A stretch of DNA of 64,000 nucleotides from Robertmurraya dakarensis (GTDB lineage: Bacteria > Bacillota > Bacilli > Bacillales > Cytobacillaceae), in NCBI RefSeq assembly GCF_900156875.1, contig NZ_LT707409.1, positions 72,923-136,922 on the forward strand, read 5' to 3'. This document shows positions 1-64,000 of the stretch, one piece after another. Position 1 is the stretch's first letter. Each line of letters begins with the position of its first letter. The notes below the pieces were generated by a model. That model was not told the origin of the DNA. It saw only the letters and a program-made list of their open reading frames with translations, and made no database searches. Both the position numbers and the translations under genes were made by a program.

Positions 1-2
1 AG

Positions 3-59
3 GCAGTAAGCAAACTAGAACACCAAAGTAAGCCTTCAACTAAAACAGTATCTATATAA
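3..59 (+). CDS. C-terminal end of an upstream gene (partial)
   Basis: An open frame enters from the left edge and ends at TAA 57-59, giving about 18 hydrophilic residues ending in KTVSI. It is followed 11 bases later by a strong terminator, which is why I think it is a real gene end and not chance. Nothing about its function can be read from so short a tail. Confidence 0.35.
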   Translation, partial: AVSKLEHQSKPSTKTVSI

Positions 60-70
60 TAAGTAATCTC

Positions 71-111
71 AAGGTCTGAAGAACTAACTGTAGTTCTTTC
101 GGACCTTTTTA
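71..111 (+). terminator. Intrinsic terminator
   Basis: A stem of about 14 pairs (AGGTCTGAAGAACT against AGTTCTTTCGGACCT, one imperfect position) with a 6-base loop is followed by a T-run. It ends the transcript coming from the left edge. Confidence 0.85.
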
Positions 112-198
112 TTTTTTGTTGTTTGTAAAATTTGGTATTAGGTAAAAATTGGAATATACTGGATATAGGCTTAATTTAATTGGGAGTTCGTTATCATT

Positions 199-732
199 AT
201 GGTCAATACAATTTACGGTTTAATTTGGTTAGCGGCGTTATGGATATGGGGGGATTGGAAAAATTGGAAAAAATATTATCCAACCATCCTTTTTTTTATC
301 TTAGGAGATTTCTTGTATTTGTATTTGTTGTCAGATACTTATCCAATGTGGAAATATAATCCTGCTGAAGTAGATGGGAATGTAGGAATTACCAATACAC
401 ATATTTCGCTGTCGATTATATTAATTAAATATCCAGCGACGGTGTTAATCTATTTGTCAAAATTTCCAAAAGAAGATATGAAGAAACAGTGTTTGTATAT
501 CCTTTTTTGGGTGATGATTTATGCAGTAAATGAAATGGTTGATGTAAAAATCGGTTTGATTGAATATTTTAATGGCTGGAGCTATTGGTGGTCGATGCTT
601 TTTAATATCGCTATGTTTTTTATTTTACGAGTTCACTTTCGGAATCCTGTATGGGCATGGCTCCTTTCTGCCATTTTTATTATGTTTCTGTGGACAACCT
701 TTGATGTTCCCACAAGTATTGTTTTTCGTTGA
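199..732 (+). CDS. CBO0543-type integral membrane protein
   Basis: The product has 177 residues and is almost entirely hydrophobic, with about five or six membrane segments. It carries the WKNWKKYYPT motif after the first helix and an NGWSYWWS motif near residue 130, both of which I associate with the CBO0543 family of Bacillus and Clostridium. The function of the family is unknown to me. The ATG at 199 has only a weak ribosome binding site (GGGAG about 12 bases upstream). The gene stands alone between two terminators. A shorter, apparently damaged relative lies at 39869-40239 on the minus strand. Confidence 0.75.
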   Translation: MVNTIYGLIWLAALWIWGDWKNWKKYYPTILFFILGDFLYLYLLSDTYPMWKYNPAEVDGNVGITNTHISLSIILIKYPATVLIYLSKFPKEDMKKQCLYILFWVMIYAVNEMVDVKIGLIEYFNGWSYWWSMLFNIAMFFILRVHFRNPVWAWLLSAIFIMFLWTTFDVPTSIVFR

Positions 733-762
733 TTCTTCTAATTGTGAAAAAAGGAGCACTAT

Positions 763-803
763 AAGACCGGCTTTGTCTTGTAAGAACAAGGTGGTCTTCT
801 TTT
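763..803 (+). terminator. Intrinsic terminator
   Basis: The arms AAGACC and GGTCTT enclose a further CTTTGT/ACAAGG pairing, followed by a T-rich run. It terminates the membrane protein gene at 199-732. Confidence 0.75.
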
Positions 804-822
804 TATGTAGAGGAAAAAAGGA

Positions 823-873
823 TTGACAAGTAAGGTTGGAGTTGTTAAATTATACTGACGACCGTTCGGAAGG
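823..873 (+). promoter_or_regulatory. Promoter and likely TetR operator
   Basis: TTGACA at 823-828 is a good -35. The -10 could be TAAATT at 846-851 (17-base spacer); TATACT at 851-856 is closer to consensus but too far away. The GACCGTTCGGA sequence just downstream has CCG/CGG half sites and sits between promoter and start codon, a usual place for an autoregulatory TetR-family operator. The operator role is inferred. Confidence 0.5.
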
Positions 874-885
874 AAGAGGGATTCT

Positions 886-1467
886 ATGACATTTAATCAA
901 ATTAAGGAAGTGGCCTTAATTCACTTTGCTGAAAATGGTTATGAAGGGACATCGATGGCACAGATTGCAGACGATGTGGGGATTAAAAAACAGTCTATAT
1001 ACACTCATTTTAAGGGGAAAGATGAGTTATTTCTTCAGGTTTGCAGGGAAGTATTTTCAAATGAATTGAGAATGGTTGAACAATTTATAGATCATCATAA
1101 TCCACAACAGATAGATAAATTTTTATTAAATTTTCTAGTGCAATATTCCGAACGTTATGAGGAAAATGACTTTACTAAATTTTGGCTTAGAACTTCATTT
1201 TTTCCGCCGGCCCATCTTTATGATGTAGTCATGAAATATGTCTATGAGTATTTGGATAAAGTGGAAGAACTGCTATTACCGATAATACAAAAAGCAGTAA
1301 CGGAAGGAAAAGTCAGTTCTAGCGTTAGTGCGGATGCAGCTACAGTGGCTTTCCTGGGTGTATTAGATGGAATATTTGTGGAGATGCTTTATGGCGGATC
1401 ACAACGCTTAAAGAAAAGATTGGATGCGTCTTGGCAATTATATTGGAGAGGTTTATCAAAGGATTGA
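886..1467 (+). CDS. TetR/AcrR family regulator of the SMR pair
   Basis: This 193-residue protein has a TetR-type N-terminal helix-turn-helix at about residues 1-50 (FAENGYEGTSMAQIADDVG, then KKQSIYTHFKGKDELF) and a helical ligand-binding C-terminal half. TetR proteins repress nearby promoters until an effector binds. It lies 22 bases upstream of two small multidrug resistance genes on the same strand, an arrangement like yvdT-yvdS-yvdR of Bacillus subtilis, so it most likely represses that operon and itself. The effector cannot be read from the sequence. Confidence 0.9.
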   Translation: MTFNQIKEVALIHFAENGYEGTSMAQIADDVGIKKQSIYTHFKGKDELFLQVCREVFSNELRMVEQFIDHHNPQQIDKFLLNFLVQYSERYEENDFTKFWLRTSFFPPAHLYDVVMKYVYEYLDKVEELLLPIIQKAVTEGKVSSSVSADAATVAFLGVLDGIFVEMLYGGSQRLKKRLDASWQLYWRGLSKD

Positions 1468-1489
1468 CTGCTAGATAGGGGGAAATACG

Positions 1490-1831
1490 ATGAATCGAAA
1501 TTGGGCTCTTGTCATTATCGCTGGGATCATTGAGATCTTGTGGGCGATGGGATTGAAGTACTCGGACAGCTTTTTAACATGGACGGGGACAATTGTTCTT
1601 ATCCTTTTATCGTTTATTGTGTTGATTGAAGCTACAAAAAAGGTGCCGGTAGGAACTGCTTATGCTGTTTTTACAGGGATCGGAACAGCGGGGACGGTAT
1701 TATTTGAGATCATCTTTTTTGGAGAACCATTTGAATATACGAAAATGTTTTTCATTCTTATATTATTAGCTGGTGTTATCGGATTAAAACTTGTCACGGC
1801 AGAGCCGGATGAGAAAGAAGGTGTTTCCTAA
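1490..1831 (+). CDS. SMR family transporter subunit 1 (YvdS/YkkC-like)
   Basis: The 113-residue protein has the four membrane helices of the small multidrug resistance family. The conserved membrane Glu that couples proton and substrate is present in helix 1 (AGIIEILWA, residue 14), and helix 3 has the GTAYAVFTGIGTAG signature. Such proteins export cationic compounds or guanidinium by proton antiport. It overlaps the next SMR gene by one base, so the two probably form a heterodimer in the plasma membrane, as YkkCD and YvdRS do. I see no guanidine riboswitch; control appears to be through the TetR gene upstream. Confidence 0.92.
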   Translation: MNRNWALVIIAGIIEILWAMGLKYSDSFLTWTGTIVLILLSFIVLIEATKKVPVGTAYAVFTGIGTAGTVLFEIIFFGEPFEYTKMFFILILLAGVIGLKLVTAEPDEKEGVS

Positions 1832-2145
1832 TGGGATGGATTTTCCTGATTGTAGCTGGAGCTTTTGAAGTAGTGGGAGTAACAGGGTTAAATAAGGTCC
1901 TAAAATATAATAATATCCGGTCATATTTAATCTTATTCATCGGTTTTATTTTAAGTTTCAGTTTTCTGTCTTTAGCGATGGAAACACTTCCGATGGGGCT
2001 GTCTTATGCGGTCTGGACAGGGATCGGAACGATAGGCGGGGCAATCGTCGGTATGCTGTTTTATGGTGAGCCGAAAGATTGGAAACGACTTGTATTTATC
2101 GGGATGATTCTATCGGCCGTTGTGGGCTTGAAGTTATCATCTTGA
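1831..2145 (+). CDS. SMR family transporter subunit 2 (YvdR/YkkD-like)
   Basis: The second SMR subunit has 104 residues and four membrane helices. It has the helix 1 Glu (VAGAFEVVGVTGLNK) and the helix 3 signature GLSYAVWTGIGTIGG. The start codon overlaps the last base of the preceding gene, which implies translational coupling and equal dosage. The C-terminus is short (GLKLSS), whereas its partner has an extra charged tail, the usual asymmetry of paired SMR proteins. Drug or guanidinium export is the likely role; the actual substrate is unknown. Confidence 0.92.
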   Translation: MGWIFLIVAGAFEVVGVTGLNKVLKYNNIRSYLILFIGFILSFSFLSLAMETLPMGLSYAVWTGIGTIGGAIVGMLFYGEPKDWKRLVFIGMILSAVVGLKLSS

Positions 2146-2176
2146 GGACCTTCTAGATTGTATTCTTGATATTTAT

Positions 2177-2211
2177 AAAAAAAGCTTACCTAGCCTGGTA
2201 AGCTTTTTTTT
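2177..2211 (+). terminator. Intrinsic terminator of the TetR-SMR operon
   Basis: A 14-base arm (seven A then GCTTACC) is repeated in inverted form as GGTAAGC followed by eight T, around a 6-base loop. The A and T runs make it capable of acting in both directions. Confidence 0.9.
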
Positions 2212-2488
2212 GCATATTGGATTGGGCTAGTTTGAGATTGTGTGTGATTGATAAAAATATATAATTATACCACTAGTAATTACAGTTTGGCATAAAAAAA
2301 TATGAAAATATAAAAATAAATATGTAGTCAAAAACATATTCAGCAGTGTATATTAAAAAATGAAGTTACGTTTACTTTGACGTGCTGATGGTGGACTCTT
2401 CTGTTCGCTCTATCAATTAATGAATGCTGGCTCTAGTTAAAACAATCTAATTATTCTGAAAATTAAATAAATAAGAGGTTGATGAAAG
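2212..2488. other. AT-rich intergenic stretch, no gene seen
   Basis: Together with the terminator before it, this makes a gap of about 340 bases. It is very AT-rich and has stop codons in all frames. I see no clear promoter, RNA structure or repeat, apart from the ribosome binding site AGAGG near 2473. Confidence 0.5.
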
Positions 2489-3136
2489 TTGATAATGGAT
2501 GCTAAAGAATTAGCTTTAAAAGAACAAACCATTTTTAATCACATTGGTAATAAAATCATTACAGATGATCGTGAAATTAACATTATTGCTAGATTAGAAG
2601 AACCGCTAATCGTTATTTTAGGAAATGTCTTAAGCAATGAAGAATGTGATGAGCTAATTAGGTTCTCAGAGGATAGACTACAGCGTTCAAAGATTGCAAA
2701 TGCACTAGAAGTAGATGAACAGAGATCAAGCAGCAGCATGTTTTTTCAAGAAGGCGAAAATGAAGTAGTTGCGAGAGTAGAGAAAAGAGTCTCTCAAATT
2801 ATGGGTATTCCCGTTGAACATGGTGAAGGTCTTCAAGTTCTTAATTATAAAGTAGGTCAAGAGTTCAAAGCTCACTTTGACTTCTTTTCGTCGGCAAATG
2901 CTAATCCAAGAATTAGCACGCTTGTCATGTATTTAAACGACGTAGAGCAAGGCGGCGAAACTTATTTTCCAAAACTAAATTTTTCAGTCTCTCCTCAAAA
3001 AGGAATGGCTGTCTATTTCGAATATTTTTATAATGATCAAACTTTAAATGACTTAACATTACATGGCGGAGCACCTGTTATCATTGGTGATAAATGGGCT
3101 GCGACACAGTGGATGAGAAGAAAAAGAGTGAACTAA
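2489..3136 (+). CDS. 2OG-Fe(II) oxygenase, prolyl 4-hydroxylase-like
   Basis: The 215-residue protein has the Fe(II)/2-oxoglutarate dioxygenase fold signature: H129-x-D131 (KAHFDFF), a distal His (LTLHGGAP, about residue 192) and the 2-oxoglutarate-binding Lys about ten residues later (GDKWAATQW). It resembles the small bacterial collagen-type prolyl 4-hydroxylase of Bacillus anthracis. The substrate is unknown; collagen-like exosporium proteins or ribosomal and elongation factors are the usual suggestions. A TTG start at 2489 is chosen because AGAGG lies 11 bases upstream; the ATG at 2495 would be too far. It is a single-gene unit. Confidence 0.85.
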   Translation: MIMDAKELALKEQTIFNHIGNKIITDDREINIIARLEEPLIVILGNVLSNEECDELIRFSEDRLQRSKIANALEVDEQRSSSSMFFQEGENEVVARVEKRVSQIMGIPVEHGEGLQVLNYKVGQEFKAHFDFFSSANANPRISTLVMYLNDVEQGGETYFPKLNFSVSPQKGMAVYFEYFYNDQTLNDLTLHGGAPVIIGDKWAATQWMRRKRVN

Positions 3137-3170
3137 TCTTTCTATATATACAATTGAACAAACATAAATA

Positions 3171-3206
3171 GACTTGGCTCTGTATTTAGAGCTTAGTCTT
3201 TTTTTA
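3171..3206 (+). terminator. Intrinsic terminator
   Basis: GACTTGGCTC pairs with GAGCTTAGTC (two internal mismatches) around an 8-base loop, followed by eight T. It ends the oxygenase transcript. Confidence 0.85.
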
Positions 3207-3336
3207 TTATTTCAGAAGAATTGATGTTAAATAGTCTGTGTGTAATAATGGAAATTACTACAAATTCGTTTCATCTTTCTCGAGATGAAGCGGGTTTTAC
3301 GAAAAAAAAAGGAGACCTCGAAGGGAGAGTTGTTAA

Positions 3337-3780
3337 ATGGAAATCTATCAAGCTAGTGTGAAAGATCTAGAAGGAGTGTCAAGACTATTTAATTTGTACC
3401 GTGAGTTTTATCAGCAAGAGTCAGATCTAGAAGGTGCAAGGGAGTATATAAAGGAACGTTTGGAAAATAATGATTCTGTTATTTTTGTCGTAAGAGATAA
3501 TAAAAAGTATGCAGGTTTTACTCAACTTTATCCAACTTTTTCGTCCATTTCGATGAGAAGAGCCTGGATTTTAAATGACTTGTATGTAGAAGCTGAAGCA
3601 AGAAAACAGGGCGTTGGGGAGATGCTTTTGCAAAAAGCGAAAGACTATGCAGTTGAAACAGGTGCTAAAAGCATCAGTTTGAGTACGGCACCAGATAATG
3701 ATTCAGCACAGAGACTGTATGAAAAGAATGGGTATGTGCGGGACTCTCAGTTTTATCAATATGAATTGTATTTAGGATAA
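3337..3780 (+). CDS. GNAT family N-acetyltransferase
   Basis: The 147-residue protein has the single-domain GNAT fold. The acetyl-CoA loop motif A is clear at about residues 84-100 (LNDLYVEAEARKQGVGEMLL) and motif B at about 125-135 (SAQRLYEKNGYVRD). Members transfer the acetyl group from acetyl-CoA to an amine; the acceptor is unknown. The ATG at 3337 follows GGGAGAG with suitable spacing. It is probably monocistronic. Confidence 0.88.
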   Translation: MEIYQASVKDLEGVSRLFNLYREFYQQESDLEGAREYIKERLENNDSVIFVVRDNKKYAGFTQLYPTFSSISMRRAWILNDLYVEAEARKQGVGEMLLQKAKDYAVETGAKSISLSTAPDNDSAQRLYEKNGYVRDSQFYQYELYLG

Positions 3781-3782
3781 TA

Positions 3783-3802
3783 AAAAACCGCATAGTGCGG
3801 TC
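3783..3802. terminator. Short convergent hairpin
   Basis: ACCGCA and TGCGGT pair around a two-base TA centre, between two genes that converge. On the minus strand it is followed by a run of T (from the AATAAAAA on the plus strand), so it probably terminates the small minus-strand gene. Confidence 0.55.
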
Positions 3803-3805
3803 TCG

Positions 3806-3952
3806 TTATAGATCTGCATTGTCGTTGTAATCGTAGCGGAATCCGTCTTTTTGTGCGGGTACGTTTTCCTTTGCTTGAGGATCGTTGGAATTTTGCAATG
3901 CTTGTTCCTCCATACTCATGTTATTGTTTTGCTGATCTTTATTGTCTCTCAT
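3806..3952 (-). CDS. Small hydrophilic acidic protein (48 aa)
   Basis: The start is the ATG at 3952 because AGGAGG lies 8-9 bases upstream of it; the longer frame has no such site. The product is very polar, rich in Asn, Gln, Asp and Lys (NKDQQNNNMSMEEQ) and ends GFRYDYNDNADL. It has no membrane segment or Cys and looks disordered. I do not recognise a family; small proteins of this composition in Bacillus are often spore-associated, but that is only a guess here. Confidence 0.65.
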   Translation of the reverse strand: MRDNKDQQNNNMSMEEQALQNSNDPQAKENVPAQKDGFRYDYNDNADL

Positions 3953-4042
3953 AGTTTTCGGCCTCCTAGTATCAATTGTACAATGCATATTGTTCCTGGG
4001 AATACCCTGTATTATTCAATTAAGTAAAGGGTAACATCAATA

Positions 4043-4276
4043 ATGTCGAATTTAAAAACAGATATTGAAGAATTCATTGCTTTAACTGAAATACCTGCGG
4101 TCGCAGAAGAGATTCATCGAGAATTGGTGGCGAAAAATGAAGTGCTGCTCGCAGAAATTAATCAAGTGTTGGTAAATGGTCACCTAGCGTTAGATCAATT
4201 GGAGAGTTCACAATTATTTACAACCATTAATGAAATGACTGGCCTCATCCAACGAATTGAAAATTTAGTGCAATAA
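4043..4276 (+). CDS. Small helical protein of unknown function (77 aa)
   Basis: The product is an acidic, fully helical 77-residue polypeptide with heptad-like spacing of Ile and Leu (EIHRELVAKNEVLLAEINQVL), so it could form a short coiled coil. There is no signal peptide. The ATG follows AAAGGG at about 10 bases. I do not recognise it. It is transcribed away from the small minus-strand gene at 3806-3952. Confidence 0.6.
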   Translation: MSNLKTDIEEFIALTEIPAVAEEIHRELVAKNEVLLAEINQVLVNGHLALDQLESSQLFTTINEMTGLIQRIENLVQ

Positions 4277-4302
4277 ACTGATCTTTGGGATGTTTTTGAG
4301 GA

Positions 4303-4571
4303 TTGACAATTTTTATCAATTCATTTAAAGTTACTATAAATAAATGAACGGAAGGGTGACCCAACTTAATGAAGTACTAATCCTATTTTACGAGAACAAC
4401 TAATTGAAAGGTATTTTCTAGCAGGAGTTTTCTGCTTATTTTTGCTGCCTTCAATTAGCGTTTTCAGGATAGGGCTGGACTTCTATAGTTGAACCTAAAG
4501 GGCGAAGTCTCTTTGTTGTGTCATCTATATGTATGCCTCCTATTCTGGAATGTGGATAGGGGGCATTTTTT
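4303..4571 (+). promoter_or_regulatory. Leader with transcription attenuator for the ABC-F gene
   Basis: The roughly 300-base leader of the ABC-F gene begins near a TTGACA box at 4303 and holds several structures. A tiny reading frame (ATG AAG TAC TAA, 4369-4380) sits 10 bases after a GGGTG ribosome site. A long hairpin follows (arms 4400-4411 and 4446-4456, CTAATTGAAAGG against CCTTCAATTAG) with an inner AGCAG/CTGCT stem. A terminator lies at 4534-4571. GGATAGGGC at 4467-4475 copies the 3' arm of that terminator (GGATAGGGGGC), so it can pair with the 5' arm and act as antiterminator. Drug-induced readthrough by ribosome stalling is known for vmlR and lmo0919-type genes; here it is inferred. 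Confidence 0.7.
4534..4571 (+). terminator. Leader terminator (attenuator) before ABC-F gene
   Basis: A 12-pair stem (TGCCTCCTATTC against GGATAGGGGGCA, with G-T pairs) and an 8-base loop is followed directly by six T. It stands 33 bases before the start codon of the ABC-F gene, so it would block expression by default. Confidence 0.88.
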
Positions 4572-4604
4572 GTTCCCGAAAAATGGAAATCAGGGGATGA
4601 TAGG

Positions 4605-6173
4605 ATGCTATTAATTGAAGCATTACACATAAAGCACTATGTAAAGGATCGATTGTTGTTAAATGTAGAGAGATTACAAATTCATAAGCACGATCGGATC
4701 GGGCTGGTAGGGCGTAATGGCAGTGGAAAAACAACTTTGTTGAATGTGCTGGCAGGGCATCTTCCTCCGGAAAATGGGGCTGTAAAAGTCCATGCACATT
4801 GTGAACTGCTGCCTCAACTTAAAAGAACAGATACGTCGAAAAGCGGCGGTGAAGTAACCCAAGAGTATATTAATGAGGCACTTGTAAAGGACCCAGCAGT
4901 ATTGCTTGCTGATGAACCAACGACCAATCTTGATACAGAGCATATTGAATGGCTGGAAAAGAAACTCGAGCACTGGAGTGGAGCTTATGTGGTGGTTTCT
5001 CATGATCGGGCGTTTCTTGACTCTGTTTGCACATCAATTTGGGAAGTCGATGAAGGTCATCTGAAAGAATATAAAGGAAATTATAGCGATTATGCGGAGC
5101 AAAAAGAATTAGAGCTTCAGGGAAGAAAGGCCGCATATGAAAAATATGAAATAAAGAAAAAGCAGTTAGAAGAGGCCTTGAAATTAAAAGAGAAAAAAGC
5201 GGAGAAAGCCACTAAAGCCCCTAAAAAAGTAAGCAATATAGAGGCGAAAAAAGCGAAACCATATTTTGCGAAAAAACAAAAAAAGCTGCAAAAAACAGCA
5301 AAAGCGCTGGAGACAAGATTAGAAAAACTAGAAAAAGTTGAGAAAGTGAAGGAGACAGCTCCTCTAAAAATGAACCTGCCAAATGCAGATCATTTTAATG
5401 GGCGAATCATTCTTCGTGTAGAGGACCTGAAAGGGAAAGTTGGCAAACGTATTTTGTGGAACAATACTAGTTTTCAAGTTCGCGGCGGCGATAAGTTAGC
5501 TGTAATTGGTTCTAACGGCTGCGGAAAGACCACTCTGATAAAAAAGATCATCCATCGAGAGGATGGGGTTTCCATTTCTCCCGCGATGAAAATGGGGTAT
5601 TTTAGTCAAAATTTAAACATTCTTGATGTTGAGAAGTCCATTTTAGAAAATGTTCAATCATGTTCAAAGCAGGATGAAAGCTTCATTCGAACTGTGCTGG
5701 CAAGACTGCACTTCTTTAGGGAAGATGTCCATAAGAGTGTCGGGGTATTAAGTGGCGGTGAGCGAGTGAAAGTTGCGTTTGCAAAAATCTTTTTAAGTGA
5801 TATTAACACGTTAATTTTGGATGAACCGACAAATTACCTTGATATAGAAGGTGTTAATGGACTGGAATCGCTGCTAAGAGAATATGAAGGCACGGTGATT
5901 TTTGTAACGCATGACCGAAGGCTGATTGAAAATGTTGCGACGCGCATGTTGGTGTTCCATGATCAAATGATTAAGGTGTTTGAAGGAACATATGAGCAGT
6001 ATCAACAAAAAGATGAACAGAAAAGTTATCGTGATGATAGGGAGGATAAAAAACTTGTCCTTGAAACGAAAATATCAGAAGTACTAAGCCGCTTGAGTGT
6101 TGAACCTAGCGAAGAATTGGAAAAGGAGTTTCAAAGACTGCTGAAAGAAAAAAGGGAATTGGAGCTTAAGTGA
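4605..6173 (+). CDS. ABC-F ribosomal protection protein (Vga/VmlR type)
   Basis: The 522-residue protein has two ATP-binding domains and no membrane segment. The first has Walker A GRNGSGKTT (about 37-45), signature SGGE and Walker B LLADEPTTNLD; the second has GSNGCGKTT, LSGGERVKVAF and LILDEPTNYLD. A long Lys/Glu-rich linker (about residues 165-260) separates them; in this family its tip reaches into the ribosome and displaces bound antibiotics. Vga and VmlR relatives protect against lincosamides, streptogramin A and pleuromutilins. The attenuated leader fits such an inducible resistance gene. The drug range cannot be told from sequence. Confidence 0.88.
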   Translation: MLLIEALHIKHYVKDRLLLNVERLQIHKHDRIGLVGRNGSGKTTLLNVLAGHLPPENGAVKVHAHCELLPQLKRTDTSKSGGEVTQEYINEALVKDPAVLLADEPTTNLDTEHIEWLEKKLEHWSGAYVVVSHDRAFLDSVCTSIWEVDEGHLKEYKGNYSDYAEQKELELQGRKAAYEKYEIKKKQLEEALKLKEKKAEKATKAPKKVSNIEAKKAKPYFAKKQKKLQKTAKALETRLEKLEKVEKVKETAPLKMNLPNADHFNGRIILRVEDLKGKVGKRILWNNTSFQVRGGDKLAVIGSNGCGKTTLIKKIIHREDGVSISPAMKMGYFSQNLNILDVEKSILENVQSCSKQDESFIRTVLARLHFFREDVHKSVGVLSGGERVKVAFAKIFLSDINTLILDEPTNYLDIEGVNGLESLLREYEGTVIFVTHDRRLIENVATRMLVFHDQMIKVFEGTYEQYQQKDEQKSYRDDREDKKLVLETKISEVLSRLSVEPSEELEKEFQRLLKEKRELELK

Positions 6174-6181
6174 GGAAGATG

Positions 6182-6207
6182 GAGAGTCTTGTATAATGAA
6201 GACTCTC
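6182..6207 (+). repeat. Perfect 9-bp inverted repeat in the ABC-F/GNAT gap
   Basis: GAGAGTCTT and AAGACTCTC are perfect inverted copies around an 8-base loop, directly after the ABC-F stop codon. There is no T-run, so it is more likely an RNA processing or stability hairpin, or a weak terminator. It covers an upstream ATG at 6196, which argues for the later start of the next gene. Confidence 0.6.
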
Positions 6208-6228
6208 TTAAAAAGGGGAGTTCAAGAG

Positions 6229-7107
6229 ATGAATCAATTAATGTTTATTAAAGATTATAAGCATAACGACGGTTTTAGGAATAGTTTTAATGAACTGGCT
6301 TTAAAGGTATTCGGTATAGAGTTTGAGGATTGGTACCAAAAGGGGTTTTGGAATAACCGCTATATCCCTTTTTCTTATATCGAGGGTTCTAAAGTTGTCG
6401 CAAATGTATCAGTGAATGAGCTGGATTTGGTTATGGATGGTGTAAAATACAGGGCAATTCAAATTGGGACGGTAATGACTCATCCTGATTATCGAAATCA
6501 AGGTTTAGCTGCTAAATTGATGAATAAGGTGTTAGAGGAATACAGGGAATACGAATTTATGTACCTATTTGCTAACAGATCGGTTCTGGATTTTTATCCA
6601 AAGTTTGGGTTTATTTCTGTGGATGAATATCAATTTACCATGGACGCTTCATCGGCAGCTGCGGGTTTCCCAAGTATACGTAAACTCGATGGTACTAGTC
6701 TTGAAGATTTGAATTTCATCTATCAATTTGCCACGGAAAGGATTCCTGTATCACAGCGTTTTGGAACGGTAAGTGCACAAGGGATATTAATGTTTCATTG
6801 TATGGGTCCTTTTTGTGATGATGTTTATTATCTGGAAGATGAGGAAGCGGTAGTTATTTTTAAAAGAGAAGAGGAGAGATTGGATCTCTTTGATATCATT
6901 TCAAAGAAAGAAGTAGCAATAAAACGAATCCTGACAAAAATTATTGATTGCCAGACTAAGAAAGTTGTGTTTCATTTTACACCTGACTATGAAGAAATTC
7001 AGATTAAGTCGCATCTATTAAATGGGGATGAAGTATTATTTGTAAGGGCGAATGGTGACCTTAGTTTTCCGATGCATAGTAAACACCCGGTTACTTCTCA
7101 AGCATAG
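6229..7107 (+). CDS. GNAT family N-acetyltransferase (Eis-like size)
   Basis: The start is ATG 6229, preceded by AAGGGGAG; an in-frame ATG at 6196 lies within a hairpin and has no ribosome site. The 292-residue protein has a GNAT domain in the first half (about residues 70-130: IQIGTVMTHPDYRNQGLAAKLM with the acetyl-CoA loop, then VLDFYPKFGFISVDEYQF) and a second half of about 150 residues that I cannot assign. Two-part GNATs of this size include Eis-type enzymes. It is 55 bases after the ABC-F gene and may be co-transcribed, but a resistance role is not shown. Confidence 0.82.
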   Translation: MNQLMFIKDYKHNDGFRNSFNELALKVFGIEFEDWYQKGFWNNRYIPFSYIEGSKVVANVSVNELDLVMDGVKYRAIQIGTVMTHPDYRNQGLAAKLMNKVLEEYREYEFMYLFANRSVLDFYPKFGFISVDEYQFTMDASSAAAGFPSIRKLDGTSLEDLNFIYQFATERIPVSQRFGTVSAQGILMFHCMGPFCDDVYYLEDEEAVVIFKREEERLDLFDIISKKEVAIKRILTKIIDCQTKKVVFHFTPDYEEIQIKSHLLNGDEVLFVRANGDLSFPMHSKHPVTSQA

Positions 7108-7197
7108 GAAAGCTTTGAATAAAAAAGAGGATTAGGCTTCTTAAATAAAAGGGCGTTTGTGGTACGGGGCCGGTCTGCCTAACCGGTAACAAAGTTG

Positions 7198-7231
7198 AAC
7201 CTGTCTGAAAACATGGGAATTCAGACAGGTT
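7198..7231. repeat. Perfect 12-bp inverted repeat
   Basis: AACCTGTCTGAA and TTCAGACAGGTT are perfect inverted copies around 10 bases, between convergent genes. No T-run follows on either strand. A CCTGTCTGAA fragment recurs near 47108. Confidence 0.6.
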
Positions 7232-7276
7232 GACGTGGGAGATGCTGGTAATAATCTATAAAACGTGAATAGCAGG

Positions 7277-7801
7277 CTAGTCTTGAATTTTTAAATGCTT
7301 GACCCATTCTTCATTTTCGCTTTGTCCATAAACCCCAATAAATGTGCTAGTATAGCGAACAAATGCGACAAGAGAGACGATTTCTGCCAGCTGATTTTTT
7401 GAAGCAATGTCCTCAATGTCATTGATGATGTCACGATCAACTTGAAGGGGATTGATGGCTAGAGATTTAGCTAGTTTCGCATAGAGAATTTGTTGGTCGT
7501 TCATCCGGGCTGGGTATTGTTCATTTAACAGCTCTTTAAGGTCATCCCTTGACCAGCCCATTCGCTTCAAAATCATATAATGTGCTTCCACGAGACGATC
7601 TGATCCGATTGTGTGACCTACCACAGCTGCACAAATTCTTTTGTCCTCGTCAGATGCTTGGCCAGTGAAAAAGGTAGGTGCAGACAAATACCATACACGA
7701 GAAACGACTCCAGCATCCGCCATTGCGTAATAGGTGTCAGGAACTCCACCGTAATATTCTTTAATCATATCTAGTGTTTTTTGCGTTTTTTCATCGTACA
7801 T
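7277..7801 (-). CDS. Carboxymuconolactone decarboxylase/AhpD-fold protein
   Basis: The start is ATG 7801, nine bases after AAAGGGG. The 174-residue all-helical protein resembles the AhpD/CMD superfamily (TFFTGQASDEDKRICAAVVGHTIGSDRLVEAHYMI, then an Arg/Glu-rich helix and a second repeat-like half). AhpD-type members use a CxxC pair with a following His for peroxidase or disulfide chemistry; here the CxxC pair is missing (SDRLVEAH at that place), so a thiol peroxidase role is unlikely. It stands alone on the minus strand. The function is not known. Confidence 0.7.
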   Translation of the reverse strand: MYDEKTQKTLDMIKEYYGGVPDTYYAMADAGVVSRVWYLSAPTFFTGQASDEDKRICAAVVGHTIGSDRLVEAHYMILKRMGWSRDDLKELLNEQYPARMNDQQILYAKLAKSLAINPLQVDRDIINDIEDIASKNQLAEIVSLVAFVRYTSTFIGVYGQSENEEWVKHLKIQD

Positions 7802-7954
7802 ATACGACACCCCTTTGTTATTGAAAAATATGAATTTTCCAAAAATATAATCTATTATATTGTAGCATTTTTTTGGGCGAAGTTACAAAAGATTTCTGTG
7901 TGTAAATCAACTTGCAATAAATTTATTGATAGGAAGGCTGCTTAGCAGCTTAAG

Positions 7955-7990
7955 GAAGGCATTTGTTCTTCTGAAAATGCCTTCTTTTAT
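7955..7990 (+). terminator. Terminator with no obvious gene before it
   Basis: GAAGGCATTT pairs with AAATGCCTTC around 10 bases, followed by four T. A smaller hairpin (GCTGCTTAGCAGC, near 7938) precedes it. The nearest gene upstream is on the other strand, so it either ends an unannotated short RNA (about 7860-7990) or belongs to a leader. The rest of the 7802-8093 gap is AT-rich with nothing else recognisable. Confidence 0.7.
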
Positions 7991-8093
7991 ATGTAAAACC
8001 TTTTTATTATACCTTTGGAAAGGGGGGATGAGAAGGTTTTTTTTATTCCAATATTTTATTATTAAAATTTTTTTGTAACTATTAAAATTTTAT

Positions 8094-8121
8094 TTGAAAT
8101 TCGATTGATTCATGTTATGAT
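8094..8121 (+). promoter_or_regulatory. Sigma-A-type promoter of the serine operon
   Basis: TTGAAA (8094-8099) and TATGAT (8116-8121) are separated by 16 bases and lie 88 bases before the regulator start codon. Confidence 0.65.
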
Positions 8122-8209
8122 AGGCTACGTCAAAAAAGATATTTTAAAATAGTTTTATGAATGAAAAATAAGTTTTTTGTAATCGATTTCAGAAGGGGTG
8201 GTACAAGTT

Positions 8210-8872
8210 ATGGATGTGGGAAGTAATGACCAAATATTTAATTTAGCAAAACGTACTGCTGATATGCTAGTGAAAATGTTTGGAAACCGCTGTGAGGTTG
8301 CTGTCCATGATTTTAAGAACTTAAAAGAATCATTGATTTACATTGTTGGAAATGTAACTGGACGTGAAGTGGGAGGACCTATTACCGATCTCGTTCTAAC
8401 TGAGCTCACCAAAAAACCTGATGAAATCAAGGATATTCCAAATTATAAGACTCAAGCGCGAAATGGAACTGTCATGAAATCTTCAACTGTGTTTTTAAGA
8501 GACTCGAAGGAAAAGGTCATCGGAGCACTTTGTATCAATTATGATATAACGCAAATGATGCAGTTTGCAGGTGATATAGAGGAGTTCCTTGCTTTTGATG
8601 TGACGAAAGCGAAGTCTGAGAACTTCCACTCAACGGTTCAAGACGTCATACATGATATGGTGGATCAAGTACTGTCGACCTTTAAGAAAGCGTATACACA
8701 GCTGACGCTTGAGGAAAAAGTGGAAAGTGTTCGTTTGCTTGAGGAAAAAGGGGCATTCTTGATTAAAGGCTCTACTGAATATTTGGCTAGTGCCCTCGGT
8801 GTTTCGAAGTTTACGATCTATAATTACCTAAATAAAATTAGAACCCAAAATAAGTACCATCTAGAGGAGTAG
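8210..8872 (+). CDS. DauR/YheO-type PAS-HTH regulator
   Basis: The start is ATG 8210, with AAGGGG 11 bases upstream. The 220-residue protein has a YheO-like PAS domain at about residues 5-110 (CEVAVHDFKNLKESLIYIVGNVTGREVGGPITDL, VIGALCINYDIT) and a C-terminal helix-turn-helix of the DauR type (STEYLASALGVSKFTIYNYLNKIR, about 190-215). DauR controls D-arginine use in Pseudomonas; relatives usually control amino acid catabolism. It is 51 bases upstream of a permease and the two serine dehydratase subunits, so it most likely senses serine or a related compound and controls this operon. Confidence 0.85.
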   Translation: MDVGSNDQIFNLAKRTADMLVKMFGNRCEVAVHDFKNLKESLIYIVGNVTGREVGGPITDLVLTELTKKPDEIKDIPNYKTQARNGTVMKSSTVFLRDSKEKVIGALCINYDITQMMQFAGDIEEFLAFDVTKAKSENFHSTVQDVIHDMVDQVLSTFKKAYTQLTLEEKVESVRLLEEKGAFLIKGSTEYLASALGVSKFTIYNYLNKIRTQNKYHLEE

Positions 8873-8923
8873 TTTGTATTATTGATATTATTTTAAAATA
8901 ATAAATTCTGAAGGAGAGTTACG

Positions 8924-9961
8924 ATGGAAATTATAAAAGGTACCGCGTTATTACTATTAGTTCTTGCTTGCTTTAGTCTTTTTAGTTATAAAGCGCCAAA
9001 GGGAATGAAGGCGATGGCCGCACTTGCAGGAGCTGCGTGTGCTGCATTCCTAGTTGAGGCATTTCAGTTATTTGTTGGTGGAGATTTACTCGGTATAGAA
9101 TTTCTTGGTGAAGTTGGTTCGGCAGCAGGCGGTATGGGTGGTGTTGCAGCAGCAGCTCTAGTAGCACTTGCTGTTGGTGCATCTCCTGTGTACGCTCTAT
9201 TATTGGGAGTTAGCTGTGCTGGACTGGGATTATTACCAGGTTTTATTGCTGGATATTTAGTAGCTTTCCTAGTTAAATGGATTGAGAAGAAAGTTCCTGG
9301 TGGACTTGATCTTATCGTTATTATCGTATTATGTGCGCCGCTCGTTCGTTTAATTGGAAAGTACATGACGCCTGTTGTGGATGCTACTCTTTTAAATATT
9401 GGCGGAATCATTACAGAAACAGCCAACAGCAATCCAATCTTAATGGGAATTATTCTTGGCGGGGTTATTACTGTAGTTGCTACTGCACCGCTTAGCTCAA
9501 TGGCGTTAACTGCTATGCTTGGTCTGACTGGAGTTCCGATGGCGATTGGTGCACTAGCAGTATTTGGATCGTCATTTATGAACTATGTTCTTTTTGACCG
9601 CATGAAGTTTGGGGATCGTAAAACAACGATTTCAGTTGCTGTTGAACCTTTAACACAGGCGCACATCATTTCAGCAAATCCAATTCCTGTATATGTAACC
9701 AACTTTGTGGGCGGAGCAAGTGCTGGTGTAATTATTGCTCTATCTGGTTTAATCAATAATGCTACCGGAACAGCAACACCGATCGCGGGGTTAGCGGTTA
9801 TGTACGGTTTCAATGATCCTATGAAAGTAACGATTGTTGCAGCTGCCTGTGCAGCGGTCGGCTTAGTATGCGGCTTTTTAGGATCACTAGTCTTTAAAAA
9901 TTACAAAATCAAAACAGTAGATCAATTGTCTGCGCAAGGAAAAGAAGAATCAGCGGCTTAA
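8924..9961 (+). CDS. PTS EIIC-type (YitT-unrelated) membrane permease, serine-linked
   Basis: The 345-residue, Gly/Ala-rich protein has about 9-10 membrane segments and matches the PTS_EIIC_2 type of membrane protein (MTPVVDATLLNIGGIITETANSNPILMGIILGG; VEPLTQAHIISANPIPVYVTNFVGGASAG). No EIIA or EIIB domain is fused or encoded nearby. It sits between the DauR-like regulator and sdaAB with short gaps and a good ribosome site (AAGGAGAG). Its position suggests it imports L-serine or another substrate feeding the dehydratase, possibly without phosphorylation. That is inference; sugar transport cannot be excluded. Confidence 0.75.
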   Translation: MEIIKGTALLLLVLACFSLFSYKAPKGMKAMAALAGAACAAFLVEAFQLFVGGDLLGIEFLGEVGSAAGGMGGVAAAALVALAVGASPVYALLLGVSCAGLGLLPGFIAGYLVAFLVKWIEKKVPGGLDLIVIIVLCAPLVRLIGKYMTPVVDATLLNIGGIITETANSNPILMGIILGGVITVVATAPLSSMALTAMLGLTGVPMAIGALAVFGSSFMNYVLFDRMKFGDRKTTISVAVEPLTQAHIISANPIPVYVTNFVGGASAGVIIALSGLINNATGTATPIAGLAVMYGFNDPMKVTIVAAACAAVGLVCGFLGSLVFKNYKIKTVDQLSAQGKEESAA

Positions 9962-9999
9962 ATTGTTCTTGTTATAGATAGATAAAAGGAGAGTTTTGC

Positions 10000-10659
10000 A
10001 TGAAATATCGTTCGGCATTTGACATCATTGGTCCGGTCATGATCGGACCATCTAGTTCACATACAGCTGGTGCAGCCCGAATTGGAAGAGTAGCACGCAC
10101 TTTATTTGAAAGGCAGCCTAAAAAAGTGGTGATTTCTTTTTATGGGTCTTTTGCGAAAACCTATAAAGGACATGGAACAGACTTAGCGATTGTTGCTGGT
10201 TTGTTAGACTTTGATACTTTTGATGAACGTATCCCAAATTCATTAACTATTGCTGAAGAATTGGGAATGGAAGTTATTTTTCAAACAGAAGAAGCGGTTC
10301 CGGATCATCCTAATACTGTTAAAATAAATATTTACGATGATAAAAACGAGATGGAAGTAGTCGGAATTTCAATTGGGGGCGGTACGATTGAAATTACAGA
10401 AATCAATTCGTTTAAGCTGAAATTATCTGGTGATCCGGCAATTCTCGTGATGCACCAAGACCGGTTTGGAATTATATCATGTGTTACGGCTGTTCTATCA
10501 AAATATGAAATCAATATCGGTCATATGGAAGTTGCCCGCAAGGAAAAAGGGGAAATGGCCATTATGGTAATTGAAGTTGATCAGAAAATCGAGGATGACG
10601 TGATTGAAGAGTTAAGAGGCCTTTCATACGTATCCCGAGTGATTAGAATGGTTGAATAA
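10000..10659 (+). CDS. sdaAB: L-serine dehydratase, iron-sulfur dependent, beta subunit
   Basis: The 219-residue protein has the SSSHTAGAARIGR motif near the N-terminus (about 17-32) typical of the beta chain, the GHGTDLAI motif, and a C-terminal ACT domain (about 147-219: FGIISCVTAVLSKYEINIGHMEVARK). With SdaAA it forms the [4Fe-4S] enzyme that converts L-serine to pyruvate and ammonia in the cytoplasm. The ACT domain usually binds the amino acid as regulator. It is the third gene of the serine operon, 44 bases before sdaAA. Confidence 0.95.
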   Translation: MKYRSAFDIIGPVMIGPSSSHTAGAARIGRVARTLFERQPKKVVISFYGSFAKTYKGHGTDLAIVAGLLDFDTFDERIPNSLTIAEELGMEVIFQTEEAVPDHPNTVKINIYDDKNEMEVVGISIGGGTIEITEINSFKLKLSGDPAILVMHQDRFGIISCVTAVLSKYEINIGHMEVARKEKGEMAIMVIEVDQKIEDDVIEELRGLSYVSRVIRMVE

Positions 10660-10703
10660 TCGTTTTTTAAAAAAGGAAATTATGGACATCAGGAGGACAA
10701 GCA

Positions 10704-11609
10704 ATGTTTCGAAATGTAGCGGAACTTGTTATGTTGGCAGAGCAACAGCAAGTGAAAATTGCAGAAATTATGATACGTCAAGAAATAGAAGTAACAGGAC
10801 TAACGCGTGAAGAAATTATCTCTAAAATGGATAATAACTTAACGGTAATGGAAAATGCGTTAGAGCGCGGGCTTAAGGGAGTAAAATCACAAACAGGCCT
10901 TACAGGCGGCGATGCCGTCCTGCTTCAGAAATATATTCAAAGCGGCAAAGCGTTGTCCGGAAACTTGTTATTGGATGCTGTTAGCAAGGCGGTAGCTACA
11001 AACGAAGTGAACGCGGCAATGGGAGTAATCTGTGCTACCCCAACAGCTGGATCAGCGGGAGTGGTACCAGGTACCTTATTCGCTGTGAAAGAAAAGTTAA
11101 ATCCGACACGTCTGGAAATGATTGAATTCTTATTTACAGCGGCTGCGTTTGGGTTTGTGGTAGCGAATAACGCAACGGTTTCCGGTGCTGCTGGTGGCTG
11201 CCAGGCTGAAGTCGGGTCTGCAGCTGGAATGGCGGCAGCATCGATTGTTGAAATGGCTGGTGGGACACCACAGCAGGCAGCCGAGGCAATGGCGATTACG
11301 TTGAAAAATATGCTTGGTCTTGTTTGTGATCCTGTAGCAGGTCTTGTGGAAGTTCCTTGTGTAAAACGTAATGCAATGGGCGCATCTAATGCGATGACGG
11401 CAGCCGATATGGCACTTGCTGGCATCACGAGCCGAATTCCTTGTGACGAGGTCATCGGAGCGATGTATGCGATTGGACAATCGATGCCATCCTCATTGCG
11501 TGAAACGGCTGAAGGGGGACTTGCGGCAACACCGACAGGACGAAGACTGGAAGCGGAAATCTTCGGACAGCCAAAAGATAAATTGAAGGATTATCTTGTC
11601 CTTCAATAA
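10704..11609 (+). CDS. sdaAA: L-serine dehydratase, iron-sulfur dependent, alpha subunit
   Basis: The 301-residue protein is of the normal length for the Bacillus alpha chain. The conserved Cys residues expected to hold the [4Fe-4S] cluster are visible in CATPTAGSAGVVPG (about residue 110), GGCQAEVGSAAGMAAAS (about 168) and CDPVAGLVEVPCVKRN (about 210-222). It carries the catalytic site for serine deamination to pyruvate. A strong ribosome site (AGGAGG) precedes the start, and a terminator closes the operon. Confidence 0.95.
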   Translation: MFRNVAELVMLAEQQQVKIAEIMIRQEIEVTGLTREEIISKMDNNLTVMENALERGLKGVKSQTGLTGGDAVLLQKYIQSGKALSGNLLLDAVSKAVATNEVNAAMGVICATPTAGSAGVVPGTLFAVKEKLNPTRLEMIEFLFTAAAFGFVVANNATVSGAAGGCQAEVGSAAGMAAASIVEMAGGTPQQAAEAMAITLKNMLGLVCDPVAGLVEVPCVKRNAMGASNAMTAADMALAGITSRIPCDEVIGAMYAIGQSMPSSLRETAEGGLAATPTGRRLEAEIFGQPKDKLKDYLVLQ

Positions 11610-11623
11610 TAGGATTAAAACGG

Positions 11624-11655
11624 GCGCACCTCATTTGGTGTGCTTTTAATTTTTA
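11624..11655 (+). terminator. Terminator of the serine operon
   Basis: GCGCACC pairs with GGTGTGC (one G-T pair) around six bases, followed by TTTTAATTTTT. Confidence 0.8.
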
Positions 11656-11799
11656 ATGAATCGAGAATAAAGTTTATATCATTTAAGTTAAGTGTTAGTT
11701 TCGTTTGTGTTACATTTGCTTTGCATAGGACTTGCTTTATTATAATGAAAGTAAAGATATTCTAGTTCGAAAGTTTTTTAAAAAAAGGAGTGTTGTGCA

Positions 11800-12021
11800 A
11801 TGGAATTTTATGAGAAATTGCCTACGGATTTATTAGTTGCCTTTTATTATGAAATTATGAAAAACATCGAAAAAGGAATATTAACGAAAAATATGTATGT
11901 TGAAATTGGCTTCATTATTTCGGTTGCCAGTCAAAGAGGAATTGAATTGTCAAAACCTAGTGATTTTGAACAAATACTCTTTGAAAAGAGTTTTGGTGAT
12001 TTTGTTCAAGTAAGTCAGTGA
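11800..12021 (+). CDS. Small conserved-looking protein (73 aa), unknown function
   Basis: The 73-residue product is a mixed helical protein (LPTDLLVAFYYEIMKNIEKGILTKNMYVEIGFIISVASQRGIEL) without membrane anchor or Cys. AAAGGAGTG lies 10 bases before the ATG, and TTGCTT with TATAAT near 11720-11745 may be its promoter, though the spacing is 19. I do not recognise the family. A terminator follows at 12098. Confidence 0.65.
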   Translation: MEFYEKLPTDLLVAFYYEIMKNIEKGILTKNMYVEIGFIISVASQRGIELSKPSDFEQILFEKSFGDFVQVSQ

Positions 12022-12097
12022 TTTTATCAGGAAAAGAATATACCGGGGGTATGAATCTGGGATCTAATTGAAAAAATAGATTCATTCTCATTATAGT

Positions 12098-12131
12098 AAA
12101 CCTGAGTTCTATATTGCACTCAGGTTTTTTT
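12098..12131 (+). terminator. Intrinsic terminator
   Basis: AAACCTGAGT pairs perfectly with ACTCAGGTTT around 10 bases, followed by a T-run. It separates the 73-residue protein gene from the SRPBCC gene, whose start is only 19 bases later, so readthrough could serve that gene. Confidence 0.85.
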
Positions 12132-12149
12132 AGAAAAAGGAGTTTTTCA

Positions 12150-12596
12150 ATGAAATCTTGGTCAAAGGATATTGATATTTATGCGCCGATCCAGCATGTT
12201 TGGTCGTATTTGGACGGGTCGTTCGAAAATATGCAGAAAATCATGCCGCAGGTGGTTGAGCATACGCCAGTTAAAATAACGGAAGAAGGGGTCGGAAGTA
12301 TTTATCGTCAAAAATATAAAGAAGGCAGCAGGATAGAGGAATATGAAGTTGAAACGTTAGAGTATGTAAATGAAGATGATCATAAAAGGTTAAAAATAGG
12401 TTTTACGCTTGCGAAAATGTTTGAGATTACTGCGCTTTACGAGCTGCGAAAAATCAATGATCATCAGACGAACTTCCGATACACTGTTACGAACGCCCCG
12501 TTAAAATGGTATGTGAAATTATTTTTATTGTTTGCGAACGATCGGGTGGTAGTGAAATTTTTGGAACGAGTTAAACATGTGGCAGAGTCTGAATAA
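12150..12596 (+). CDS. SRPBCC (START-like) superfamily protein
   Basis: The start is ATG 12150 after AAAAAGGAG; an upstream in-frame ATG at 12114 lies inside the terminator. The 148-residue protein has the helix-grip pattern of SRPBCC proteins (DIDIYAPIQHVWSYLDGSFENMQKIMP at the N-terminus, a central beta sheet, and a long C-terminal helix KFLERVKHVAESE). Such proteins bind hydrophobic ligands; related Bacillus proteins are annotated as polyketide cyclase-like. The ligand is unknown and it has no evident partner gene. Confidence 0.75.
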   Translation: MKSWSKDIDIYAPIQHVWSYLDGSFENMQKIMPQVVEHTPVKITEEGVGSIYRQKYKEGSRIEEYEVETLEYVNEDDHKRLKIGFTLAKMFEITALYELRKINDHQTNFRYTVTNAPLKWYVKLFLLFANDRVVVKFLERVKHVAESE

Positions 12597-12744
12597 ATCC
12601 CTGTATCTATTTAGGTAAAATCTCTCATAGGTTTATTTTTTATGGTGGGTAAAAGTATCCAATAAATGGTGGATCTATTGGTTTTATTTGCTCTTTTTGA
12701 TTAAATAAAACAAATGGGTTTTTATTTAAATGGAGGAGAAGGGT

Positions 12745-13038
12745 ATGGTAAAAAAAGAAATAACAGCAATCGGTTGTTTTTTTATCTCAATTGCTGCTTT
12801 TTTGTATGCTGTTAAACATATTACTGCAGCGATTATGACGTCCTCAATCAACAGTCCGGATGTTAACTATTATGGTGGAGGCTATCAATCCATTGGAGGT
12901 GGAATTACCTTTTGGATGGTGGTGTCTCTTATAGTGGGGATCGTGTTTTTTGTAACTGGGATCATTCCTGTTTTTCGAAAAATGGCAGCTTCTAAACAAC
13001 GTCTTTCTTCAAATCATGAGAAAACGGTGAACAACTAA
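12745..13038 (+). CDS. Two-helix membrane protein (97 aa)
   Basis: The start is ATG 12745, directly behind GGAGGAGAAGGG. The product has two membrane helices (about 7-27 and 57-78) joined by an external Gly/Tyr/Ser-rich loop (SINSPDVNYYGGGYQSIGGG) and ends with a polar cytoplasmic tail. I do not recognise a family. It stands alone upstream of the csp gene. Confidence 0.65.
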   Translation: MVKKEITAIGCFFISIAAFLYAVKHITAAIMTSSINSPDVNYYGGGYQSIGGGITFWMVVSLIVGIVFFVTGIIPVFRKMAASKQRLSSNHEKTVNN

Positions 13039-13314
13039 ATTCTGATGGGGATTGTAAGTAGACCAGTTCAAGATAGCTGGAAAATATTTATTTTTTTATG
13101 GTGTAAAAGCCTTTGTACGGCGCTTTATACTGTTATCCTCGTCGATTGTTTTACAAGGCCGCTTGCTTTATTGGGATTTAGGTGTTATTCTTAAGAAGTT
13201 ATTTTTGTTCGGTCTGTAAGGAAAGAATAAGTTTTGAACTTTTCGCCTTTGATATCTAACTTGAGCAACGATAGTAATAAATCGTGAACAAGGTTCACAC
13301 AAGGAGAGTACAAC

Positions 13315-13515
13315 ATGCAACAAGGTACAGTAAAATGGTTTAACGCAGAAAAAGGTTTCGGTTTCATCGAGGTTCAAGGTGGAGAAGACGTATTCGTACA
13401 TTTCTCAGCTATCCAAGGCGAAGGATTTAAATCTTTAGATGAAGGCCAAAAAGTTACATTTGACACTGAACAAGGTCAACGTGGACTTCAGGCTACAAAC
13501 GTTAACAAAGCATAA
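13315..13515 (+). CDS. cspC: Cold shock protein, CspC-like
   Basis: The 66-residue protein is a complete cold-shock domain with RNP1 (KGFGFIEV) and RNP2 (DVFVHFSAI) and is closest, from memory, to CspC of Bacillus subtilis. It binds single-stranded nucleic acid as an RNA chaperone in the cytoplasm. A perfect AAGGAGAG site precedes the start. The roughly 150-base AT-rich leader in front (13130-13314) is long enough for the structured 5' region typical of csp transcripts, but I cannot assign a conserved cold box. Confidence 0.95.
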
Positions 13516-13521
13516 TGATGA

Positions 13522-13548
13522 AAGGGCTCTTTATAAGAGTCCTTTTTT
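13522..13548 (+). terminator. Terminator of csp
   Basis: AAGGGCTCTT pairs with AAGAGTCCTT (one mismatch) around three bases, followed by a T-run. Confidence 0.88.
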
Positions 13549-13636
13549 ATTTTGCAAAAAAAGGAAAATATGACCTTGTTGTATATATCTATTCTATTTT
13601 AGGATTGTAATAGACAAGTATGATGAGGTGAAGTTC

Positions 13637-14155
13637 ATGTATGAGAAAGTATTTTATCGCTCGAAAAAGGGATTGATTCTCTTTACTATTTTGCTGTTAG
13701 CGCTGGATACGGTTTTTTTAATAAAGCTAATCGGGCTGTTAATGGGAGCTGAAACGTTTGCGATGGTCAATTTATTCGCCTATTTGGCTGGGTTGGTTAT
13801 TCTGTCCGTTTTTTCCTTAGTTTTGCTTAAGAAGGCTGTATCAAAGGAACCAGATGTGATCGTGTCGGACAAAGGGATTACGATCCATGGAGTAGGCCTT
13901 GTTCCTTGGACAGAGGTGGAAGGGTGCTTGGAATATTCAAGCAAGGGTCAGCGATTAATCGGGTTAATACTATATAATGAAGAAAAATATCTGGCAACGC
14001 TGCCGCCAGTAAAACGAAATATGTTAGAGAGTCATAAAGAAAAAGGCGAGCCGGCTATTAAGGTGCCTATTAATAGTTTAAAAGACAAGAAGGGGTTTCT
14101 TGAAGCATTAAATGAGCTGAATGTTACCTTGGATAAACGATCCTCTGCTCAGTAG
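13637..14155 (+). CDS. STM3941-like membrane protein
   Basis: The start is ATG 13637 behind GAGGTGA. The 172-residue protein has two membrane helices at about residues 14-34 and 45-65, then a cytoplasmic PH-like beta domain (VIVSDKGITIHGVGLVPWTEVEGCLEYSSKGQRLIGLILYN) and a helical end. The layout (two helices followed by a domain with a PW/PWTE motif) resembles STM3941-type proteins of unknown function. Not linked to a neighbour; a terminator follows. Confidence 0.65.
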   Translation: MYEKVFYRSKKGLILFTILLLALDTVFLIKLIGLLMGAETFAMVNLFAYLAGLVILSVFSLVLLKKAVSKEPDVIVSDKGITIHGVGLVPWTEVEGCLEYSSKGQRLIGLILYNEEKYLATLPPVKRNMLESHKEKGEPAIKVPINSLKDKKGFLEALNELNVTLDKRSSAQ

Positions 14156-14199
14156 ATACATAGGAAAGATCAGCGCCATACGAAGTGAAAAATAAACGA

Positions 14200-14234
14200 A
14201 AATCCAGTTCCTATTTGTGGGAACTGGATTTTTT
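14200..14234 (+). terminator. Intrinsic terminator
   Basis: AAATCCAGTTCC pairs with GGGAACTGGATTT around seven bases, followed by a T-run. Confidence 0.9.
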
Positions 14235-14365
14235 AGTCTATCGACAAACGTCGACACAATCCGGGTGGTCGCTGTGACGAGAATTAAAAGCAGGGATTAA
14301 TGCTCCTTCTATAGAAAAATGTATAGAGTAGGAATTCGGGGCCCGTGTAACATGCGCGGTGTTCT

Positions 14366-14398
14366 GTGAAACAAGATTTTTCGGGTGGACGCAGTGAC
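14366..14398 (+). repeat. 33-bp dispersed repeat, copy 1
   Basis: It begins GTGAAACAAGATTTTTCGG and ends GTGGACGCAGTGAC. It lies 20 bases before the M20 peptidase start. A partial copy of the right end (CGGGTGGTCGCTGTGACG) is at 14262-14279. Four more full-length copies of exactly the same length occur in this window, all in this orientation. Confidence 0.85.
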
Positions 14399-14417
14399 CA
14401 TCAAAAGGAGGGCTATT

Positions 14418-15587
14418 ATGCAAGCAATCTATAAAGAACTTGAGGCTGGTTTTGATGAGGTGGTTAGTTGGAGGCGGTTTATGCATCAGCATCCGGAGCT
14501 TTCTTTTAAGGAAGTGAAGACCGCTAAGTATATTGAGGAAAAATTGATTAGTTTTGGGTTAAAGGTGAAAACGAATATCGGCGGTCATGGACTGATTGGG
14601 ATTTTGGAGGGTGACCAACCAGGGAAGACGATCGCGTTAAGAGCAGATTTTGATGCTTTGCCTATCCAGGATGAAAAAGAAGTACCTTATAAATCACAAA
14701 ATCCTGGCGTAATGCATGCGTGTGGTCATGATGGACATACCGCAGCTTTGTTAGGGACGGCGAAAGCTTTAAGTTCATGCCGCCATCAAATCAAAGGGAA
14801 AATTATCTTTATATTTCAGCCGGCTGAAGAAACACCTCCAGGCGGAGCAAAGTTTATGGTTGAAGATGGAGTGTTAAACGGTGTTGATTATGTATTTGGA
14901 GCCCATTTGGATTCGCAGACGCCGCTTGGAAAAATTCGAGTCGGTGAAGGATATCAAATGGCAGCAGTCGATAAATTTAAAATCATTGTTCAGGGAAAAG
15001 GAGGACATGGTGCTCGTCCTGAAGCAGCGATTGATTCAATTGTGGTCGGAAGTGAGATTGTTAATTCCTTGCAAAAGATTGTCAGCCGAAGAGTCAGTCC
15101 ATTACAAGCTGCCGTAGTAACAATCGGTGTCTTTCAGGCGGGGACTGGATTTAATGTTATTGCTGATAAAGCCATACTTGAAGGAACGGTGCGTACTTTT
15201 GACGGAAACGTTCGGGATCAAGTGGAAAAAGAAATCAATCAGATCGTGACCGGAATCACGAGCAGTTTTCAAGCGACCTTTGAAATGGATTATCTTCGCG
15301 GATATCCAGCTTTGTATAATCATAAAAAAGAAACAGAGACAGTTCGAGAGCTGCTGAAAGAGGTGTTCTCAACTGAAGAAGTCTTAAATTTGGAACCTAC
15401 GATGGGAGCAGAGGATTTCGCTTATTTCTTGCAGGAGAAGCCAGGTACATATTTCAAAGTGGGAGCTAGAAATGAAAACGAGGCCACGCACTACGCTCAC
15501 CATCATCCCCGGTTTGATTTTGATGAGAGGGCTTTATTAAATATTGAGAAAAGCTTCGTAAAAATCGCATCGCATTATTTATTCTAA
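14418..15587 (+). CDS. M20 family amidohydrolase (N-acyl amino acid hydrolase type)
   Basis: The start is ATG 14418, nine bases after AAAGGAGGG. The 389-residue protein has the M20D metallohydrolase pattern: LRADFDALPIQDE (about 72-84), HACGHDGHTAALLG (about 99-112, metal ligands), PAEETPPGGAKFMVEDG (about 134-150, catalytic Glu pair), GGHGARPEAAIDSI (dimerisation domain) and a C-terminal HYAHHHPRFDFDE motif. It cleaves an N-acyl group or amide from an amino acid, using two divalent metals. No signal peptide is seen, so it is cytoplasmic. The substrate is not known. Confidence 0.88.
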   Translation: MQAIYKELEAGFDEVVSWRRFMHQHPELSFKEVKTAKYIEEKLISFGLKVKTNIGGHGLIGILEGDQPGKTIALRADFDALPIQDEKEVPYKSQNPGVMHACGHDGHTAALLGTAKALSSCRHQIKGKIIFIFQPAEETPPGGAKFMVEDGVLNGVDYVFGAHLDSQTPLGKIRVGEGYQMAAVDKFKIIVQGKGGHGARPEAAIDSIVVGSEIVNSLQKIVSRRVSPLQAAVVTIGVFQAGTGFNVIADKAILEGTVRTFDGNVRDQVEKEINQIVTGITSSFQATFEMDYLRGYPALYNHKKETETVRELLKEVFSTEEVLNLEPTMGAEDFAYFLQEKPGTYFKVGARNENEATHYAHHHPRFDFDERALLNIEKSFVKIASHYLF

Positions 15588-15636
15588 TTTAGAAAAAAAT
15601 ACCGGTGACACCCACGAAAAACGTGTGGAACAATAC

Positions 15637-15684
15637 AAAAAAGTGGAGAAAACCCATACATATCAGCGTCTTCTCCACTTTTTT
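15637..15684 (+). terminator. Intrinsic terminator
   Basis: AAAAAAGTGGAGAA and TTCTCCACTTTTTT are perfect inverted copies around 20 bases. The A and T runs allow it to work on both strands. Copy 2 of the dispersed repeat begins right after the T-run. Confidence 0.88.
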
Positions 15685-15717
15685 GTGAAACAAGAATTTT
15701 CGGGTCGTCCCTGTGAC
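15685..15717 (+). repeat. 33-bp dispersed repeat, copy 2
   Basis: It begins GTGAAACAAGAATTTTCGG and ends GTCGTCCCTGTGAC. It lies between the terminator at 15637-15684 and the 3' end of the frameshifted minus-strand gene. Confidence 0.85.
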
Positions 15718-15719
15718 GA

Positions 15720-16107
15720 TTAGTCAGAATCGGGGTCTAATCTTACCAATTGGGAATCAAGGACTGTATTTCCTTCTTGTGCAGCTAAGTCGGCACTTCT
15801 GCCGAAACAGTTAGTGACTATGTTCTCTTCGCTTGAATGGGTGATTACAATCTCATAAAATAAAACGCCAGTTAGATCTGCATACATAACAGCGAGGTTT
15901 TCGGGTGCCAGGCTATATGGAAAGTTTACTGGTTCATTGTTCCCTATAAGAACAGGGAGTTTTACCGGGTTTGAATAGGAAGACCAGTTCTACTTCTACT
16001 GTAACATCGTGTTCACAATCATCCAAATTTACAAGGTTAATAACTGCGGACACGGTCGCAGGTTCCCTCCTTAAGACCCCGGTTGAAAGTGTTACTTTTT
16101 TGCCCAT
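15720..16107 (-). pseudogene. Frameshifted small protein gene (about 129 codons)
   Basis: A good ribosome site (AAAGGAGATTCATAT) precedes an ATG at 16107. The frame reads MGKKVTLSTGVLRREPATVS, then AVINLVNLDDCEHDVTVEV. About residue 43 the sensible frame changes by one base to WSSYSNPVKLPVLIGNNEP and continues VNFPYSLAPENLAVMYADLTG, ending in DSQLVRLDPDSD at TAG/TAA 15720. The total length of 388 bases is not a multiple of three, which agrees with one indel near 15975. I recall similar short Bacillus proteins (VTLSTGVLRR, PVNFPYSLAP) but know no function; a spore surface role is only a guess. A sequencing error could also explain the break. Confidence 0.72.
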
Positions 16108-16449
16108 ATATGAATCTCCTTTCTTTAAATTAGTAAGACACGTTATACACTATGCTGATTTGCGAAAAGTGTTTGGACAGGTTATATGTGGTTTAACAAG
16201 CTAAAATATTACTGCATAGTAATATTAAACTGATTTTTTATTAATAGATGTGTGCGTTTCTACAATAAGTGGGGGCGCATTTTTCATGTTCAACATATGC
16301 CGGTACAAGTAGAACCATCAGATTTACATATGAAAGCAAGGAAAGTTCTATATTATATGAATTTTCAAAAAGATAATTGGGGAAACTACTAATAATTTTA
16401 AAAGGAAAATATCCATAATTATTCATGTGTTATAGGGAGGGGGATCAAA
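16108..16449. other. Intergenic stretch between divergent genes
   Basis: This 340-base AT-rich gap separates the minus-strand frameshifted gene from the nuclease-helicase pair and should hold promoters for both. I cannot pick out a convincing -35/-10 pair. GGGAGGGGG at 16436-16444 is the ribosome site of the next gene. Confidence 0.45.
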
Positions 16450-19323
16450 TTGCCGCTTATTGAAAATTTGTATTCTTTTATAAAAAACAATCAACTAAAA
16501 GAAAAGCTGCTGATATGTAACAGCTATGCTGAAGGACATCAGTGGCGGGAGTGGATTAGCAGGGAATATGGGCCTGTTCCGAATGTGACCGTAAAAATAA
16601 TGAAAGAATTTGTTTATGATTATGGAAAATTATCACTACATAAAAGCAAAAAAAGGTTGATGAAAGAGGGAGAATCATATTGGCTGATTTATTCAATCCT
16701 AAATGAACTTCTTCATGAGGGAAAATGGGATTTTCAAGCGAACCTTCTTTCTCCAGGATTTGTTGGTGCATTTCATCAAGCGGTCATAGATTTGCGGCAT
16801 GCGGGGGTGGATGCTAATAAAATTAGTCCAAAGCAATTTGAACAATATGAAAAAGGTAAGCTCATGCAGGAATTATTACAAAGGTATGAAGAGTATTTAA
16901 GTCAGCATGCACTCGTTGATTTTCCAGGTCTGTTGCCATATTTATCAAGTGTGGAAGATCGTCCTGCCACACAAAGACCATTAATTATCATACATGAACA
17001 TGTTCGTCTCTCCAAAATCGAGCATGATATGTTATCGAGGTTAACAGGAAATCAATATGAAGTGTTGAGAGGGGATCTTCCTTTTCATCATGAAGAATCG
17101 CAATTTCCAGCAGCTAGGACAGACTTTTTCCACTCAACCGGTGTTTTATCAGAGTTAAAGGAAGTATTGCGCCGCATGGCTAGTATCGAAGCTCCTTTAG
17201 ATGGTACAGAGTGGATATCCTCAGATTATGAAGGCTATCTGCCAGCGGCATATGCTTTATGCAACCTTCATGATATCCCGATTTCATTTTCGAAAGGTTT
17301 GCCGCTGCAGTATTCTGAGGTGGGAAGTTCAGTATATGCTTACCTGAAATGGATAGAGTCTAATTTTAATATCGAGTATATGCTGCAAGCATTTAGAGAG
17401 AACGTTATTAGGATATCAAAAGAGGATTTTTCAAATGGAAGATTGGTCACACTGCTAGAAAAGCTTGGGATTGGCTGGGGACAAGAGAGATATGCACTGA
17501 TTGAAAAAGCGATACAAAGAGAGGAAGATGAAGTTGATCAAAAAGCACTTCAATGGAGTGTGGCTTTTTTTCAGCAACTATTTAAAATTCAGCCAAATCA
17601 GGATAGATACAGTCCTCTGATGATCATGTCGGGCTTGAACAATTTTTTGGAAAATTATGTTTCTCCTAAGAATGAAGAAGACGCAATTCTAATCAAAAAG
17701 ATAAAAGAATTGGAAACAGGGATGGGGAATCATGATCAAGGTTTGAGTGGTTTAGACAGCTCCCTCGAATTTGTGAACCATTTATTAGCAGGGATTCGCT
17801 GCTGTGTTTCTCCCGTTCCGGAGCCCGGGAAGATCTATTATTCAGGGATTGATGATGGCGGCTATTCGGGACGATTTCATACCTTTATGATCGGAATGGA
17901 TGAAGAGAATTGGACGGTGAAAAATCGTCAAGATCCGATTCTTTTAGATCAAGAAAGAGTGCGGTTAAGTATAGATTTGCAAACCTCACAAACAGCATTG
18001 AAAGATCAGCTCCATGAGAGACAGAGCCGATTGGGAAGCATTAGGTATAACTGTACCATGAGCTTTTGTTCATATAGTATGTTGGAGAATAAAGGAAAGG
18101 GCCCAGCCTTTGAGGTTCTTCAAGTTTACTGGAAAAAATCAGGCCAAGCATCAGCCGATATGGAGAAGTTGCGGAATGCTCTAGGCGAACCGATTTATTA
18201 CGCAGGCGCGATTACTAGTATAACAAGCAGTGAAACAGAGGCAATGCTGCAATCCTTAATTTCGGAAAGCAAGGACGTGCTTGATGGAAAAGGGATCATT
18301 TTTGAACGGTATAAGCCTATCGCACAGGGAGAACAGGCTGTTACTGCAAGAAGGAGCGGGGATGTAACAGCATATGATGGTGTGCTGCATACGGGGCTGG
18401 CTGACGATCATTACTCTTCAATGTCCTTTAGTGCCACACAACTTGAATTGTTCGCTTCCTGTTCTTTACAGTTTTATTTTAAAAATATTCTAGGAATACG
18501 GCCGAATGATAGCAGAATCTTCGATCGGTCGAGATGGCTTAACAGTATGGAGAGAGGCAGCCTCATGCATGAAATTTTTTATCTATATATGACGGAAAGA
18601 ATCTCTTCTGGAAAAATCAAAGAACCCCATGATCGTGATTTATTATGGGAGGTTACAGAGAAAACCATTCTAAAATATCAAGAGCTCATTCCGGCTCCGA
18701 GTACACATATTACGCAAAAAGAGCTGGCAGGAATTTATCGTGATGTCGAGATTTTTATCAAACAAGAGGAAGAAAGGCAGTCGGTACCAAAATATTTGGA
18801 ACTCCAGCTTCACCGTGATGATGGCTGGTTTGATGTAGAAGTTACTGATCATCTGCATATTCCTCTTAGAGGTTTTGTTGATCGTGTCGATGAAATAGAA
18901 CCACATGTGTATCGGATTTATGATTATAAAACAGGAAGCCCGGCAAAATTTGAAAAGGAAAAGTATTTTGCGAAGGGGAAGCAGCTGCAGCATGCTTTGT
19001 ATGCTCTGGCTGTTGAGCAATGGCTGCGTAAGGATGTCGATCCTGAAGCTGTTGTAAAAGAAGCAGTGTATTATTTTCCAACTCAAAAGGGATTAGGGAA
19101 AGAAGTGGTGAGGAGTCAAAATCAGAAAGACAACCTTGCATCGTTATTGGATATGATGCTGGATGCTATTAAAAAAGGAACTTTTTTACCAACCGAGGAT
19201 GCAAGTATTTGCGAGTATTGTGATTTTCAGGAAGTATGCGGTGATCATGCCAAGTGGAGAAAGAACAAGGTTATCAGTGATGAACGTTTTCGGTCGCTAA
19301 CAGGGGTGAGAGAATATGATTAG
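16450..19323 (+). CDS. AddB-like PD-(D/E)XK nuclease subunit with Fe-S staple
   Basis: The start is TTG 16450 behind GGGAGGGGG. The 957-residue protein has the C-terminal layout of AddB: C671 (ASCSLQFYF), a RecB-type nuclease core (GFVDRVDE, YRIYDYKTG, LQHALYAL) and a Cys cluster C921-x2-C924-x5-C930 that with C671 would hold a [4Fe-4S] cluster. The N-terminal region resembles an inactive helicase fold and I see no Walker A. It is about 200 residues shorter than housekeeping AddB. It overlaps the AddA-like gene by 8 bases, so the two surely act as one enzyme on DNA ends. It may be a second recombination or defence nuclease. Confidence 0.82.
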   Translation: MPLIENLYSFIKNNQLKEKLLICNSYAEGHQWREWISREYGPVPNVTVKIMKEFVYDYGKLSLHKSKKRLMKEGESYWLIYSILNELLHEGKWDFQANLLSPGFVGAFHQAVIDLRHAGVDANKISPKQFEQYEKGKLMQELLQRYEEYLSQHALVDFPGLLPYLSSVEDRPATQRPLIIIHEHVRLSKIEHDMLSRLTGNQYEVLRGDLPFHHEESQFPAARTDFFHSTGVLSELKEVLRRMASIEAPLDGTEWISSDYEGYLPAAYALCNLHDIPISFSKGLPLQYSEVGSSVYAYLKWIESNFNIEYMLQAFRENVIRISKEDFSNGRLVTLLEKLGIGWGQERYALIEKAIQREEDEVDQKALQWSVAFFQQLFKIQPNQDRYSPLMIMSGLNNFLENYVSPKNEEDAILIKKIKELETGMGNHDQGLSGLDSSLEFVNHLLAGIRCCVSPVPEPGKIYYSGIDDGGYSGRFHTFMIGMDEENWTVKNRQDPILLDQERVRLSIDLQTSQTALKDQLHERQSRLGSIRYNCTMSFCSYSMLENKGKGPAFEVLQVYWKKSGQASADMEKLRNALGEPIYYAGAITSITSSETEAMLQSLISESKDVLDGKGIIFERYKPIAQGEQAVTARRSGDVTAYDGVLHTGLADDHYSSMSFSATQLELFASCSLQFYFKNILGIRPNDSRIFDRSRWLNSMERGSLMHEIFYLYMTERISSGKIKEPHDRDLLWEVTEKTILKYQELIPAPSTHITQKELAGIYRDVEIFIKQEEERQSVPKYLELQLHRDDGWFDVEVTDHLHIPLRGFVDRVDEIEPHVYRIYDYKTGSPAKFEKEKYFAKGKQLQHALYALAVEQWLRKDVDPEAVVKEAVYYFPTQKGLGKEVVRSQNQKDNLASLLDMMLDAIKKGTFLPTEDASICEYCDFQEVCGDHAKWRKNKVISDERFRSLTGVREYD

Positions 19324-22300
19324 AGATCAGCGGGAGCGAGAAAGAATTCAGCAGGAGCTGGATACTAACTTTTTGGTAGAAGCGGGTGCTGGGTCAGGGA
19401 AGACAACATCGATGGTTCAGCGCATGCTTTCTTTAATAAAGAAAAAGAAAGCAACGGTAGACAAAATAGCAGCGATTACTTTTACTAATAAGGCTGCATC
19501 TGAGCTGAAAGAGCGCTTTGTTATTGCATTAGAAAAAGCAGTAAGGGATGGTGTCGACGCAGAAGAGGTGGAAGTATTAAAAGCGGCCTATGAAAATGTC
19601 AATCAATGCTTTATAGGCACGATTCACTCTTTTTGCGGCACTCTTCTGAGAGAAAGACCACTGGAAGCAGGATTAGATCCCGCATTTACTGAGATGGATG
19701 AGGAGCAGGCAAAAGAAGTTCAGGATCAGTGCTGGGATGAATATTTATCAAAGTTGATGGATACTGGACAAACGGATGAGCTGAAAGAATTAACTTCATA
19801 TGGGGTCGATAGTGAAGCGCTTAGGGATGTTTATCACCGAATGATGCAAAACACGGATGTGGATGTGTTTACAAAAGAGGTGGAGTATCCAAATTTTGAA
19901 CCTATCCGGGAAAGCATTCTTCCATTGATAGAGGAGGCAAAGGTCTACTTTCCAAGTACAAAACCTGAACAAGGATGGGATGGGTTCCAGCAAACAATTC
20001 TTGACACGCTGCAGCTGTTGAAAATAAAGGATTTAAACGATGATTTAACGGTACTGCAAATTGCTGAAAGCATCAATAAAAGTTTGGATATTACGCAAAA
20101 TCGTTGGACCGATAAGGATGTGGCGAAAGCATTTAAAAATGAAAAACTGCCGGAATGGAAGGAAGAAATCGTCGTGCCGATTTTACGAGCATGGAGAGAA
20201 TTTCTTCATCCTAAGATTGTTCATTTTGTTCTCCCAATTATAGAATATTGTCAACAACGCAAACAGGAACGTGGGTTAGTCGATTTTCAAGATTTATTGC
20301 TGAAAACAACCGCGCTTCTGCGGGAGCATCAAGATGTTCGAACGTATTTTAAGCAGCGTTATACCCATCTTTTAGTTGATGAGTTTCAGGATACCGATCC
20401 GGTTCAAGCAGAAATGATGCTTTTACTAACGGGAAAAGACAGGGAGGAAAATGATTGGAGAAAGCTGGTCCCAAATAAGGGGTCGTTGTTTATTGTCGGA
20501 GATCCAAAACAATCAATCTACCGTTTCCGGCGTGCGGATATTTCGACTTATCATTTTGTTAAAAAGAAAATAGAAGAAAATGGCGAAGTGTTAAAGCTCA
20601 CGACGAATTTTCGTTCTGTAGATAGCATTGGGACGTTTGTTGATCGTATCTTTCAGTCTAAGTTTTTAAGCGATGAGCATGAAACACAGGAACAGGCTGC
20701 TTTTGCACCTATGAACACGGTCCAGCCCAACCCTGATAGCCTTTATGGCGTGTATACGATAACGCATCCGAAGGTAACAAGGCATAACCCTCGTGAAATT
20801 TGTGAAATGGATGCTGTTAAAATTGCTTCCTTTATTGCTTGGTCCTGTCAAGGGAATTTAACAATACAAGTAAAGGATCACGATGGAAAGCTGATTTCTA
20901 GAGAAGCAGAGCCAGGAGATTTTTTGATTTTGTTGAAGCAGAGAAAGCATTTACATATCTATGCAGAAAAACTAGCGGAGTATGGCATTTTATCAGATAT
21001 CACGGGAAGCGAAACAAGATATGAAGAATTGCTGGCGTTAGTTCAGCTTGTGAAGTGTGTAAATAATCCGCAAGATTCTATTTCCCTGCTTGCGGTTTTG
21101 CGCGGGATGTTTTTTGGATGCAGTGATGAAGATTTATATCAATACAAAAGGGCTGCAAATTTCTTTAGTATTAAGAGTTTGCCGAAAAAAGACAGTCTGC
21201 CGGAGAATGCAAAAAATGTCTTTGATGCGTTAGCGAAGCTTCAGCAATATCATTCATGGGTAAGAAGAATGCCGGCGCTGTCTGCTTTTATGAAAATTTT
21301 TGAGGATATTGGAGTATTGCCGTATGCATTGATGCAATCTTCTGGTCTGATTGTTGCAGGGACACTATTGCAGATGATAGAAGGAGTATTAGCAGATCAT
21401 TTTGCTTCTGCTAATTGGAATGATCTCACTGAATTACTCAATGACCTTTTAGAAAAAGAAGAGGCTAAGGGTATGGAAGGAACTGGTTTGTTTTTAGGAA
21501 GTCCACAGGCGGTCCGGATTATGAATTTACATAAAGCCAAAGGGTTGGAGGCGTCAGTTGTCTTTTTAGCTGAACCTGTTGGTGAAAAAGAGCATCCCCC
21601 TAAAGAACATATTGATCGTTCAGGGGAAGATCCAATCGGTTATTTTACCATTGAAAAGAAAGCGGCTAAGGGTGCCATGGTGCCAATTGCTGAACCATAT
21701 GGATGGTGTGAAAAAGCAGATATTGAAAAAAGGTATATGGAAGCTGAAAAAGACCGGCTGTTATATGTTGCAGCAACGAGGCCTAAACAGCTGTTAGTCG
21801 TTAGCCGTTATCCGGCGAAATCATCGCTTTCCCCGTGGGAAGATTTAAGTCGTGATTTACCTTCCGAACAAGAGTTGTCTTGGATTGAGACACTTCCGGC
21901 CGACAAGGAAATAGTAAATGAAACTCCTGATCTCACATCTTTATTAAAGCGTTGGAGTTTATGGAGGGAGTTATCGGAGCAGCCCTCTTTTGTGAAACAT
22001 AATGTAACAAACTTAGTTAAAGGGGAAAGCAGCTCAGCGTTGCCAAGGTCGGTTGAAGGAAAGGGACCAGTATTTGGGACGGTGGTACACCGCTGTATGG
22101 AGGAAATTGGGAAAGGCAGGGATCAAGGGGATTTGACACAACTGATTGCCTTTCTTGCGGAGGAAGAAGGGCTCGAGGCTCAGCATCATGAAGAGGCACT
22201 CCGTTCTGTTCAGTCCATTCTCAAAAGTGAAATTTGGCAGCGCGGACAGAAAGCAATAGAAAGATATCATGAGTTTTCTTTTCAAATTCAAAAGGAGAAT

Positions 22301-22525
22301 AGACAAATTCAAGGGGTAATTGATTTTCTGTTTCTTGAAGATGATGGATGGGTGATTGTTGACTTTAAAACAGATGCTTTTGTGGAGGTTAACCTCACCT
22401 CATACGTGGATCATTATCGTCCGCAGGTTCAGTATTATGGTAAAGAGTGGGAAGAGACGTTTCAAGGGAAAGTGAAGGAACAGGGTCTTTATTTTACCAG
22501 TATTCAGAAATATGTGGAGGTGTAA
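19316..22525 (+). CDS. AddA-like UvrD helicase-nuclease subunit
   Basis: The 1069-residue protein has superfamily 1A helicase motifs: Walker A GAGSGKTTS (about 23-31), ITFTNKAASELKER (Ia), LLVDEFQDTDPVQ (II, about 353), VGDPKQSIYRFRRAD (III), MNLHKAKGLEASVVFLAEP (V) and RLLYVAATRPKQLLVV (VI). A RecB-family nuclease domain closes it (GTVVHRCMEEI, GVIDFLFLEDDG, VIVDFKTDAF, about 900-1040). This is the order of AddA, but about 160 residues shorter than the Bacillus subtilis protein. With the AddB-like partner it should unwind and degrade double-stranded DNA ends. Whether the genome also has the standard addAB cannot be seen here. Confidence 0.88.
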   Translation: MIRDQRERERIQQELDTNFLVEAGAGSGKTTSMVQRMLSLIKKKKATVDKIAAITFTNKAASELKERFVIALEKAVRDGVDAEEVEVLKAAYENVNQCFIGTIHSFCGTLLRERPLEAGLDPAFTEMDEEQAKEVQDQCWDEYLSKLMDTGQTDELKELTSYGVDSEALRDVYHRMMQNTDVDVFTKEVEYPNFEPIRESILPLIEEAKVYFPSTKPEQGWDGFQQTILDTLQLLKIKDLNDDLTVLQIAESINKSLDITQNRWTDKDVAKAFKNEKLPEWKEEIVVPILRAWREFLHPKIVHFVLPIIEYCQQRKQERGLVDFQDLLLKTTALLREHQDVRTYFKQRYTHLLVDEFQDTDPVQAEMMLLLTGKDREENDWRKLVPNKGSLFIVGDPKQSIYRFRRADISTYHFVKKKIEENGEVLKLTTNFRSVDSIGTFVDRIFQSKFLSDEHETQEQAAFAPMNTVQPNPDSLYGVYTITHPKVTRHNPREICEMDAVKIASFIAWSCQGNLTIQVKDHDGKLISREAEPGDFLILLKQRKHLHIYAEKLAEYGILSDITGSETRYEELLALVQLVKCVNNPQDSISLLAVLRGMFFGCSDEDLYQYKRAANFFSIKSLPKKDSLPENAKNVFDALAKLQQYHSWVRRMPALSAFMKIFEDIGVLPYALMQSSGLIVAGTLLQMIEGVLADHFASANWNDLTELLNDLLEKEEAKGMEGTGLFLGSPQAVRIMNLHKAKGLEASVVFLAEPVGEKEHPPKEHIDRSGEDPIGYFTIEKKAAKGAMVPIAEPYGWCEKADIEKRYMEAEKDRLLYVAATRPKQLLVVSRYPAKSSLSPWEDLSRDLPSEQELSWIETLPADKEIVNETPDLTSLLKRWSLWRELSEQPSFVKHNVTNLVKGESSSALPRSVEGKGPVFGTVVHRCMEEIGKGRDQGDLTQLIAFLAEEEGLEAQHHEEALRSVQSILKSEIWQRGQKAIERYHEFSFQIQKENRQIQGVIDFLFLEDDGWVIVDFKTDAFVEVNLTSYVDHYRPQVQYYGKEWEETFQGKVKEQGLYFTSIQKYVEV

Positions 22526-22560
22526 CCCTGTTTAAAGAAAATCTGGGTTACATCTCCCAT

Positions 22561-23028
22561 TTAGAATCTTTGCAGCCAGCGTGTCGGTCTTTCTATAAAT
22601 AATTGGTAACCATAGAGGCAAATGGCGTAAAATATGTAAGTAATAAAAATATAAATCGGGTTGAAACGAAGCAATTTGAATAGCTTTAATTTTTGAAAGA
22701 TGTAGCATAATGGAAAAGCCAGCAGGAAGTTCATGATCATGTTGACAATAATATATCGGCGGAAATGACCAAATGTAAAATGAAATATCCATAGTGTGCC
22801 TGTAAAAAAAGGTCCTAAAATTAGGCTAAGGTCTGTGAACACTTTATCTTTCATTCCACCGTTCTCAACCTCCCATAATTTAAAGGGAACAGAAAATAAA
22901 CTTGTTAGTAAAATCAATGATGCTGCTAAATTTGCGGCAGGTAAATACTTCTTAAACGATCTCTTAGGTAAAAAGACGATAGAAAGCCAAGATATGACTA
23001 ACAATCCGATTCGGACAATCGCAACCAT
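22561..23028 (-). CDS. Integral membrane protein, unknown function
   Basis: The start is ATG 23028, with AGGGGGTG nine bases upstream; an earlier ATG at 23049 lacks a site. The 155-residue protein has about four to five membrane helices, with a conserved-looking LGPFFTGTLWIFHFTFGHFRRY segment in the middle and a basic C-terminus (ERPTRWLQRF). I do not assign a family. It converges on the AddA-like gene; the GTAACCC/GGGTTAC hairpin at 22523-22551 between them may be a weak terminator. Confidence 0.7.
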   Translation of the reverse strand: MVAIVRIGLLVISWLSIVFLPKRSFKKYLPAANLAASLILLTSLFSVPFKLWEVENGGMKDKVFTDLSLILGPFFTGTLWIFHFTFGHFRRYIIVNMIMNFLLAFPLCYIFQKLKLFKLLRFNPIYIFITYIFYAICLYGYQLFIERPTRWLQRF

Positions 23029-23189
23029 GATGAAAAACACCCCCTGCATTTAGTAACATAATGTTTATATTTTGTAACGCTGTGGTAAAAGTATGCAGGT
23101 ATTGTAAGTACTAGTAAAATTATTCTAGGAGTTTGGAAGTGTTTGCTAATTCTGAAAAGCAAGTATAATGGTGCTAGATAGAGAAAGAG

Positions 23190-23684
23190 GTGAGTCTTAT
23201 ACTGGATATATTATTATGGGCCGTAGTTATCGCTTGTTTTGTCATTAGTTTTGTCGGACTCGTGTATCCGATTATTCCATCGGTTGTGATGATTTGGGTT
23301 GGTGTTTTGATTTATCATTTTGGAATTAATGGAGATGAGCTGAGCTGGCTTTCGTGGACAACGTTCGTGGTATTAACGATTCTGTTATTCTTAGCCGATT
23401 ATTTAGCGAATCTTCATTTTGTCGATAAAGCAGGAGGTTCCAAATGGGGGATGAGAGCTGCTACGATTGGATTAATCGTCGGAAGTTTTGTGATTCCGCC
23501 TTTTGGTGTAATTGTCGTCCCGTTTGCATTAGTATTAATAGCTGAGATTCTGCAGAAAAAAACTTTCGATGAATCTTTTAAAGTTGCGTTGGCTACATTA
23601 ATTGCCTTTTTAAGCGGAACGTTTGCAAAAGGGATTATTCAGCTGATCATGATTGTCGTGTTTGGGTTGGATGTGGTATTTTAA
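23190..23684 (+). CDS. DUF456 family membrane protein
   Basis: The protein of about 160 residues has the DUF456 pattern: an N-terminal helix with GLVYPIIPSVVMIWVGVLIYHFG, then FLADYLANLHFVDKAGGSKWGMRAATIGLIVG and Gly-rich C-terminal helices. Its function is unknown. The first possible start is GTG 23190, but the ribosome site AGAGGTGAG (23186-23194) overlaps it; a rare CTG start at 23202 would have ideal 7-base spacing, so the first four residues are uncertain. It is a single-gene unit. Confidence 0.82.
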   Translation: MSLILDILLWAVVIACFVISFVGLVYPIIPSVVMIWVGVLIYHFGINGDELSWLSWTTFVVLTILLFLADYLANLHFVDKAGGSKWGMRAATIGLIVGSFVIPPFGVIVVPFALVLIAEILQKKTFDESFKVALATLIAFLSGTFAKGIIQLIMIVVFGLDVVF

Positions 23685-23766
23685 TTTGTTTTCAAAGTGC
23701 TGATAAAAACTGGAATGGGACAGGGCAGAAATAGATCTATCGATTCAATTTAATACTGCAGTATCA

Positions 23767-23803
23767 GACAGTAAGGGTTGAGGTCCTTACTGTCATTTTT
23801 TTT
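23767..23803 (+). terminator. Intrinsic terminator
   Basis: GACAGTAAGG and CCTTACTGTC pair perfectly around eight bases, followed by A and eight T. It ends the DUF456 transcript. Confidence 0.92.
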
Positions 23804-23975
23804 GTGTAAAAAAATAAGGAATAAAATTTTTCTTAAATAAAAATTTAATTTATAGATTAAGTGGAATTTTCTTATTATTGCGTTATAATAATTTATGTCG
23901 TTGTTCTTGAATTAGTTCATTTAGACTAGGTATTTTAGGGGATTTTTAGAAAGAAATACATTGGGGGTTACATGG

Positions 23976-25970
23976 ATGAGAGGGGTTTTTAGAAGTATTC
24001 GGTCGAAATTAATGGTGTGGTTTTTAGTAATTGCATTAATTCCGTTAATAGGTGCTTCCATTTTTAATTATTCGGAAACGTCAAAAGAACTCATTAAAAA
24101 TGAGCAAGAGTCAATCCACAGTTTGGTGCAAAGTAAATCTCAAGGGATGGATGAGTGGCTAAACCGGCGAATGGCAGAAATCGTACTGGCTTCAAAGACA
24201 GAAATTTTGCAGTCGACCGATCCTTTACGCGTAAGACCATATTTGATGCAAATTAAAGAAGAATCAGACGTCTATGAAAGCATTGGGTTTACCGGTACAG
24301 ACGGTGTAATTGAGGTAACAACATCTGAAGGCATGGTTGGGACGTCTCTAATTGAGCGAAGCTACATACAAAATGGATTAAAGGGAGAATCGTCTTATTC
24401 GAATGTTCTCGTTTCTAAAACAACAGGGAATCGGGTGCTAGTTGTCGGCTCACCAGTAATCGATGAGAACAATACGATTCTTGGTGTACTTTATGCGACA
24501 TTAAATTTTGAAGCGCTTGTTAACACATTTTTACAGGCTGAAGATTCTTTGGATATGAACACACTAACGATGCTTGTTGATGAACAAAATCAATTGCAGG
24601 CGGCTGCAGATCAAGAACTAATCGGCACTTCTATTGAAGAAGCTGGGTTAAGTGATGCGTTAACATCCATTTTGAAAAAAGGGAGATCGGAAACAGGAAC
24701 AGACTCTTACACAGAAAACGGTGTTGAGTATTTAGTTGCCTACGCGCCATTACAAGAAACGAGTTATGGCCTTTTCTTAAATGTTTCAATGGATACCGTG
24801 CTGGCCAGCGCAAATGAGTTGCGAAACCAAATGATGTTGGTCATGGGGGTTGCATCGGTACTTGTCCTATTGTTCGCATTTTACATTAGTGGAACCATTG
24901 CAAAACCGGTGCTGCATATTACTGAACATGTAAAACAGGTAGCAAATGGTGATTTAACGAAGGAACATATCGATATAAAAAGCAAGGATGAAATTGGCGA
25001 GCTAGGCAAACATTTTCAAGAGATGACGGTCAATTTACGGAAACTTATTAATCAGGTAGCTTCAGCTTCGGAGCATGTTGCTGCTTCATCTGAACAATTA
25101 ACTGCAAGTGCCGAAGAGGCTTCAAGAGCAACAGAGCAGATTTCTTCTTCAGCTCAGCAAATTGCTTCTGGAGCAGAGCAGCAAGCTGTGAGCACGCAGG
25201 ATTCACAACAAGTCGTGGGTGAAATGACGAACGAGGTTGAAAAAATTACGTCGCTTTTAGCAAAAGTAACAGAATTGACAGATGAAACCGTAGTGACTTC
25301 CGAAAATGGGAACAGAGTGGTGACACAGTCTGTTGAGCAAATGAAACATATTGAAGATCAAACGGTATCGACTTCACAGAAAATTAATGAACTAGGCAGC
25401 AAGTCAACTGAGATTGAAAAAATTATCGGGGTGATTACCAATATTGCCGATCAAACCAATTTACTAGCTCTGAATGCTGCGATTGAAGCGGCACGTGCAG
25501 GGGAACATGGGAAGGGCTTTGCGGTAGTGGCTGATGAAGTTCGCAAGCTTGCTGAGCAGTCAGCACATGCGGCCGATCAAATTAGCGGTATCATCAAGGA
25601 TATTCAACAGGATATTAAGGCATCCATTCAGGGAATGGGAGAAGGAATGGCTGCTGTGAAAGAAGGAACAGAGTTGACACAGCAGGCTGGAAGTTCATTT
25701 AGTATGATCTCCACTTCAGTCAACGGAGTGTTTGAACAGCTTCAAGAAGTATCTGAAGCGATTAAAAATCTAAATTCTGAATCTCTGAAAATGGTTGATT
25801 CGATTAAGGTGGTCAATTCTATTTCTGAAGAGTTCTCAAGCAGCACACAAGAAGTTGCTGCAGCGGCGGAGGAACAAAATGCGTCGATGGAAGAAGTTAC
25901 GGCCTCTTCTCAAACGCTATCAAAAATGGCAGAGGAATTGCAGGAATCAGTTAAATTATTTAAGTTTTAG
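23976..25970 (+). CDS. Methyl-accepting chemotaxis protein with Cache sensor
   Basis: The start is ATG 23976, eight bases after GGGGG. The 664-residue receptor has a membrane helix at about 11-33, an extracellular double-Cache sensor (about 35-280, with [23 protein letters not shown]), a second helix (about 290-310), a HAMP domain, and a long cytoplasmic coiled coil with the signalling tip [21 protein letters not shown] and [18 protein letters not shown]. Gln/Glu-rich patches ([12 protein letters not shown]) are methylation sites for CheR/CheB. It would direct CheA by way of CheW. dCache sensors usually bind amino acids or organic acids; the ligand is unknown. The C-terminal SVKLFKF is typical of Bacillus receptors. 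Confidence 0.93.
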
Positions 25971-25977
25971 ATAGGGA

Positions 25978-26015
25978 AAATCGGAATCCTTAAAGCATAG
26001 GGGTTCCGGTTTTTA
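25978..26015 (+). terminator. Terminator of the chemoreceptor gene
   Basis: AAATCGGAATCC pairs with GGGGTTCCGGTTT (with G-T pairs) around 10 bases, followed by T. Confidence 0.8.
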
Positions 26016-26298
26016 TTTAAACTTGTTTATTCTTCTAAGGGCGGGGAGTACTTCGGAATTATTCAAAGAACATGAAGTGATCTTGCCAATTTTTTCACCG
26101 TGAGCAGGGTGCGTTTCATAACATAAAGGGTGAAGGAACTTCATATGATCTTTTTTAGTCGCTTACCTCGTTCGTTAGGTGTTTGGTAAAAAGTGTTCCT
26201 ATGTTGGAGTATTTTATAATTTAATTCTATAGACATATGGTTAATGATGTTATAATATGGGGTAATTAGTTAGTTAGGCTACCTATTTATTACAGGGG
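26016..26298. other. Intergenic stretch with the MarR-MFS promoter region
   Basis: TATAAT at 26251-26256 is a good -10; the best -35 (TAGACA 26230-26235) is only 15 bases away. The TAGTTAG repeat after it (26265-26277) may be an operator for the MarR protein. The remaining sequence shows no gene. Confidence 0.45.
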
Positions 26299-26727
26299 GT
26301 GTTTTCGATTACGTTATCTCGGAGTTTGTTTCGTAATTATCAAAATATGTATCGGCCTTATGTGAATGCGAAAAACTTTCATTTAGCTAAGCACCAACTG
26401 TTCAGCTCGCAGTTTCGTATTTTACGCTTGCTTGCCGACAAAGGTCCGCTTACTTTTGCGGTGATTGCCAATGAAATTCATGTTGAAAAACCAAGTGCGT
26501 CGGGCTTAATCCGCAAGCTGCAGGAGCTTGGCTATGTGGAAACAAAGCCAGGGAAGGATAAGCGTGAAAAATATGTGCAACTGACAAAAGAAGGAGAAAT
26601 CGTACATCAAGAGGTAGAGAAAACCATCGATGGCTTTTTAGATGGAGCATTAGAGGGGATTTCCAAAGAGGAACAGGAAATAGTAAGCAGAGTTCTTGAA
26701 AAGATCCTGCAAAATTTAACGCGTTAA
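26299..26727 (+). CDS. MarR family transcriptional regulator
   Basis: The roughly 140-residue protein has the MarR winged helix at about residues 35-100 (FRILRLLADKGPLTFAVIANEIHVEKPSASGLIRKLQELGYVE and wing DKREKYVQLTKEG). Such proteins repress efflux or stress genes and release DNA on binding small phenolic or oxidant ligands. It is 11 bases upstream of an MFS gene and is likely its repressor. The start is uncertain: GTG 26299 overlaps the ribosome site AGGGGGTG, and an ATT at 26308 would have better spacing. No conserved sensor Cys is seen. Confidence 0.85.
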   Translation: MFSITLSRSLFRNYQNMYRPYVNAKNFHLAKHQLFSSQFRILRLLADKGPLTFAVIANEIHVEKPSASGLIRKLQELGYVETKPGKDKREKYVQLTKEGEIVHQEVEKTIDGFLDGALEGISKEEQEIVSRVLEKILQNLTR

Positions 26728-26738
26728 GGGGTTTAAAG

Positions 26739-27944
26739 ATGAGTAAAAAAGAAAATGGACGATTGTGGACGAAAAACTTTATCATCGTTTCATGTATAAA
26801 TTTCTTAGTTATCTTGATTTTTTATTTATTAATGGTGACGATCGCACGTTACGCAACAGAGGAATTTGGAGCATCCACGAGCATGGCGGGATTGGTTGCT
26901 AGTATTTATATTCTTGGAGTATTGTTTGGGCGCTTAGTCACTGGCCGTTTGATTACTGGGTGGGGCAGCCGCAAAACGTTGATGATAGGGTTAGTCTTTT
27001 TATCAATAGCGACGATTTTGTATTTTGTATCATTCAATTTAGTTTTTCTCACGCTGATTCGTTTATTTCATGGTATGGCTACTGGGGTTGTCAGTACAGC
27101 AACAGGAACAATCGTTGCACAAATTGTTCCCTCTAGAAGACGAGGTGAGGGAATTGGCTATTTTACGTTGAGTGCTGTTTTAGCCTCTGCGATTGGACCA
27201 TTTGTCGGAATGCTGTTAACACAAATTTATGATCACTTTTCGGTGATTTTCATAATGAATACCATTCTGATTGCCTTCTGTGTGGGAACGTTTTTCTTGC
27301 TTGATATCAAACATGTAGGAAAAAACATGAAAACCGTTCAAAATACAGCGAAAGGTTTTTCACTAAGCAATTATATTGAGCCTAAAGCGCTGCCGATTTC
27401 AATTGTTTCCCTGTTTGTTGGATTTGCCTATTCTGGTGTGATGTCTTTTTTATCTTTTTACAGTGAAGAGATCAATTTGATTGAAGCAGGAAGCTTATTC
27501 TTTCTTTTCTATTCAATTGCAATCTTAGTTTCGCGGCCTTTTTCAGGACCACTTATGGATCGTAAGGGTGCTAACGTCGTCATGTATCCAGCTTTGGCAG
27601 TTTTTGCTGTCGGAATGGCGTTCTTCAGCCAGGCGAACACTACTTTTGTCTTTTTATTAGCGGCCTTGTTAATGGGTCTGGGCTACGGAAATTTCACTTC
27701 AGTTGCCCAAGCTATGGCTGTTAAAGTGACAGAACCGCATCGTTATGGTCTGGCTACATCAACATTCTTTATTATGCTAGATCTAGGCTTGGGGCTGGGA
27801 CCATATCTACTGGGATATCTTGTACCTGCCATCGGCTACCGAGGATTATTTACTTATATGGTACCTGTCATCGTACTTTCCCTTGTTCTATATGGAGTTT
27901 TAGTTGGACGAAGGGAAAAATCGCTGCGTGCGGTAGTAAATTAA
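26739..27944 (+). CDS. MFS transporter, likely drug efflux
   Basis: The 401-residue protein has the 12 membrane helices of the major facilitator superfamily, with the GxLxDRxGRR-like loop as GRLITGWGSRKTLM between helices 2 and 3 and its second-half copy SGPLMDRKGANVVM. The antiporter-type motif C region (FTLSAVLASAIGPFVGMLL) in helix 5 points to proton-driven export. It resembles YwoG-like exporters of Bacillus. It lies directly after the MarR gene, with which it forms an operon. The substrate is unknown. Confidence 0.88.
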   Translation: MSKKENGRLWTKNFIIVSCINFLVILIFYLLMVTIARYATEEFGASTSMAGLVASIYILGVLFGRLVTGRLITGWGSRKTLMIGLVFLSIATILYFVSFNLVFLTLIRLFHGMATGVVSTATGTIVAQIVPSRRRGEGIGYFTLSAVLASAIGPFVGMLLTQIYDHFSVIFIMNTILIAFCVGTFFLLDIKHVGKNMKTVQNTAKGFSLSNYIEPKALPISIVSLFVGFAYSGVMSFLSFYSEEINLIEAGSLFFLFYSIAILVSRPFSGPLMDRKGANVVMYPALAVFAVGMAFFSQANTTFVFLLAALLMGLGYGNFTSVAQAMAVKVTEPHRYGLATSTFFIMLDLGLGLGPYLLGYLVPAIGYRGLFTYMVPVIVLSLVLYGVLVGRREKSLRAVVN

Positions 27945-28015
27945 TAGATTGATAGAGATCTTGGTTTTATTAACGGGCCCTCTTTTGAAGTGAAGGATAG
28001 GTTGAATAACTTACG

Positions 28016-28049
28016 AAAGCATGGTAATGGAGAATTTGCCATGCTTTTT
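28016..28049 (+). terminator. Terminator of the MarR-MFS operon
   Basis: AAAGCATGG pairs with CCATGCTTT around 14 bases, followed by a T-run. Confidence 0.85.
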
Positions 28050-28053
28050 AAGC

Positions 28054-28230
28054 GGAAAAATTCCCGCTATTGTATAAAGGAGAGGCTTAAGAAGCAGATA
28101 TAAGAGGAAAAATTCCCTTTATCCTCTCTAACTAAGGCAAAATCCAGGGATTTTGAACATATAACCGGAAAAACTCCCTTTATCTTTCAGGAAATATGAG
28201 TATTTCCTATTTTAAGGGGAATTTTTCCCT
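28054..28230. repeat. Array of four GGAAAAATTCCC-type palindromic motifs
   Basis: Four near-palindromic cores stand about 50-60 bases apart: GGAAAAATTCCC at 28054-28065 and 28106-28117, GGAAAAACTCCC at 28167-28178, and GGGGAATTTTTCCCT at 28216-28230 (inverted). The second to fourth are followed by CTTTA. The array fills most of the 424-base gap between the MFS and amidase genes. It is not a CRISPR: the repeats are too short and the spacing sequences are partly similar. Confidence 0.65.
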
Positions 28231-28368
28231 TTAATTTTACTACGATTTCTCACCCTATTTACATTGCTAATTAGAATATAAATTCGCACGATCAGTCACA
28301 TAGTAAAACAACCTGCAAGAGTATGGACTGGCCTTTTTCCTTTAAAGATGTGGAACCTTTGAAAAAAT

Positions 28369-29082
28369 TCACTGTATAGAAGCAGAGATTTCTTTCATTT
28401 TTTTCCTGACGAGCGGGTAAAAGTTATTTTCTGCACTGCTTGTCGTATTACCCCCAAAGAATGCAGTGCCCGGACAGGTTTTAACATTGTAGGAGGGTCC
28501 TTTGTCTAAGACTCTATTCCCCGTTTTTAAATCCCACCAATGGTGATAGGTGATGCTGTCAATGGAAGGAGTTAATCCGAATTTTATACTAAGTAAAGCT
28601 GTGACATAAACAATGGTTTCTTTTTGTGCATATGTCATCACATCCCTGCCTTTATCAAAATTCCCTATATTCTCAATGGCGATTCCTGTGGCATTTGCTT
28701 TTGGTCCAATCGTTCCTTCAGGAGCCATGTCAAATGGCCGGCAAACCGCTACTGTTCCGTCGGGAAAGGTGGTAATATTTTGTGCGATCGTTTTCCAGCC
28801 CATGTTTTGAACATGGTAGTTTTCCATTCCTTTTAAAAGCTTTATATGATTAGATCCATTAAAGTTCTTGTAGGAAGGAGCCCAGGTGTGGTGCTGCTGA
28901 ATGAGAGTGATTTTTCGATTGAACTTAGTGTTGAAGATCCAATTCTTGAACTCCTCTCTCGTCATGAGTAAATATTGTCCATGGGTAGTCATTGCAGGAA
29001 CTGAATCAATGGTATTTGCTGCAGTGGTTAAAGGAAATAACAACATGAAAACAAGGGGCAATAGAAAGATGTTTTTTCTCAT
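28369..29082 (-). CDS. Secreted N-acetylmuramoyl-L-alanine amidase (amidase_2/PGRP)
   Basis: The 237-residue precursor has a signal peptide (MRKNIFLLPLVFMLLFPLTT, cleavage near AANT, residue 22). The zinc amidase pattern is present: H64/H65 (QQHHTW), H180/H181 (ITYHHWW) and the Cys of KTCPGTAFFGG (about 203). The PGRP-type segment NATGIAIENIGNFDKG agrees. It would cleave the bond between N-acetylmuramic acid and L-alanine in peptidoglycan outside the cell. There is no extra cell-wall-binding domain. AAAGGAAA precedes the start. It lies downstream of a lipoprotein gene on the same strand. Confidence 0.9.
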   Translation of the reverse strand: MRKNIFLLPLVFMLLFPLTTAANTIDSVPAMTTHGQYLLMTREEFKNWIFNTKFNRKITLIQQHHTWAPSYKNFNGSNHIKLLKGMENYHVQNMGWKTIAQNITTFPDGTVAVCRPFDMAPEGTIGPKANATGIAIENIGNFDKGRDVMTYAQKETIVYVTALLSIKFGLTPSIDSITYHHWWDLKTGNRVLDKGPSYNVKTCPGTAFFGGNTTSSAENNFYPLVRKKMKEISASIQ

Positions 29083-29118
29083 AGCTAATTTCCTTTCATG
29101 GTGTTTTTACGAACAATA

Positions 29119-29143
29119 GCTCTGTTGGGCACAGCAACAGAGC
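29119..29143 (-). terminator. Hairpin between lipoprotein and amidase genes
   Basis: GCTCTGTTG and CAACAGAGC are perfect inverted copies around seven bases. No strong T-run follows, so it may be a weak terminator or a processing site in a two-gene transcript. Confidence 0.5.
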
Positions 29144-29189
29144 ATTCTGTTTATCGTTAGTTTGTAGAACAGCTATGAAATTATACTAT

Positions 29190-29870
29190 TTATTGTAGGA
29201 ACGCGCTTATTTCATCAGATAGAATATTGGTGTCCCAAGGATGCCAATAATAAGTATTCCCGTCGTATTGCAAATTAAATTTATAAGATAACGGCCCGTC
29301 TGTATAGAAGATCATGTCGTAGTATTCGGGATCTCTTTCTGCTGTATCAGGCTGGAAAGCTGAGTTGGGTTTGCTCTTTTCTAAGAGCCCAAGAAAGCTT
29401 TTCACGTCATCTTTATTTGTCCATTCTGTAACCAATGAATTCTCTTGGTAGATTTCGATTTTTTGAACTTGATCCAGCGGCATATCTTTATAGTGCCATT
29501 GGTACTCCGTATCATCTCTTGAAAAATATAGTCTATAACCGTTGATAGCATGATCAGATGCAACAGCGATTAAATGGGGATCTCCTTTAATACCGTAAAT
29601 CTCAGTTCCTTTTTCATGAAAAGCAGCATCCCCATTTTTAATTTTATAGTTAGGATTTGTAACATTATCCGATACTTTAAATCTGACCTCACCAATCTTT
29701 TCGCCAACATAACTCTCATTCGACAAAACTGCAGAATGGATTCCATTGTATTCTTTATCACCCCATTTAATAAAATCCACCCAATCAATCACCGTATGGA
29801 CATTAAATAGAGTAGAACGGCAGCCAGTTAACATGAAAGCTGCCAGTAGCAACAACCACCACTTTTTCAC
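29190..29870 (-). CDS. Lipoprotein of unknown function
   Basis: The start is GTG 29870, just behind AAGGGGTGA. The 226-residue precursor has a signal peptide with lipobox (LLLLAAFMLTGC, Cys at about residue 17), so it should be lipid-anchored to the outer face of the membrane. The mature part is mostly beta strands with a repeated W-H-x-K/D flavour (YQWHYKDMPLDQVQKIEIYQ; TYYWHPWDTNILSDEI). I do not recognise the domain. It precedes the amidase gene on the same strand by about 110 bases. Confidence 0.8.
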   Translation of the reverse strand: MKKWWLLLLAAFMLTGCRSTLFNVHTVIDWVDFIKWGDKEYNGIHSAVLSNESYVGEKIGEVRFKVSDNVTNPNYKIKNGDAAFHEKGTEIYGIKGDPHLIAVASDHAINGYRLYFSRDDTEYQWHYKDMPLDQVQKIEIYQENSLVTEWTNKDDVKSFLGLLEKSKPNSAFQPDTAERDPEYYDMIFYTDGPLSYKFNLQYDGNTYYWHPWDTNILSDEISAFLQ

Positions 29871-29936
29871 AAATATCACCCCTTAACAGATTAGACGAAG
29901 AACAAACCAAAATCGTTGCGAAACCATTAGAATTCT

Positions 29937-29969
29937 GTGAAACAAGATTATTCGGGGCGTCCCTGCGAC
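29937..29969 (+). repeat. 33-bp dispersed repeat, copy 3
   Basis: It begins GTGAAACAAGATTATTCGG and ends GGCGTCCCTGCGAC. It sits directly at the 3' end of the LuxR gene (stop 29971) and 66 bases upstream of the lipoprotein gene start. Confidence 0.85.
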
Positions 29970-29970
29970 A

Positions 29971-30711
29971 CTAGGATATGATGCCTCTACGAATTAAGTC
30001 TGCTACGGCCTGCGTTCGGTTAGCAGATCCTAATTTGAGGATGGAGGTTTTGATATAATCTTTCACCGTATATTCGCTTATGTTCAAATTTCGTGCGATC
30101 GTCTTCGTGCTCTCTCCCCAGGCTAGCTTTTGCATTACTTCAATTTCGCGATTGGCTAGTTTGGAATCTGCTTGAATTTCGTAGGCTGAGCTTTCAAATA
30201 CATGTCCAGCCAACCTGCCGAACGTTTGAAAAATAGGCAGCAGTTTCTCAATTTCAGAAGAACTTTCTGAGAATCTAGTGCTATGCAGAATTCCGACTAC
30301 ATTAGAGCTGAAACAAATGGGAATTACCGTGAGAAATGCGGTGTGGGAAGAGAATGAATATCTTGGATTGTATTTAATAAAATCCTCCTTTGAAATGATA
30401 GCAGCTTGTCTTTGACGAATGGCATTATGTGTTAAAGGAACGGTTCTAACATCATCACGGATATCGCGAATATGGAATAAGCCCTTCTCCGGTCCAATGG
30501 CTAGAATCCCTTCAGTTAGGTGACCAAGTGGAGAATATCTAAATAAATAGGCATCTAGAACAGACGGAAATGCTTCCAAGTATACTTCGAGAATTTTAAT
30601 TAATCTGTCCTCATGGTTTGGAGTTTGTTCAATTTTATCAATAAATTGGGCCAAATAATCCTGCAAGAAAAAATGAGCCTCCTTTCTCGAGCTGTCCAAC
30701 GTCAACTTCAT
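29971..30711 (-). CDS. LuxR-type regulator with GAF-like sensor domain
   Basis: The 246-residue protein has a GAF-like N-terminal and central region (about 30-175, LIKILEVYLEAFPSVLDAYLFRYS; AFLTVIPICFSSNVVGILHS) and a LuxR/GerE helix-turn-helix at about 180-240 (LANREIEVMQKLAWGESTKTIARNLNISEYTVKDYIKTSILKLGSANRTQAVADLIRRGII). No receiver domain is present, so the signal is probably a small molecule or redox state. It is transcribed in the same direction as the broken dehydrogenase upstream, but a hairpin separates them. Target genes are unknown. Confidence 0.85.
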   Translation of the reverse strand: MKLTLDSSRKEAHFFLQDYLAQFIDKIEQTPNHEDRLIKILEVYLEAFPSVLDAYLFRYSPLGHLTEGILAIGPEKGLFHIRDIRDDVRTVPLTHNAIRQRQAAIISKEDFIKYNPRYSFSSHTAFLTVIPICFSSNVVGILHSTRFSESSSEIEKLLPIFQTFGRLAGHVFESSAYEIQADSKLANREIEVMQKLAWGESTKTIARNLNISEYTVKDYIKTSILKLGSANRTQAVADLIRRGIIS

Positions 30712-30790
30712 CGTATCTTTATAATATTTATAATTTTTTTTATTTTCAAGAGGGGGAAGGGTGCCTTCTAATGAAATGTTAGGGTTAAGT

Positions 30791-30820
30791 AACCCCTGCT
30801 AGCTGCAGCAGGGGGGGTTT
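30791..30820 (-). terminator. Hairpin between dehydrogenase and LuxR genes
   Basis: AACCCCTGCT and AGCAGGGGGGGTT pair around a short loop containing AGCTGC. It is strong but has little T-run on the minus strand, so termination is likely but not certain. Confidence 0.5.
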
Positions 30821-30824
30821 ATTA

Positions 30825-31783
30825 CTAATAACCACGGTGGCGATCAACCAGCCCATGTAGTGGCTGATTATTCATGTAAAGCTGTAGATTCTTGATAAAA
30901 TAGCTGCTTACATCATCAATTGTACTTGGTCCTGATAAATGAGGGGTGACAAACACATTTTGCATGGACCAGAAATCGTGTTCTTTTGGTAATGGCTCAG
31001 TCTCAAACACATCAAGGACGGCTGCATGAAGATGTCCAGAGTGCATGACAGTTAGCAAATCAGATTCATTGATTAAAGCACCTCGACCAACATTAATTAA
31101 ACATGCTGAAGGTTTCATTTCCAAAAGAAGTTCCTTATTTACGACATGATAGGTGCTGTCTGTTAATGGGAGGATGAGGACTAAATAATCCAATTCTCTA
31201 ACAAATTCCTTCCATTGATTAGGGACGAAATGGATATCTACAAGTGCTGCATTTTTTCCGCTGTGACTTAATCCGTATACGTTCATATCAAAGACTCTAG
31301 CTTTGCGGACGATTTCAGCACCAATTGAACCGAGCCCGGCCACACCAATCGTTTTTCCCTTGAGTGTATCTGAAAGAAAGGGATCCCATTTTTTAACGTC
31401 TTGTGATTTTCTCATCCGTGCGCCATTTTTCACAATGTCTAATAGAAATGTCATTACATACTCAGAGATATAGGTACCAAACTGGTCAACAATCCGAGTA
31501 ATCGTAATTTTTTTAGGTATAGTTTTGTCAGCAGCTAAATCATTGACACCTGCACCCATTGCTTGAAACCAGCGAACGGATGATGCGATTGGCTGACTTA
31601 ATAATGAAGTAGGGAACTGCCATGCTAGTATGATTTCAGTCCCTGGCAAATGTTTTTTTGCTTCTTCAATACTGGACGCCGTTTTTACATGAGTGAATCC
31701 ATGCTGAAGAATTTTTTGAGTATATGTTCTACCTCGGATGGGCTGGGGCTGTAAATAAGGATATTTGGTTGGAGTGTTTTCAT
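30825..31783 (-). pseudogene. D-isomer 2-hydroxyacid dehydrogenase, frameshifted near N-terminus
   Basis: TTAAGGAGAG precedes an ATG at 31783 whose frame reads MKTLQPNILIYSPSPSEVEH then ILKK; the frame then shifts to ILQHGFTHVKTASSIEEAKK and the long C-terminal part. The break is at a run of six T on the plus strand (31712-31717); one more base would restore a single frame, and 959 bases is one short of a multiple of three. The intact part has the NAD-binding GLGSIGAEIVRKA, the catalytic Arg (INVGRGALINE), Glu and His (VTPHLSG) of glyoxylate/hydroxypyruvate reductase-like enzymes. Either a recent mutation, a homopolymer sequencing error, or slippage. Confidence 0.78.
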
Positions 31784-32074
31784 TTAGTATCTCTCCTTAA
31801 AATTCTGTACATCATATTTTACCATTTAGAGTGTATGTCTGGGGTGGTGCTATGTTATTTTCCATTAGATTCAGTCTTATCATCTAATGTCTCTTTGTGT
31901 TTGAATGTTAAATATTCATGAAATTTAAAAAATACATAAACTTACATTTATAGGTAAATAACATATATTTTTTGTGAAGAATTCATATCTTAATAGTGTC
32001 ATTTTTTTATATACTTACGCGACAATGCTACATTGACAAACATAGTTTTAATTTGTAGAAGGGGAGGAATGGAT

Positions 32075-33940
32075 ATGCTTGGTGGATATGCAGGAAAGAT
32101 GCTTTTTGTTAACCTTTCAACTGGCGAGCTAAGGGACGAGGCATTGACAGATGAGTTGGCAGAGAAATTTATTGGGGGATATGGGATTGGTGCAAAGGTA
32201 CTTTATGACATGATGCCTGCAGGAGCAGACCCATTAGGTCCGGACAGTGTAATTGGATTTGTAACAGGACCTTCGAATGGAACAAATACGTTCTTTGGCG
32301 GCCGATACAGTGTTGTGCATAAATCGCCAATCAGCGGAGGTTGGAATGATTCTAATTCTGGAGGGTATTTTGGACCTGAATTGAAAAAAGCGGGCTACGA
32401 TGCTATCTTCGTTACTGGGATCTCTGATAAACCGGTCTATTTATGGATCAATGATGGCAAGGCAGAGCTTAAGGATGCTACTCATTTATGGGGCAGAGAT
32501 ACAAAACAAATTTGGGAAGATGTTAAAGAAGAAACTGGGAAACCAAAGTTACGTATCCTTGCAATTGGGCGTTCAGGAGAAAACGCTTCTCTTATTTCCT
32601 GTGCGATTAACGATGGTCACCGAGCGCCGGGGCGCGGAGGCAGTGGAGCGGTGATGGGCTCGAAAAGGCTGAAAGCGATTGCAGTATTTGGTACAGGGAA
32701 AATACCTGTGGCAGATCCTGATCGCATTAAAGAGATTAATAAACGTGTTGGTGCTACATTAAAAGGCAGCCCAATTGGAAAGGCATTTGGCGCAATGGGC
32801 ACAGGAAGTACGACCCCAGCGTCTGCGTTAAGCGGGGATTCTCCTGTTAAGAACTGGGGAGGTGTAGGCGTTCTTGATTTTGGCGTGGAAAACGTCCATA
32901 AAGTCGGTTCAGCCGAGATGGATAAATACAAGACAAGAAAATATGCATGCTCAAGGTGTCCGATGGGATGTGGAGCAGAATATGAAGTAAAGGATGGGAA
33001 ATATCCGATAGGAAAAACCGATCGCCCAGAATATGAAACTTCCGCGGCTTTCGGCTCAACATTGCTAAATCATGATACGGCTTCTATTTTAAAATGTAAT
33101 GAAATGTGTAATCAATACGGACTTGATACCATTTCTGCCGGTATGACAATTGCTTGGGCAATGGAATGCTACAATGAAGGTATTCTCTCAAAAGAAGAAC
33201 TTGATGGTATCGACCTTCAATGGGGAGATGGAGATGCAATTGTTGCAATTTTACAAAAAATGTGTGATGGAGAAGGCTGTGGCGCCATATTAGCAAATGG
33301 TTCTGCTTATGCTGCGAAAAAATGGGGGAAAGGCGAAGAGTTTCTACAAACTGCATGCGGGATTGAACTGCCGATGCATGATCCAAGATTTGCTCCTGGC
33401 CTGGCACGAACGTATCAATATGATCCATCACCGGGTCGTCATGTTAAAGGTGGGTTAGGATCGCTGCAAATGTCGGGGGCCGAACCTAAAGACAAATACG
33501 ACTATAGTGGAACAGGAGAAATTGATCTTCAACTTACGACTCACCAAGAAGTTCTCAATACAATGGGAATTTGTATGTTTGGAGAATTTGTTTCACCCGA
33601 AGGTGTACATCGTGAATATATTGAAGCTTTAACAGGTTTGAAGTTCACGGATGAAGAAAAATACGTGACAGGTTTTCGGATTTTGACCATGCGGCATGCT
33701 TTTAACGTCCGTGAAGGAATAAAACCTTCAGATACGTATATTTCTCCTCGTGCCGTTGGGAAGCCTGCTCTTCAGGCAGGACCGCTCGCAGGAGTAACGA
33801 TCGATACCGATCAGTTGGCGCGCAATTTCTTTGAAGCAGCTAAATGGGACATGGAAACTGGAAAACCGAGTAAAGATATTCTGAAAGAGTTAGGAAATTT
33901 AGACAACGTAATTGAAGATTTATATGGAGTAGCTGAATAA
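32075..33940 (+). CDS. Aldehyde ferredoxin oxidoreductase (tungsten-pterin type)
   Basis: The start is ATG 32075, seven bases after GGGGAGG; the frame is open further upstream from a TTG at 32033, but that lacks a site. The 621-residue protein has the AOR N-terminal domain (GGYAGKMLFVNLSTGE; FGGRYSVVHKSPISGGWNDSNSGGYFGPELKKAGYDAIFVTG) and Cys motif CSRCPMGCGAEY for a [4Fe-4S] cluster. AORs oxidise aldehydes to acids, passing electrons to ferredoxin, with a tungsten or molybdenum bis-pterin cofactor. The MoaD-like gene 88 bases downstream is a normal companion. The partner electron carrier is not in the window. Substrate unknown. Confidence 0.9.
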   Translation: MLGGYAGKMLFVNLSTGELRDEALTDELAEKFIGGYGIGAKVLYDMMPAGADPLGPDSVIGFVTGPSNGTNTFFGGRYSVVHKSPISGGWNDSNSGGYFGPELKKAGYDAIFVTGISDKPVYLWINDGKAELKDATHLWGRDTKQIWEDVKEETGKPKLRILAIGRSGENASLISCAINDGHRAPGRGGSGAVMGSKRLKAIAVFGTGKIPVADPDRIKEINKRVGATLKGSPIGKAFGAMGTGSTTPASALSGDSPVKNWGGVGVLDFGVENVHKVGSAEMDKYKTRKYACSRCPMGCGAEYEVKDGKYPIGKTDRPEYETSAAFGSTLLNHDTASILKCNEMCNQYGLDTISAGMTIAWAMECYNEGILSKEELDGIDLQWGDGDAIVAILQKMCDGEGCGAILANGSAYAAKKWGKGEEFLQTACGIELPMHDPRFAPGLARTYQYDPSPGRHVKGGLGSLQMSGAEPKDKYDYSGTGEIDLQLTTHQEVLNTMGICMFGEFVSPEGVHREYIEALTGLKFTDEEKYVTGFRILTMRHAFNVREGIKPSDTYISPRAVGKPALQAGPLAGVTIDTDQLARNFFEAAKWDMETGKPSKDILKELGNLDNVIEDLYGVAE

Positions 33941-34028
33941 GAAGTGCTAAAAGAGGCGCTGTCAGTTTGTAGAAGTTGATGATAGTGGTTCTTTTATAAA
34001 CATACAAATTAATTTGGAGTGAGGGCAG

Positions 34029-34277
34029 ATGAAGGTTATATATCGTTATTTTGGTGTTCCAGTCCCAGTCTTAACGGATGAAAAAAAGGAGATTGAAATA
34101 GGCATTGGATCTACAATCGATGAATTAATGAATGTTTTGTGTGCAGACATGGAGGAAGCTTCAAGTGAAATGCTGCAAAAGGCTACGTTTTTAGTAAATA
34201 ATATTGGAGCTAAGCGAGAAACGGTGCTGAATGATAACGATGAGATTATCATTTTAAATCCTATTGGCGGCGGTTGA
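34029..34277 (+). CDS. MoaD/ThiS-family sulfur carrier linked to AOR
   Basis: The 82-residue protein has a ubiquitin-like beta-grasp fold and ends in the required double Gly (IILNPIGGG), which is adenylated and thiocarboxylated to donate sulfur in molybdopterin synthesis. The N-terminus (MKVIYRYFGVPVPVLTDEKKE) and EIIILNPIGGG end are MoaD-like. Its position directly after the AOR gene suggests that it supplies sulfur for the tungsten-pterin cofactor. No MoaE or MoeB gene is nearby, so these must be shared from elsewhere. Confidence 0.85.
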   Translation: MKVIYRYFGVPVPVLTDEKKEIEIGIGSTIDELMNVLCADMEEASSEMLQKATFLVNNIGAKRETVLNDNDEIIILNPIGGG

Positions 34278-34287
34278 GTTGATGCTG

Positions 34288-34321
34288 AGTCAGACCTTTT
34301 GTGTACCAGGTCTGGCTTTTC
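34288..34321 (+). terminator. Terminator of the AOR operon
   Basis: AGTCAGACCT pairs with AGGTCTGGC-TT (imperfect ends) around 10 bases, followed by TTTTCT. Confidence 0.75.
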
Positions 34322-34382
34322 TATTGAATATTTTTATAAAAAAGCAACATCATAAGGGAAAAAGTAGGTGGAGGAATATTAA

Positions 34383-35423
34383 TTGGATACCATTAAACCG
34401 AAAAAAATAGAGGCTATAGGCAAATCATTTCCTGATGAAAGACTTACGTCTGCTGAACTAGGGAAACTTTGGGCCACTTATATGGGAAATAGTATGTCGA
34501 TCTGTATTTTGAGCTATTACTTGCAGCACGTAGATGACCCAGATATTAAGAAATTACTGGAGAATGCCTTGAAGCTAAGTAAATCTTTTACTAGTAAAAC
34601 GAAAGATATTCTAAAGAAAGAAAACTACCCGATCCCGACTGGTTTCACTGAAGAAGATGTCAACCTAGACGCACCAAGGTTATATAAAGATGAATTTTAT
34701 GTCCATTATTTAAAATATGCATCAAAGGCTGGTCTAAGCATTTATAGCGTTGCCATTCCATTAGTGTATAGAGAAGACATTAAGGAATTTTTCCAATACT
34801 GTATGAATTGTACCGTCCAATTAATGGAGCAAATTAAAAAAGTGTTAATGGATAAAGAGATGATTGTGAAGCCTCCTTTCATTGAAATACCGGAAAAAGC
34901 GGAAATAGTAAAAAGTGATTTTTTAAATGGCTATATTGGAAATGTTAGGCCATTACATGCATTGGAAATTACCCATCTTTATGACAATATCGAAAACAAT
35001 GCGACAAGTAAAGCGTTAATACTCGGTTTTAGTCAGGTGGCGCAGTCAAAGAAAATCCGAAAATTATTTATAAGGGGCAAGGAAATTACCCACAGACAAG
35101 TGGAGGATTACATGCACCAATTACATAAAGCTAATTTGCCGTCGCCCTCTTTTATTGACCATTTAGTGACAACATCGACAACACCCCCTTTTTCAGATAA
35201 GATCATGCTTTTCCATAAAACAGATATGTTCTCGATGAAAATAAGGTCTTTTGGTAATTCTTTAGCTGTTAACGGCCGCCATGATATCGGAGTTATGTAC
35301 ATGAAGTCTTTAGTAGAAATCACATTATTTGTAGAGAGTGCTGCCAAACTCATGATCGAAAATGGCTGGATGGAAAAGCCGCCGGAAACGGTTGATCGAG
35401 AAAATTTGCCTGCGAACAAATAA
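34383..35423 (+). CDS. DUF3231 family protein
   Basis: The start is TTG 34383, about nine bases after GGTGGAGG. The 346-residue, mostly helical protein has two repeats of the DUF3231 type, each about 165 residues; compare LTSAELGKLWATYMGNSMSICILSYYLQ in the first with VRPLHALEITHLYDNIENNATSKALILGFSQV in the second. The family is found in spore-forming bacilli and is ferritin-like in pattern; its role is unknown. It has no signal peptide. It follows the AOR operon but has its own terminator and probably its own promoter. Confidence 0.85.
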   Translation: MDTIKPKKIEAIGKSFPDERLTSAELGKLWATYMGNSMSICILSYYLQHVDDPDIKKLLENALKLSKSFTSKTKDILKKENYPIPTGFTEEDVNLDAPRLYKDEFYVHYLKYASKAGLSIYSVAIPLVYREDIKEFFQYCMNCTVQLMEQIKKVLMDKEMIVKPPFIEIPEKAEIVKSDFLNGYIGNVRPLHALEITHLYDNIENNATSKALILGFSQVAQSKKIRKLFIRGKEITHRQVEDYMHQLHKANLPSPSFIDHLVTTSTTPPFSDKIMLFHKTDMFSMKIRSFGNSLAVNGRHDIGVMYMKSLVEITLFVESAAKLMIENGWMEKPPETVDRENLPANK

Positions 35424-35436
35424 ATTTGAACCAAGG

Positions 35437-35467
35437 TGCATGAATAAAGGGGTTCATGCATTTTTTT
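35437..35467 (+). terminator. Terminator of the DUF3231 gene
   Basis: TGCATGAA and TTCATGCA pair perfectly around eight bases, followed by seven T. Confidence 0.9.
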
Positions 35468-35553
35468 GTCCTAATATTTACCAACCTTCTGATGTGAGAG
35501 GTTTTTCCCAATATGGTCATAATAAAGATGAACTTTTGAAGGGAGGGGCTACA

Positions 35554-36204
35554 ATGGATTTAGAATGGTTTGATAGGGTTTGTGGTGAATTACAGGACAG
35601 CCTTGATTCAATTTGCAGCAAGTATGATGAAAATGGCGGAATGCAAGTTGAACGGGGGGCAAAGCACCCAAGGATAGACTTTTTTACAGAAGGTGAAAAA
35701 ATCGATAGAGAGTACTTCTGCACACTCTTTTTTGACCCGCATAATGAAGAATTCTATATTGAGTCTTTTGATGCGGACCTTGGCTATGAAACAAAAGTGG
35801 TACTGGCTGATATAGAGGATATCGTGGACGCCGTTCATGAAAGCTTCCATAATTATATGGACGATGATCTTGTAGAAGAAGTCGTGATTGAGGATGATTT
35901 TGACGATGATTATGAAGATGAATATGATGAAGGTGAGACGATTTTTGAAGAAGTGGATGTAGAGTGGGAAACTCCTGAGGTGACGGCTTATTATGAAGAA
36001 GATGAAGTAGAAGTCACCTATCAATTCGGAATTGTTCAGGAAACGGGAGATGGTGTGCTAAAGAGAATTAACCGCATTTGGACAGAAGATGATGAAATGT
36101 TAAAAGATGAGACAAATTTTATTTTCAGTAAAGAAGAAGCGAGTACGATCATCGCGATGATTGCAAGTCATATGGACTCACTCAGTCCGATGGATTCCTA
36201 TTAA
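35554..36204 (+). CDS. Acidic cytoplasmic protein of unknown function (216 aa)
   Basis: The start is ATG 35554, behind GGGAGGGG; the frame is open for 190 bases upstream but runs through the preceding gene and terminator. The N-terminal half (about 1-110) looks globular (FTEGEKIDREYFCTLFFDPHNEEFYIESFDADLG). A very acidic middle (EEVVIEDDFDDDYEDEYDEGETIFEEVDVEWE, quoted in part: DDFDDDYEDEYDEGE) follows, then another globular stretch. I do not recognise the family. It is flanked by terminators and thus monocistronic. Confidence 0.75.
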   Translation: MDLEWFDRVCGELQDSLDSICSKYDENGGMQVERGAKHPRIDFFTEGEKIDREYFCTLFFDPHNEEFYIESFDADLGYETKVVLADIEDIVDAVHESFHNYMDDDLVEEVVIEDDFDDDYEDEYDEGETIFEEVDVEWETPEVTAYYEEDEVEVTYQFGIVQETGDGVLKRINRIWTEDDEMLKDETNFIFSKEEASTIIAMIASHMDSLSPMDSY

Positions 36205-36214
36205 TAGATGAGGT

Positions 36215-36245
36215 ATAGCTGCCTAAGTTTGGCAGCTATTTTTTC
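36215..36245 (+). terminator. Intrinsic terminator
   Basis: ATAGCTGCC and GGCAGCTAT pair perfectly around seven bases, followed by a T-run. Confidence 0.92.
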
Positions 36246-36372
36246 ATGAAAGCGGAGTTATGGAAATGTATTATGGAAAAATAGGTGATCATCAAAAAAT
36301 TGTCGAGAATAAGAAAATTAAGTTGTAGAATAGAAAGGGTTAAAGTCATGAAATGATAGGAGAGAGTTTGAA

Positions 36373-37536
36373 ATGTATCAGTCTAAAAAAGTTTTGCTGC
36401 TAGGGTCTGGAGAACTCGGGAAAGAAGTGATAATTGAAGCACAGCGTCTTGGGGTGGAGACTGTTGCTGTGGATCGTTATGAACATGCACCAGCGATGCA
36501 GGTGGCCCACCGCAGCTATGTAATCGACATGCTCGATCCTGCACAGGTGAGGGAAATTATTGAAAAAGAAAATCCTGATTTAATTGTTCCAGAAATTGAG
36601 GCGATTGCGACATCTGAATTGATTAAGCTTGAGGATGAAGGATTCCGTGTCATTCCTACTGCACGTGCCGCGAAGTTGACAATGGATCGGGAAGGGATTC
36701 GGCGATTAGCTGCTGAGACACTTGAACTTCCAACTGCTAACTATAAGTTTGCAGATACATATGAAGAGTTTGTAACAGGGGCGAGAGAGATTGGCTTCCC
36801 TTGTGTCATAAAACCGATCATGAGTTCTTCTGGAAAAGGCCAAAGTGTGTGCCGTTCGGAGGATGATTTGGAGAGATGCTGGAATATCGCTCAAGAAGGC
36901 GGGCGTGTTCAAAATGGCCGCGTCATTATTGAGGAGTTTATTACGTTTGATTCAGAAATTACGCTGCTTACCGTGCGCGCTGTCAATGGCACCATGTTCT
37001 GTGCACCGATTGGCCATTTGCAAAAGGATGGTGATTATATTGAATCTTGGCAGCCACATCATATGATAGAGGCACAAATTGAAGAAGCGAAACGTGTCGC
37101 GAAGTCCATTACAGATGAGTTAGGCGGATATGGTATTTTTGGTGTGGAGCTATTCCTTTCGCAGGATAAAGTTTATTTTAGTGAAGTATCGCCGCGCCCT
37201 CATGACACTGGTTTGGTTACGCTGGTTACGCAAAATTTATCTGAATTTGCCTTGCATGTTCGCGCGATATTAGGCTTCCCGATCCCTGAAATTACGCAGC
37301 TTTCACCTGGAGCAAGCCGACCATTGAAGGCTGATGGTGAATACAATGAATACACGGTAGAGGGTGTGGATGCGGCATTGGCTGTTCCGAATACGCAAGT
37401 TCGTATATTTGGAAAACCAGTGACAAAGGTCGGAAGAAGAATCGCAGTGGCCTTGTCAACTTCTTCTACTGTAGAAGAAGCACGGGATCGTGCTGAGCAG
37501 GCATTAAATCAATTAAGTGTTAAAGAACGTTTGTAA
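36373..37536 (+). CDS. purT: Formate-dependent phosphoribosylglycinamide formyltransferase
   Basis: The 387-residue protein is an ATP-grasp enzyme of the expected PurT length. The N-terminal domain has [20 protein letters not shown] and [16 protein letters not shown]; the ATP-grasp part has [31 protein letters not shown] and [22 protein letters not shown], all strongly conserved in PurT. It makes formyl-glycinamide ribotide from formate and ATP in purine synthesis, as an alternative to the folate-dependent PurN. No purine riboswitch or clear PurR box is visible in the 127 bases before it. It stands apart from other purine genes. Confidence 0.95.
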
Positions 37537-37563
37537 GTTCATAACGAAGGAGAAGATTTGATT

Positions 37564-37899
37564 TTGACTGTCAAGAGGATAACTCCAGTACAACTATTTG
37601 AAAAGATTCAGAATCAAGGAAAAGTGATTCTATTAGATGTGAGAGCAGAGGAAAAATACAAGAATGATCATATTAAGGATAACAACATAGAAAATATTAA
37701 TATTGTAAAAACCAAGATATTTGATCAGGAGGATAAAACTTATCTAGGGTCTCTGCCAAGTGATCAAGAAATCATCGTTACCTGTACAACAGGAAATTCC
37801 GCGGCAAAATGCGCAGCCATCCTTGCTGAGAAAGAATATGATGTTACCGTACTGGAGGGCGGCAATACGGCTTGGAAGAAGTTTTTAGAGGAGAAGTAG
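37564..37899 (+). CDS. Rhodanese domain protein
   Basis: The start is probably TTG 37564, eight bases after AAGGAGAAG; the TTG at 37558 is too close. The 111-residue single-domain rhodanese has the CDC25-like start VILLDVRAEEKYKNDHIKDN and the active-site Cys loop VTCTTGNSAAKCA (Cys about residue 77), followed by VLEGGNTAWKKF. It can move sulfane sulfur from a donor to thiols. It lies 27 bases downstream of purT on the same strand and may be co-transcribed, though no functional link is evident. Confidence 0.87.
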   Translation: MTVKRITPVQLFEKIQNQGKVILLDVRAEEKYKNDHIKDNNIENINIVKTKIFDQEDKTYLGSLPSDQEIIVTCTTGNSAAKCAAILAEKEYDVTVLEGGNTAWKKFLEEK

Positions 37900-37909
37900 G
37901 TTTTGTATG

Positions 37910-37937
37910 TACCCAGTCTGATGACTGGGTATTTTTT
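37910..37937 (+). terminator. Terminator of purT-rhodanese
   Basis: TACCCAGTC and GACTGGGTA pair perfectly around four bases, followed by six T. Confidence 0.92.
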
Positions 37938-38028
37938 GTTGTTGTGTGATAATATGGAAAAAACAGTAAAGTTATTCTTTTGCATGGAATAGAATGTTTG
38001 TTAATTATTGATGTTGGGAGGGTTCTCT

Positions 38029-38571
38029 ATGGATATTATTGAAAAAGCTATTGTTTTCGCGGCAAGAGCACATAGAGGTCAGACGAGGAAAGCGACGGAT
38101 ATTCCCTATATTACGCACCCTTACGCTGTGGGTTTGATTTTACAAAAGGCTGGGTGTAGTGATGAAGTGATTGCTGCAGGCATCCTGCATGACACAATTG
38201 AGGATACTTCGGCAACATATGAGGAGTTAATGGAAAACTTCGGGGAGCAGGTAGCCGACCTTGTTAGGTCAGCGTCTGAGGATGATAAAAGCTGGCTTTG
38301 GGAAGATCGGAAACAGCATACGATCGATCAATTGAAAGGGGCGAGTATTGAAGAGGTACAAGTAATAACGGCTGATAAATTACATAATTTAAAATCTATC
38401 CATGCAGACCTAAAGACTTATGGAGACGAAATATGGGACCGCTTTAACCGTGGGAGGCGTGATCAGCATTGGTATTACGCTAGTATTGTAAGAGAGCTGG
38501 CTCCTAGAAGAATGGAGTTCAGTTTGATTCGTGAGCTGGAGAATGAAGTGAAAGAGGTATTTGGGTCCTAA
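38029..38571 (+). CDS. HD-domain hydrolase, MESH1/SpoT hydrolase-like
   Basis: The start is ATG 38029, eight bases after GGGAGGG. The 180-residue protein has the HD metal-binding pattern of the RelA/SpoT hydrolase domain: AARAHRGQTRKATDIPYITHP, AAGILHDTIEDTSATYEEL and ITADKLHNL. Unlike SpoT it has no synthetase or regulatory domain, like the small (p)ppGpp hydrolase MESH1. Hydrolysis of (p)ppGpp or another nucleotide is the likely activity. It is 26 bases before a glycosyltransferase gene and may share its transcript. Confidence 0.82.
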   Translation: MDIIEKAIVFAARAHRGQTRKATDIPYITHPYAVGLILQKAGCSDEVIAAGILHDTIEDTSATYEELMENFGEQVADLVRSASEDDKSWLWEDRKQHTIDQLKGASIEEVQVITADKLHNLKSIHADLKTYGDEIWDRFNRGRRDQHWYYASIVRELAPRRMEFSLIRELENEVKEVFGS

Positions 38572-38597
38572 AAAAGACCTAAAATGGGAGGCCGGCG

Positions 38598-39866
38598 ATG
38601 AAGATCAAAATCCTGACAGTTGGAACTAGGGGAGATGTTCAGCCATTTGTAGCATTAGGAAAAGGACTAGTTAATAGAGGGCATACAGTGACAATTGTAA
38701 GTGGTGAAAATTTTAGAGAATTTGTAGAAAGAAATGGAGTAGGGTTCGAAGCAGTTCGTATCGATTATCTTGAATTAACTCAATCAGATGAGGGCAAAAA
38801 GATGCTGAGTGGAAATCCAATAGAGATCATCAAAAATATGAAGACTCTTATTTTTCCAATGATTGAGAGAATGTTAGAAGATTTGTGGCGTGCTTCAATG
38901 GATGCTGAAGTATTAATTTATCACCCTAAAGCGTTTGGCGGGTACGATATTGCAGAAAAGCTGGGGATTCCGGTGTTTCTTGCACATCCGATCCCGCTAA
39001 TTTCTCCGACAAAATTATTTGCTAACCCGGCTCTGCCTGTATCCTTTAAACTTGGAATATTCAATAGAATGAGCTTTAAGATGAATCGAATACTAATGGG
39101 AAGCTTTTTTAAGATCATTAATAAGTGGCGCCAAGAAACATTGTGTTTGCCGAAAAAACGTTCGTTCTTCACGAATGACTTGAAGCTCAATGGAAAAGAT
39201 ATCCCCGTTCTATATGGATGCAGCCCTCAAATCATTCCTTTTGATAAAAACTGGGGGAGTAATGTTTCGATGGAGGGATTCTGGTTTTTAGAAGAAGAAA
39301 TGGACTGGGAGCCTTCAGAAAAGCTATTACATTTTTTAAATGCTGGGCAGCCTCCAATAGCTATCAGTTTTAGCAGTATGCCTTTGAAAGATCCTGAAAA
39401 GATATGGGCGATGCTCGAGGAAGCGCTCAGATTGACTGGTCAGCGTGGGATTTTTATAACTGGCTGGAGTGGAATGAAAGGGAGGGAGTCACATTCACAT
39501 ATTTTAAAAGTTGATTCAATTCCGCATAGTTGGCTGTTTCCTAGAACTGCAGGAGTTATTCATCACGGTGGTGCAGGTACAACGGCTGCTGTGTTGAAAT
39601 CCGGAAAACCGATGCTGATTTGTCCATTTTCAGCAGACCAGCCTTTTTGGGCTAGAATTATGCAGGAACATGGAACATCAGCCACGCCGCTAAAGGAAAA
39701 AGACATGTCCGCAGAAGCTTTTGCGAATAGAATTCAAGAGTTAGTCAGTAATGAGACGATGAGGAAGAAGGCGGTCGAACTTTCCCGCATAATAAAAGAA
39801 GAAAAGGGTATACAACATACCATTTCTTTTCTAGAAGATAAGGTAAAAAAGTTCATGCAGTTATAA
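38598..39866 (+). CDS. GT1-family glycosyltransferase (UGT/sterol glucosyltransferase-like)
   Basis: The 422-residue protein is a two-domain GT-B glycosyltransferase. The N-terminus TVGTRGDVQPFVALGKGLVNRGH binds the acceptor; the C-terminal signature VIHHGGAGTTAAVLKSGKPMLICPFSADQPFWA (about 321-353) binds the sugar nucleotide. Relatives glucosylate sterols, macrolides or flavonoids using UDP- or dTDP-sugars. No membrane segment is evident. The substrate cannot be told. It converges with the damaged CBO0543-type gene. Confidence 0.87.
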   Translation: MKIKILTVGTRGDVQPFVALGKGLVNRGHTVTIVSGENFREFVERNGVGFEAVRIDYLELTQSDEGKKMLSGNPIEIIKNMKTLIFPMIERMLEDLWRASMDAEVLIYHPKAFGGYDIAEKLGIPVFLAHPIPLISPTKLFANPALPVSFKLGIFNRMSFKMNRILMGSFFKIINKWRQETLCLPKKRSFFTNDLKLNGKDIPVLYGCSPQIIPFDKNWGSNVSMEGFWFLEEEMDWEPSEKLLHFLNAGQPPIAISFSSMPLKDPEKIWAMLEEALRLTGQRGIFITGWSGMKGRESHSHILKVDSIPHSWLFPRTAGVIHHGGAGTTAAVLKSGKPMLICPFSADQPFWARIMQEHGTSATPLKEKDMSAEAFANRIQELVSNETMRKKAVELSRIIKEEKGIQHTISFLEDKVKKFMQL

Positions 39867-39868
39867 TT

Positions 39869-40239
39869 TTATCTGTTTTTGAGAAAGTAAAGATAAATTC
39901 CCATTGCAATATAAACTGAAATTAAAAGGATAATAAGTAGGCGACCCAAATCGATAAATAAAGATATTGCTTCTTCCCTGTTGGATAGTATCTTAAATAT
40001 ATCATGATCACGATTGGTACGATAAAAAATGAAAATGCTATTTCTATGAGTGTATGGTTCAGCCAATCCAAAGTAACCGCTCTGTATTTCCATAACGTAT
40101 GGTTATAAAAAATAAAATTATAAAGTAAATTACATATAATGAAGTACTGAATGGTTGAATAATAGGACTTCCAATTTTTCCAATCAACAAAAAAATAAGC
40201 AAATATAGCGTATACGACTAAAACCATTGCTAGATACAA
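39869..40239 (-). pseudogene. Truncated CBO0543-type membrane protein
   Basis: From a TTG at 40239, a frame of 105 residues reads like the intact gene at 199-732: FFVDWKNWKSYYSTI against WGDWKNWKKYYPTI, and GKKQYLYLSIWV against MKKQCLYILFWV. It then stops at 39922, about 70 residues short. A different frame (to 39869) continues with a membrane-like sequence (RLLIILLISVYIAMGIYLYFLK), suggesting a frameshift near 39960-40000 and loss of the NGW/WWS end. It may also be a shorter paralog in its own right. Confidence 0.55.
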
Positions 40240-40400
40240 CTTAGACTACCTCTTTCAATAATGTATACCCTAGTATGCCCATGTGGATCTGATGGCTAAA
40301 ACATATTCAAACAATGTTATCTTGAAATTATTCTTAAGGTCTCGTGAAAAAAAAGAGATATTATTTCGCAATGAAGAAATACGGAACGCTTCCTAAATGA

Positions 40401-40437
40401 GGGCATTACTGCTAAGCGGTAATGCCCTTTCTCTCTT
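40401..40437 (+). terminator. Orphan terminator upstream of the iron transporter
   Basis: GGGCATTAC and GTAATGCCC pair perfectly around nine bases, followed by TTTCTCTCTT. The gene to its left runs the other way, so no gene is known to end here; a short RNA from about 40300 is possible. The remainder of the 40240-40690 gap is AT-rich without other features that I can support. Confidence 0.75.
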
Positions 40438-40691
40438 CGAAATGACAGATAGAATCACTTCCTAAAAAGCTTGGGTTTTCGCGATTGAAAATCTGATATA
40501 TTAATATTATTTTAAAATAATTTTATTTATTGTAAATTTTGGGTATTTCCTTTCTTGAGATTAAGTTATTAAGGATCTTTACTATGAAGAATAGATAATT
40601 AAAATTATATTTTAGATAATAAAAAAATGTTAAAATACTCAAATTTTCTGTTGACTTAAGTCATATAGGCTTATAGAATTAACGTATCAAA

Positions 40692-40706
40692 TGATAATAA
40701 TTATCA
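40692..40706 (+). promoter_or_regulatory. Fur box
   Basis: TGATAATAATTATCA is a perfect 7-1-7 inverted repeat matching the Bacillus Fur consensus, and the match continues as ATATCATT to 40714. It lies 40 bases before the iron-binding lipoprotein gene and should repress the operon when iron is sufficient. Confidence 0.9.
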
Positions 40707-40745
40707 ATATCATTTAAAAAATAACAGAAAAGGCGGGCGCAAATC

Positions 40746-41828
40746 ATGAATTTAGCGAAATTGTTCAAACCATTAATTGTAGGGACAGCATTAACGATTA
40801 CACTTGCTGGTTGTGGCTCAAATCAAGGTGATCCAAAGGGCGATGAATCAGCTGCACAACCTAAAACAACAGAAAATCAGGAGGTTAATATTTATACGGC
40901 AAGACATTATGAGGCAGATGACGAGCTTTATAAGAACTTTACAGAAGAAACAGGTATTAAGGTTAACGTTGTCAAAGGGAAAGCGGAAGAACTTATTGAA
41001 AGATTAAAGCGTGAAGGTGAAAGTACACAAGCTGATTTATTTGTAACGGTAGACGGCGGAGTACTTGCAAACGCAAAGCAAAATGATATACTTCAACCGG
41101 TTACTTCAGATGTAATTAATGAAAATGTACCCGAAAATCTGCGAGATGTAGATAATCAGTGGGTAGGATTAGCGACGAGAGCTCGTATCATTGCTTATTC
41201 AAAAGACAGAGTATCACCTGATGAATTATCTACATATGAGGATTTAACAAGTGAGAAGTGGAATGGAAAGTTGTTAGTTCGTTCTTCTACAAGTCTTTAT
41301 AATCAATCTTTGTTAGCGTCTTTTATTGAATTAAATGGGGAAGAACAAGCACAAGAGTGGGCTGAGGGCATTGTAAATAATTTTGCCCGCCAGCCAGATG
41401 GCGGTGACCGTGATCAAGCTGCTGCTATCGCTGCAGGAACTGGTGATGTTGCCATCATGAACACATATTATGTTGGATTGCTAGCTAACTCTGAAGATCC
41501 TGAAGAATTAAAAGTGGCAGATAGTATTGACGTCTTTTTCCCGAATCAAGAAACTACGGGCACTCATGTGAATATTAGCGGAATAGGTTTAACAAAGCAT
41601 AGTAAGAATAAAGAAAATGCGGTGAAATTAATTGAGTATGTAACTAGTGTTGAAGCACAGGAATTATTGTCAGCAGCAAACTATGAGTTTCCAGTAAATC
41701 CAGAAGCAGCTATGCCAGAATTGCTTGAGAGCTGGGGCGACTTTAAGATGCAAGAATTAAACTTTGACACATTAGGGGAACATAATAAGAAAGCGATCGA
41801 AATTTTTAATCAAACAGGATGGAAGTAA
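40746..41828 (+). CDS. Fe(III) ABC transporter substrate-binding lipoprotein
   Basis: The 360-residue precursor has a lipobox (ALTITLAGC, Cys at residue 23), then an acidic linker and a class II periplasmic-type binding fold. NIYTARHYEADDELYKNF is typical of FutA/FbpA ferric-binding proteins, and GDVAIMNTYYVGLL holds the Tyr pair expected to bind iron. It delivers ferric iron to the permease that follows. The Fur box in front and operon order (binding protein, permease, ATPase) support this. Homologs include FutA and FbpA. Confidence 0.92.
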   Translation: MNLAKLFKPLIVGTALTITLAGCGSNQGDPKGDESAAQPKTTENQEVNIYTARHYEADDELYKNFTEETGIKVNVVKGKAEELIERLKREGESTQADLFVTVDGGVLANAKQNDILQPVTSDVINENVPENLRDVDNQWVGLATRARIIAYSKDRVSPDELSTYEDLTSEKWNGKLLVRSSTSLYNQSLLASFIELNGEEQAQEWAEGIVNNFARQPDGGDRDQAAAIAAGTGDVAIMNTYYVGLLANSEDPEELKVADSIDVFFPNQETTGTHVNISGIGLTKHSKNKENAVKLIEYVTSVEAQELLSAANYEFPVNPEAAMPELLESWGDFKMQELNFDTLGEHNKKAIEIFNQTGWK

Positions 41829-41829
41829 A

Positions 41830-43476
41830 ATGAAGACACAACTGATTAGACGGAACATGAAAAAAGAGTTTAACGGTTGGTGGATCATTAGTTTAGTTGG
41901 GGCAGTAGTGATACTACTGCCTATCCTTTTTATTTTCTCTTCTATTTTTCAAGAAGCCAATGAGAACTGGTTACATATCCGCCAATATCTATTGAAAAAT
42001 TATGTAGCAAACACTATTATTCTTGTGGTGCTGACTGGTATATTTACTGCCTTATTAGGTGTTACATTAGCTTGGATTATCGCTGCCTATGATTTTCCAC
42101 TAAAACGATTTTTTCGTTGGGGTTTGCTGCTGCCACTATCGATTCCAACTTTTATAGCTGCCTATACGTACCGTACGATGTTAGGTTATACCGGTGTAGT
42201 TCAATCGACATTAAGGAATCAATTTGATTATCAGATCAATTCAGAATGGTTGAGAGTTTCAGGAATAAGTGGAGCAGTATTTATTTTTACTTTATTTCTT
42301 TTTCCATATGTATATTTGATAACAAGAGCTTTTCTTGAAAGTCAAAGTACAGCTTATATTGAGAATGCAAGGCTGTTAGGGCGCAAACCTTTAGCTGTAT
42401 TTTATAAAGTAGTGCTTCCTCTATCAAGGCCTGCTATTGTTGGGGGAATTATATTAGTCATCTATGAAGTGCTCGGTGATTATGGGGTGACAAGTTATTT
42501 AGGGATCCACACCATTTCAACAGCCATTTTTCAAACATGGTTTGGAATGTATGATGTCAATTCAGCTATGAGACTGGCGGCTTGGTTGATGGTCATCATT
42601 GTTGGAATCTTCTTTTTAGAGAGATTGCTTAGACAAGGGCGCCGTTATCATTTAAGCAGCAAATCAAGACCGCTTGTTCCTGTGAAACTAAAGGGGATTG
42701 CCGGAATAGCTGCTTTTGTGTATTGTGGAATTGTGTTTCTTTTAGGGTTTTTAATCCCATTTATTCAATTGCTTTTTTGGGCGAAAATGACGTTTGTAAA
42801 GGTATGGGATTCCACCTTTATTACATTGGTCTACCAAACCGTTTTTGTTGCGGTAATCTCAACGATCATGATTCTGGTTATTTCCGTTGTTGTGGCTAAC
42901 GTTTCTCGATCTCATTCTTCTTTTTCATTTATTTTATCGAAGATTGTAACATCTGGGTATTCTATTCCTGGTCCAATTATTGCGATTGGCGTACTTGCTA
43001 TATTTATCTCGCTTGATCATTGGCTTGCGCCTGTTTATTCGAAACTAGGGTTGGGTGAAGCGCCTCTCATCCTAAGTTTATCCTTAATTATGTTAATAGT
43101 GGGCTATTTTATCCGATTTATGGCTACAGGTTTTAATGCCATTGAAGTCGGCTTTGAAAAAACAGGCAAGAAATATTCGGAAGCTTCAAGAATGCTCGGA
43201 ATTGGGATGACAAAAACGTTCTTTAAAGTGGACCTCCCGTTAATTAAGGGATCGTTAATTAGTGGATTTATTTTGACGTTTGTGGAAATTTGTAAGGAAC
43301 TGCCATTGGCTTTGCTTCTGAGACCTTTTAATTTTGAGACGCTTGCTACAAAGACTTATCAGTATGCAAATGATGAGCAAATCTATGAGGCTTCCATATC
43401 ATCACTTTTAATCATTGTGATTAGTATTTTATCAGTTGTTATCTTGCAAATGATAGGTAAGAAGGTGAAGAAATGA
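41830..43476 (+). CDS. Fe(III) ABC transporter permease (FbpB-like, fused)
   Basis: The 548-residue protein has about 12 membrane helices arranged as two six-helix permease halves in one chain, as in FbpB/SfuB. Each half has an EAA loop for contact with the ATPase: YIENARLLGRKPLAVFYKVVLPLSRPA (about 177) and YSEASRMLGIGMTKTFFKVDLPLIKG (about 450). The start is one base after the preceding stop codon, and its end overlaps the ATPase start by four bases. It is the channel of the iron importer. Confidence 0.92.
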   Translation: MKTQLIRRNMKKEFNGWWIISLVGAVVILLPILFIFSSIFQEANENWLHIRQYLLKNYVANTIILVVLTGIFTALLGVTLAWIIAAYDFPLKRFFRWGLLLPLSIPTFIAAYTYRTMLGYTGVVQSTLRNQFDYQINSEWLRVSGISGAVFIFTLFLFPYVYLITRAFLESQSTAYIENARLLGRKPLAVFYKVVLPLSRPAIVGGIILVIYEVLGDYGVTSYLGIHTISTAIFQTWFGMYDVNSAMRLAAWLMVIIVGIFFLERLLRQGRRYHLSSKSRPLVPVKLKGIAGIAAFVYCGIVFLLGFLIPFIQLLFWAKMTFVKVWDSTFITLVYQTVFVAVISTIMILVISVVVANVSRSHSSFSFILSKIVTSGYSIPGPIIAIGVLAIFISLDHWLAPVYSKLGLGEAPLILSLSLIMLIVGYFIRFMATGFNAIEVGFEKTGKKYSEASRMLGIGMTKTFFKVDLPLIKGSLISGFILTFVEICKELPLALLLRPFNFETLATKTYQYANDEQIYEASISSLLIIVISILSVVILQMIGKKVKK

Positions 43477-44162
43477 GTATTGTTGACATTGAGGGACTCA
43501 CTTTTTCGTTTTCGCGAAAAGAAGCTCCCGTAATTAAGGATTTTTCGTTGTCCGTGGGAAAAGGGGAGCTCGTGGGGATTTTAGGGCAAAGCGGCAGTGG
43601 GAAAAGTACGTTGCTTCGTTTGATCTCAGGGTTAGAGACGCCGTTGAGTGGGACGATCAGCATTGCCGGTACAACTGTAGTGAGTAACCATGTATTTATT
43701 CAACCAGAGAACAGAGGAGTGGGAATGGTCTTTCAAGACTATGCTCTATTTCCTCATATGACTGTGAAGGAAAATATTCTTTTTGGATTATCGAAGATGC
43801 CACGTAAAGATAGGAAGCAGCGTGTCGATGAGATGCTTGAGCTGGTACAGATGGAGAAGTTTGAGAAAAGGTTTCCACACGAACTTAGCGGTGGCCAGCA
43901 ACAGAGGATTGCCCTAGCAAGGGCGCTTGCACCAAAGCCGAAGGTGCTGTTAATGGATGAACCATTTAGCAACTTGGATGCAGATTTAAAAGAGTCAATT
44001 CGAGAGGAGCTATTTAATATATTGAGAAAAGCTGACATGACTTGTATTATGGTCACACATGATCGAAATGATGTTGAAGCTGCATGTGACTATAGTATCG
44101 TCATGGGTCAAGCTGATGTGAAAAATCATATAAGTCCCAAAAAGTTTCAATCTATCAAATAG
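43473..44162 (+). CDS. Fe(III) ABC transporter ATP-binding protein (FbpC-like)
   Basis: The 229-residue ATPase has Walker A GQSGSGKST (about 37-45), Q-loop VFQDYALFPHM, signature LSGGQQQRIALARAL and Walker B VLLMDEPFSNLDADL with the following His of the switch (VTHDRND). It lacks the long C-terminal TOBE extension found in full-length FbpC, so it is shorter than usual by about 120 residues. It overlaps the permease gene by four bases and powers ferric iron uptake. Confidence 0.92.
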   Translation: MSIVDIEGLTFSFSRKEAPVIKDFSLSVGKGELVGILGQSGSGKSTLLRLISGLETPLSGTISIAGTTVVSNHVFIQPENRGVGMVFQDYALFPHMTVKENILFGLSKMPRKDRKQRVDEMLELVQMEKFEKRFPHELSGGQQQRIALARALAPKPKVLLMDEPFSNLDADLKESIREELFNILRKADMTCIMVTHDRNDVEAACDYSIVMGQADVKNHISPKKFQSIK

Positions 44163-44177
44163 CTTCAAGTGGAATAG

Positions 44178-44214
44178 AGCATAACATTGTTTATCGGCAT
44201 TGTTATGCTTTTTT
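44178..44214 (+). terminator. Terminator of the iron transporter operon
   Basis: AGCATAACA and TGTTATGCT pair perfectly around 14 bases, followed by a T-run. Confidence 0.9.
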
Positions 44215-44270
44215 GCATGTAAACAGCTTACAGGTCACAAACTAAAAAAAAGGAAAAAGGAGGCTGTCAA

Positions 44271-44501
44271 ATGAATTCATACCAGCTAACGAACATGATT
44301 ATTGATGATGATTTTGATACGGAAGAATATGTAACGGCTGAATTCAAGCATGGAGATGAAAACTATAGCATTACGTTTAAAAAGAGAGACCTTGAGATCA
44401 TCAATAGTTGGATTTATCGGGAAGGTACATCGTTCCCGGCGAATTTATCGGAAGAATTAATTGAATCCATAAGAGAAGATGTAAAGAAGAGAGTAGAGTG
44501 A
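44271..44501 (+). CDS. Small acidic protein of unknown function (76 aa)
   Basis: The ATG follows AAAAAGGAGG with good spacing. The 76-residue product is polar and acidic (IIDDDFDTEEYVTAEFKHGDENYSITFKKRDLEIINSWIYREG) with mixed strands and helices, no membrane segment and no Cys. I do not recognise it. It lies between the iron operon terminator and the convergent methyltransferase gene. Confidence 0.68.
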   Translation: MNSYQLTNMIIDDDFDTEEYVTAEFKHGDENYSITFKKRDLEIINSWIYREGTSFPANLSEELIESIREDVKKRVE

Positions 44502-44504
44502 AGT

Positions 44505-44530
44505 GAGGACATGAACTAGGTCATGTCCTC
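44505..44530. terminator. Convergent hairpin
   Basis: GAGGACATGA and TCATGTCCTC pair perfectly around six bases, between convergent genes. T-runs are weak on both sides, but the position suits a shared terminator. Confidence 0.6.
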
Positions 44531-44543
44531 TATAAATTGATAA

Positions 44544-45572
44544 CTAGTTATACGTTCCGAATTCTTTTGTTGCCCGGACCATCGTTTCAATCACTTCAAA
44601 CGGAACGTTATAGGGGATCTCAGGCCCTTGAGAAGATAAGACATACCCATATCCATGTGAAGCTTTGTTAATCGCTTTCTTGACTTCAAGCTGTGTTTTG
44701 ATCGAATTCCAATGGAGCATTTCGATATTATTAAAATTTCCCATGATCGCAATTTTGCCATTAGCAATTCTTTTGCATTCCTCAAGGTCATCTTGGTAAT
44801 CCAAAATGGCCGTAACAGCTCCGGTTGTGGCGATCAAATCTAGTATTCCTTGTGCACTGCCCACTGCTTCATAGACGACGGGAACAGGGATTTCTTTAAT
44901 GGTTTCTTTTAAAAGTGAGAGAACATGTTTTTCAAAGAGCCGTCTGCTAATCACGGTTTGCGAGGCAATTCCATCAGCCATAACAATGATATCGGCACCC
45001 GCATCAACCATTCTTTTTGCCCAAGAAACTGCGTATTGTTTGCACTTATGTAAAAGCAATTTTAAATATTGATCCCCGTTCCGATCTTCATCTAGCAGCA
45101 GTCTCATAAAGGGGCCGGTTCCCATCAGCATGCTCGGCAAGCTAAAAGGGGCAATGAGCCCACCGATGACCGCCGTATGATGTCCCACTTGTTTTGCGAG
45201 AATATTAATCGCTTTTAACGTTTCTTTTGTTTCGGGTGAATCGGTTGGATTCGGAACCTTTAGTTCTACAATTTCTTCAAATTTACCGATCACCATCTTC
45301 GAAAGAGTAGGCGAACCGTTTTTGTAGTAGGTTAAGGGAGATCCCCATGGCACTAAATCCTCGACGACATGTGGTATTCCGAAAATAGCATCATGCTCCA
45401 ATTTTTCCAGCAGTGTTAGTTGCCCCTTGGCGAGATACTCGCCGTTTGTTTGGTAGGAAGGCAGATCTATATTCAATAATTTAGATCCTTGCATTAAAGC
45501 AATGGGGATGACAGGAACGCGGTCTACTGGCTGAAATGTGACGGCCTTCACTAACCGTTCTTTTGAGTTCAT
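44544..45572 (-). CDS. URO-D/MtaA-type corrinoid methyltransferase, zinc ligands missing
   Basis: The 342-residue protein has the uroporphyrinogen decarboxylase/MtaA barrel pattern (RLVKAVTFQPVDRVPVIPIALM at the start, VDAGADIIVMADGIASQTVIS, IAIMGNF). Methyltransferases such as MtaA and MtbA bind zinc through an H-x-C pair and a later Cys (HICG; PGC). Here those places read VVYEAVG (232-238) and SSQGPEIP (313-320), so the ligands are absent. Lack of substrate-defining Arg residues I can recognise makes a true heme decarboxylase unlikely. It overlaps the corrinoid-protein gene by four bases and probably acts on its cofactor, perhaps with non-zinc chemistry. Confidence 0.78.
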   Translation of the reverse strand: MNSKERLVKAVTFQPVDRVPVIPIALMQGSKLLNIDLPSYQTNGEYLAKGQLTLLEKLEHDAIFGIPHVVEDLVPWGSPLTYYKNGSPTLSKMVIGKFEEIVELKVPNPTDSPETKETLKAINILAKQVGHHTAVIGGLIAPFSLPSMLMGTGPFMRLLLDEDRNGDQYLKLLLHKCKQYAVSWAKRMVDAGADIIVMADGIASQTVISRRLFEKHVLSLLKETIKEIPVPVVYEAVGSAQGILDLIATTGAVTAILDYQDDLEECKRIANGKIAIMGNFNNIEMLHWNSIKTQLEVKKAINKASHGYGYVLSSQGPEIPYNVPFEVIETMVRATKEFGTYN

Positions 45573-47092
45573 GAGACATCTCCCTTTCTATTTAGCAGTC
45601 CGAGCAGTTCTTTTGCTACTTTAATTGCCTCTATTCCGTTTGCTGCCATTGCGTCTGCTTTGACGGTTTGAACAAGGCGATGCTCAAAGTTAAAAGGGGC
45701 TCCGCCAACAAGGATTTTGACATCGTCTAATCCTCTTTTATCCAACAGCTCTCTTAACTTAATAACCTCTTCTGCCGTGTGAATAATTAAGGCGGAAACG
45801 CAAATCAGTTTCGCATTTTTCTCTTTTGCCTCTCTAACAAAGTCTTCATTACTAACAGATAATCCTAGGTCGGTCACATCAAATCCAGCCATTCGTAAGT
45901 AGGTCGCAACAATTTGTCTTCCTAGGGCATGATAATCACCAAAGGCATTTCCGATTATAACAGCACCCAATTTTTCTTTTGCTTGCTCTTTTTCTAAAAT
46001 AGGCATCAGTAAATCCATGCACGCTTCAATGACTCTTCCGTTTATGTAGATTTCACTCAACGGAACCTGGCGGTCAATCTGTTCCTTTCCGATCGTTTCG
46101 ACCGTTCTTTCTAGAATATGAGTCATAATAAAAGAGGCTTCTTCACCGTTTTCAAGAGCTTTTTGTATAATCATCGTACATTTTTCCTGGTTTTCTTCTT
46201 TGAAATTTTTGTAAAAATCTTTATAAAGATCGGTAGTAGTGTCAGTTTTTAATAAATGGTTAGAAATTCCTAACTCTCTGTTGATGTCCTGGATCAATTC
46301 CCTTGTTAGATTCACTTGCTGTTTAAGAATTTTACTTACGTTGGTATAACTAATTTTGTTATACTCCACCATCATATAGGCTTTTTGGATCATGTCATAA
46401 ATGCGATTCAATGTGTCATCAAGAACCATCGACTCGTTGACGATATTCTCGCTATCTTGATACATTGATACGAAACTGTCTTTTCCTTGCTCTAATTCTT
46501 TGACCACGTCAAAGAGAGTTTGACTATTGTCATTTAGAATTTGTGTCATTTCGGAAGTTTGAATCGTCAATTTACTTGTGGTATCTGTGATATTCATGGA
46601 TGATTTGCTTGTGACAGCCGATAGTTTCCCAACTTCTGTAGCGATAATTTTAAAAACCGCGCCTTGTGGTCCTAATCGATGTGCTTCAATATTTGCGTTG
46701 ATGGCTAATATATTGGTTTGAGAAGACACTTCATGTAATAAACGGAATGTTTCCTGGAGGCGCTTTTCTACTTCCATATTGTCTTCGTTCAAAACCATAA
46801 TTTTTGAATTAATCATATTATAATTTTCTTTTAAACCAATCATTTGGTTGAGGCCGTCTAAAAACAGGGTCAGCTGCTGATCAATTTTCTGTTTGGTCCG
46901 TTCTGCAATTAAAGTAATGTAGTTTTCATTTCCTGTATATTCCATATATATTTTCTTGATTTTTAATAGGTAGTCTCCTAAAGCCTCTGAAGAAGTTTCG
47001 ATATCTTCACAGTAATTTAATTGCGAAAGGAGAACACTAAGCTGACTTTCTAATTTCTTTTTCTGTTTTTCCAAAAAAGCATGCTCGAGCAA
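45569..47092 (-). CDS. Chemoreceptor-like signalling domain fused to corrinoid-binding domain
   Basis: The start is TTG 47092, behind GGGAGGGA. The 507-residue soluble protein has two parts. Residues about 1-280 are a helical coiled coil with a chemoreceptor tip-like core at 121-165 (EVSSQTNILAINANIEAHRL, then VFKIIATEVGKLSAV), like [19 protein letters not shown] of receptors. Residues about 290-500 are a methyltransferase-type corrinoid domain: helical cap, then D386-x-H388-x-x-G391 (GDYHALGRQI) with the His that ligates cobalt, and the SALI and VGGAPF loops. No membrane segment is present. It is translationally coupled to the methyltransferase. It could report the cobalamin methylation state to CheA/CheW. 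Confidence 0.85.
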   Translation of the reverse strand: MLEHAFLEKQKKKLESQLSVLLSQLNYCEDIETSSEALGDYLLKIKKIYMEYTGNENYITLIAERTKQKIDQQLTLFLDGLNQMIGLKENYNMINSKIMVLNEDNMEVEKRLQETFRLLHEVSSQTNILAINANIEAHRLGPQGAVFKIIATEVGKLSAVTSKSSMNITDTTSKLTIQTSEMTQILNDNSQTLFDVVKELEQGKDSFVSMYQDSENIVNESMVLDDTLNRIYDMIQKAYMMVEYNKISYTNVSKILKQQVNLTRELIQDINRELGISNHLLKTDTTTDLYKDFYKNFKEENQEKCTMIIQKALENGEEASFIMTHILERTVETIGKEQIDRQVPLSEIYINGRVIEACMDLLMPILEKEQAKEKLGAVIIGNAFGDYHALGRQIVATYLRMAGFDVTDLGLSVSNEDFVREAKEKNAKLICVSALIIHTAEEVIKLRELLDKRGLDDVKILVGGAPFNFEHRLVQTVKADAMAANGIEAIKVAKELLGLLNRKGDVS

Positions 47093-47366
47093 ATAAATCC
47101 CTCCCTAAACCTGTCTGAAATTACGGTTCAAACAAGTGAAAACACAAGTAAAACGGTTTTGTCCTATCAATATTTTAATCATAAATAAATTATCTATGAG
47201 AAATGTATGATAAACTTCACTATTTCCCAGATAAATTCGACAATTTCAGCACTTTTTTAAAAAACTTATAGGGAGAAAGTTTTGAATGTTAAAAAATAAT
47301 GCGAAAAAGATAATATTTTACTATAATAGATAAGTACGTGCTTTGAGTATTATTCTAAAGGCTTTT
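47093..47366. other. Intergenic stretch between divergent genes
   Basis: This AT-rich stretch should hold the promoter of the corrinoid-protein operon on the minus strand. CCTGTCTGAA near 47109 copies one arm of the inverted repeat at 7198. TTTTACTATAAT near 47317 may include a plus-strand -10. Nothing else is supported. Confidence 0.4.
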
Positions 47367-47399
47367 GTGAAACAATATTTTTCGGGGTGTCACTGTGAC
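47367..47399 (+). repeat. 33-bp dispersed repeat, copy 4
   Basis: It begins GTGAAACAATATTTTTCGG and ends GGTGTCACTGTGAC. It lies 84 bases before the flavin reductase gene. Confidence 0.85.
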
Positions 47400-47483
47400 T
47401 TTATTGAATAGTGTGAAAAAAAGCACAACTAAATTTTTTGAATTGTGATATTCTTACGTAAACAACTTAGTGGGGTGAAAATT

Positions 47484-48656
47484 ATGGTATTAACCGTTGA
47501 AAGAAGTCCTGAACAGACGAAAAAAGCGACATATTCCAGAACCAATCCATTTAGAGCTGAAGTGCTCAAAAATATCAATTTAAATGGACCTGGCTCAAGC
47601 AAGGAAACAAGACATATTGAGCTATCATTAAAAGATTCTGGTCTTTCTTATGTGCCAGGGGACTGCCTTGGTATTATTCCTGAAAATGATCCAGAATTAG
47701 TTGCGACGCTTGTAAAGGAAATGGAATGGGATGGGGAAGAACTTGTCACGATTAATAAGCAAGGTGATGCTCTGCCGCTCAAGGAAGCATTAAGTTCTCA
47801 TTTTGAAATAACACTATTGACGAAAAAAATTGTCCAGCAGGCAGCTGCATTGACTGACAATGAAGAGTTAAAAAAGCTGGCAGAACCGGAAAACGTCAAT
47901 GAATTGAAAGAATATATGGACGGCCGTGATTTATTGGACTTACTGCGCGACTTTGGTCCATGGCATGCGACTGCTCAAGAAGTTGTGAGTCTTTTAAGAA
48001 AAATGCCTCCACGCTTATATTCGATTGCTAGCAGCTTTAGGGCTAATCCGGATGAAGTGCATCTAACGATTGGTGCTGTTCGCTACAATGCAAATGGACG
48101 TGAGCGAAAAGGGGTATGTTCAGTTCAATGTGCGGAGCGCCTTGAGGCAGGAGATACAATTCCAGTATTTATTCAGCAAAATAAACATTTTAATCTGCCA
48201 GAAGCTCCTGAGACAGATATTATTATGGTAGGTCCTGGAACAGGGATTGCACCTTTCCGTTCGTTTATCCAAGAAGTTTCTGTAAATGAAACGCGTGGAA
48301 AAACATGGTTATTTTTTGGAGATCAGCATTCAGCGTCTGACTTCCTTTATCAAGAAGAGCTAGAAAAGTACATGGAAGATGGAGTCTTAACCAAATTAGA
48401 TGCAGCGTTCTCACGTGATACGGATCAAAAAGTCTATGTACAGCACAAGATGCTTGAAAACAGTCAAGAATTGTATCAATGGCTGGAAGGCGGAGCTTAC
48501 TTCTACGTATGTGGAGATAAGCAGTACATGGCGAAAGATGTTCATGAAACTCTTATTACCATCATTGAAAAAGAAGGCGGCGTTTCACGCGATGAAGCTG
48601 AAGCTTACTTGAATGACCTCCAAAAGCAAAAACGCTACCAACGTGATGTTTACTAA
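47484..48656 (+). CDS. Sulfite reductase flavoprotein-like oxidoreductase, no flavodoxin domain
   Basis: The start is ATG 47484 behind GGGGTGA. The 390-residue protein corresponds to the FAD and NADPH domains of the CysJ/diflavin reductase family: FAD-binding KETRHIELSLKDSGLSYVPGDCLGI and RLYSIASSFRANPDEVHLTIG, flavin loop RKGVCSVQCAERL, then GPGTGIAPFRSFIQE and the NADPH part YFYVCGDKQYMAKDVHETL. The N-terminal flavodoxin-like FMN domain (about 200 residues) of CysJ is missing. No cysI hemoprotein gene is adjacent. It likely passes electrons from NADPH to a separate acceptor, so calling it CysJ would be too specific. Confidence 0.85.
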   Translation: MVLTVERSPEQTKKATYSRTNPFRAEVLKNINLNGPGSSKETRHIELSLKDSGLSYVPGDCLGIIPENDPELVATLVKEMEWDGEELVTINKQGDALPLKEALSSHFEITLLTKKIVQQAAALTDNEELKKLAEPENVNELKEYMDGRDLLDLLRDFGPWHATAQEVVSLLRKMPPRLYSIASSFRANPDEVHLTIGAVRYNANGRERKGVCSVQCAERLEAGDTIPVFIQQNKHFNLPEAPETDIIMVGPGTGIAPFRSFIQEVSVNETRGKTWLFFGDQHSASDFLYQEELEKYMEDGVLTKLDAAFSRDTDQKVYVQHKMLENSQELYQWLEGGAYFYVCGDKQYMAKDVHETLITIIEKEGGVSRDEAEAYLNDLQKQKRYQRDVY

Positions 48657-48687
48657 AATCTAAAACTAGTCAGAAGCATAAGATTCG

Positions 48688-48735
48688 AAAAAAGAGTGGC
48701 TTTGCCTCAGCAGGCAAAAAAGCCGCTCTTTTTAT
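48688..48735 (+). terminator. Intrinsic terminator
   Basis: A long stem (AAAAAGAGTGGCTTTGCC against GGCAAAAAAGCCGCTCTTTTT, small internal bulge) surrounds a 4-base loop and ends in a T-run. It terminates the flavoprotein gene. Confidence 0.92.
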
Positions 48736-48765
48736 TTTTAAATAACACTCTATGAAACATAGTTT

Positions 48766-48798
48766 GTGAAACAAGATTATTCGGGGCGTCACAGTGAC
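48766..48798 (+). repeat. 33-bp dispersed repeat, copy 5
   Basis: It begins GTGAAACAAGATTATTCGG and ends GGCGTCACAGTGAC. It lies 47 bases before the start of the 100-residue protein gene. Confidence 0.85.
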
Positions 48799-48845
48799 TA
48801 TTTTTATTTTTTGTGCATATGTTAGTTAGTGAGGAGTGGAGTGCG

Positions 48846-49148
48846 ATGAAAATGGGACAAGAAAAGTTTGAGATCGAGACGCTTACCTTTATTAAGAATA
48901 GGCTGGATTATATTCAATCTATTGCGAAAACCTATAACAACGACGATCCTGAGTTGATGGAGACCATTGAAAGTTTAGCGGCTGCAGCGAATATGTTTGC
49001 CAAGGTTAAGTTGGGGGAGTTAACCGGTCGTGACGAACCTTCGAGTCCTCAAGGATATATTGTTAGTAAATTAGGAAACTCTTATTCTAGAATGAAGGCT
49101 TACGAAGAGAAAAAAGAAAATAACGATTTCCCGGCATGGAAGCTTTGA
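48846..49148 (+). CDS. Hypothetical helical protein (100 aa)
   Basis: The start is ATG 48846, after GGAGTGGAG. The product is a helical, charged 100-residue protein (FEIETLTFIKNRLDYIQSIAKTYNNDDPELMETIESLAAAANMFAKVKLGELTG) ending DFPAWKL. It has no signal peptide or membrane helix. I do not recognise a family. It forms its own unit with a terminator following. Confidence 0.68.
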   Translation: MKMGQEKFEIETLTFIKNRLDYIQSIAKTYNNDDPELMETIESLAAAANMFAKVKLGELTGRDEPSSPQGYIVSKLGNSYSRMKAYEEKKENNDFPAWKL

Positions 49149-49173
49149 TTTTACAACATGTTTGATAGAGAAG

Positions 49174-49196
49174 AGGCACCTTTTTGGTGCTTTTTT
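49174..49196 (+). terminator. Intrinsic terminator
   Basis: GCACC and GGTGC pair around five T, followed by six T. It is short but typical. Confidence 0.8.
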
Positions 49197-49290
49197 CTAT
49201 TAAAAAAGAAAAAAGTTCTTGACGAATTGAGGATGTACTGTTAATTTTATAATTATCTTAAAATAATTTAACAACTACATATATTAGAAA

Positions 49291-49471
49291 GCTATGAATG
49301 CTGTGGGTCAAACTATAGCAGGAGCGGCTTCTGGAGAGATCGCATAGATGCGGCGCCGAAGGGTTCACAATCTCAGGCAAATGGACAGAAGAGTAACACA
49401 CAAATACTATTATAGTATTATTATTTGTTATTCTATTGTCTTGAGATTGGTGAAGCCCAATCTCTTTTTTT
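49291..49471 (+). promoter_or_regulatory. Glycine riboswitch (single aptamer) with terminator
   Basis: The aptamer core spans 49327-49392: P1 CTTCT/AGAAG, then GGAGAGATCGCATAGATGCG, GCGCCGAAGG and CTCAGGCAAATGGACAGA, all hallmarks of the glycine aptamer. A GCTAT/ATAGC hairpin at 49291-49319 in front looks like the P0/ghost element of single-aptamer types. CAATCTCAGG (49368-49377) can pair over 10 bases with CTTGAGATTG (49440-49449), the 5' arm of the terminator. Thus folded aptamer plus glycine should allow termination, an OFF switch. It controls the amino acid permease that follows. Confidence 0.9.
49443..49471 (+). terminator. Riboswitch expression-platform terminator
   Basis: GAGATTGG and CCAATCTC pair perfectly around six bases, followed by seven T. 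It lies 54 bases before the permease start and overlaps the antiterminator partner of the glycine aptamer. Confidence 0.9.
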
Positions 49472-49524
49472 ATGCATTATTATAGATGATGATCATATTA
49501 CTAGAAAAATAGGGGGAAAACAAA

Positions 49525-50862
49525 GTGGCTCAGCAAGAGTTAAAAAGAGATCTTAAAAATCGCCATGTACAGCTAATTGCAATTGGCGGGACGATAGGTA
49601 CGGGATTATTTTTAGGTTCCGGACAAGCTATCAGATTAGCAGGTCCCTCAATCATTTTTGCTTATTTAATCGTGGGAATTGCTTTATTTTTTGTGATGAG
49701 GGCATTAGGAGAATTATTACTGTCGAATGCAGGCTATCATACATTTACTGATTTTGCAGTTGACTATATCGGACCATGGGCAGGGTATGTAACAGGGTGG
49801 ACGTATTGGTTTTGCTGGATTATGACCGCTATGGCCGATATTATTGCGGTCGGGGTGTATGTTCAGTATTGGTTTGATATTCCGCAGTGGATTCCGGCTT
49901 TAGCTGCACTAGTGGTGTTGTTGGGATTGAATTTATTGACGGTAAAGCTTTTTGGAGAGTTGGAGTTTTGGTTTGCGTTAATCAAAGTAATCACGATTCT
50001 CGTTTTAATTGCGATCGGGATTGTCATGATTGTAACTGGATTTCAGACATCTGCAGGAACAGTGTCTGTGAGCAATCTTTGGGAATATGGCGGTCTTTTT
50101 CCTAATGGAGCAACTGGATTTTTGCTCGCTTTCCAAATGGTTGTGTTTGCGTTTGTGGGAGTTGAGTTAGTGGGGGTATCTGCTGCTGAAACGGCTGACC
50201 CAAAAAAGAATATTCCATCTGCTATCAATAAAATCCCATTGCGTATCCTATTTTTCTATGTCGGGGCACTTTTTGTCATCTTGTCGATTACACCATGGAT
50301 ACAATTTGATGCTTCGAGCAGTCCATTTGTACAAGTATTCAGCTTGGTCGGAATTCCCGTTGCTGCTGGAATCATCAACTTTGTAGTATTAACATCTGCA
50401 GCTTCAGCATGTAATAGCGGAATGTTTTCAACAAGCAGGATCCTATATAATCTAAGCAACAACGGTCAAGGACCTGCTAAGTTTGGAAAATTGAATCGCA
50501 ATCATGTACCTAGCAGCGCTTTACTAACATCAACTTTGGTTTTATCGATTGGGGCACTTTTGAGTAAAGTGATACCAGATCAAGCGTTTAGTATCGTGAC
50601 GACGATCAGCGCCATTTGTTTTATTTGGGTATGGAGCATCATCTTAATTTCTCATATCATCTACAGCAAAAAACGCCCTGATTTAAGAAGAAAGTCGACT
50701 TTCAAAGCACCGCTGACACCGTTTATAAACTATGTTGTTCTAGCGTTATTTGCTTTTATCCTCATGGTAATGTTTTTTGCTGAAGCCACACGAACAGCGT
50801 TATTACTGACACCACTATGGTTTGTGCTTTTGCTGTTCCTTTATGTTTCCAGAAAAAATTAA
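49525..50862 (+). CDS. APC family amino acid permease, glycine-regulated
   Basis: The start is GTG 49525, after AGGGGG. The 445-residue protein has the 12 helices of the amino acid transporter family (LKNRHVQLIAIGGTIGTGLFLGSGQAIRLAGPSIIFAY in helix 1; VFAFVGVELVGVSAAETADPKKNIPSAI; NSGMFSTSRILYNLS). It resembles AapA/CycA of Bacillus and Escherichia coli, which import D-alanine, D-serine and glycine by proton symport. The glycine riboswitch in its leader strongly supports glycine as a substrate, with uptake reduced when glycine is plentiful. Confidence 0.9.
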   Translation: MAQQELKRDLKNRHVQLIAIGGTIGTGLFLGSGQAIRLAGPSIIFAYLIVGIALFFVMRALGELLLSNAGYHTFTDFAVDYIGPWAGYVTGWTYWFCWIMTAMADIIAVGVYVQYWFDIPQWIPALAALVVLLGLNLLTVKLFGELEFWFALIKVITILVLIAIGIVMIVTGFQTSAGTVSVSNLWEYGGLFPNGATGFLLAFQMVVFAFVGVELVGVSAAETADPKKNIPSAINKIPLRILFFYVGALFVILSITPWIQFDASSSPFVQVFSLVGIPVAAGIINFVVLTSAASACNSGMFSTSRILYNLSNNGQGPAKFGKLNRNHVPSSALLTSTLVLSIGALLSKVIPDQAFSIVTTISAICFIWVWSIILISHIIYSKKRPDLRRKSTFKAPLTPFINYVVLALFAFILMVMFFAEATRTALLLTPLWFVLLLFLYVSRKN

Positions 50863-50883
50863 CAGCATATATAGTTTGTTTAG

Positions 50884-50912
50884 GAGATTGGAATATTCCA
50901 GTCTCTTTTTTT
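50884..50912 (+). terminator. Terminator of the permease gene
   Basis: GAGATTGGAA and TTCCAGTCTC pair with one mismatch around TA, followed by eight T. Confidence 0.88.
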
Positions 50913-50930
50913 ATTGTGCTAATGTTAACA

Positions 50931-50975
50931 TTGACATATTATATAAATTGTTTAAAATCAAATTGTGCACAACTT
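50931..50975 (+). promoter_or_regulatory. Promoter and operator of the OhrR-like/selenoprotein operon
   Basis: TTGACA (50931-50936) and TAAAAT (50953-50958) are 16 bases apart. AATTGTGCACAACTT at 50961-50975, at the expected transcription start, is a near-perfect palindrome resembling OhrR operators (AATTGT/ACAATT half sites). Autoregulation by the OhrR-like protein is inferred. Confidence 0.75.
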
Positions 50976-50999
50976 AATTTTAAAGGAGAGTTTCTTATT

Positions 51000-51461
51000 G
51001 TGGATGCTGAGTATTTTTTAAAGCTGGAAAATCAGTTATGTTTTTCGATTTATGCATGTTCCCGAGAGATCACGCGGTTATATCGGCCGATTTTAGACCA
51101 ATTAGAGCTTACGTATCCGCAATTTTTAGCTTTAACGGTTTTATGGGAACATAAACGGTTAACGGTAAAGGAAATGAGTGAGCTGCTTTATTTAGATAGT
51201 GGGACATTAACGCCGATGCTAAAACGGATGGAGACGATGGATCTGCTAAAACGGGAAAGGTCGAGAGAGGACGAAAGGAAGGTATTCATCGAACTAACAG
51301 AAAAAGGTGTGCAATTGAGAAAAGATGCCCTGCAGCTGCCTGAAAAGTGCATCCCTCATTTTGGACTTTCAAAAACTGAGTATTATGAGCTGCTTCAGAA
51401 AATAAATCAAATGATCACTAGTCTCCAAAAGGTAACTAGAACAAATAATGAGGTGAAGTAA
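51000..51461 (+). CDS. OhrR-type MarR family regulator with sensor Cys
   Basis: The start is GTG 51000, after AAAGGAGAG; the frame is open further upstream but runs through the promoter. The 153-residue protein has the OhrR hallmark Cys near its N-terminus (LENQLCFSIYACSREITRLYRPILDQL, Cys about residue 14) and a winged helix (LTYPQFLALTVLWEHKRLTVKEMSELLYLDSGTLTPMLKRM; wing REDERKVFIELTEKG). OhrR proteins leave DNA when organic hydroperoxides oxidise this Cys. Its stop codon abuts the ATG of the selenoprotein gene, so it should control that gene in answer to peroxide. Confidence 0.9.
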   Translation: MDAEYFLKLENQLCFSIYACSREITRLYRPILDQLELTYPQFLALTVLWEHKRLTVKEMSELLYLDSGTLTPMLKRMETMDLLKRERSREDERKVFIELTEKGVQLRKDALQLPEKCIPHFGLSKTEYYELLQKINQMITSLQKVTRTNNEVK

Positions 51462-52010
51462 ATGGATGTCTTACTCCAAAAACCATTTCACGGAGAGAAG
51501 TCCTTTCAAAATATTATTAAAGATCAGAAAAGCTTAGTTGTATTTGTTCGACATCCTGGCTGACCAGTTTGCCGGGAAATGCTTACGCAGTTGCGTGAGA
51601 GATATGAAGAATTAACAGCAACCGGGTATCAGGTGGTGGTGATAACTCCATCAATCGGGTCTTATATAGAGCAGTTTGAAAAAGCTTTTGGTCCATATCC
51701 GTTTCCTATATATGGTGATCCGAAACGAGAACTATATAACAGCCTTGGTCATCAAACGATGCAAAAATGGAAGCTTCTTGCAAAAGCAGGGAAGATGTTA
51801 GTAAAAGGGGGATCTAAAGCTCTTTTTCCAGAGGATGAGGAACAGAAGAAACTTGTACAAAAAGCGATGAAAACGCATGATGTCTTTATCCAAGGGGGCA
51901 CATGGTTGTTTAATGAAAAAGGGGACACTCTTTGGAACCATATCGACACAGAGCCAGAAGACACCGCCTCAATAGATCAAATCCTTTCGGAAATGGAAAG
52001 AAATGATTAA
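51462..52010 (+). CDS. Peroxiredoxin-like selenoprotein (in-frame UGA read as Sec)
   Basis: From ATG 51462, preceded by GAGGTGA, the frame reads MDVLLQKPFHGEKSFQN, IIKDQKSLVVFVRHPG, then TGA at 51561-51563 (codon 34), then PVCREMLTQLRERYEE and continues to TAA at 52010: 182 residues. The motif is HPG-U-P-V-C, where peroxiredoxin-like AhpC/TSA_2 (PRXL2-type) proteins have C-x-x-C. A perfect 7-bp hairpin starts 18 bases after the TGA, as bacterial SECIS elements do. The rest is a normal thioredoxin-fold protein (VVVITPSIGSYIEQFEKAFG, FIQGGTWLFNEKGDTLWNH). It directly follows an OhrR-like gene. It likely reduces peroxides or disulfides. A plain nonsense mutation is the alternative. Confidence 0.83.
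51561..51599 (+). promoter_or_regulatory. Candidate bacterial SECIS element
   Basis: After the TGA, CTTACGC (51582-51588) pairs over seven bases with GCGTGAG (51593-51599) around the loop AGTT. The loop lies 26-29 bases after the UGA and has G as its second base, in agreement with known bacterial SECIS hairpins that bind SelB. The hairpin lies wholly within coding sequence. Confidence 0.75.
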
Positions 52011-52031
52011 AATAAAATCTTTTGCACTAAT

Positions 52032-52075
52032 AGAGCTATTTCTTGTAGAAACAATCTGCAGAAATGGCTCTTTTT
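52032..52075 (+). terminator. Terminator of the OhrR-selenoprotein operon
   Basis: AGAGCTATTTCT pairs with AGAAATGGCTCT (one G-T) around 16 bases, followed by five T. Confidence 0.88.
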
Positions 52076-52176
52076 GTATTGAATTAATATAGACAGCACA
52101 TTCTAATTAATATATTTGAATGTTCGAGGGCAAGCTTAAGTTGAAGAATTCTTTAAGCTAAGTAAGAGGTGACAAC

Positions 52177-53391
52177 ATGAACATACTTTGGGGACTTTTA
52201 GGAATATTTGTCGTGCTCGGGATCGCGTTTCTTTTATCACAAGCAAGAACATCGATTAATCTTCGTACAATTCTTGGAGGTTTAGCTATTCAATTTGCTT
52301 TTGCCTTTATTGTTTTAAAATGGGAAGCTGGAAGAGCTGGGTTGAATTGGTTTACGATGCGAGTGCAGGATGTTATTAATTTTGCCAACGAAGGTATTGG
52401 TTTCTTATTTGGTCCATTGGCGAACCCCGATACTTTAGGAATGATTTTTGCCTTTAATGTATTAACTATCATTATCTTCTTCTCCTCTTTAATATCCGTT
52501 TTGTATCATCTGGGAATCATGCAATGGTTTATTAAAATCATTGGCGGCGGTCTATCCAAATTATTAGGAACAACTAAGACAGAATCAATGTCAGCAGCTG
52601 CGAATATTTTTGTGGGTCAAACCGAAGCTCCGCTTGTCATTCGTCCATATATCGAGACGATGACAAAATCAGAGCTTTTTGCAGTCATGACAGGCGGACT
52701 TGCCTCCGTCGCGGGTTCGGTACTTGTTGGTTATGCATTATTAGGTGTACCGCTTGAATATCTATTAGCAGCAAGCTTTATGGCTGCACCAGCCGGATTG
52801 GTTTTGGCTAAAATGATCATGCCAGAAACAGAGGAACCGGTAGCAGCTAAGGATGTCGATGTTTCTGAAGATGAAAGAGCTACTAATGTGATTGATGCTG
52901 CAGCCCGTGGTGCCTCTGATGGAATGAGTTTGGCTTTGAATGTTGGGGCAATGTTACTAGCTTTCATTGCTTTAATCGCACTCATAAATGGTATCTTGAG
53001 TGGAATTGGCGGTTTGTTTGGATATGAAGCTTTATCGCTTGAGGGCATTCTAGGCATACTGTTTTCACCGATTGCTTTTGCAGTAGGTGTGCCTTGGAGT
53101 GAAGCTGTAGCAGCAGGGAGTTTTATTGGGCAAAAGCTTGTACTTAACGAGTTTGTTGCCTATTCATCATTTGCCCCTCAAATTGATTCACTTACTCCTA
53201 AAACGGTACTAGTAGTGAGTTTTGCACTCTGTGGATTCGCAAACTTAAGTTCGATGGCCATTTTGCTAGGCGGGCTGGGAGGAATGGCGCCTAGCCGTCG
53301 ATCAGATATTGCTAGGCTGGGTGTCCGAGCAGTGGCTGCCGGTATGCTGGCTTCCCTGTTAAGCGCTGCGATTGCGGGAATTTTCTTTTAA
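52177..53391 (+). CDS. Concentrative nucleoside transporter (NupC family)
   Basis: The 404-residue protein has about ten membrane helices and the CNT family signatures: [22 protein letters not shown] (substrate site, about 147-168), [37 protein letters not shown] and [39 protein letters not shown]. Such proteins import nucleosides with protons or sodium. Whether it prefers pyrimidine (NupC) or purine (NupG) nucleosides is not decided. A GAGGTGA site precedes the start. It is a single-gene unit with no catabolic genes alongside. Confidence 0.93.
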
Positions 53392-53413
53392 CAATTAAAC
53401 CCACACAAATTAG

Positions 53414-53436
53414 AAAGCCCGAATTAGGGCTTTTTT
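53414..53436 (+). terminator. Terminator of the nucleoside transporter
   Basis: AAAGCCC and GGGCTTT pair perfectly around six bases, followed by T. Confidence 0.9.
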
Positions 53437-53537
53437 GTTTATGTGAGATTAGTCACAGAAAAATTAGAAACCTCCTATTATAATTAATTTATTGAAGATT
53501 TAAATAATTCAATAAATTAACATGGAGGGATTTAGGT

Positions 53538-54749
53538 TTGAATGAAATTGAAGAAGTGTTTGGGATAAGTACGGAAGTGATAAAGTTACGGAAGAAGGTA
53601 CGAACGTTTATTGATGAGAAGGTTATTCCTGTTGAAACAAAGATCGAAGAGTGGGATGATGAAGGAATTCAACTGTTAAAAGATTTACAGCAGCAGGCGA
53701 AGGAACAGGGGCTTTGGGCTTTAGGTTTACCAAAGGAAATTGGCGGCGGCGGACTTAAGTTTATGGATTATGTTTATATTAATGAAGTGGTTGGCCGTTC
53801 CGAAGCAGCAATGTTTGCTCTCGGCACCCATACTGCTCAAGATGGGACCATGTTCCATTTATTTGGAAGTCAAGGGCAAAAAGATAGATGGTTAATACCG
53901 ATGGTAAGTGGTGAGATCAATCCTTCTGTCGGGTTAACAGAACCCAATGTTGCCGGTTCCGACCCAACTTTAATACAATCGAGAGCAACCTTAGATGGTG
54001 ATGAATGGGTCATCAATGCGTATAAATGGTTTACGACAGGTGCCAGCCGAGCAGCTTTTACCACGATGTTTTGTGTAACAGAACCGCAGGAAGAAAGCAG
54101 GCATAAGAGAGCATCGATGATTATTGTCCCAACGGACACACCTGGGTATGAAATAGTCAGAACGGTACCAACGATGGGACATGTTTCTGGTGACCATTGT
54201 GAAATTCGCTTAACAAATGTGAGAGTTCCAAAAGAAAATTTGCTAGGTGAACGGGGTCAAGGTTTTACTATTGCGCAAAAAAGACTTGGACCAGGAAGAA
54301 TTTATCATTGTATGAGATGGTTAGGCCAAGCTCAAAGAGCTTTTGATTTAATGTGCCAGTATTCTTTAAATCGTTATGCCCATGGCTCTGTTTTGGCTGA
54401 TAAGCAGATGATCCAAAAATTCATTGCCGATTCTGCAACAGACATTCAATCAGCAAGGTTAATGACATTTGAGGCAGCAAAGAAAATTGATCGCGGAGAG
54501 GATGCGCGTGTGGATATTGCCATGATCAAGGTCTATGGAGCAAAAGTTCTACATAGCGTGATTGACCGTGCCATGCAGGTACATGGAGGTTTAGGGGTTA
54601 CGTCCGACACACCGCTGGAAAAAATGTATAGAGACGCTAGATATGCTCGAATTTATGATGGTCCAGATGAAGTTCACACAGCTTCAATTGCCCGGCAAAT
54701 TCTAAAAAAATACCGTAAAAATGAGAGCTGGGATCCGGCGAATTTTTAA
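53538..54749 (+). CDS. Acyl-CoA dehydrogenase (ACAD10/11-like)
   Basis: The start is TTG 53538, seven bases after GGAGGGA. The 403-residue flavoprotein has the ACAD pattern: helical N-terminus (LPKEIGGGGLKFMDYVYINEVVGRS), FAD-binding VGLTEPNVAGSDPTLIQ and YKWFTTGAS, TMGHVSGDHCEIRLTNVRVPKENLLGERGQGF and C-terminal QVHGGLGVTSDTPLEKMYRDARYARIYDGPDEVH. The YDGPDEVH end is typical of ACAD10/11-type proteins; the active base therefore cannot be placed as simply as in the short-chain enzymes. It should oxidise an acyl-CoA to the enoyl-CoA using FAD. No beta-oxidation or electron-transfer flavoprotein genes are adjacent. Confidence 0.9.
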   Translation: MNEIEEVFGISTEVIKLRKKVRTFIDEKVIPVETKIEEWDDEGIQLLKDLQQQAKEQGLWALGLPKEIGGGGLKFMDYVYINEVVGRSEAAMFALGTHTAQDGTMFHLFGSQGQKDRWLIPMVSGEINPSVGLTEPNVAGSDPTLIQSRATLDGDEWVINAYKWFTTGASRAAFTTMFCVTEPQEESRHKRASMIIVPTDTPGYEIVRTVPTMGHVSGDHCEIRLTNVRVPKENLLGERGQGFTIAQKRLGPGRIYHCMRWLGQAQRAFDLMCQYSLNRYAHGSVLADKQMIQKFIADSATDIQSARLMTFEAAKKIDRGEDARVDIAMIKVYGAKVLHSVIDRAMQVHGGLGVTSDTPLEKMYRDARYARIYDGPDEVHTASIARQILKKYRKNESWDPANF

Positions 54750-54848
54750 TGAGTTCTCAGATCAATGCCCGAATTCGCGTGACGAAAGATAAGTTGATTT
54801 AGAGGACGATGAGAGCGGTTTTTGACTGGAGCGGGGAAAAATAGTAAG

Positions 54849-54888
54849 CAGGGCGTGAATTCCGGGATGAATTTACGCCTGTTTTTTT
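54849..54888 (+). terminator. Terminator after the acyl-CoA dehydrogenase
   Basis: CAGGGCGTGAATTC pairs with GAATTTACGCCTG (two imperfect positions) around six bases, followed by seven T. Confidence 0.88.
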
Positions 54889-55374
54889 GTTGTTTTAGGG
54901 GGATGAAAGACATATTAATAGTAGACTATAGTCGAACTTTCCTAAAACTAAGATAAAACGATAAAGTGACCAGAACTATAAAATAACATTAATAGTACTA
55001 GATTATTCCGTGTGCTGTACAGAAACCCTCTATTAACAAGGAGATCTAACCAGTAGACCAGGACTTGTTGTTCTAAAATCGATATACTCTTAATAATATT
55101 ATTAAAGAGTTTACTGACGACTTTGGGCGGGTCTACTAAAGTTCTTAAGAATTGGGGGGAGATTTTTAATGATTAGGTAAAAGATAGGTCATTAATGGTT
55201 TAGCTAGGAAAAGGTAACTGAGTTTGCTGTTTAACAATGGAAACATAATTTTGGAATCGGGAAAATGTTAGCGTTTTCGTACAGTGTAGGTGGGTGCAAT
55301 TGTGTATTCAGCAATCATAGAACATTTTCGTTATAAAAATTCAGATTATTCTGTAATTAAAAAGGAGTGTAAAA
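54889..55374 (+). promoter_or_regulatory. Long leader/upstream region of the TRAP operon with cre-like site
   Basis: No reading frame stands out in these 486 bases. TGTTAGCGTTTTCG at 55266-55279 fits the catabolite-responsive element (TGWNANCGNTNWCA) except for the last base, which suggests CcpA control. ACTCTTAATAATATTATTAAAGAGT at 55086-55110 (arms ACTCT-TAATAAT and ATTATTAAAGAGT) is a long inverted repeat with one bulge and may be an operator. CAGTAGACC (55051) and GGTCTACT (55132) are a further inverted pair 75 bases apart. Confidence 0.5.
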
Positions 55375-56532
55375 ATGAGCAGATTTAAGTCGTTATTTTT
55401 TATTAGCTTGAGCTTTGTACTGCTACTGGTTACAGCTGGTTGTGTGGAAAAATCATCACCTTCAACAAGCAATTCTACAACGCCAGCAGATGGGGGTGCT
55501 GAAGAGGAAGAAACAATCGTCTTGCGAGCGTCATCTGGCTTGCCAGATCATCAAGTATGGATGAAATCAATTATCTTTCCTTGGATTGAAAGAGTGGAGA
55601 AGGAAACTAACGGACGAGTGAAATTTGATGTATTTACTGGTGGAGAGCTTGTAACACTTGGACAAGAATATGATGCATTAAAAGCAGGTACTATTGATGT
55701 TGCATTGCCGATTATGCCGCTTTATGATCCTAGTCGATTCCCGTTATCAGAAGTGACTATGCTGCCACTAGTGGAATCAGATCCTAAAGTGATGAACGAG
55801 GCATTTTCGAAACTTATTTATGGGGACTATCCAATAAAGGATGGTAAAACATTCAGTGAATTAGAGTATAACTCAAATGGTTTAAAAACATGGGCAATGA
55901 CTGGTGGTAATGCTTATGTTATTTCGACAACTGAGTTAGACTTTGATAGTGCTGAAGATTTTAAAGGAGCTAGAATTCGAACTGGCGCGAGATTAAGTGA
56001 ATTGTTTATTAATAATATTGGAGCATCACCGATTAGCATGCCGCAAACCGATGCCTATGATGCTTTGAGCCGAGGTACAATTGATGGAAACCTTTTATCT
56101 GTCAGTGATTGGTTAGGCTGGGGTTATACAGATTTATTTAAGTATACTCTAACAGGGGCAAATATTGGACACTTTTCTGCGGTATTTGGAATGTTGGAGG
56201 AAAAGTGGAATACCATTCCAGCGGATATACAGGAAATCATGGAAACTGCAGCGAGAGAAATACAAATCTCAGAAGAAGCACGTGCAGTTATGACTGAAGA
56301 ATACAATAATGTCATGGAAGCAGTAGAGGGTAAAGTTAAATTTGAAACAGTTGATGAGCTAGAGCCTGATGGTAAAGAGCTTGTTGTAGGGGCTATGGAA
56401 AAAACATGGTATGACTGGATTGAACTAATGGAAGAAGCGGGACAACCAGGAAAGGAAACAGCTATTTTATGGAGAGATCTTGTTGTAGAGGCTGGCGGAA
56501 AGGTACCGGATGCCATAATGGAGCTAGAATAA
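55375..56532 (+). CDS. TRAP transporter substrate-binding lipoprotein (DctP family)
   Basis: The 385-residue precursor has a lipobox (LLLVTAGC, Cys about residue 23) and a Ser/Thr/Glu-rich linker. The mature part shows the DctP pattern: SSGLPDHQVWMKSIIFPWIERVEKETNGRVKFDVFTGGELV, DFKGARIRTGARLSELFINNIGASPISMPQTDAYDALSRGTIDGNLLS with the substrate-binding Arg (about residue 205). It captures an organic acid outside the membrane for the DctM/DctQ permease encoded next. AAAGGAGTG precedes the start. The substrate is not known; dicarboxylates and other carboxylic acids are usual. Confidence 0.93.
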   Translation: MSRFKSLFFISLSFVLLLVTAGCVEKSSPSTSNSTTPADGGAEEEETIVLRASSGLPDHQVWMKSIIFPWIERVEKETNGRVKFDVFTGGELVTLGQEYDALKAGTIDVALPIMPLYDPSRFPLSEVTMLPLVESDPKVMNEAFSKLIYGDYPIKDGKTFSELEYNSNGLKTWAMTGGNAYVISTTELDFDSAEDFKGARIRTGARLSELFINNIGASPISMPQTDAYDALSRGTIDGNLLSVSDWLGWGYTDLFKYTLTGANIGHFSAVFGMLEEKWNTIPADIQEIMETAAREIQISEEARAVMTEEYNNVMEAVEGKVKFETVDELEPDGKELVVGAMEKTWYDWIELMEEAGQPGKETAILWRDLVVEAGGKVPDAIMELE

Positions 56533-56566
56533 TAACTCAATTATTACAATCCGGAGGTGATCTTTT

Positions 56567-57886
56567 TTGTCAGAGTCAGTAGCTTTAATCATTATTTTTG
56601 CGCTATTCTTTCTCCTGTTAGTACTTGGGCAGCAAATTAGTACCGTCCTCTTTACAACCGGGATAGTCGGGATATTTTTATACGGGGGAAGCGGTGCCCT
56701 GACCGGAATTCTGCAGCTGGAACCATACACAAGGGTTGCGAGTTATGCTTTAACCACAATTCCATTGTTTATCCTAATGGCAGAATTTATCATCTATTCA
56801 GATATTGTAAAATACCTGTATCATCTGCTTTTCCGGATGTCACGGGGGAAGCCGGGAATTCTTGGGGGATTTACGATCGTGCTGGGGGGATTCCTTGGGG
56901 CTGTGTCAGGTTCCTCTTCAGCGATTTCTGCTGCTTTAGGGCAAATTTCAGTTCCTGAACTAACGAAACGGGGCTATCGGGAAGATCTTGCAGGGGCCAT
57001 TGCGGCCACTGCGGGTTGCTTAGCTACCATTATTCCTCCAACGATAGGATTAATTATCTACGGGGCAATTACCCAAACACCTGTTGGCCAGCTATTTATG
57101 GCATCCGTTATTCCAGGGATTATTACGGTAGTTGTGTTAGTGATCACGACATTAATCTTTTTTCGGATGACGAGAGTGAAAGTGAATGGAGAAACAGGCA
57201 CGGTTCCATCTGAGGTGAAGGAAGACATTCCTGCTTCAAAAATCGTCATATCACTGATTGCGAGCTTTTTCATCATGAGCGTTGTATTCTTCGGAATTTA
57301 CTCGGGAATATTTACTCCTACTGAAGCAGGAGGAGCAGGCGCATTTATTAGTTTAATAGCTGCAGCGTGTTTAGGGAAAGTGAATTTTTCTTTTATAAAA
57401 AAATCACTTGTCAGCACGGTGAAAATCACAACTATGGTTCTAATGGTCATGATCGGGGCGCAGGTGTTTGCCAAATTTATTTCCTTATCAATGCTGCCTA
57501 GAAAATTAATTGCCTTATTAGAACCTTTAACAAGTACACCTGTATTAGTGATTGGACTCCTGTTATTGACTTTCTTCATCCTGTTCATGTTCATGGAAGG
57601 TGCTGCAGTGCTCTTAATGGCGGTTCCGATTACGTTGCCGATTGCGCAAATGGTGGGAATTGATGCACTTGAGTTTGGGATTTTGATTAGTCTTGTTGGA
57701 TCAGCTGGACTTCTTACACCACCAGTCGGGATGGCAGTGTATGCTGTTGCCGGTGTGACGAAAATATCAATTGAACGGTTGTTCCGATTTGGAATGATCT
57801 ATGCGATTGTTATTACTGTCGTAGTAATACCAGTGATTCTTATTTTCCCTGAACTCATTACGTGGCTTCCTGATACAATGAAATGA
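56567..57886 (+). CDS. TRAP transporter large permease (DctM family)
   Basis: The start is TTG 56567, after GGAGGTGATC. The 439-residue protein has about 12 membrane helices with the DctM signatures GGFTIVLGGFLGAVSGSSSAISAALGQISVPELTKRGY (about 103-140), AATAGCLATIIPPTIGLIIYG and the second-half copy SLVGSAGLLTPPVGMAVYAV. It is the ion-coupled channel of the TRAP transporter. The gene lies between dctP and dctQ; in many operons the small subunit comes before the large one, so the order here is P-M-Q. Confidence 0.93.
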   Translation: MSESVALIIIFALFFLLLVLGQQISTVLFTTGIVGIFLYGGSGALTGILQLEPYTRVASYALTTIPLFILMAEFIIYSDIVKYLYHLLFRMSRGKPGILGGFTIVLGGFLGAVSGSSSAISAALGQISVPELTKRGYREDLAGAIAATAGCLATIIPPTIGLIIYGAITQTPVGQLFMASVIPGIITVVVLVITTLIFFRMTRVKVNGETGTVPSEVKEDIPASKIVISLIASFFIMSVVFFGIYSGIFTPTEAGGAGAFISLIAAACLGKVNFSFIKKSLVSTVKITTMVLMVMIGAQVFAKFISLSMLPRKLIALLEPLTSTPVLVIGLLLLTFFILFMFMEGAAVLLMAVPITLPIAQMVGIDALEFGILISLVGSAGLLTPPVGMAVYAVAGVTKISIERLFRFGMIYAIVITVVVIPVILIFPELITWLPDTMK

Positions 57887-57907
57887 CCATAAAGGATGTG
57901 AATTGAC

Positions 57908-58420
57908 ATGGAGGGGAATTCAGCAATTTTAACGAAAAGTTTTAACCGTCTTAAAGTAGGCGGTTTGGCGGTCAGCGGTATAGCAGTATTGATTATAATG
58001 GGGATTATTGTAGTGGATGTTACACTTAGAAACTTATTCAATTCTTCCATTTCTGGAAATTATGAAATCATTCAGAAGTACTTTATGCCGTTAGCGATTT
58101 TTCCTGCCATGGCTTTGACGTATTCGTCGGGGTTGATGCCAAGGCTCGGCATGTTTGTTGAAAAATTGTCTGCTAAATCACAGAACGTGATACATGTGAT
58201 CTTAACTTTTATTGATTTATTTGTCATGGTTCTCGTAACAATCTACACATGGAATTATGCGATGCAAGCTCTGGCTGAAAAAATCACGTTTCCAGCCGGT
58301 GGTGGAATGTATCCGCTGTATCCTATTTTATTTCTCGTTCCGATTGGCTATGCTATGCTTGGGGTAGAAATAATTTACAAAATTATAGAAGCTTTGAAAA
58401 AGCATAAATCCATTACTTAA
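57908..58420 (+). CDS. TRAP transporter small permease (DctQ family)
   Basis: The 170-residue protein has four membrane helices and the DctQ pattern (VDVTLRNLFNSSISGNYEIIQKYFMPLAIFPAMALTYSSGLMPRLGMF; FLVPIGYAMLGVEIIYKIIEAL). It assembles with DctM. It is 21 bases downstream of the large permease gene and is the last gene of the operon, followed by a terminator at 58504. Confidence 0.9.
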   Translation: MEGNSAILTKSFNRLKVGGLAVSGIAVLIIMGIIVVDVTLRNLFNSSISGNYEIIQKYFMPLAIFPAMALTYSSGLMPRLGMFVEKLSAKSQNVIHVILTFIDLFVMVLVTIYTWNYAMQALAEKITFPAGGGMYPLYPILFLVPIGYAMLGVEIIYKIIEALKKHKSIT

Positions 58421-58503
58421 TAGGATCTACTTCAATCTTCTAAAATCAGGGCATCTAAAAAGCCGCTCAGAGCTGCAATAAATGAATAAAAATGCCTATT
58501 CTT

Positions 58504-58533
58504 GACCATTCTGATATCTGGAATGGTCTTTTT
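58504..58533 (+). terminator. Terminator of the TRAP operon
   Basis: GACCATTC and GAATGGTC pair perfectly around nine bases, followed by five T. The KtrA-like gene begins 28 bases later. Confidence 0.88.
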
Positions 58534-58561
58534 ATGTTTTTTTATTTATGAGGTGGTAGCA

Positions 58562-59215
58562 GTGGGGAAGCAGTTTGCAGTCTTAGGCTTAGGGCGGTTT
58601 GGCGGAACTTTGGTCAAAGAATTTGCAGAAATAGGGATTGAAGTATTAGCCGTAGATACTGATGTGGCAAAAGTCCAACATTACGCAAAGTATGCAACAC
58701 ATGCTGTATTAGCGAATCCAATGGATGAGGGCTCAATGCGGGGATTAGGACTTAGCAATATGGACCATGTCTTTATTTCATTTGGAGACGATATTCAAGC
58801 AAGTGTACTGACGGCATTATTATTAAAAGAATTAGGGGTTCCTCAGGTATGGGCAAAAGCCCACGATGATCATCATGCCAAAGTTCTTGAAAAAATTGGT
58901 GTCGATCGAGTGATTCATCCTGAGAAGGATATGGCAAAGCGTATTGCTCATCATATCACCTCTAAAAAAATGGTTGATTTCATTGAACTTTCGAAGGAAC
59001 TTAGTATTGCAGAAGTAGTGGCTTCAGAAAAGATAGCGAATAAAACATTAAAAGAATTAAATACAAGAGGAAGATATGGCTGCATCATTGTAGCAATTCA
59101 TAGGGGAGAAGAAACTCTTGTAGCTATGCCTGATGATAGAATTTTAGAAGGCGACATCTTGATCCTAATTGGCCGGAATGAAGATATCGATCGGTTCGAC
59201 AGGAGAGGAGTATGA
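58562..59215 (+). CDS. KtrA/KtrC-type potassium channel regulatory subunit (RCK)
   Basis: The start is GTG 58562, after GAGGTGG; the longer frame runs through the terminator. The 217-residue protein has an RCK_N Rossmann domain (KQFAVLGLGRFGGTLVKEFAEIGIEVLAVDTD, about 3-34; HVFISFGDDIQASVLTALLLKELG) and an RCK_C domain (EVVASEKIANKTLKELNTRGRYGCIIVAIHRG, DRILEGDILILIGRNEDIDRF). Such subunits bind ATP/ADP and c-di-AMP and gate the KtrB/KtrD potassium channel. No channel gene is adjacent, as is also the case for ktrC in Bacillus subtilis. Confidence 0.9.
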   Translation: MGKQFAVLGLGRFGGTLVKEFAEIGIEVLAVDTDVAKVQHYAKYATHAVLANPMDEGSMRGLGLSNMDHVFISFGDDIQASVLTALLLKELGVPQVWAKAHDDHHAKVLEKIGVDRVIHPEKDMAKRIAHHITSKKMVDFIELSKELSIAEVVASEKIANKTLKELNTRGRYGCIIVAIHRGEETLVAMPDDRILEGDILILIGRNEDIDRFDRRGV

Positions 59216-59252
59216 GACCATACTTTAAAGGCATTTAATAAATGAGTTATTT

Positions 59253-59280
59253 AAAAAACAGGCTCAAAACCTGTTTTTTT
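59253..59280 (+). terminator. Intrinsic terminator
   Basis: AAAAACAGG pairs with CCTGTTTTT around seven bases. It ends the KtrA-like gene. Confidence 0.88.
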
Positions 59281-59408
59281 AATGCGATAACTAAAATTTT
59301 ATAGAATCATAGATTTGTTTTTCTGAGTTTTGATTTATTCTTTCTTTCATTAATTTTCTAAAACAGCAAATAATGAGTACATAGCGTAAATGAAAGAAGG
59401 GATATCGG

Positions 59409-61115
59409 TTGAAAAGGTTATGGTCTTTATTCGTCATAATTTTATTGTTATTATCATTTGCACAAAAGTCGTCTGCGATCATTTTTAGTGATGTGTTTAG
59501 CTACAAAGAGGAAATCGATTATCTAACATCAAGGGACATCATCAGAGGTTTTGATAACGGAACATTTGGTCCTCAAAGTCCGATTAAACGAATACAAGCC
59601 GTTCAGATGATTCTGCGGGAAAAAGGAATTACGGATTATTCAGCACCAGATCCGGGCTTCATTGATATAAAGCCTGGTGACTATGGATATGATGAAGTGG
59701 CTAAAGCCGTCTCAATGGGTTTTATAAGTGGAAAAACCGATGTAAACGGGAATAAATACTTTGACCGGTATGGCACCCTAACTCGTGGACAGATGGCCAA
59801 AATTCTTGCGATTGCATACAATTTAAAAGGTGAATACTTTCGCAATTTTTCCGATGTAACGAAAGGCAGCTGGGAATATGAGTTTGTCAGCGCTCTTGCG
59901 GCGAACAATATAACAACAGGCTATGAAGATAATAGCTTTAGACCATATGAAAAGTTAAAAAGACAGCATTTCGCGGTATTTATGGCTAGAAATTTGGATG
60001 ATCGCTTTAAACCGCTTCCTGAACTTCAAGCCCATTTTATAGACGTAGGACAAGGTGATAGCAGCTTAATACTTAGTCCTAATGGAAAAACAATCCTCAT
60101 TGACGGCGGCAGGCATTCTGCTGGTGAAAAGGTGGTAGCGTACTTGAAGAAGGCTGGGGTAACTTCGATTGATTATCTCGTGGCCACCCATCCAGATGCC
60201 GATCATATTGGTGGATTGCTTGATGTTCTGCGGCAAATTCCAGTTAAAATGGTCATTGATAGTGGAAAAGAACACACATCAGAAACTTACATTGATTACT
60301 TAAATTTAATTCAACAAAAAAATATTCATTTTCGTATAGCTAAAACAGGAGACATTATTTCGATCGACCCGGCGTTTATCATTCAAGTCTTAAATAGTGG
60401 AGATCAAGAGGTAACTGATAATAATGATGCATCCATTGTTTTGAAATTATCTTATAATCAAATTGACTTTATGTTTACAGGGGATGCCGGTGTTGAGGTA
60501 GAAGAACGCATGTTGTCACGTTTTAATGTAGGTGCGGATATTTTAAAGGTTTCTCACCATGGTTCAAGCACGGGTTCATCATGGGCGTTCATCAATGCAG
60601 TGAAACCAAAGGCGTCCATCCTTTCCTATGGAGACAACTCCTATGGACATCCTACAAGTGAAGTGGTTAGCAGGCTTAAGGCAGCGGGCTCCGCTCTATA
60701 TTCAACAATGGGGCAAGGAGATATTGTTGTAAGCACGAATGGTCAAAGTTATCGAGTCTCCGCTAAACCTTGGCAAAGTGGAACTTCTCCAGCCCCAAGC
60801 CCAGTGGTGAAGTCTGATATTAGAATCATTAGTGTTGATGAGGCGAACGAAAAGGTTACGATTAAAAATGCGGGGTCCTTAAATGTAGATATGTCTGGAT
60901 GGAAGCTTGTAAGCGTAGAAGGAAATCAAACGTATGATTTTCCAACAGGTTTTATTTTAAAAGCAGGGGCGACAGTGACGATTGCGTCAGGATCAAATGC
61001 GGTGAATAAGCCTCCAAATATTTTAAGATGGACAAACGCAAATATTTGGAATAATAGTGGCGACCCTGCACAATTATTTAATGCTGGTGGTGGAAAAGTT
61101 AGTGAATACAGGTAA
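59409..61115 (+). CDS. Secreted SLH-metallo-beta-lactamase-fold-lamin tail domain protein
   Basis: The start is TTG 59409 after GAAGGGA. The 568-residue precursor has a signal peptide (about 1-23), three S-layer homology repeats (about 26-195: DVFSYKEEIDYLTSRDIIRGFDNGTFGP, DIKPGDYGYDEVAKAVSMGFISG, DVTKGSWEYEFVSALAANNITTGYEDNSFRP), a ComEC-like MBL hydrolase domain (about 200-455: HFIDVGQGDSSLIL, THPDADHIGG, FTGDAGVEVEERML, VSHHGSSTGSS) and a C-terminal lamin-tail-like beta domain (about 470-568). SLH repeats hold it to pyruvylated cell-wall polymer. The metal-binding TxHxDxDH motif is intact, so extracellular nuclease or phosphodiesterase activity is likely. It overlaps the DUF3006 gene. Confidence 0.9.
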   Translation: MKRLWSLFVIILLLLSFAQKSSAIIFSDVFSYKEEIDYLTSRDIIRGFDNGTFGPQSPIKRIQAVQMILREKGITDYSAPDPGFIDIKPGDYGYDEVAKAVSMGFISGKTDVNGNKYFDRYGTLTRGQMAKILAIAYNLKGEYFRNFSDVTKGSWEYEFVSALAANNITTGYEDNSFRPYEKLKRQHFAVFMARNLDDRFKPLPELQAHFIDVGQGDSSLILSPNGKTILIDGGRHSAGEKVVAYLKKAGVTSIDYLVATHPDADHIGGLLDVLRQIPVKMVIDSGKEHTSETYIDYLNLIQQKNIHFRIAKTGDIISIDPAFIIQVLNSGDQEVTDNNDASIVLKLSYNQIDFMFTGDAGVEVEERMLSRFNVGADILKVSHHGSSTGSSWAFINAVKPKASILSYGDNSYGHPTSEVVSRLKAAGSALYSTMGQGDIVVSTNGQSYRVSAKPWQSGTSPAPSPVVKSDIRIISVDEANEKVTIKNAGSLNVDMSGWKLVSVEGNQTYDFPTGFILKAGATVTIASGSNAVNKPPNILRWTNANIWNNSGDPAQLFNAGGGKVSEYR

Positions 61116-61353
61116 ATATACAGTGGATCGATTTGAAGGGGAGCAGGCGGTTCTTCTTTTTCGAGAAGATGAGAGTATTCAAGTCCTAAAAAACAAAACT
61201 GAACTTCCTGCAGATGTGTCAGAAGGAGATATTCTCTATTTGCAGTTCAATGAGGATGGGGAACTGGTGTCCTCAAAAGTACTTAAGGAAGAAACAACGA
61301 AAGCCCGGGAAGAAGTGAGGGATTTATTGAGTAAGTTAAAGAACAAAGAATGA
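61102..61353 (+). CDS. DUF3006 family protein
   Basis: The start is taken as GTG 61102, about ten bases after GGTGGTGG, giving 83 residues; an ATG at 61081 without a site would add seven residues. The protein starts with the DUF3006 pattern YTVDRFEGEQAVLLFREDESIQVLKN, then LPADVSEGDILYLQFNEDGELV, and ends with a charged helix. It overlaps the SLH-MBL gene by 14 bases. Pairing of DUF3006 with secreted ComEC-like MBL proteins is common in Bacillus, but its role is unknown. Confidence 0.85.
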   Translation: MNTGKYTVDRFEGEQAVLLFREDESIQVLKNKTELPADVSEGDILYLQFNEDGELVSSKVLKEETTKAREEVRDLLSKLKNKE

Positions 61354-61404
61354 AAAAGCTGGCCTTAAAGGATCGTAATGGTGCTATAAGGTCAGCTTTT
61401 ATTA
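61354..61404. terminator. Bidirectional terminator
   Basis: AAAAGCTGGCCTTA pairs with TAAGGTCAGCTTTT (one mismatch) around 19 bases. A and T runs flank both sides. It serves the SLH-MBL/DUF3006 operon and overlaps the last codons of the convergent Spo0E gene. Confidence 0.85.
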
Positions 61405-61574
61405 TAGTGTTTAGTTTGGTATAAAGCGATATAGGAATCGAGCACCTGACTGAGCCTCAATGTTTTTTCGCTCGTTAGTCCTTCGGAAGCGGCAATTCCC
61501 ATCATTTTTTTACGTATGGATTCGATTCTATTCTGAAGTTCTCTTTTTTCACAACAAGTCGGCTGCAAAGTCAT
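61392..61574 (-). CDS. Spo0E-like aspartyl-phosphate phosphatase
   Basis: The start is ATG 61574, behind AAAAGGAGT; the longer frame has no site. The 60-residue protein has the two-helix Spo0E pattern (LQNRIESIRKKMMGIAASEGLTSEKTLRLSQVLDSYIALYQ) with the SQxLD active motif at about residues 42-46. Such phosphatases remove phosphate from Spo0A-P and delay sporulation. It supports a spore-forming host. Upstream, on the same strand, is one of two related intergenic elements. Confidence 0.88.
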   Translation of the reverse strand: MTLQPTCCEKRELQNRIESIRKKMMGIAASEGLTSEKTLRLSQVLDSYIALYQTKHYNKS

Positions 61575-61630
61575 GTCGTTACTCCTTTTAATAAATTGAA
61601 ACGTCCCCGTTAACCTGCGATAAAAAATAG

Positions 61631-61780
61631 GTCCGGCAAAAATGCCGGACATTTGCAATCTATATAAAAAGGGTGGGTATAGTGGAAAAGCATGTTGCTT
61701 TCCATATCTCCATATTAACTGTTAATCATGACCAAATTATGAACAAACTATTAATCTTTAGTTAAAATGTTAATTTTAAA
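61631..61780. repeat. Intergenic element A, related to 62299-62450
   Basis: It starts with a perfect hairpin (GTCCGGCA/TGCCGGAC), then ATAAAAAGGGTGGG, a TGGAAA...TTTCCA stem-loop (61683-61704), CATATCTC, ATCATG and an ATGAACAAACTATTAA segment. The same order of pieces is found in element B on the other side of the PilZ gene. It lies between the Spo0E and PilZ genes, which diverge. Confidence 0.6.
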
Positions 61781-61925
61781 ATAGTTTATATGTAAAAAAT
61801 AGATAAAAAAAAGATACGATTAGGACTAGATTCCTAACCGAGATTGGGAACTGATGGGGATATATGACAATCAAGTATTTAATCATAATAATAGTAGACA
61901 TAAGGATTGGATAGGAGTGGAATGA

Positions 61926-62291
61926 ATGAAATACAAAAGAGAGACCGCATTTCGCTATAGATTTAAAGAGCCCTTGCCAGCTTTTTTCAAGATTGTGATG
62001 ATCGATAATAAACTATTTGAAACGTCGGAAGGCTATGCAAAAATAATTGATATTAGTCCGCGTGGGCTAAAGTTAAATTCGGAATTGGATATACCAAATA
62101 CTGAAGAGAGAAGGATCAAATTGTCGATTCGCTTTTCGATAAATGATGAAGATTTTCTGTTTGTTGGAGATATAGTATGGAAAAAACAGGAAGGGAAAAT
62201 AACCAACTATGGAATTGAGTTACTTGTTGATGATAGTGCAGAAATAGAGATTATAAAACAGTTGAAGATTTACTCTAAAAAGTTTTCTTAA
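61926..62291 (+). CDS. PilZ domain protein
   Basis: The 121-residue single-domain protein has the c-di-GMP-binding pattern of PilZ: RYRFKEPLPAFFKI near the N-terminus and D-x-S-x-x-G as DISPRGLKL (about 44-52), followed by the beta barrel (KLSIRFSINDEDFLFVGDIVWKK, YGIELL). It should bind c-di-GMP and act on an unknown partner. GGAGTGG precedes the ATG. It is flanked on both sides by the related intergenic elements A and B. Confidence 0.82.
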   Translation: MKYKRETAFRYRFKEPLPAFFKIVMIDNKLFETSEGYAKIIDISPRGLKLNSELDIPNTEERRIKLSIRFSINDEDFLFVGDIVWKKQEGKITNYGIELLVDDSAEIEIIKQLKIYSKKFS

Positions 62292-62298
62292 AAAACGA

Positions 62299-62450
62299 TG
62301 CCCGACATAAAATGCCGGACATGTAATCTATTCTTTATGAATAAAAGGGGGGTGGAAAATTCCTAACTTTCCATGTCTCTATTCTATCGTCCAATCATGA
62401 ACAAAGTATGAATAAACTATTAAACATTCATTAAAGTATTAATGCTTTAA
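62299..62450. repeat. Intergenic element B, related to 61631-61780
   Basis: It repeats the order of element A: ATGCCGGACAT, TAATCTAT, ATAAAAGGGGGGTGG, a TGGAAA...TTTCCA stem-loop (62353-62373, with a different inner sequence), CATGTCTC, AATCATGAACAAAGTATG and AATAAACTATTAA. It lies between the convergent PilZ and TerC genes and reaches the TerC stop codon. Confidence 0.6.
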
Positions 62451-63112
62451 AGAGTAATGTTTACTTCTTTAATGCTGTTTCTTACATAACCCGCAGCTAC
62501 GAGGAGAATAGCCATTACAATTGGTAAAGCGGTAAGATAGAACGGGGTCAAGGTGCTAATATAAGATGCTAAGCCTGAATCTTCGATAATCATTTTACCA
62601 GCAGCATAGGACAACAAACCGGCACCAACATAAATAATGATTGGATATTTTTCCATCCATACTAGTAAAAATCGACTTCCTACTATAATAATGGGAATTG
62701 AGATTAGAATCCCGAATATGATGGGGGTAATTCCTTTTGCCACACTAGTCAGGGCAATTACATTATCAATTGACATCGCTAAATCCGAGATGGCGATGAT
62801 TTTTATAGCTCCCCAAACGCGATCGGATGATTTAATATTGGTCTGTTCTTCATTCTTTTGAACAATAAGATGATAGGCAATTCTTAAGAGGATAATTCCG
62901 CCTACTGCTTGGACGAATGGATATTCTAAGAATTGGATGATGACGGTAGCTGCTATAATCCGTAGAACAATGGCTCCCAGCATGCCGTAGAAAATGACCT
63001 TCCTTTGGAGATGTTTTGGAACATTCCTGGCAGCAAGAGCGATGATAACAGCATTATCTCCAGATAGCAAAATATCAATTCCTACCAAAGATAAAATTTG
63101 AAGCAATGTCAT
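62447..63112 (-). CDS. TerC family membrane protein (YjbE-like)
   Basis: The 221-residue protein has about seven membrane helices and the TerC signature: GIDILLSGDNAVIIALAARNVP near the N-terminus and its repeat IAISDLAMSIDNVIALTSVAKG, with the paired SGDN and SIDN acidic motifs. TerC/YjbE proteins export manganese or help metallate secreted proteins. No yybP-ykoY manganese riboswitch is recognisable in the 270 bases before it. A GGAGGTTAC site precedes the start. It is a single-gene unit on the minus strand. Confidence 0.9.
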   Translation of the reverse strand: MTLLQILSLVGIDILLSGDNAVIIALAARNVPKHLQRKVIFYGMLGAIVLRIIAATVIIQFLEYPFVQAVGGIILLRIAYHLIVQKNEEQTNIKSSDRVWGAIKIIAISDLAMSIDNVIALTSVAKGITPIIFGILISIPIIIVGSRFLLVWMEKYPIIIYVGAGLLSYAAGKMIIEDSGLASYISTLTPFYLTALPIVMAILLVAAGYVRNSIKEVNITL

Positions 63113-63315
63113 TATGTAACCTCCATTTTTTAAAAAATAACAAAGGGTCCTTTTTAATTGTCTTGTACAAACATATACAAGTGAAACTCGAAATAGAATC
63201 TTGACTTTATTTCATTTATGAGCTAGTATCCCCACACGTCTTCCGCTTTTCGAGAAAGTCTCCAGAAAAGGTAAATGTTAAGCAATGATAGAAAGAACTC
63301 TTATTGTCAACAAAG

Positions 63316-63366
63316 TTGACGATCTATTGGAATTGTTATAAAATAGATTGTAAACCTGGTTTACAA
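63316..63366 (+). promoter_or_regulatory. Promoter with perfect palindromic operator before the CarD-family gene
   Basis: TTGACG (63316-63321) and TAAAAT (63339-63344) are 17 bases apart, an excellent promoter. A perfect 9-1-9 palindrome, TTGTAAACC-T-GGTTTACAA (63348-63366), covers the expected transcription start, 22 bases before the ATG. It must be a strong repressor site; I cannot assign the protein. Confidence 0.82.
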
Positions 63367-63388
63367 TTGGGAGGTAGGAGCTATTGCG

Positions 63389-63883
63389 ATGTTTAATATC
63401 GGAGATGTGATTATTTATTCAGTTCATGGATTAAGTAGAATTGATGATATATGTGAAAAGACCATATCAAATGTGACTAAAACGTACTATGTTCTGCACC
63501 CTCTTGAAGAGGCTAATTTAACGATAAGTACCCCCATTGATAATGATAAAGTAGTAATGTTGAAGATGGTGGACCGTGAAGAAGCGGAAAAAATTTTACA
63601 ATCTTTTAAAGAGCCAGGGGCAGACTGGATAGATGATGTTCGAATCAGGTATCGTGAGTATCAGGAAATAATAAAAACAGGGGATCGCCGGGAAATTGCT
63701 AAGATAGCAAGCACACTGATGAGAAAAAGGATAGAATTGAACCATCAAGACAAGAAATTGTATGAGCAGGACCGCAAAATACTAGAACCGATCCAAAACA
63801 TTTTATATAAAGAACTAGCGATGTCCCTGGACTCTACCTATGAAGAAGTAGCTGAACAAGTGAATAGTTTGATACGAGAGTAA
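63389..63883 (+). CDS. CarD/TRCF-RID family transcription factor
   Basis: The 164-residue protein has the CarD RNA polymerase-interacting domain at about 1-65 (FNIGDVIIYSVHGLSRIDDI, TYYVLHP) and a C-terminal helical DNA-binding part (about 75-164: WIDDVRIRYREYQEIIKTGDRREIAKIASTLMRKR). CarD proteins bind the polymerase beta subunit and alter open complex stability; YdeB of Bacillus is similar. GGGAGG precedes the ATG. The clear promoter with palindromic operator suggests tight control. Confidence 0.9.
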   Translation: MFNIGDVIIYSVHGLSRIDDICEKTISNVTKTYYVLHPLEEANLTISTPIDNDKVVMLKMVDREEAEKILQSFKEPGADWIDDVRIRYREYQEIIKTGDRREIAKIASTLMRKRIELNHQDKKLYEQDRKILEPIQNILYKELAMSLDSTYEEVAEQVNSLIRE

Positions 63884-64000
63884 TATTTTGGCTTCAGAAA
63901 GGCTTTGGATAGTCCAAAAACAGGCGGGTTTCAGACTAGTCAAGTAAGAAAAGTTCAAGACTGTCTGAATACGCACCTTGTATAGCCAAATAGTGAAATT
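63884..64000. other. Sequence after the CarD-family gene to the window edge
   Basis: A small TTTGGA/TCCAAA hairpin is at 63904-63918, without a T-run. No reading frame of note begins in the last 100 bases. Confidence 0.4.

Follow-up and report, generated by a model that had tools for sequence, protein, structure and literature searches.

The question raised by this locus is whether a TGA triplet lying within an otherwise open peroxiredoxin (Prx)-like reading frame is a stop codon or is decoded as selenocysteine (Sec). The locus belongs to a window of 64,000 nt (the whole stretch of DNA that was analysed, from Robertmurraya dakarensis contig NZ_LT707409.1; all coordinates are window positions). 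On the sequence evidence it is very probably a genuine selenoprotein gene, in which UGA 51561 is predicted to be decoded as Sec to yield a Prx-like product, and which probably shares an operon with an OhrR-type regulator.

Reading frame and homologues of the UGA codon

The frame runs from ATG 51462 to TAA 52008–52010 and spans 182 residues; its sole internal stop is a TGA at codon 34 in the context VRHPG-U-PVCRE. This bears out the original prediction that the frame is interrupted by a single TGA and is intact to 52010, and that the TGA occupies the first position of a U-x-x-C motif (HPG-U-PVC). The features within the gene are as follows.

51462..52010 (+): predicted selenoprotein gene of AhpC-TSA_2 (Prx-like) type, 182 residues with Sec34; matches PF13911
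51561..51563 (+): UGA codon, predicted selenocysteine, Sec34 of the HPGUPVC motif; TGA in 108/108 homologues
51570..51572 (+): Cys37 codon TGC, proposed resolving Cys of UxxC; Cys in 100/108 and Tyr in 8/108 near homologues
51582..51599 (+): candidate bSECIS hairpin CUUACGC-AGUU-GCGUGAG, supported by pairing and covariation; loop starts 25 nt past the UGA

The product would be a 182-residue AhpC-TSA_2/peroxiredoxin-like protein with Sec34 at the catalytic position of UxxC. The AhpC/TSA_2 assignment made earlier holds, in that PF13911 (AhpC-TSA_2) is the best Pfam match at 60.6 bits (above its gathering cut-off of 27), followed by PF00578 at 41.7 bits, and PF13911 is matched at E 0.001 or better by 20/20 aligned members. 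It had also been foreseen that a gene caller would start at ATG 51579 and lose the active site, and the mechanical ORF list does begin there; UGA-type genes are truncated by ordinary gene callers, so that the active site goes missing from the annotation, as is shown at this locus.

Homologues were collected from three sets of genomes. Among 193 genomes of the family, 60 gave a match at E 0.001 and 50 contained one near full-length match (at least 194 bits), and an internal TGA is present in all 50; the independent witness for this TGA is the stop column of the genome search, the motif script having itself sought TGA. In two of these genomes (G096 and G088) a TAG or TAA appears as well, since the match extends beyond the gene end. 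Within the family the homologues are 50–73% identical. The order set of 397 genomes gave 75 with a match at 1e-6, of which 69 (11 of them already counted) were near full-length at 175 bits or more, each again with TGA. For the 108 near full-length homologue genes at this threshold (the present gene included) the count at codon 34, one of the checks originally proposed, is thus TGA 108/108 and Cys 0/108. In the phylum set (398 genomes, 6 matched at 1e-8, 2 of them already counted) two genomes (G806, G938) each contain two adjacent TGA-bearing genes at 38.5–55.9 bits, and two others contain distant Cys proteins at 36.0 and 38.1 bits. The distant Cys relatives (L107, L108, L138, L141; about 30–45 bits) score like the four distant Sec genes, and the fair statement that Cys is absent is therefore the 108/108 at 175 bits or more. 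In a tree of 39 rows the four Cys relatives cluster together in 98% of bootstrap trees (with a long-branch warning and a midpoint root only), and in the alignment the Sec position is the Cys position of relatives.

Counts given below for 112 genes refer to the 108 near homologues plus the four distant Sec genes, two each from G806 and G938. Dropped before counting were L024 (frameshifted, without the UGA region) and L109 and L110 (at positions already covered by L106b and L105). Partial or distant matches left out of the near homologues are those in G118, G158, G095, G075, G076, G046, G101, G081 and G009, together with G128, G363, G534, G226, G217, G422, G919 and G603, and second hits such as those of 400–461 aa.

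Sec is retained more strictly than the second Cys. Of the near homologues, 100 carry UxxC and the other 8 UxxY (L169, L171, L174–L178 and L181, with UPYY or UPIY and Sec kept), and among the four distant Sec genes the motif is UxxC in three and UMLG in one; since the second Cys is missing from 8/108 near homologues and from one of the four distant genes, a UxxC mechanism is not general. Purifying selection is seen on both sides of the UGA, with mean pN/pS of 0.47 upstream and 0.25 downstream (1210 pairs; the values are rough because synonymous sites are near saturation).

These data bear directly on the reading in which the TGA is a true stop, whether in a pseudogene, through a read error, or because translation restarts at ATG 51579 in a second ORF. 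Compatible with it are the mechanical ORF from ATG 51579 and the decayed copies found in relatives (G118/Neobacillus niacini F8, with short fragments in G158, G095, G075 and G076), but the TGA is kept in every one of the near full-length homologues, the protein is conserved before it (F28, R30 and G33 are invariant in 20/20 aligned members), the ATG at codon 40 is retained in just 6/50 family genes, and the hairpin described below is under synonymous constraint. A true stop is accordingly given a very small probability.

Searches of plasmid records gave no match, and the protein search of named genomes found only the Neobacillus niacini F8 copy (L024), which is decayed, frameshifted and without the UGA region. 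The decayed copy in G118 occurs in a genome that has retained selA.

Selenocysteine machinery and the hairpin

Decoding of the UGA as Sec calls for selA, selB, selD and tRNA-Sec, and the proposed check for them found all four in the genome (5.48 Mb, 11 contigs), with anticodon TCA. The same searches were run on 14 control genomes. SelA scores 480 bits in the R. dakarensis genome, with selA family matches in 2/14 controls; selB (362 bits) is the sole match above the curated cut-off, which is exceeded in 2/14 controls; and selD (400 bits), whose own frame contains one TGA, likewise has matches above cut-off in 2/14. The tRNA-Sec match of 57.1 bits is the only one above the cut-off of 47, and is weak when taken alone because 5/14 controls also exceed that cut-off; ARAGORN names the tRNA as tRNA-SeC with anticodon tca. 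At least four other genes with a Sec-type UGA occur in this genome (L119, L125, L129 and L017), namely a Prx-like protein, two formate dehydrogenase-type genes and selD. The further Prx-like protein is of AhpC-TSA type with the motif UGLC, and in both formate dehydrogenase-type genes the UGA is followed by His, one of them scoring above the TIGR01591 cut-off and the pieces of the other below it.

Co-occurrence with selA was also tabulated. In the family set selA is matched strongly in all 50 carriers of the selenoprotein gene and in 122 of 143 non-carriers; in the order set the figures are 69/69 carriers vs 112/328 non-carriers (Fisher p 4.8e-28, uncorrected for shared ancestry).

The hairpin had been described as 7 bp with an AGTT loop, 18 nt past the TGA, and it is found exactly so at 51582–51599 (DNA CTTACGC-AGTT-GCGTGAG). 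It agrees with the bSECIS rules set out in PMC13188914: 7 bp, loop AGUU, a distance of 25 nt, and −8.3 kcal/mol for the hairpin alone. A scan of the window for TGAs flanked on either side by open frame (at least 15 codons before and 80 after, thresholds of our own) gave 12 TGAs, of which only 51561 is followed by a bSECIS-type hairpin at or below −7.5 kcal/mol (−8.3, the next best being −5.6). As a single sequence the region is less distinctive, with z −0.94 for a 50-nt fold (34/200 shuffles at least as stable), z −2.20 for 80 nt (4/200) and z −1.52 for 86 nt (18/200); single-sequence stability being indecisive, conservation was used to evaluate the hairpin.

The conservation check that had been proposed came out positive, as at least 6 of 7 pairs form in all 108 genes and compensatory changes occur. 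In the 97 distinct sequences of these genes 669/679 pair cells are formed (98.5%), and none falls short of 6/7 pairs. Both partners have changed in 25 instances; the fourth pair accounts for 24 of these double-sided changes (A-U to G-C) and the fifth for the remaining one (C-G to U-A). When the four distant genes are included (101 sequences), pairing is 98.6% with 33 double-sided changes. In 1000 shuffles pairing averaged 94.2% and never exceeded 95.6%, and double-sided changes averaged 7.1 and reached 21 at most; such shuffles ignore shared ancestry, so that related sequences may beat them without any structure. Sliding the partner by 1–3 columns reduces pairing to 15–63%. In a 30-sequence count three of five measures exceeded every one of the 500 shuffles, and the other two failed to do so. 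An AGUU loop is present in 100/101 sequences, the exception having AGGU.

Constraint is also apparent at the codon level. The Gln-Leu codons of the hairpin are CAG-TTG in 107/108 genes, while elsewhere in the 50 family genes Leu is encoded by TTG in 14% of cases and Gln by CAG in 51%; synonymous differences are 0–0.23 in the hairpin vs 0.65–0.85 downstream (nine comparisons). Part of the invariance of the hairpin is due to coding, since the same positions encode the conserved peptide LTQLRE. In the adjacent Sec AhpC/TSA pairs of G806 and G938 (L105, L106) hairpins are likewise built around the loop AGUU, with different stems.

It might be supposed that a near-cognate tRNA (Trp, for example), and not Sec-tRNA, decodes the UGA. 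Against this stand the tRNA-Sec(TCA), selA, selB and selD of the genome, a hairpin that satisfies the bSECIS rules, selA in all carriers checked, and the coincidence of the UGA with the Cys of relatives, and such readthrough is considered highly improbable. Sec decoding is thus the preferred reading: the searches that the original prediction had named as able to overturn it found the machinery present and no near relative with Cys. UGA 51561 would be decoded by SelB and Sec-tRNA(UCA), guided by the bSECIS hairpin at 51582–51599.

The OhrR-type neighbour and the proposed catalytic role

A regulator gene lies directly upstream, preceded by the elements listed here.

50931..50958 (+): sigma-70-type promoter-like site TTGACA-16-TAAAAT, based on 11/12 consensus matches only
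50960..50975 (no strand assigned): operator-like palindrome AAATTGTGCACAACTT, which closely follows the −10 hexamer, with perfect core TTGTGCACAA at 50963–50972
51000..51461 (+): OhrR-type MarR regulator, 153 aa, GTG start; matches B. subtilis OhrR 1z91 and PF01047

The encoded regulator has the MarR fold, an N-terminal sensing Cys and likeness to B. subtilis OhrR (1z91, E 5.2e-42). The Ser in 'NQLSF' of 1z91, a Cys15Ser mutant of OhrR, aligns with Cys in 'NQLCF' of the window protein. On the NCBIfam OhrR model NF052638 the score is 152.2 bits and does not reach the cut-off of 200. The TAA stop of ohrR abuts the ATG of the selenoprotein gene (51461/51462), and from this arrangement the two would constitute one operon, in which the OhrR-type repressor would use its N-terminal Cys to sense organic hydroperoxides and would probably keep its own operon repressed through the palindrome at 50960–50975. 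Promoter-like sites number 5 in this region vs 4.1 expected.

An ohrR gene is directly upstream in 6/112 loci (the present one included), with a remnant in a seventh, and the regulatory link is therefore restricted to one branch. In those 6 loci ohrR is preceded by a site that differs from AAATTGTGCACAATTT at no more than 2 positions; it lies 502–510 nt before the selenoprotein start, and such a site is found in no other of the 112. The palindrome ranked as a long inverted repeat in 4/6 ohrR loci (L029, L030, L031, L033), and the copies in the window and in L034 did not so rank. The 12-mer AATTGTGCACAA occurs twice in the R. dakarensis genome; the second copy, beside an ORF presumed from its sequence to be of cold-shock type, may be a chance occurrence.

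At loci without an adjacent ohrR the 700 nt upstream were searched for the palindrome, which was found only at L026, with 3 mismatches. Control by a trans-acting OhrR encoded elsewhere is not supported, because the palindrome is absent from that 700-nt stretch of these loci save L026.

Elsewhere in the window a glycine riboswitch (49321–49398 (+), 47.8 bits) was seen upstream of an amino-acid permease gene (49525–50862), and a B12-binding domain is fused to an MCP-type signalling domain (45569–47092 (−) with 44544–45572 (−)), adjoining a URO-D-family gene.

With respect to function, the product is likely a Sec-based organic-hydroperoxide reductase. Sec34 would attack a hydroperoxide, probably organic, to form a selenenic acid; Cys37 would resolve this to an Se-S bond, which thioredoxin or a low-molecular thiol could then reduce. 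The operon with OhrR suggests the hypothesis of a selenium-dependent defence against organic hydroperoxides.

The main rival to a Sec peroxidase is a selenoprotein of another activity, a thiol-disulfide oxidoreductase or a prostamide/PGF-synthase-like reductase of PRXL2/SelL type. Among solved structures the closest match is prostamide/prostaglandin F synthase 9us9 (E 3.6e-6), in which GCVVCR lines up with GUPVCR of the present protein; its branch is that of PRXL2/SelL. UxxC is moreover a thioredoxin-type motif, as in the 'Prx-like thiol:disulfide oxidoreductase' entered in table 1 of PMC13188914. However, the second solved match is about equal (E 4.4e-6) and is the thiol peroxidase/bacterioferritin comigratory protein 2cx3; the loss of the second Cys in 8/108 near homologues is awkward for a disulfide reductase; and the OhrR neighbour, with the palindrome common to six loci, points to hydroperoxides. 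The reductase reading is a serious possibility, though on balance we doubt it, and the Sec peroxidase is retained as the working assignment.

An apparently Sec-only subfamily and its known relatives

The UxxC AhpC-TSA_2 genes apparently form a Sec-only subfamily, whereas nearly all selenoproteins have Cys homologues according to the 2026 review PMC13188914. In that review a difference in Sec motif is treated as marking a separate subfamily, and table 1 has no row for cd02970/PF13911 with UxxC; the locus is therefore taken to represent an apparently new UxxC subfamily of a known kind. Among the papers listed by the literature searches none was recognised as dealing with a UxxC AhpC-TSA_2 Sec subfamily, and the terms Bacill, AhpC, peroxiredoxin and Prx-like are all absent from the main text of PMC12013277 (deep-Sep). 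With UGA in 108/108, and the second Cys lost on occasion but Sec never, the subfamily offers a good test of the need for selenium. A fuller proposal, to which we give an even chance of being right, is that Bacillota possess a peroxidase subfamily restricted to Sec: Cys never takes its place in the 108 genomes sampled, the second Cys is dispensable and one branch is tied to OhrR, selenium there serving as the catalytic element of an OhrR regulon in place of Ohr or beside it.

A different domain arrangement was observed in two relatives (L131:644-2002 and L132:631-2115), where a Sec peroxiredoxin domain (RGTWUPNCR) is fused to an MCP domain (PF00578 + PF00015), and more matches of 400–461 aa with one TGA are present in the family and order sets. 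Such a Sec peroxiredoxin-MCP fusion is possibly a selenium-based redox chemoreceptor; a full-text literature search found no paper on it.

Comparison with known systems places the protein close to, and apart from, each of four. It resembles the SelL-related redox proteins of NF040769 and the PRXL2/SelL branch in its full-length alignment, with C/U-x-x-C at the same place. NF040769 is its only strong NCBIfam match, at 89.8 bits against a cut-off of 120, and no NCBIfam model reaches its cut-off with this protein; five relatives score 88.6–101.7 bits, and unlike members of that family all six proteins tested thus fall below 120, and Sec is invariant in the 108 near homologues. As in the Ohr/OhrR organic hydroperoxide system, in which the partner Ohr is OsmC-like, an OhrR-type regulator adjoins a gene of peroxide-detoxifying type, but the partner here is a Sec AhpC-TSA_2 protein and not an OsmC-like Ohr. 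With the AhpC/TSA cd02970/PF13911 UxxS family (PMC13188914, PMC9312934) it shares the Pfam family and a similar Sec position, and from that family it is set apart by the description in PMC13188914 and by having UxxC. Finally, the Prx-like thiol:disulfide oxidoreductase of PF00578 with UxxC or UxxU, as described in PMC13188914 and PMC1088965, has in common with it the UxxC motif and an AhpC/TSA-type fold, but with the present protein PF13911 outscores PF00578.
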